Source of the DNA: Nitrospinota bacterium
GTDB lineage: Bacteria > Tectomicrobia > Entotheonellia > J063
Assembly: GCA_003696125.1 (NCBI GenBank)
Contig: RFHZ01000123.1
Location: forward strand, 1 to 7,736
DNA: 7,736 bases
Direction: 5' to 3'
Shown here: positions 1-7,736 of the stretch, piece by piece
How the letters are laid out: each line of letters opens with the position of its first letter
How positions within the stretch are numbered: the stretch's first letter is position 1
Translations under genes and position numbers: made by a program
The notes under the pieces: model-generated
The model's database searches: none
What the model saw: the letters and a program-made list of their open reading frames with translations, nothing else
What the model was told of the DNA's origin: nothing

Positions 1-494
1 GGTAGGGGTTGGGGACGAAGATGGACGGCCGCTTGCCGATAGATGGCATCTACCATCTTGCAGGTCGGCAAAACGAATCCAAAGGTGTTGGCGATGGTGA
101 TGGCAGCCGGGTAGGAGAGCGGGATACGCAGGAAATCTGCATCCGAGCCGATGGCCAGATAGTCTGGCATGACCCAGATCGTTGCTTGCAGCGGCTTCCT
201 ACCAGGAGGGGTATAGGAGAGGTGCACCGGGGTAAGTCTCCGCAAGAACATCGGGATATTGCCGCGTTGTAGCTCCTGCAGCGCTGCTCGTTCCCATTCT
301 CGCCTTGTCATATTCCGCGTCCGGCGGACAAAGGCCGAACCGCTGATGGCGTCGGGAGGCCGGGGAGGAATCGTGGTAATCCATAGGTACGCTGAAGCGA
401 GCCTTTCAGCCTTTACAGATCCTCCAAAGTATGGCCCCAAAACCAGCAGGAGCATAAAAAGACAAGTGATGTTCTGTATGAGCGGAGAGCGCAT
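1..494 (-). CDS. Secreted conserved hypothetical protein, C-terminus beyond left edge
   Basis: An open frame runs from ATG at 494 to the left edge with no stop: 164 complete codons, so the C-terminus is missing. A TAG lies two codons upstream, making this the first available Met. Met14 is an alternative, and neither start has a good Shine-Dalgarno. Residues 1-29 look like a Sec signal peptide: a hydrophobic core CLFMLLLVLG, then a V-K-A cleavage-like site. The mature part begins with an RRTRNMTRREWERAALQEL stretch, then a globular segment with VMPDYLAIGSDADFLRIPL (109-126) and VLPTCKMVDAIYRQA (141-155). From memory these resemble a family of secreted hypothetical proteins with conserved 'DYLAIGSD' and 'LPTxKMVDxIY' motifs. 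No function is assigned. It lies 109 bp downstream of the TolC-like gene on the same strand, so co-transcription is possible. An overlapping shorter frame (384-199) lacks these traits. Confidence 0.78.
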   Translation of the reverse strand, partial: MRSPLIQNITCLFMLLLVLGPYFGGSVKAERLASAYLWITTIPPRPPDAISGSAFVRRTRNMTRREWERAALQELQRGNIPMFLRRLTPVHLSYTPPGRKPLQATIWVMPDYLAIGSDADFLRIPLSYPAAITIANTFGFVLPTCKMVDAIYRQAAVHLRPQPL

Positions 495-603
495 ACGCTA
501 CTGAGAAAGTGAAATCGATGAGTCGCTGAGTTACTGGAAGTAGAGATCTCCCACCATAAACAATAGAGCACGTTTTTTACATCGGTTTTCCTGCCAGCTT
601 AGC

Positions 604-2034
604 TTAACGATGATACTCTTGCGTACTCATGCCGGTCGCCTGCTCGAGCCGGGCCACCGCCAGGTTAAAGCGGTAAATGGCCCGGAAGTTCTCTGCCCGC
701 ATCTTCAGGTACTCGGTAAAGGCCTCGGCCAGATCCCTGGCTTCACCGATCCCCAAATCGAAGTTGGCCTGTGCCGCCACCAGCCACTTGCGAGCCGCCT
801 TATACGCCTTTTCCGTCGCCGTGATGGTCTGTTGTGCTTCCACAATCTCCCGATAGGCCTGCTCCACCTGCACCGGAATCCCGGTCTCGGCCAACGCCTT
901 CTTCTCCAGCAGCTTGCGATACTCTGCCTCTGCCCCCCGCACCTTGGCCGCCGTGGCGGCAAAGTTCAGCGACCAGCGCAGGCCGAGGATCGGCGTGGCG
1001 AACGACTCGTTGAACGGATCGTGGATAAAGGGATTATCGATGTCGGTCCGGTTATCCGCATTGGCCAGGCCCGCAATCACCCCGATGAAGACATCAGGAT
1101 AGTAGGCCCGTCTGGCCACGGTGATCAGCGCTTTACGGGCAGCCAGCCCTTCCCGAAGCTGGGTGAATTCAGGACGAAGGTGGCGGGAGGTCTCGATATA
1201 TTCAGAGAGCGCCTGCAGCGGATACTTTTCCGGCACGAGCCGCTTGGTGGCAATATCAAAGGGAGTTCCTGGCGCCATCCCGATGGTCATCCGGAGGGCG
1301 GCCAGGGCCAGGGCGGCTGACTTGTTCGCCTCGTTGAGAAACTTCTCCAGCTGTCCACGGAAGGTATCCAGCTTGAAGAGATCCATCTCGGTCACCGTCT
1401 CTGACCCTTCTTCCAGCAGTTGCTGGATTCGCCGGCGCGCCTTGTCCAGCTCGGTCTGGGCCTCGGAGAGCAGGGTCTGGAGTTCCCGGGCCAGCACCAG
1501 CCCGTAGTAAAACTCGGCCACTTTGCGGATGATCTCGGCCGATTTGACCCGGACCTGGGCCTTCTCCACCTGCACGGCATGGGTCGCCGCCTTAATACCG
1601 TTGCTCAGCTTGCCAAAGGTATACAGGGGCTGGATGATGCTGGCATCGATGCGGGCAAAGATGTCGGTGATGACGATATCATCCTTTTCATCCGGGGAAA
1701 AGAGGTGGTTGCCCCGGGCGCGGGGGGAGGGACCGATGGCGGCGAGCAGATCGATCTGGGGATAGCGGTTGGCCGCCACCGCATCCCGCGTGCTCTGGGC
1801 CACCTGCACCCCTGCCCGGGCTTCCCGAATCTCCGGGTTCTGTTCGAGTGCCCGCCTGATACACTCCTCCAGGGAGAGGACCAGCGGTGGCGGGGAGGGA
1901 GTCGCGGCCAACGCCTGTCCCTGGAGCCCCCCTGCCCGGGGCAGAGGAGTTCTGGCCCCGCCCAGGGACAGGATAACCAGCAGCCAGATCATCACAACAA
2001 GGCCGAGCCTTCGCTGTCGATAGCTCATACGCAT
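604..2034 (-). CDS. TolC-family outer membrane channel protein
   Basis: This is probably a trimeric outer-membrane channel/periplasmic tunnel of the OEP (outer membrane efflux protein) family. I place the start at ATG 2034, 476 aa, because GGAGG lies 7 bases upstream. The Met two codons on (2028) is also possible. The frame stays open up to an ATG at 2178, but that would bury the signal peptide behind about 48 residues of low-quality sequence. The N-terminus has basic residues then VVMIWLLVILSLGGA, a signal peptide. The OEP repeat typically opens with LSLEECIRRALEQNPEIREAR, and this sequence does so. Alanine/glutamate-rich long helices follow, with 'YPQIDLLAAIG' and later 'YYPDVFIGVIAGLAN' as the strand segments after each helix pair. 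A C-terminal helix 'AEFYYGLVLA'/'AQANFDLGIGEARDL' pattern fits two OEP repeats. Length is normal. It follows mlaD by 231 bp on the same strand with no adaptor (HlyD) or RND gene in view, so a partnership with MlaEFD is inferred. Confidence 0.93.
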   Translation of the reverse strand: MRMSYRQRRLGLVVMIWLLVILSLGGARTPLPRAGGLQGQALAATPSPPPLVLSLEECIRRALEQNPEIREARAGVQVAQSTRDAVAANRYPQIDLLAAIGPSPRARGNHLFSPDEKDDIVITDIFARIDASIIQPLYTFGKLSNGIKAATHAVQVEKAQVRVKSAEIIRKVAEFYYGLVLARELQTLLSEAQTELDKARRRIQQLLEEGSETVTEMDLFKLDTFRGQLEKFLNEANKSAALALAALRMTIGMAPGTPFDIATKRLVPEKYPLQALSEYIETSRHLRPEFTQLREGLAARKALITVARRAYYPDVFIGVIAGLANADNRTDIDNPFIHDPFNESFATPILGLRWSLNFAATAAKVRGAEAEYRKLLEKKALAETGIPVQVEQAYREIVEAQQTITATEKAYKAARKWLVAAQANFDLGIGEARDLAEAFTEYLKMRAENFRAIYRFNLAVARLEQATGMSTQEYHR

Positions 2035-2181
2035 ACGCCCTCCTCCCTTCTCCAGTGACACCAGATCTCTCTCCAGCGTCCGGATATGCTCTTGTCTCCC
2101 CTCTCCTTCCTCTCCTGAAGCCTCGCACCCCGGCAGGCCTCTGCTGGCCAGCCTGTGTCGCGGGGCCGGAATAGTCATGAC

Positions 2182-2210
2182 AGTTTACGCTATCTGGGCC
2201 GAATTTTCCA
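2182..2210 (-). promoter_or_regulatory. Possible sigma-70 promoter for the TolC-like gene
   Basis: On the minus strand, TGGAAA (2210-2205) is followed by a 17-base spacer and TAAACT (2187-2182), 4/6 matches to each consensus hexamer. It lies between the hairpin after mlaD and the TolC-like gene. The predicted transcript start near 2175 would give a leader of about 140 bases before the ATG at 2034. The match is weak, and read-through from the mla operon is equally possible. Confidence 0.28.
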
Positions 2211-2221
2211 GCCGAGATTGC

Positions 2222-2253
2222 CCTCTGACCGGAGACAAATTTCCTGTCAGAGG
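2222..2253 (-). terminator. Hairpin 12 bases after mlaD
   Basis: CCTCTGAC (2222-2229) and GTCAGAGG (2246-2253) form a perfect 8-bp stem. It can extend by GGA/TCC (2231-2233 with 2242-2244) after one mismatch, closing on an 8-base loop. The structure begins 12 bases past the mlaD stop. No T-run follows on the minus strand, so it is not a canonical intrinsic terminator. It could reduce read-through into the TolC-like gene or protect the 3' end of the mlaEFD message. Confidence 0.4.
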
Positions 2254-2265
2254 CAGAGGGAGGAT

Positions 2266-2742
2266 CTATAGAGAATCTCCTCCTTGCTTATCACTGAAGA
2301 CATACTTGCGGATCAAGCCTTCCAGGTCGATAGCCGATTCGGTATCGCGGATCTTCCCTCCAGGAGGGATCAGGCGATCTGATCCTCCGGGGGTGATCTG
2401 GATGTATTTGTCCCCGATGATCCCCCGGGTGACCACCGAAGCGATCGCATCCTCCTGGAGCTTTACCGAGGGGATAATGCTCATGATAACCAGAGCCCGA
2501 TAATCGTGTAACAGGATCTTCTCCACCGTTCCCACCGGAACGCCAGCGATTTCTACCGTGGCACCGGTCTTCAGTCCGGCGACCGAATCGAACTCGGCAG
2601 ATACCTGATAGCGTTTCGGCTGGAATACCTTCACCTCTCCGAGCTGGATGGAGAGGTAGGCTAAGGCCAAAATGCCGACCAGGACAAAAATTCCGACTAC
2701 CACCTCTGTTGTGATCTTCTGCATTCTCCTCACCCGTTTCAC
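2266..2742 (-). CDS. mlaD: MlaD-type MCE-domain lipid-binding protein
   Basis: This is the substrate-binding subunit of an Mla-type phospholipid ABC transporter. It is anchored in the inner membrane with a periplasmic MCE domain, a family known to form hexameric rings on MlaE. The 158-aa protein has one N-terminal membrane segment (about residues 14-30, VVVGIFVLVGILALAYL) and a single MCE domain at about 45-122. That domain includes FDSVAGLKTGATVEIAGVPVG and ITPGGSD. E. coli MlaD is 183 aa, so this one is compact, with little C-terminal extension. The start shown is GTG 2742, which overlaps the mlaF stop as GTGA. An ATG at 2724 (152 aa, MQKITTEVVVG) has a GAGGAG directly before it but only one base of spacing. 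Translational coupling to mlaF is likely either way. Confidence 0.93.
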   Translation of the reverse strand: MKRVRRMQKITTEVVVGIFVLVGILALAYLSIQLGEVKVFQPKRYQVSAEFDSVAGLKTGATVEIAGVPVGTVEKILLHDYRALVIMSIIPSVKLQEDAIASVVTRGIIGDKYIQITPGGSDRLIPPGGKIRDTESAIDLEGLIRKYVFSDKQGGDSL

Positions 2743-3482
2743 GCTTCGATCGGTCCGGCCAGGGACCCATCAATAAACTGTCTGACCACAGGGTTGGTAG
2801 AGTTGCGTATGGCGGCTGTAGGGCCGCTCTCGACAATGACGCCGCTGTAGAGCATGGCCACGTAATGGGAAATCTCAAAGACTTCTGGGACTTCGTGACT
2901 GACGATCACGGCGGTAAAACCGATCTGCTCCCAGGTATCGTAGATGAGCTGGTGGATGGTCCTCCCCATGACCGGGTCCAGGCCAGCGGTCGGCTCATCA
3001 AAGAGGATGATCTCTGGATTGGTGATCAGGGCACGGGCTAAGCCCACCCGCTTCTTCATCCCCCCGCTGAGCTCGGCCGGGTATTTGTTCTCCATACCGC
3101 TGAGCCCTACCTGCTCGAGCTTTTCTTCCACCTGCTTGGCAATGGTTTCCTCTGAGAGGTGTGTCTTCTCCCGGAGGGGGAAAGCCACATTCTCAAAGAC
3201 GGTGAGGGAATCGAACAGGGCAGCACTCTGAAAGAGCATGCTGAATCGCTCCCGTACCTTGTTGAGGGCCCGTCCTCGCAGCTTGGTGATATCGATTCCG
3301 TCAAGGAGGATGGAGCCTCGATCAGGTTTGAGCAGGCCGATGATATGCTTGAGGAGGACACTCTTCCCACACCCGCTGCACCCCATAAGGGTGGTGATCT
3401 GTTGAGAGGGGATGGTCAGGTTCACCCCCCGTAACACCTCCTGGGTACCGAATGCCTTGTAGAGTTCCACAATACGGATCAT
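2739..3482 (-). CDS. mlaF: MlaF-type ABC transporter ATPase
   Basis: This cytoplasmic ATPase powers the Mla-type lipid transporter. With the ATG at 3482 it is 247 aa. A GTG at 3497 in the same frame would add five residues (M-E-A-E-A); I prefer ATG because family members begin close to this point and the GTG lacks a spaced Shine-Dalgarno. All nucleotide-binding motifs are present: Walker A GCSGCGKS (34-41), Q-loop Gln85, signature LSGGMKKR (138-145), Walker B IILFDEP (158-164) followed by the D-loop region TAGLDP, and H-loop SHE (His196). The 'SVLLKHIIGLLKPDRG' segment after Walker A and 'LFDSLTVFENVAFPLRE' are typical of the MlaF/Ttg2A branch. It lies 42 bp after mlaE and overlaps mlaD. The cysteine in the second Walker A position is uncommon but not inactivating. 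Confidence 0.95.
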   Translation of the reverse strand: MIRIVELYKAFGTQEVLRGVNLTIPSQQITTLMGCSGCGKSVLLKHIIGLLKPDRGSILLDGIDITKLRGRALNKVRERFSMLFQSAALFDSLTVFENVAFPLREKTHLSEETIAKQVEEKLEQVGLSGMENKYPAELSGGMKKRVGLARALITNPEIILFDEPTAGLDPVMGRTIHQLIYDTWEQIGFTAVIVSHEVPEVFEISHYVAMLYSGVIVESGPTAAIRNSTNPVVRQFIDGSLAGPIEA

Positions 3483-3524
3483 GGCCTCTGCTTCCACCCT
3501 TGTTGTGTGTATAATGAGATGCGT

Positions 3525-4307
3525 TTAAATCATCAGAGAGGTGATGAAGTAATCCCATACCAGGATCAATACCGAAGAGAGCACCACCGCTTCGGTGGTC
3601 GCTCTCCCCACTCCTTCTGCCCCATGTCCGGCGTAGAACCCTTTGTAGCAGCAGACCCAGCTCACAATCCCTCCAAAGCTTAACGCTTTGATGACCCCGG
3701 TAGAGATGTCTTTGAGGACGACATCGTATTCCATGCTGGAAAAGTAGGCTCCCGGATTGGCTCCCAGCAGTTTTACCCCTACCAGGTACCCGCCGTAAAT
3801 TCCGACCACATCAAAAAGCCCGGTTAAGAGGGGCACGGCGATGATCGCGGCTAAGAGGCGGGGAGAGGCCAGGTACTTGATCGGGTTGACCGCCATGACC
3901 TCTAGGGCATCGATCTGCTCTGAGATACGCATGGCCCCGATTTCGGCCGCCATGGCCGATCCTGCCCGGGCCGTCACCATCAGGGCGGCCAGGACCGGAC
4001 CCAGCTCCCGGATGAGACTGAGGGCGACCAGTGAACCGAGTACACTCTCAGAGCCAAACTTGCGAAGCGTGTAGTACCCCTGTAAGCCGAGAACCATGCC
4101 GGTAAAGGCAGCGGTCAGGACGATGATGGAAAGGGATTTGGTGCCCACAAACTGGATCTGGGTAAGCAGTTGGCGAAAGCGAAAGGGCGGAGAGACGATT
4201 CCCCAAAGGGTGGCCAGGAGAAAGATCGCCATGCGTCCCATTTCGGCAAGACACTTCAACACCTGGTTGCCGATATAAGTCAGGAAGGTGAAGAGAAACG
4301 CTGCCAT
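3525..4307 (-). CDS. mlaE: MlaE-type ABC transporter permease
   Basis: This is the inner-membrane permease of the Mla/MCE lipid transporter; MlaE-family proteins dimerise, bind MlaF from the cytoplasm and carry the MCE ring above. The 260-aa length is standard. It opens with an amphipathic region (AFLFTFLTYIGNQVLKCL), followed by several hydrophobic segments. The family hallmark is ALSLIRELGPVLAALMVTAR then AGSAMAAEIGAMRISEQIDAL (EQIDAL at 130-135), the cytoplasmic coupling segment that contacts the ATPase. The 'ALEVMAVNPIKYLASPRLLA' stretch is equally characteristic. ATG 4307 has GGGGGAAG a few bases upstream. It is the first recognised transporter gene of the operon, 30 bp after the preceding small unknown gene. 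Confidence 0.96.
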   Translation of the reverse strand: MAAFLFTFLTYIGNQVLKCLAEMGRMAIFLLATLWGIVSPPFRFRQLLTQIQFVGTKSLSIIVLTAAFTGMVLGLQGYYTLRKFGSESVLGSLVALSLIRELGPVLAALMVTARAGSAMAAEIGAMRISEQIDALEVMAVNPIKYLASPRLLAAIIAVPLLTGLFDVVGIYGGYLVGVKLLGANPGAYFSSMEYDVVLKDISTGVIKALSFGGIVSWVCCYKGFYAGHGAEGVGRATTEAVVLSSVLILVWDYFITSLMI

Positions 4308-4337
4308 GACTTCCCCCGTTCGACTCCCACGAATAGT

Positions 4338-4676
4338 CTAGCGGCAGGAGAGTTCTCCTTGCACAACAAAGGCCTGGCCCTGGGCATCTGTCCCAAAGAG
4401 GGTCAGCCGATAGCGAAAGCGGTTGAGGGGACTCGATACCCACAGCTCGGAGAAGTTCACCTGTTCAAAGGGGGGGAGGGAGAGATCTAACCGGTTCTCG
4501 AGACGATCGAAGACCTGTCCGTCTTCGGTGATCCATTCTGCCCGATAGCGCTGTACCTGTACCCTGCTCCCCCTGGTTTCTCGTAGAGCAACACTGAAGA
4601 ACCATTTCCCCTGGTCCGCTCGATTCCGATAGGTCGGATTAGGCCAGAGGATGATATGCAGCGGAGCGTCAGACAT
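4338..4676 (-). CDS. Small conserved-looking protein of unknown function at head of mla operon
   Basis: I do not recognise this 112-aa protein. I chose ATG 4676 (MSDAPLHIILWPNPTYRN) because GGGGAG sits 8 bases upstream. The frame could extend to 4715 (125 aa), but that part lacks a ribosome site and overlaps the promoter region of the divergent gene. The sequence alternates hydrophobic and polar residues (KWFFSVALRE, VQVQRYRAEWITEDG, RFRYRLTLFGTDAQG, AFVVQGELSC), which suggests a beta-sandwich or Ig-like fold. There is no signal peptide or membrane segment, so a cytoplasmic location is likely. It ends 30 bp before mlaE and reads in the same direction, so it is probably co-transcribed. It does not look like MlaB (STAS domain) or MlaC. 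Confidence 0.75.
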   Translation of the reverse strand: MSDAPLHIILWPNPTYRNRADQGKWFFSVALRETRGSRVQVQRYRAEWITEDGQVFDRLENRLDLSLPPFEQVNFSELWVSSPLNRFRYRLTLFGTDAQGQAFVVQGELSCR

Positions 4677-4709
4677 CACGTAAACTCCCCTCTTTGCCCT
4701 TTGTTCGTC

Positions 4710-4738
4710 TTGCATCTTCCCTGCCTGTCTGCTACACT
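4710..4738 (+). promoter_or_regulatory. Probable sigma-70 promoter for the plus-strand gene at 4775
   Basis: TTGCAT (4710-4715), a 17-base spacer and TACACT (4733-4738) form a plausible -35/-10 pair (3/6 and 4/6 matches, ideal spacing). Transcription would start near 4745, giving a leader of about 30 bases that carries the GAGGAG ribosome site at 4761-4766. It sits in the 98-bp divergent gap between the mla-operon head gene and this gene. I saw no equally good promoter for the opposite direction within the gap. Confidence 0.45.
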
Positions 4739-4774
4739 GAAAACGAGAACAGTTTAGAGAGAGGAGATGAGCAT

Positions 4775-5299
4775 ATGGAAGAAGTACAACCGACCCAATG
4801 GGAGATCGATGGCTACATTGCCACTCTCACCGTGGTTACCGACGATCCGGCAGGAGGGCGGGTGCGGATGGAGATTCGGGCTCACGACTCTTCCATGCCC
4901 CCTTTTGTCCGTACCTTCTATTATGATGAGGCTACTGATCGGCATTACCGCAACTTTGCTCGCAAGTTTGCTACTGACCCGGCCTATCGTACCCAGTGCC
5001 TCAGCGGTACCGCTCCCTGGCAAGAGGTCGATTGGCGGTATCAGGAAAGGGCCATGGAGCTCTATGCCATCTTTGCCCGTAAGGACAGGCGCTTTTTACC
5101 TTCTGCCCATTTCACGCCAGAAGAACAGGCGATTCACGAGCAACTATGGGCTCAGTATCGAGCCACCCTGTACCGCATCTATCAGCGCTTAAAATCCCGT
5201 TTTAACCCTCCACCCTCCCGTCCTGCTCCGACCAAAGGTACCACGACCAGAACAGGGAAGTCTTCCTCTCGATCCACTGCACGGCGTTCGCGCTCCTAA
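4775..5299 (+). CDS. Hypothetical protein with basic Ser/Thr/Arg-rich tail
   Basis: The start is ATG 4775, 174 aa, with GAGGAG 8 bases upstream; 27 further codons before it (from 4694) overlap the promoter and are probably not translated. The N-terminal part (MEEVQPTQWEIDGYIATLTVVTDD, then RVRMEIRAHDSSMPPFVRTFYYDEATDRHY) is acidic and beta-like. The middle (residues about 50-140) is helical and rich in Tyr, Arg and Gln, for example WRYQERAMELYAIFARKD and IHEQLWAQYRATLYRIYQRL. The last 35 or so residues are Pro-, Ser-, Thr- and Arg-rich and probably disordered; the positive charge could bind nucleic acid. No signal peptide, membrane segment or known catalytic motif is visible. It is the only clear plus-strand gene here, divergent from the mla operon and convergent with the Rieske gene. 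Function unknown. Confidence 0.82.
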   Translation: MEEVQPTQWEIDGYIATLTVVTDDPAGGRVRMEIRAHDSSMPPFVRTFYYDEATDRHYRNFARKFATDPAYRTQCLSGTAPWQEVDWRYQERAMELYAIFARKDRRFLPSAHFTPEEQAIHEQLWAQYRATLYRIYQRLKSRFNPPPSRPAPTKGTTTRTGKSSSRSTARRSRS

Positions 5300-5323
5300 G
5301 CAGGGACTTGCGGGAGTAAGACT

Positions 5324-5380
5324 CCCCTTTCTCGAAAGGGGAAAGGCCTCTGCGCCACCTTTAACCGCCAGGCCGGCGCA
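5324..5380. terminator. Two hairpins between convergent genes
   Basis: Two stems fill the 89-bp gap between the convergent genes ending at 5299 (+) and 5389 (-). CCCCTTT (5324-5330) pairs with AAAGGGG (5335-5341) around a CTCG tetraloop. TGCGCC (5351-5356) pairs with GGCGCA (5375-5380) around an 18-base loop. Neither is followed by a clear T-run on either strand. Their position suggests bidirectional termination or 3'-end protection, but factor-dependent termination cannot be excluded. Confidence 0.4.
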
Positions 5381-5388
5381 ACCCTTCC

Positions 5389-5937
5389 CTATATCCGCAG
5401 GATGCTTTCCGGGTACTGTTCATCCGGATCGATTCCTGGTCGCATGGTATAGACGATACTCTTATCAACCAGCAGTTTCCCTTCGGCATTCAGGGAGACC
5501 TTTACCCGGTCCAGGGGACGCGGAGCCGGTCCTTCATAGTTGGTACCGTCCATATAGAAGCCGCTCCCATGGCAGGGACACTTGAAGGCCTGCTTGTTCG
5601 GGATCCAGTTTGGTGTGCAGCCGAGATGGGTGCAGATAGCGAGAATGACGTAAATTCCATCTTCGCGGCGGATGATCCAGACGCGTTGCTCCTTTTTATA
5701 CTTCGTACTCACCTCGCCGATCAGATAATCGGATGGGCTCCCGGCCGTGAAGACCATCGGTGGCTCAAAGAGCACCCGGGGGAACATGAACCGGACAAAG
5801 GCGAGAAGAGCAGAGCCCAGGACAAAGGCGATACCTGCCCATCCCCCAAAGCTAAAGAAATCGCGGCGAGACCAGAGCATGGAATCGGCTTTTTTCTTTC
5901 TGGCTCGCTTCGTTGTCTGCGAGGCAGACGATGCCAT
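5389..5937 (-). CDS. Tat-type membrane-anchored Rieske 2Fe-2S protein
   Basis: This 182-aa Rieske protein resembles the iron-sulfur subunit of quinol:cytochrome c (bc1/b6f-type) oxidoreductases, which passes electrons from quinol to a cytochrome. ATG 5937 has AAAGGAGG 6 bases upstream. The N-terminus carries a basic stretch, a twin-arginine-like motif SRRDFF (23-28) and one hydrophobic segment (about 32-50), as in Rieske proteins that fold in the cytoplasm and are exported by Tat. The cluster-binding boxes are intact: CTHLGC (Cys102 and His104 ligands, Cys107 disulfide) and CPCHGSGF (Cys120 and His123 ligands, Cys122 disulfide). The proline loop GPAPRPLD (137-143) follows. No cytochrome b or c1 gene is next to it: the downstream neighbour is convergent and the upstream one is an AhpD-like gene. 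It may serve a complex encoded elsewhere. Confidence 0.95.
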   Translation of the reverse strand: MASSASQTTKRARKKKADSMLWSRRDFFSFGGWAGIAFVLGSALLAFVRFMFPRVLFEPPMVFTAGSPSDYLIGEVSTKYKKEQRVWIIRREDGIYVILAICTHLGCTPNWIPNKQAFKCPCHGSGFYMDGTNYEGPAPRPLDRVKVSLNAEGKLLVDKSIVYTMRPGIDPDEQYPESILRI

Positions 5938-5997
5938 CCTCTTCCTCCTTTCTCTTCCTCCCCTGTTCGCAGAGACCTTTCCCTAGCACACTACGAT

Positions 5998-6024
5998 CGT
6001 TATCGCTGGTCAGAGGGAATAACG
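5998..6024. repeat. Inverted repeat upstream of Rieske gene
   Basis: CGTTAT (5998-6003) and ATAACG (6019-6024) are perfect inverted arms 15 bases apart, 60-87 bases upstream of the Rieske ATG. The arrangement could be a dimeric regulator site, but 6-bp arms at this distance are also plausible by chance. No convincing promoter was identified beside it. Confidence 0.25.
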
Positions 6025-6101
6025 AGTTTCCGGTGTGTCGTTCGTGGTAGCGGTACAAGAGGGGCGATCTAAACACCACTCTCCACGCAGATAGGTGGCC
6101 T

Positions 6102-6140
6102 GCCTCCTCTCCGTCTTCCCGGAGGCGGGAGAGAGGAGGC
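6102..6140 (-). terminator. Strong hairpin after the AhpD-like selenoprotein gene
   Basis: GCCTCCTCTC (6102-6111) and GAGAGGAGGC (6131-6140) form a perfect 10-bp stem around a 19-base GC-rich loop. On the minus strand the structure starts 15 bases past the TAG stop of the AhpD-like gene. It lacks a downstream T-run, so it is either a non-canonical terminator or a stabilising 3' hairpin. Its position supports 6156 as the true end of an expressed gene. Confidence 0.45.
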
Positions 6141-6155
6141 CTGCGCCAGGGCCGG

Positions 6156-6443
6156 CTAGTTACCGGCTTTTTGGGCAACCGCTGCCTGGTTGAATTCTTC
6201 GATGCCCGGGATATACTTGATCGTGCTCCACGTTGCCCGTGCAGCACCACGCATGGCATAGTACAGAGTTTCACGGAGCTCATCATCGGTGGCTCCGGCC
6301 TGCTTCGCTGCCGCGAAGCGACCGGGTACTCACGTCGTGCATCCGGCTGCCGCCATGGCGGCAAGCGCTACGAGTTGGGCGGTCTTGGGATCAAGCGCCC
6401 CTTCTCGATAGAAAAGCCCCGCAAATTCTTTCATTTCTCCCAT
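6156..6443 (-). CDS. AhpD/CMD-like selenoprotein, CxxU motif with in-frame TGA
   Basis: Reading minus-strand TGA (6332-6330) as selenocysteine gives a 95-aa protein from ATG 6443 to TAG 6158-6156. GGAGG lies 6 bases before the ATG. The sequence fits the carboxymuconolactone decarboxylase/AhpD fold: LDPKTAQLVALAAMAAAGC (17-35), T-T-Sec38, then RFAAAKQAGATDDELRETL (42-60) and a helix YYAMRGAARATWSTIKYIPG. AhpD uses a CxxC redox pair; here it is Cys35-T-T-Sec38. Counting from M. tuberculosis AhpD (Glu118, Cys130, Cys133, His137), the proton-relay Glu and His align with Gln23 and Arg42, so the chemistry may differ from AhpD. Probable role: cytoplasmic thiol/selenol redox or peroxide reduction. 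The alternative, a nonsense mutation, is disfavoured by the exact position of the TGA, intact sequence on both sides, good expression signals and the hairpin behind the TGA. Automated callers would leave a 37-aa fragment or nothing. Confidence 0.82.
6295..6332 (-). promoter_or_regulatory. Candidate bacterial SECIS element with Sec-specifying TGA
   Basis: The TGA is at 6332-6330. After a 4-base gap, 6325-6313 pairs with 6308-6295: CCGGTC then GCTTCGC on the 5' side against GCGAAGC, a bulged A (6301) and GGCCGG. That is 13 pairs, one of them a G-U wobble, closed by the loop GGCA (6312-6309). The loop begins after 17 bases from the TGA. Bacterial SECIS elements are known to lie directly downstream of the UGA inside the coding region, with the apical loop a short distance away and a G among its first loop bases; this fits. 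The structure would recruit SelB and Sec-tRNA. No SelB binding can be shown from sequence alone. Confidence 0.72.
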
Positions 6444-6502
6444 CTATTCCCTCCTTCTCTACTAAAGATTCTGGAGCAACATCCCTCAAGCATATCGTAT
6501 GT

Positions 6503-6531
6503 ATTATGCCCCACCATTTCGGTGAAGTCAA
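6503..6531 (-). promoter_or_regulatory. Strong sigma-70 promoter for the AhpD-like selenoprotein gene
   Basis: On the minus strand TTGACT (6531-6526), an exact 17-base spacer and CATAAT (6508-6503) match 5/6 in both hexamers. This is the best promoter in the window. Transcription would begin near 6496, giving a leader of about 50 bases that ends in the GGAGG ribosome site. It separates this gene from the upstream amidohydrolase and shows it has its own transcript. Confidence 0.7.
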
Positions 6532-6542
6532 TTCCAAAATGG
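6514..6542. promoter_or_regulatory. Possible operator flanking the -35 box
   Basis: CCATTTCGG (6514-6522) and CCAAAATGG (6534-6542) are inverted copies matching at 8 of 9 positions, with centres 20 bases apart, about two helical turns. The pair brackets the -35 hexamer at 6526-6531, where a bound dimer would block or modulate RNA polymerase. No regulator gene is in the window, so the controlling factor is unknown. Confidence 0.4.
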
Positions 6543-6569
6543 CATTTCCCCCCTCTCCCGGAGACCCCA

Positions 6570-6579
6570 GAAGCGCTTC
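6570..6579. repeat. Ten-base perfect palindrome
   Basis: GAAGCGCTTC is a perfect palindrome lying between the hairpin after the amidohydrolase gene and the promoter of the AhpD-like gene. It is too short to assign a role; it may be part of the termination region or a protein-binding site. Confidence 0.25.
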
Positions 6580-6580
6580 A

Positions 6581-6620
6581 CCCTGCCTGGACAGGAGAGG
6601 AGGCAGAGCCCCGGGCAGGG
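6581..6620 (-). terminator. Hairpin downstream of amidohydrolase gene
   Basis: CCCTGCCTGG (6581-6590) and CCGGGCAGGG (6611-6620) are inverted over 10 positions with one non-Watson-Crick pair, around a 20-base loop. On the minus strand the stem begins 29 bases past the amidohydrolase stop and precedes the independent promoter of the next gene, a sensible place for termination. It has no T-run. Confidence 0.4.
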
Positions 6621-6649
6621 GACAGCCACCATAACCGGGAGGAGGAAGG

Positions 6650-7736
6650 CTAAGGAGAAGCCTTGGGGTCTGCCTGGTACACGATCTCCCCGTGTAGAAC
6701 CGTCATCTCCACCCGGATGGAGGTGATCTCTTCCTCTGGTACGCGGAAATAATCCCGGTCGATAACGATACAGTCGGCGAGCATGCCCGGCAGCAAGGCC
6801 CCTTTCTCCTTCTCCTCCCGGGTGAACCAGGCTCCACCTCGGGTATAAGCGGTCAGTGCTTCCTGCCGGGTCAGGGCCTGATCAGGGGCAATGGGGGTGT
6901 GCAGCCAGGACTTCCGGGTAACCAGGGCGTAGAGGCCGATGAAGGGATTATAGGAGACGGTACTCGCCACATCGGAACTGGCAGCCAGGGGGATGTGTGC
7001 CTCCAGGTATTTGCGAGCCGGTTTATAGTTGGCGGCCCGGCTGGCCCCAACATCGCGAAAGAGGTCGTCCCCTTCAAAGTAGATAAAAGTCGGCTGGATG
7101 ACCGCCCCCAAGGAGAACTCTCCCATCAGGGCCAGGCTCTTGGTCGTGGGGAAGTAAGCATGGATGATCTGGTGGCGGGCATCGGAGCGGGATGAGGCCT
7201 GGACGACCTGGGCCAGAGCCTCTACCGCCATGTCCTGCGCCCGATCTCCACAGCAATGGATCCCGATATCCCAGTGCAGCTCATGGGCCTGGCGGAAGTA
7301 GTGGACCAGGGAGGCGGTATCGAGCCGGTTGTAGTTGATCACCCGGCTCTCTCCACAGAAGGGCTCATACATGTAGGCGGTGCGGGAAGTGGTACCCCCG
7401 TCCAGGGCCATCTTCAACGCGCCCAACCGGAACCATTCGTTTCCCATCCCGGAGAAGAGGCCGAGCTGGGTGGCCCGCTGTTCCAGATCGGCGGCGTTTT
7501 CGGTATCGAGAAAGCCATGCCAGCTCGGCATGACATTGACACGCAGCGGGAGCTCACCTCGTTGATAGACCCGTTGAAAAGCCCGGATCTGTTCTGGGGT
7601 AAGCCCAGGCTCGATGACACTGGTGATGCCGACCTGGAGATAGGCCCTGCCGGCCGCAATGATCGCCTGCTCCATCTGGGCAGGGGTGGGGGGAGGAAGG
7701 AGGCAGCGAACCAACTGTTTGGCTGCGGCACGGAAA
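6650..7736 (-). CDS. YtcJ-like amidohydrolase (amidohydrolase family 3), N-terminus beyond right edge
   Basis: The frame is open to the right edge (361 codons in view), so the gene is cut by the window; the TTG at 7714 is internal, as codons before it (FRAAAKQL) continue the protein. Full-length YtcJ-like enzymes are around 530-560 aa, so roughly a third is missing, including the N-terminal metal-binding HxH segment. Visible family features are GITSVIEPGLTPEQIRAFQ, WFRLGALKMALDGG, the metal-site segment IGIHCCGDRAQDMAVEAL, RHQIIHAYFP, AASSDVASTVSYNPF and the C-terminal EALTAYTRGGAWFTREEKEKG-LLPGMLADCIVID, where the barrel end returns to the small beta domain. These enzymes hydrolyse amide or related bonds in a metal-dependent TIM barrel; substrates are varied and cannot be predicted. 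The HCCGD cysteine pair replaces the commoner HAxGD form. Confidence 0.93.
   Translation of the reverse strand, partial: FRAAAKQLVRCLLPPPTPAQMEQAIIAAGRAYLQVGITSVIEPGLTPEQIRAFQRVYQRGELPLRVNVMPSWHGFLDTENAADLEQRATQLGLFSGMGNEWFRLGALKMALDGGTTSRTAYMYEPFCGESRVINYNRLDTASLVHYFRQAHELHWDIGIHCCGDRAQDMAVEALAQVVQASSRSDARHQIIHAYFPTTKSLALMGEFSLGAVIQPTFIYFEGDDLFRDVGASRAANYKPARKYLEAHIPLAASSDVASTVSYNPFIGLYALVTRKSWLHTPIAPDQALTRQEALTAYTRGGAWFTREEKEKGALLPGMLADCIVIDRDYFRVPEEEITSIRVEMTVLHGEIVYQADPKASP

Follow-up and report, generated by a model that had tools for sequence, protein, structure and literature searches.

Introduction

Selenoproteins of the AhpD-like and CMD-like types, in which the active-site motif is CxxU, have been known since 2005 (PMC1088965, PMC1794560, PMC13188914), and one Methylomirabilota MAG is reported to carry 63 selenoprotein genes (PMC13188914). 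In the cysteine-based AhpD of Mycobacterium tuberculosis, the proton relay is formed by Glu118, Cys130, His132, Cys133 and His137 (PMC3141380). A computational analysis has been carried out on a DNA stretch of 7,736 nucleotides (the window), in which a gene coding for a functional AhpD-like selenoprotein had been proposed. The assignment of AhpD-like proteins to the families in which selenocysteine replaces cysteine, made in that original prediction, agrees with the publications cited above. Gene finders that take TGA as nothing but a stop split or drop a gene of this kind.

The candidate gene and its surroundings

The gene is located on the minus strand of the window, from position 6443 to 6156, and codes for an AhpD/CMD-like protein of 95 residues (ATG to TAG) with a predicted selenocysteine at residue 38 in the motif CTTU, as indicated by the frame, the PF02627 match, the homologue alignment and the orthologues. 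Positions 6156-6443 had been given correctly from the beginning, and only the strand was absent. The plus-strand reading of 6156-6443 was also considered and discarded; it contains an unrelated frame, with nothing resembling an AhpD-like protein. The minus-strand product is MGEMKEFAGLFYREGALDPKTAQLVALAAMAAAGCTTUVPGRFAAAKQAGATDDELRETLYYAMRGAARATWSTIKYIPGIEEFNQAAVAQKAGN, followed by TAG. The 95-codon frame includes a single TGA at codon 38 (6330..6332, minus strand), which lies opposite the second Cys of the CxxC motif and is read as selenocysteine from the frame and the alignments, with 57 sense codons after it. The good Shine-Dalgarno sequence that had been described corresponds to AAGGAGGG (6449..6456, minus strand), read directly 5 nt before the ATG. 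Sigma-70-like promoter matches in the region around the gene numbered two, 0.1 being expected, and the match TTGACT-17-CATAAT (6503..6531, minus strand), a match to the consensus only, suggests that the gene could have its own promoter.

On the same strand, the gene is flanked upstream by an amidohydrolase gene (7714..6650) and downstream by a gene for a Rieske protein (5937..5389), and beyond the latter this strand also encodes MlaE, MlaF, MlaD and an efflux protein of the outer membrane. Two adjacent open reading frames without Pfam or NCBIfam match, of 125 amino acids (4338-4715, minus strand) and 201 amino acids (4694-5299, plus strand), are located between the Rieske and Mla genes. A synteny analysis in relatives, with clusters that were noisy and contained spurious frames in GC-rich DNA, revealed no conserved neighbour or operon partner, and the Rfam scan of the window gave no family at threshold. 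A hairpin immediately downstream of the gene (6080-6160) was rejected, with a stability no better than that of shuffled sequences and without a T run.

Family assignment, fold and phylogeny

The Pfam model PF02627 (CMD) matched residues 9-61 of the protein with 52.6 bits, the cut-off being 23, and scored 45.8 bits in the genome scan. This match spans the TGA; the 57 codons up to the TAG had been described as family-like in the original prediction. The score for TIGR00778 (AhpD core domain) was 27.7 bits, just below the curated cut-off of 27.8, and the best NCBIfam match, NF041047 (GSU3128), reached 54 bits against an equivalog cut-off of 110. When 24 homologues are aligned, the TGA falls in an invariant Cys/Sec column, as had been anticipated for residue 38, and Cys35 is invariant too. 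The AlphaFold model obtained with this alignment has a confident helical core (pLDDT 94), and the best Foldseek matches in the PDB were RclX, TTHA0727, TM1620 and other CMD/AhpD proteins, with a probability of about 1.0 and, the chain being so short, no E-value below 0.001. The same CMD/AhpD structures were recovered by profile search with E-values down to 6e-23.

In the phylogenetic tree of 40 sequences, based on an alignment of 77 columns that leaves its finer detail unsure, all selenocysteine forms lie to the same side of a branch with support 98/93. Within this tree, the sequences with the pattern Q...CxxU...R form their own starred clade (99/96), which includes Methylomirabilota, the window genome and the same-class relative G003.

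Conservation of the in-frame TGA

The scan of GTDB genomes revealed 21 loci, 18 of them from Rokubacteria/Methylomirabilota with 75-87% identity and each with the motif CTSU, although the match of one of these (L072) starts only shortly ahead of the motif. An orthologue with at least 60% identity and exactly one TGA was present in 45 of the 95 genomes searched in the Methylomirabilota/Rokubacteria phylum (that of genome G089). Together with the PF02627 match across the TGA, these orthologues in another phylum indicate that the frame goes beyond a chance occurrence. Selenocysteine was read directly in all of the 29 best loci (L078-L106), which all have the invariant hairpin described below, and no Cys orthologue was found in the 95 genomes searched and the 29 best loci read directly. 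If TGA is treated only as a stop, the protein is likely to be truncated or missing in many annotations of Rokubacteria and Methylomirabilota MAGs.

These data bear on the reading of the gene as a pseudogene, in which a point nonsense mutation or a sequencing error would interrupt an ordinary Cys-type AhpD gene. Gene loss does occur in this group, as a decayed fragment without the 5' half is found in genome G151 (contig C205, 28400-29000), where residues 41-87 are conserved and the 5' part and the Sec codon have been lost. However, the same TGA is maintained in 45 independent genomes, and the frame is intact in the close relatives in which decay had been named as the outcome against the prediction. 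In addition, pN was 0.107 before and 0.102 after the TGA, and pS was 0.816 and 0.684, respectively; this similarity of pN and pS on both sides indicates that protein-level purifying selection acts equally on the 3' part. The codon constraint in the hairpin and the complete selenocysteine machinery of the assembly, both presented below, also argue against a pseudogene or an error, a reading refuted by conservation and considered very improbable.

Predicted SECIS hairpin

A bacterial SECIS apical hairpin, with a 7-bp stem (GCUUCGC/GCGAAGC) and a GGCA loop, is predicted from folding and alignment at 6302..6319 (minus strand), and folding extends it to a full stem-loop at 6295..6325 (minus strand) in the window genome. 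The apical hairpin begins 10 nt after the TGA and its loop 17 nt after it. The apical stem is invariant in 19 aligned sequences, so that no covariation is found in a stem that never varies; conservation in relatives does not extend to the lower stem. The constraints of the bacterial SECIS model (PMC13188914) are an apical loop of 3-9 nt with G in the first two positions, an upper stem of 4-16 bp, a spacing of 16-37 nt and a minimum free energy of -7.5 kcal/mol or lower. The hairpin of the window fits this model (loop GGCA, 7 bp, 17 nt, -24.4 kcal/mol; z = -4.1 for the minimum free energy), and so do all 21 sequences tested (the window and 20 relatives). The model alone is loose, since it is passed by 29% of synonymous shuffles and also at 13% of codon positions in other genes of the window, although only 0.6% of the shuffles fold as stably.

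The codon constraint is a stronger argument for the predicted SECIS than the fit to the model. In 17 close sequences, the stem codons R42, F43, A44, A46 and K47 are identical, while codons vary freely at A45, whose third base lies in the loop, and at P40, before the stem. Mean codon identity at synonymous sites was 0.83 in the hairpin and 0.60 elsewhere (p = 0.001).

A sister family of the CMD fold has been observed in Methylomirabilota, with the motif GNTHU, in which the first Cys is replaced by Asn and a lone selenocysteine is left (NxxU). About 40 genomes of the phylum showed a match of 42-48% identity with one TGA, the motif being read in six of them only (L121 in G089, L108 in G214, L109 in G228, L122 in G231, L123 in G186 and L124 in G217). 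This family displays a SECIS-like hairpin of the type CCUGGC-AGGU-GCCAGG after the TGA, and its scores are far below the NCBIfam selenoprotein cut-offs.

Selenocysteine machinery

The assembly that contains the window is a fragmented bin of 4.18 Mb in 990 contigs, 94.8% complete and 8% contaminated. The selA, selB, selC and selD genes, proposed as a check of the original prediction, were all found in it: tRNA-Sec (74 bits; ARAGORN confirms it and gives the anticodon TCA), SelB (386 bits), SelA (560 bits, beside SelB on contig C102, with an N-terminal piece on C184) and SelD (136 bits, contig C684, minus strand, cut by the contig end). An in-frame TGA, giving the reading CAGU, is also present in this SelD, which appears to be a selenoprotein too. 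The assembly contains another AhpD/CMD-like gene that has a TGA in frame (CAYU; L005:1300-1724, contig C657); the His after the motif is kept, and the gene is cut by the contig end.

In the Methylomirabilota/Rokubacteria phylum, SelA scored over the cut-off in 83 of 95 genomes, and it was found in 39 of the 45 genomes carrying an orthologue of the gene. Among the six remaining genomes, completeness is below 85% in four, but 95% in G204 and 100% in G231; the absence of SelA in these two, otherwise unexplained, may be an assembly gap.

A reassigned UGA, or its readthrough by an ordinary tRNA with a standard amino acid at residue 38, would at first sight look alike, with an in-frame TGA and conserved sequence after it. 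Nevertheless, the mlaF gene of the window ends in TGA, in loci L101 and L102 TGA seems to serve as internal residue as well as stop, the TGA of the gene occupies the position of a catalytic Cys, and tRNA-Sec, SelA, SelB and SelD are present, which together make this explanation extremely improbable. The gene almost certainly encodes a selenoprotein of the AhpD/CMD fold, with selenocysteine insertion predicted from sequence, and the claim of a functional selenoprotein is supported by the checks that could be computed.

Origin of the gene

The assembly is placed outside the Methylomirabilota/Rokubacteria phylum, but the protein nests among the sequences of this phylum in family f87, with a top identity of 92% over 77 columns and only 71% to the same-class relative G003. 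On the same contig, the AhpD-like protein shows as much as 87% identity to Rokubacteria, whereas MlaE (3525-4307) reaches at most 69% to that phylum, this value corresponding to Methylomirabilota family f148, and 60% to G003. Possible reasons for these mixed affinities are horizontal transfer, strong constraint, a contaminant contig or an imprecise placement. As selA is found in most genomes on both sides, these readings leave the selenoprotein verdict unchanged.

Active site and proposed function

Cys35 and Sec38 are present in the window protein, and Gln23 and Arg42 replace the equivalents of Glu118 and His137 of the M. tuberculosis AhpD proton relay. In every branch member read, Gln (Ala in L069 and L101) stands at position 23, twelve residues ahead of the first Cys, and Arg at position 42, four residues past Sec; Glu and His are kept at these positions by most Cys homologues and by the CxxU relatives L028 and L073. 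With two of the five relay residues missing, AhpD-type peroxidase activity may be absent.

According to the proposed mechanism, the UGA would be decoded as selenocysteine by SelB and tRNA-Sec under the direction of the SECIS hairpin immediately downstream, giving a 95-residue single-domain AhpD/CMD-fold oxidoreductase in which selenocysteine takes the place of the second Cys of CxxC. Cys35 and Sec38 would form a selenenyl-sulfide in turnover, and the pair could either exchange electrons with a partner or directly reduce a hydroperoxide. The selenol of selenocysteine has a low pKa, which might stand in for the Glu118/His137 proton relay of Cys-based AhpD.

A role as thiol/selenol-disulfide adaptor or weak peroxidase is somewhat favoured. 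A true selenoprotein of the CMD fold whose thiol/selenol chemistry serves a different purpose, for instance the handling of metals, arsenic or electrophiles, is the less probable yet serious alternative; it would be in line with the replacement of the Glu118 and His137 equivalents by Gln (or Ala) and Arg, and the related NCBIfam models NF041537 and NF045649 tie the AhpD domain to arsenic methylation selenoproteins. By contrast, the CxxU pair is kept throughout, which fits a redox role, and no arsenic genes adjoin the gene in the window.

A further reading is tentative and rather doubtful: a distinct branch of the AhpD/CMD fold would be exclusively selenocysteine-based and widespread in Methylomirabilota/Rokubacteria, without Cys orthologues, and selenocysteine would have made the Glu/His relay dispensable, with a different redox chemistry. 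The interest of the branch lies in the combination of selenocysteine in all intact orthologues read, the lack of any Cys version among the sequences found and the loss of the Cys-activating residues of AhpD, and it offers a clean way to test why selenocysteine does not revert to cysteine in some enzymes.

Comparison with known systems

The window protein and the NF041047 GSU3128 family (seleno)protein, termed 'distant AhpD homolog', are both small single-domain AhpD-like proteins with CxxU, but the window protein scores below the cut-off of this family, and Glu and His are retained in the CxxU relative L028 where the window branch has Gln and Arg. RclX (PDB 7Y4R), the top match among solved structures in both the profile and Foldseek searches, differs in having CxxC without selenocysteine and in keeping Glu and His in the alignment. 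M. tuberculosis AhpD (PDB 1KNC) shares the helix-turn-helix core with the CxxC active site, its second Cys being the Sec position; in the window protein, which is about half as long, selenocysteine replaces Cys133, and Gln and Arg are found for Glu118 and His137. The AhpD-like/CMD CxxU selenoproteins described from the Sargasso Sea and in later reviews show the same PF02627 domain, CxxU motif and SECIS directly downstream, whereas in the tree of 40 sequences the window branch forms its own clade, of which the published CMD-like example MBW1767730.1 may be a member. AhpD/CMD-like CxxU selenoproteins are therefore a known type, and what is distinctive here is a branch that is apparently always selenocysteine-based and has lost two standard active-site residues.
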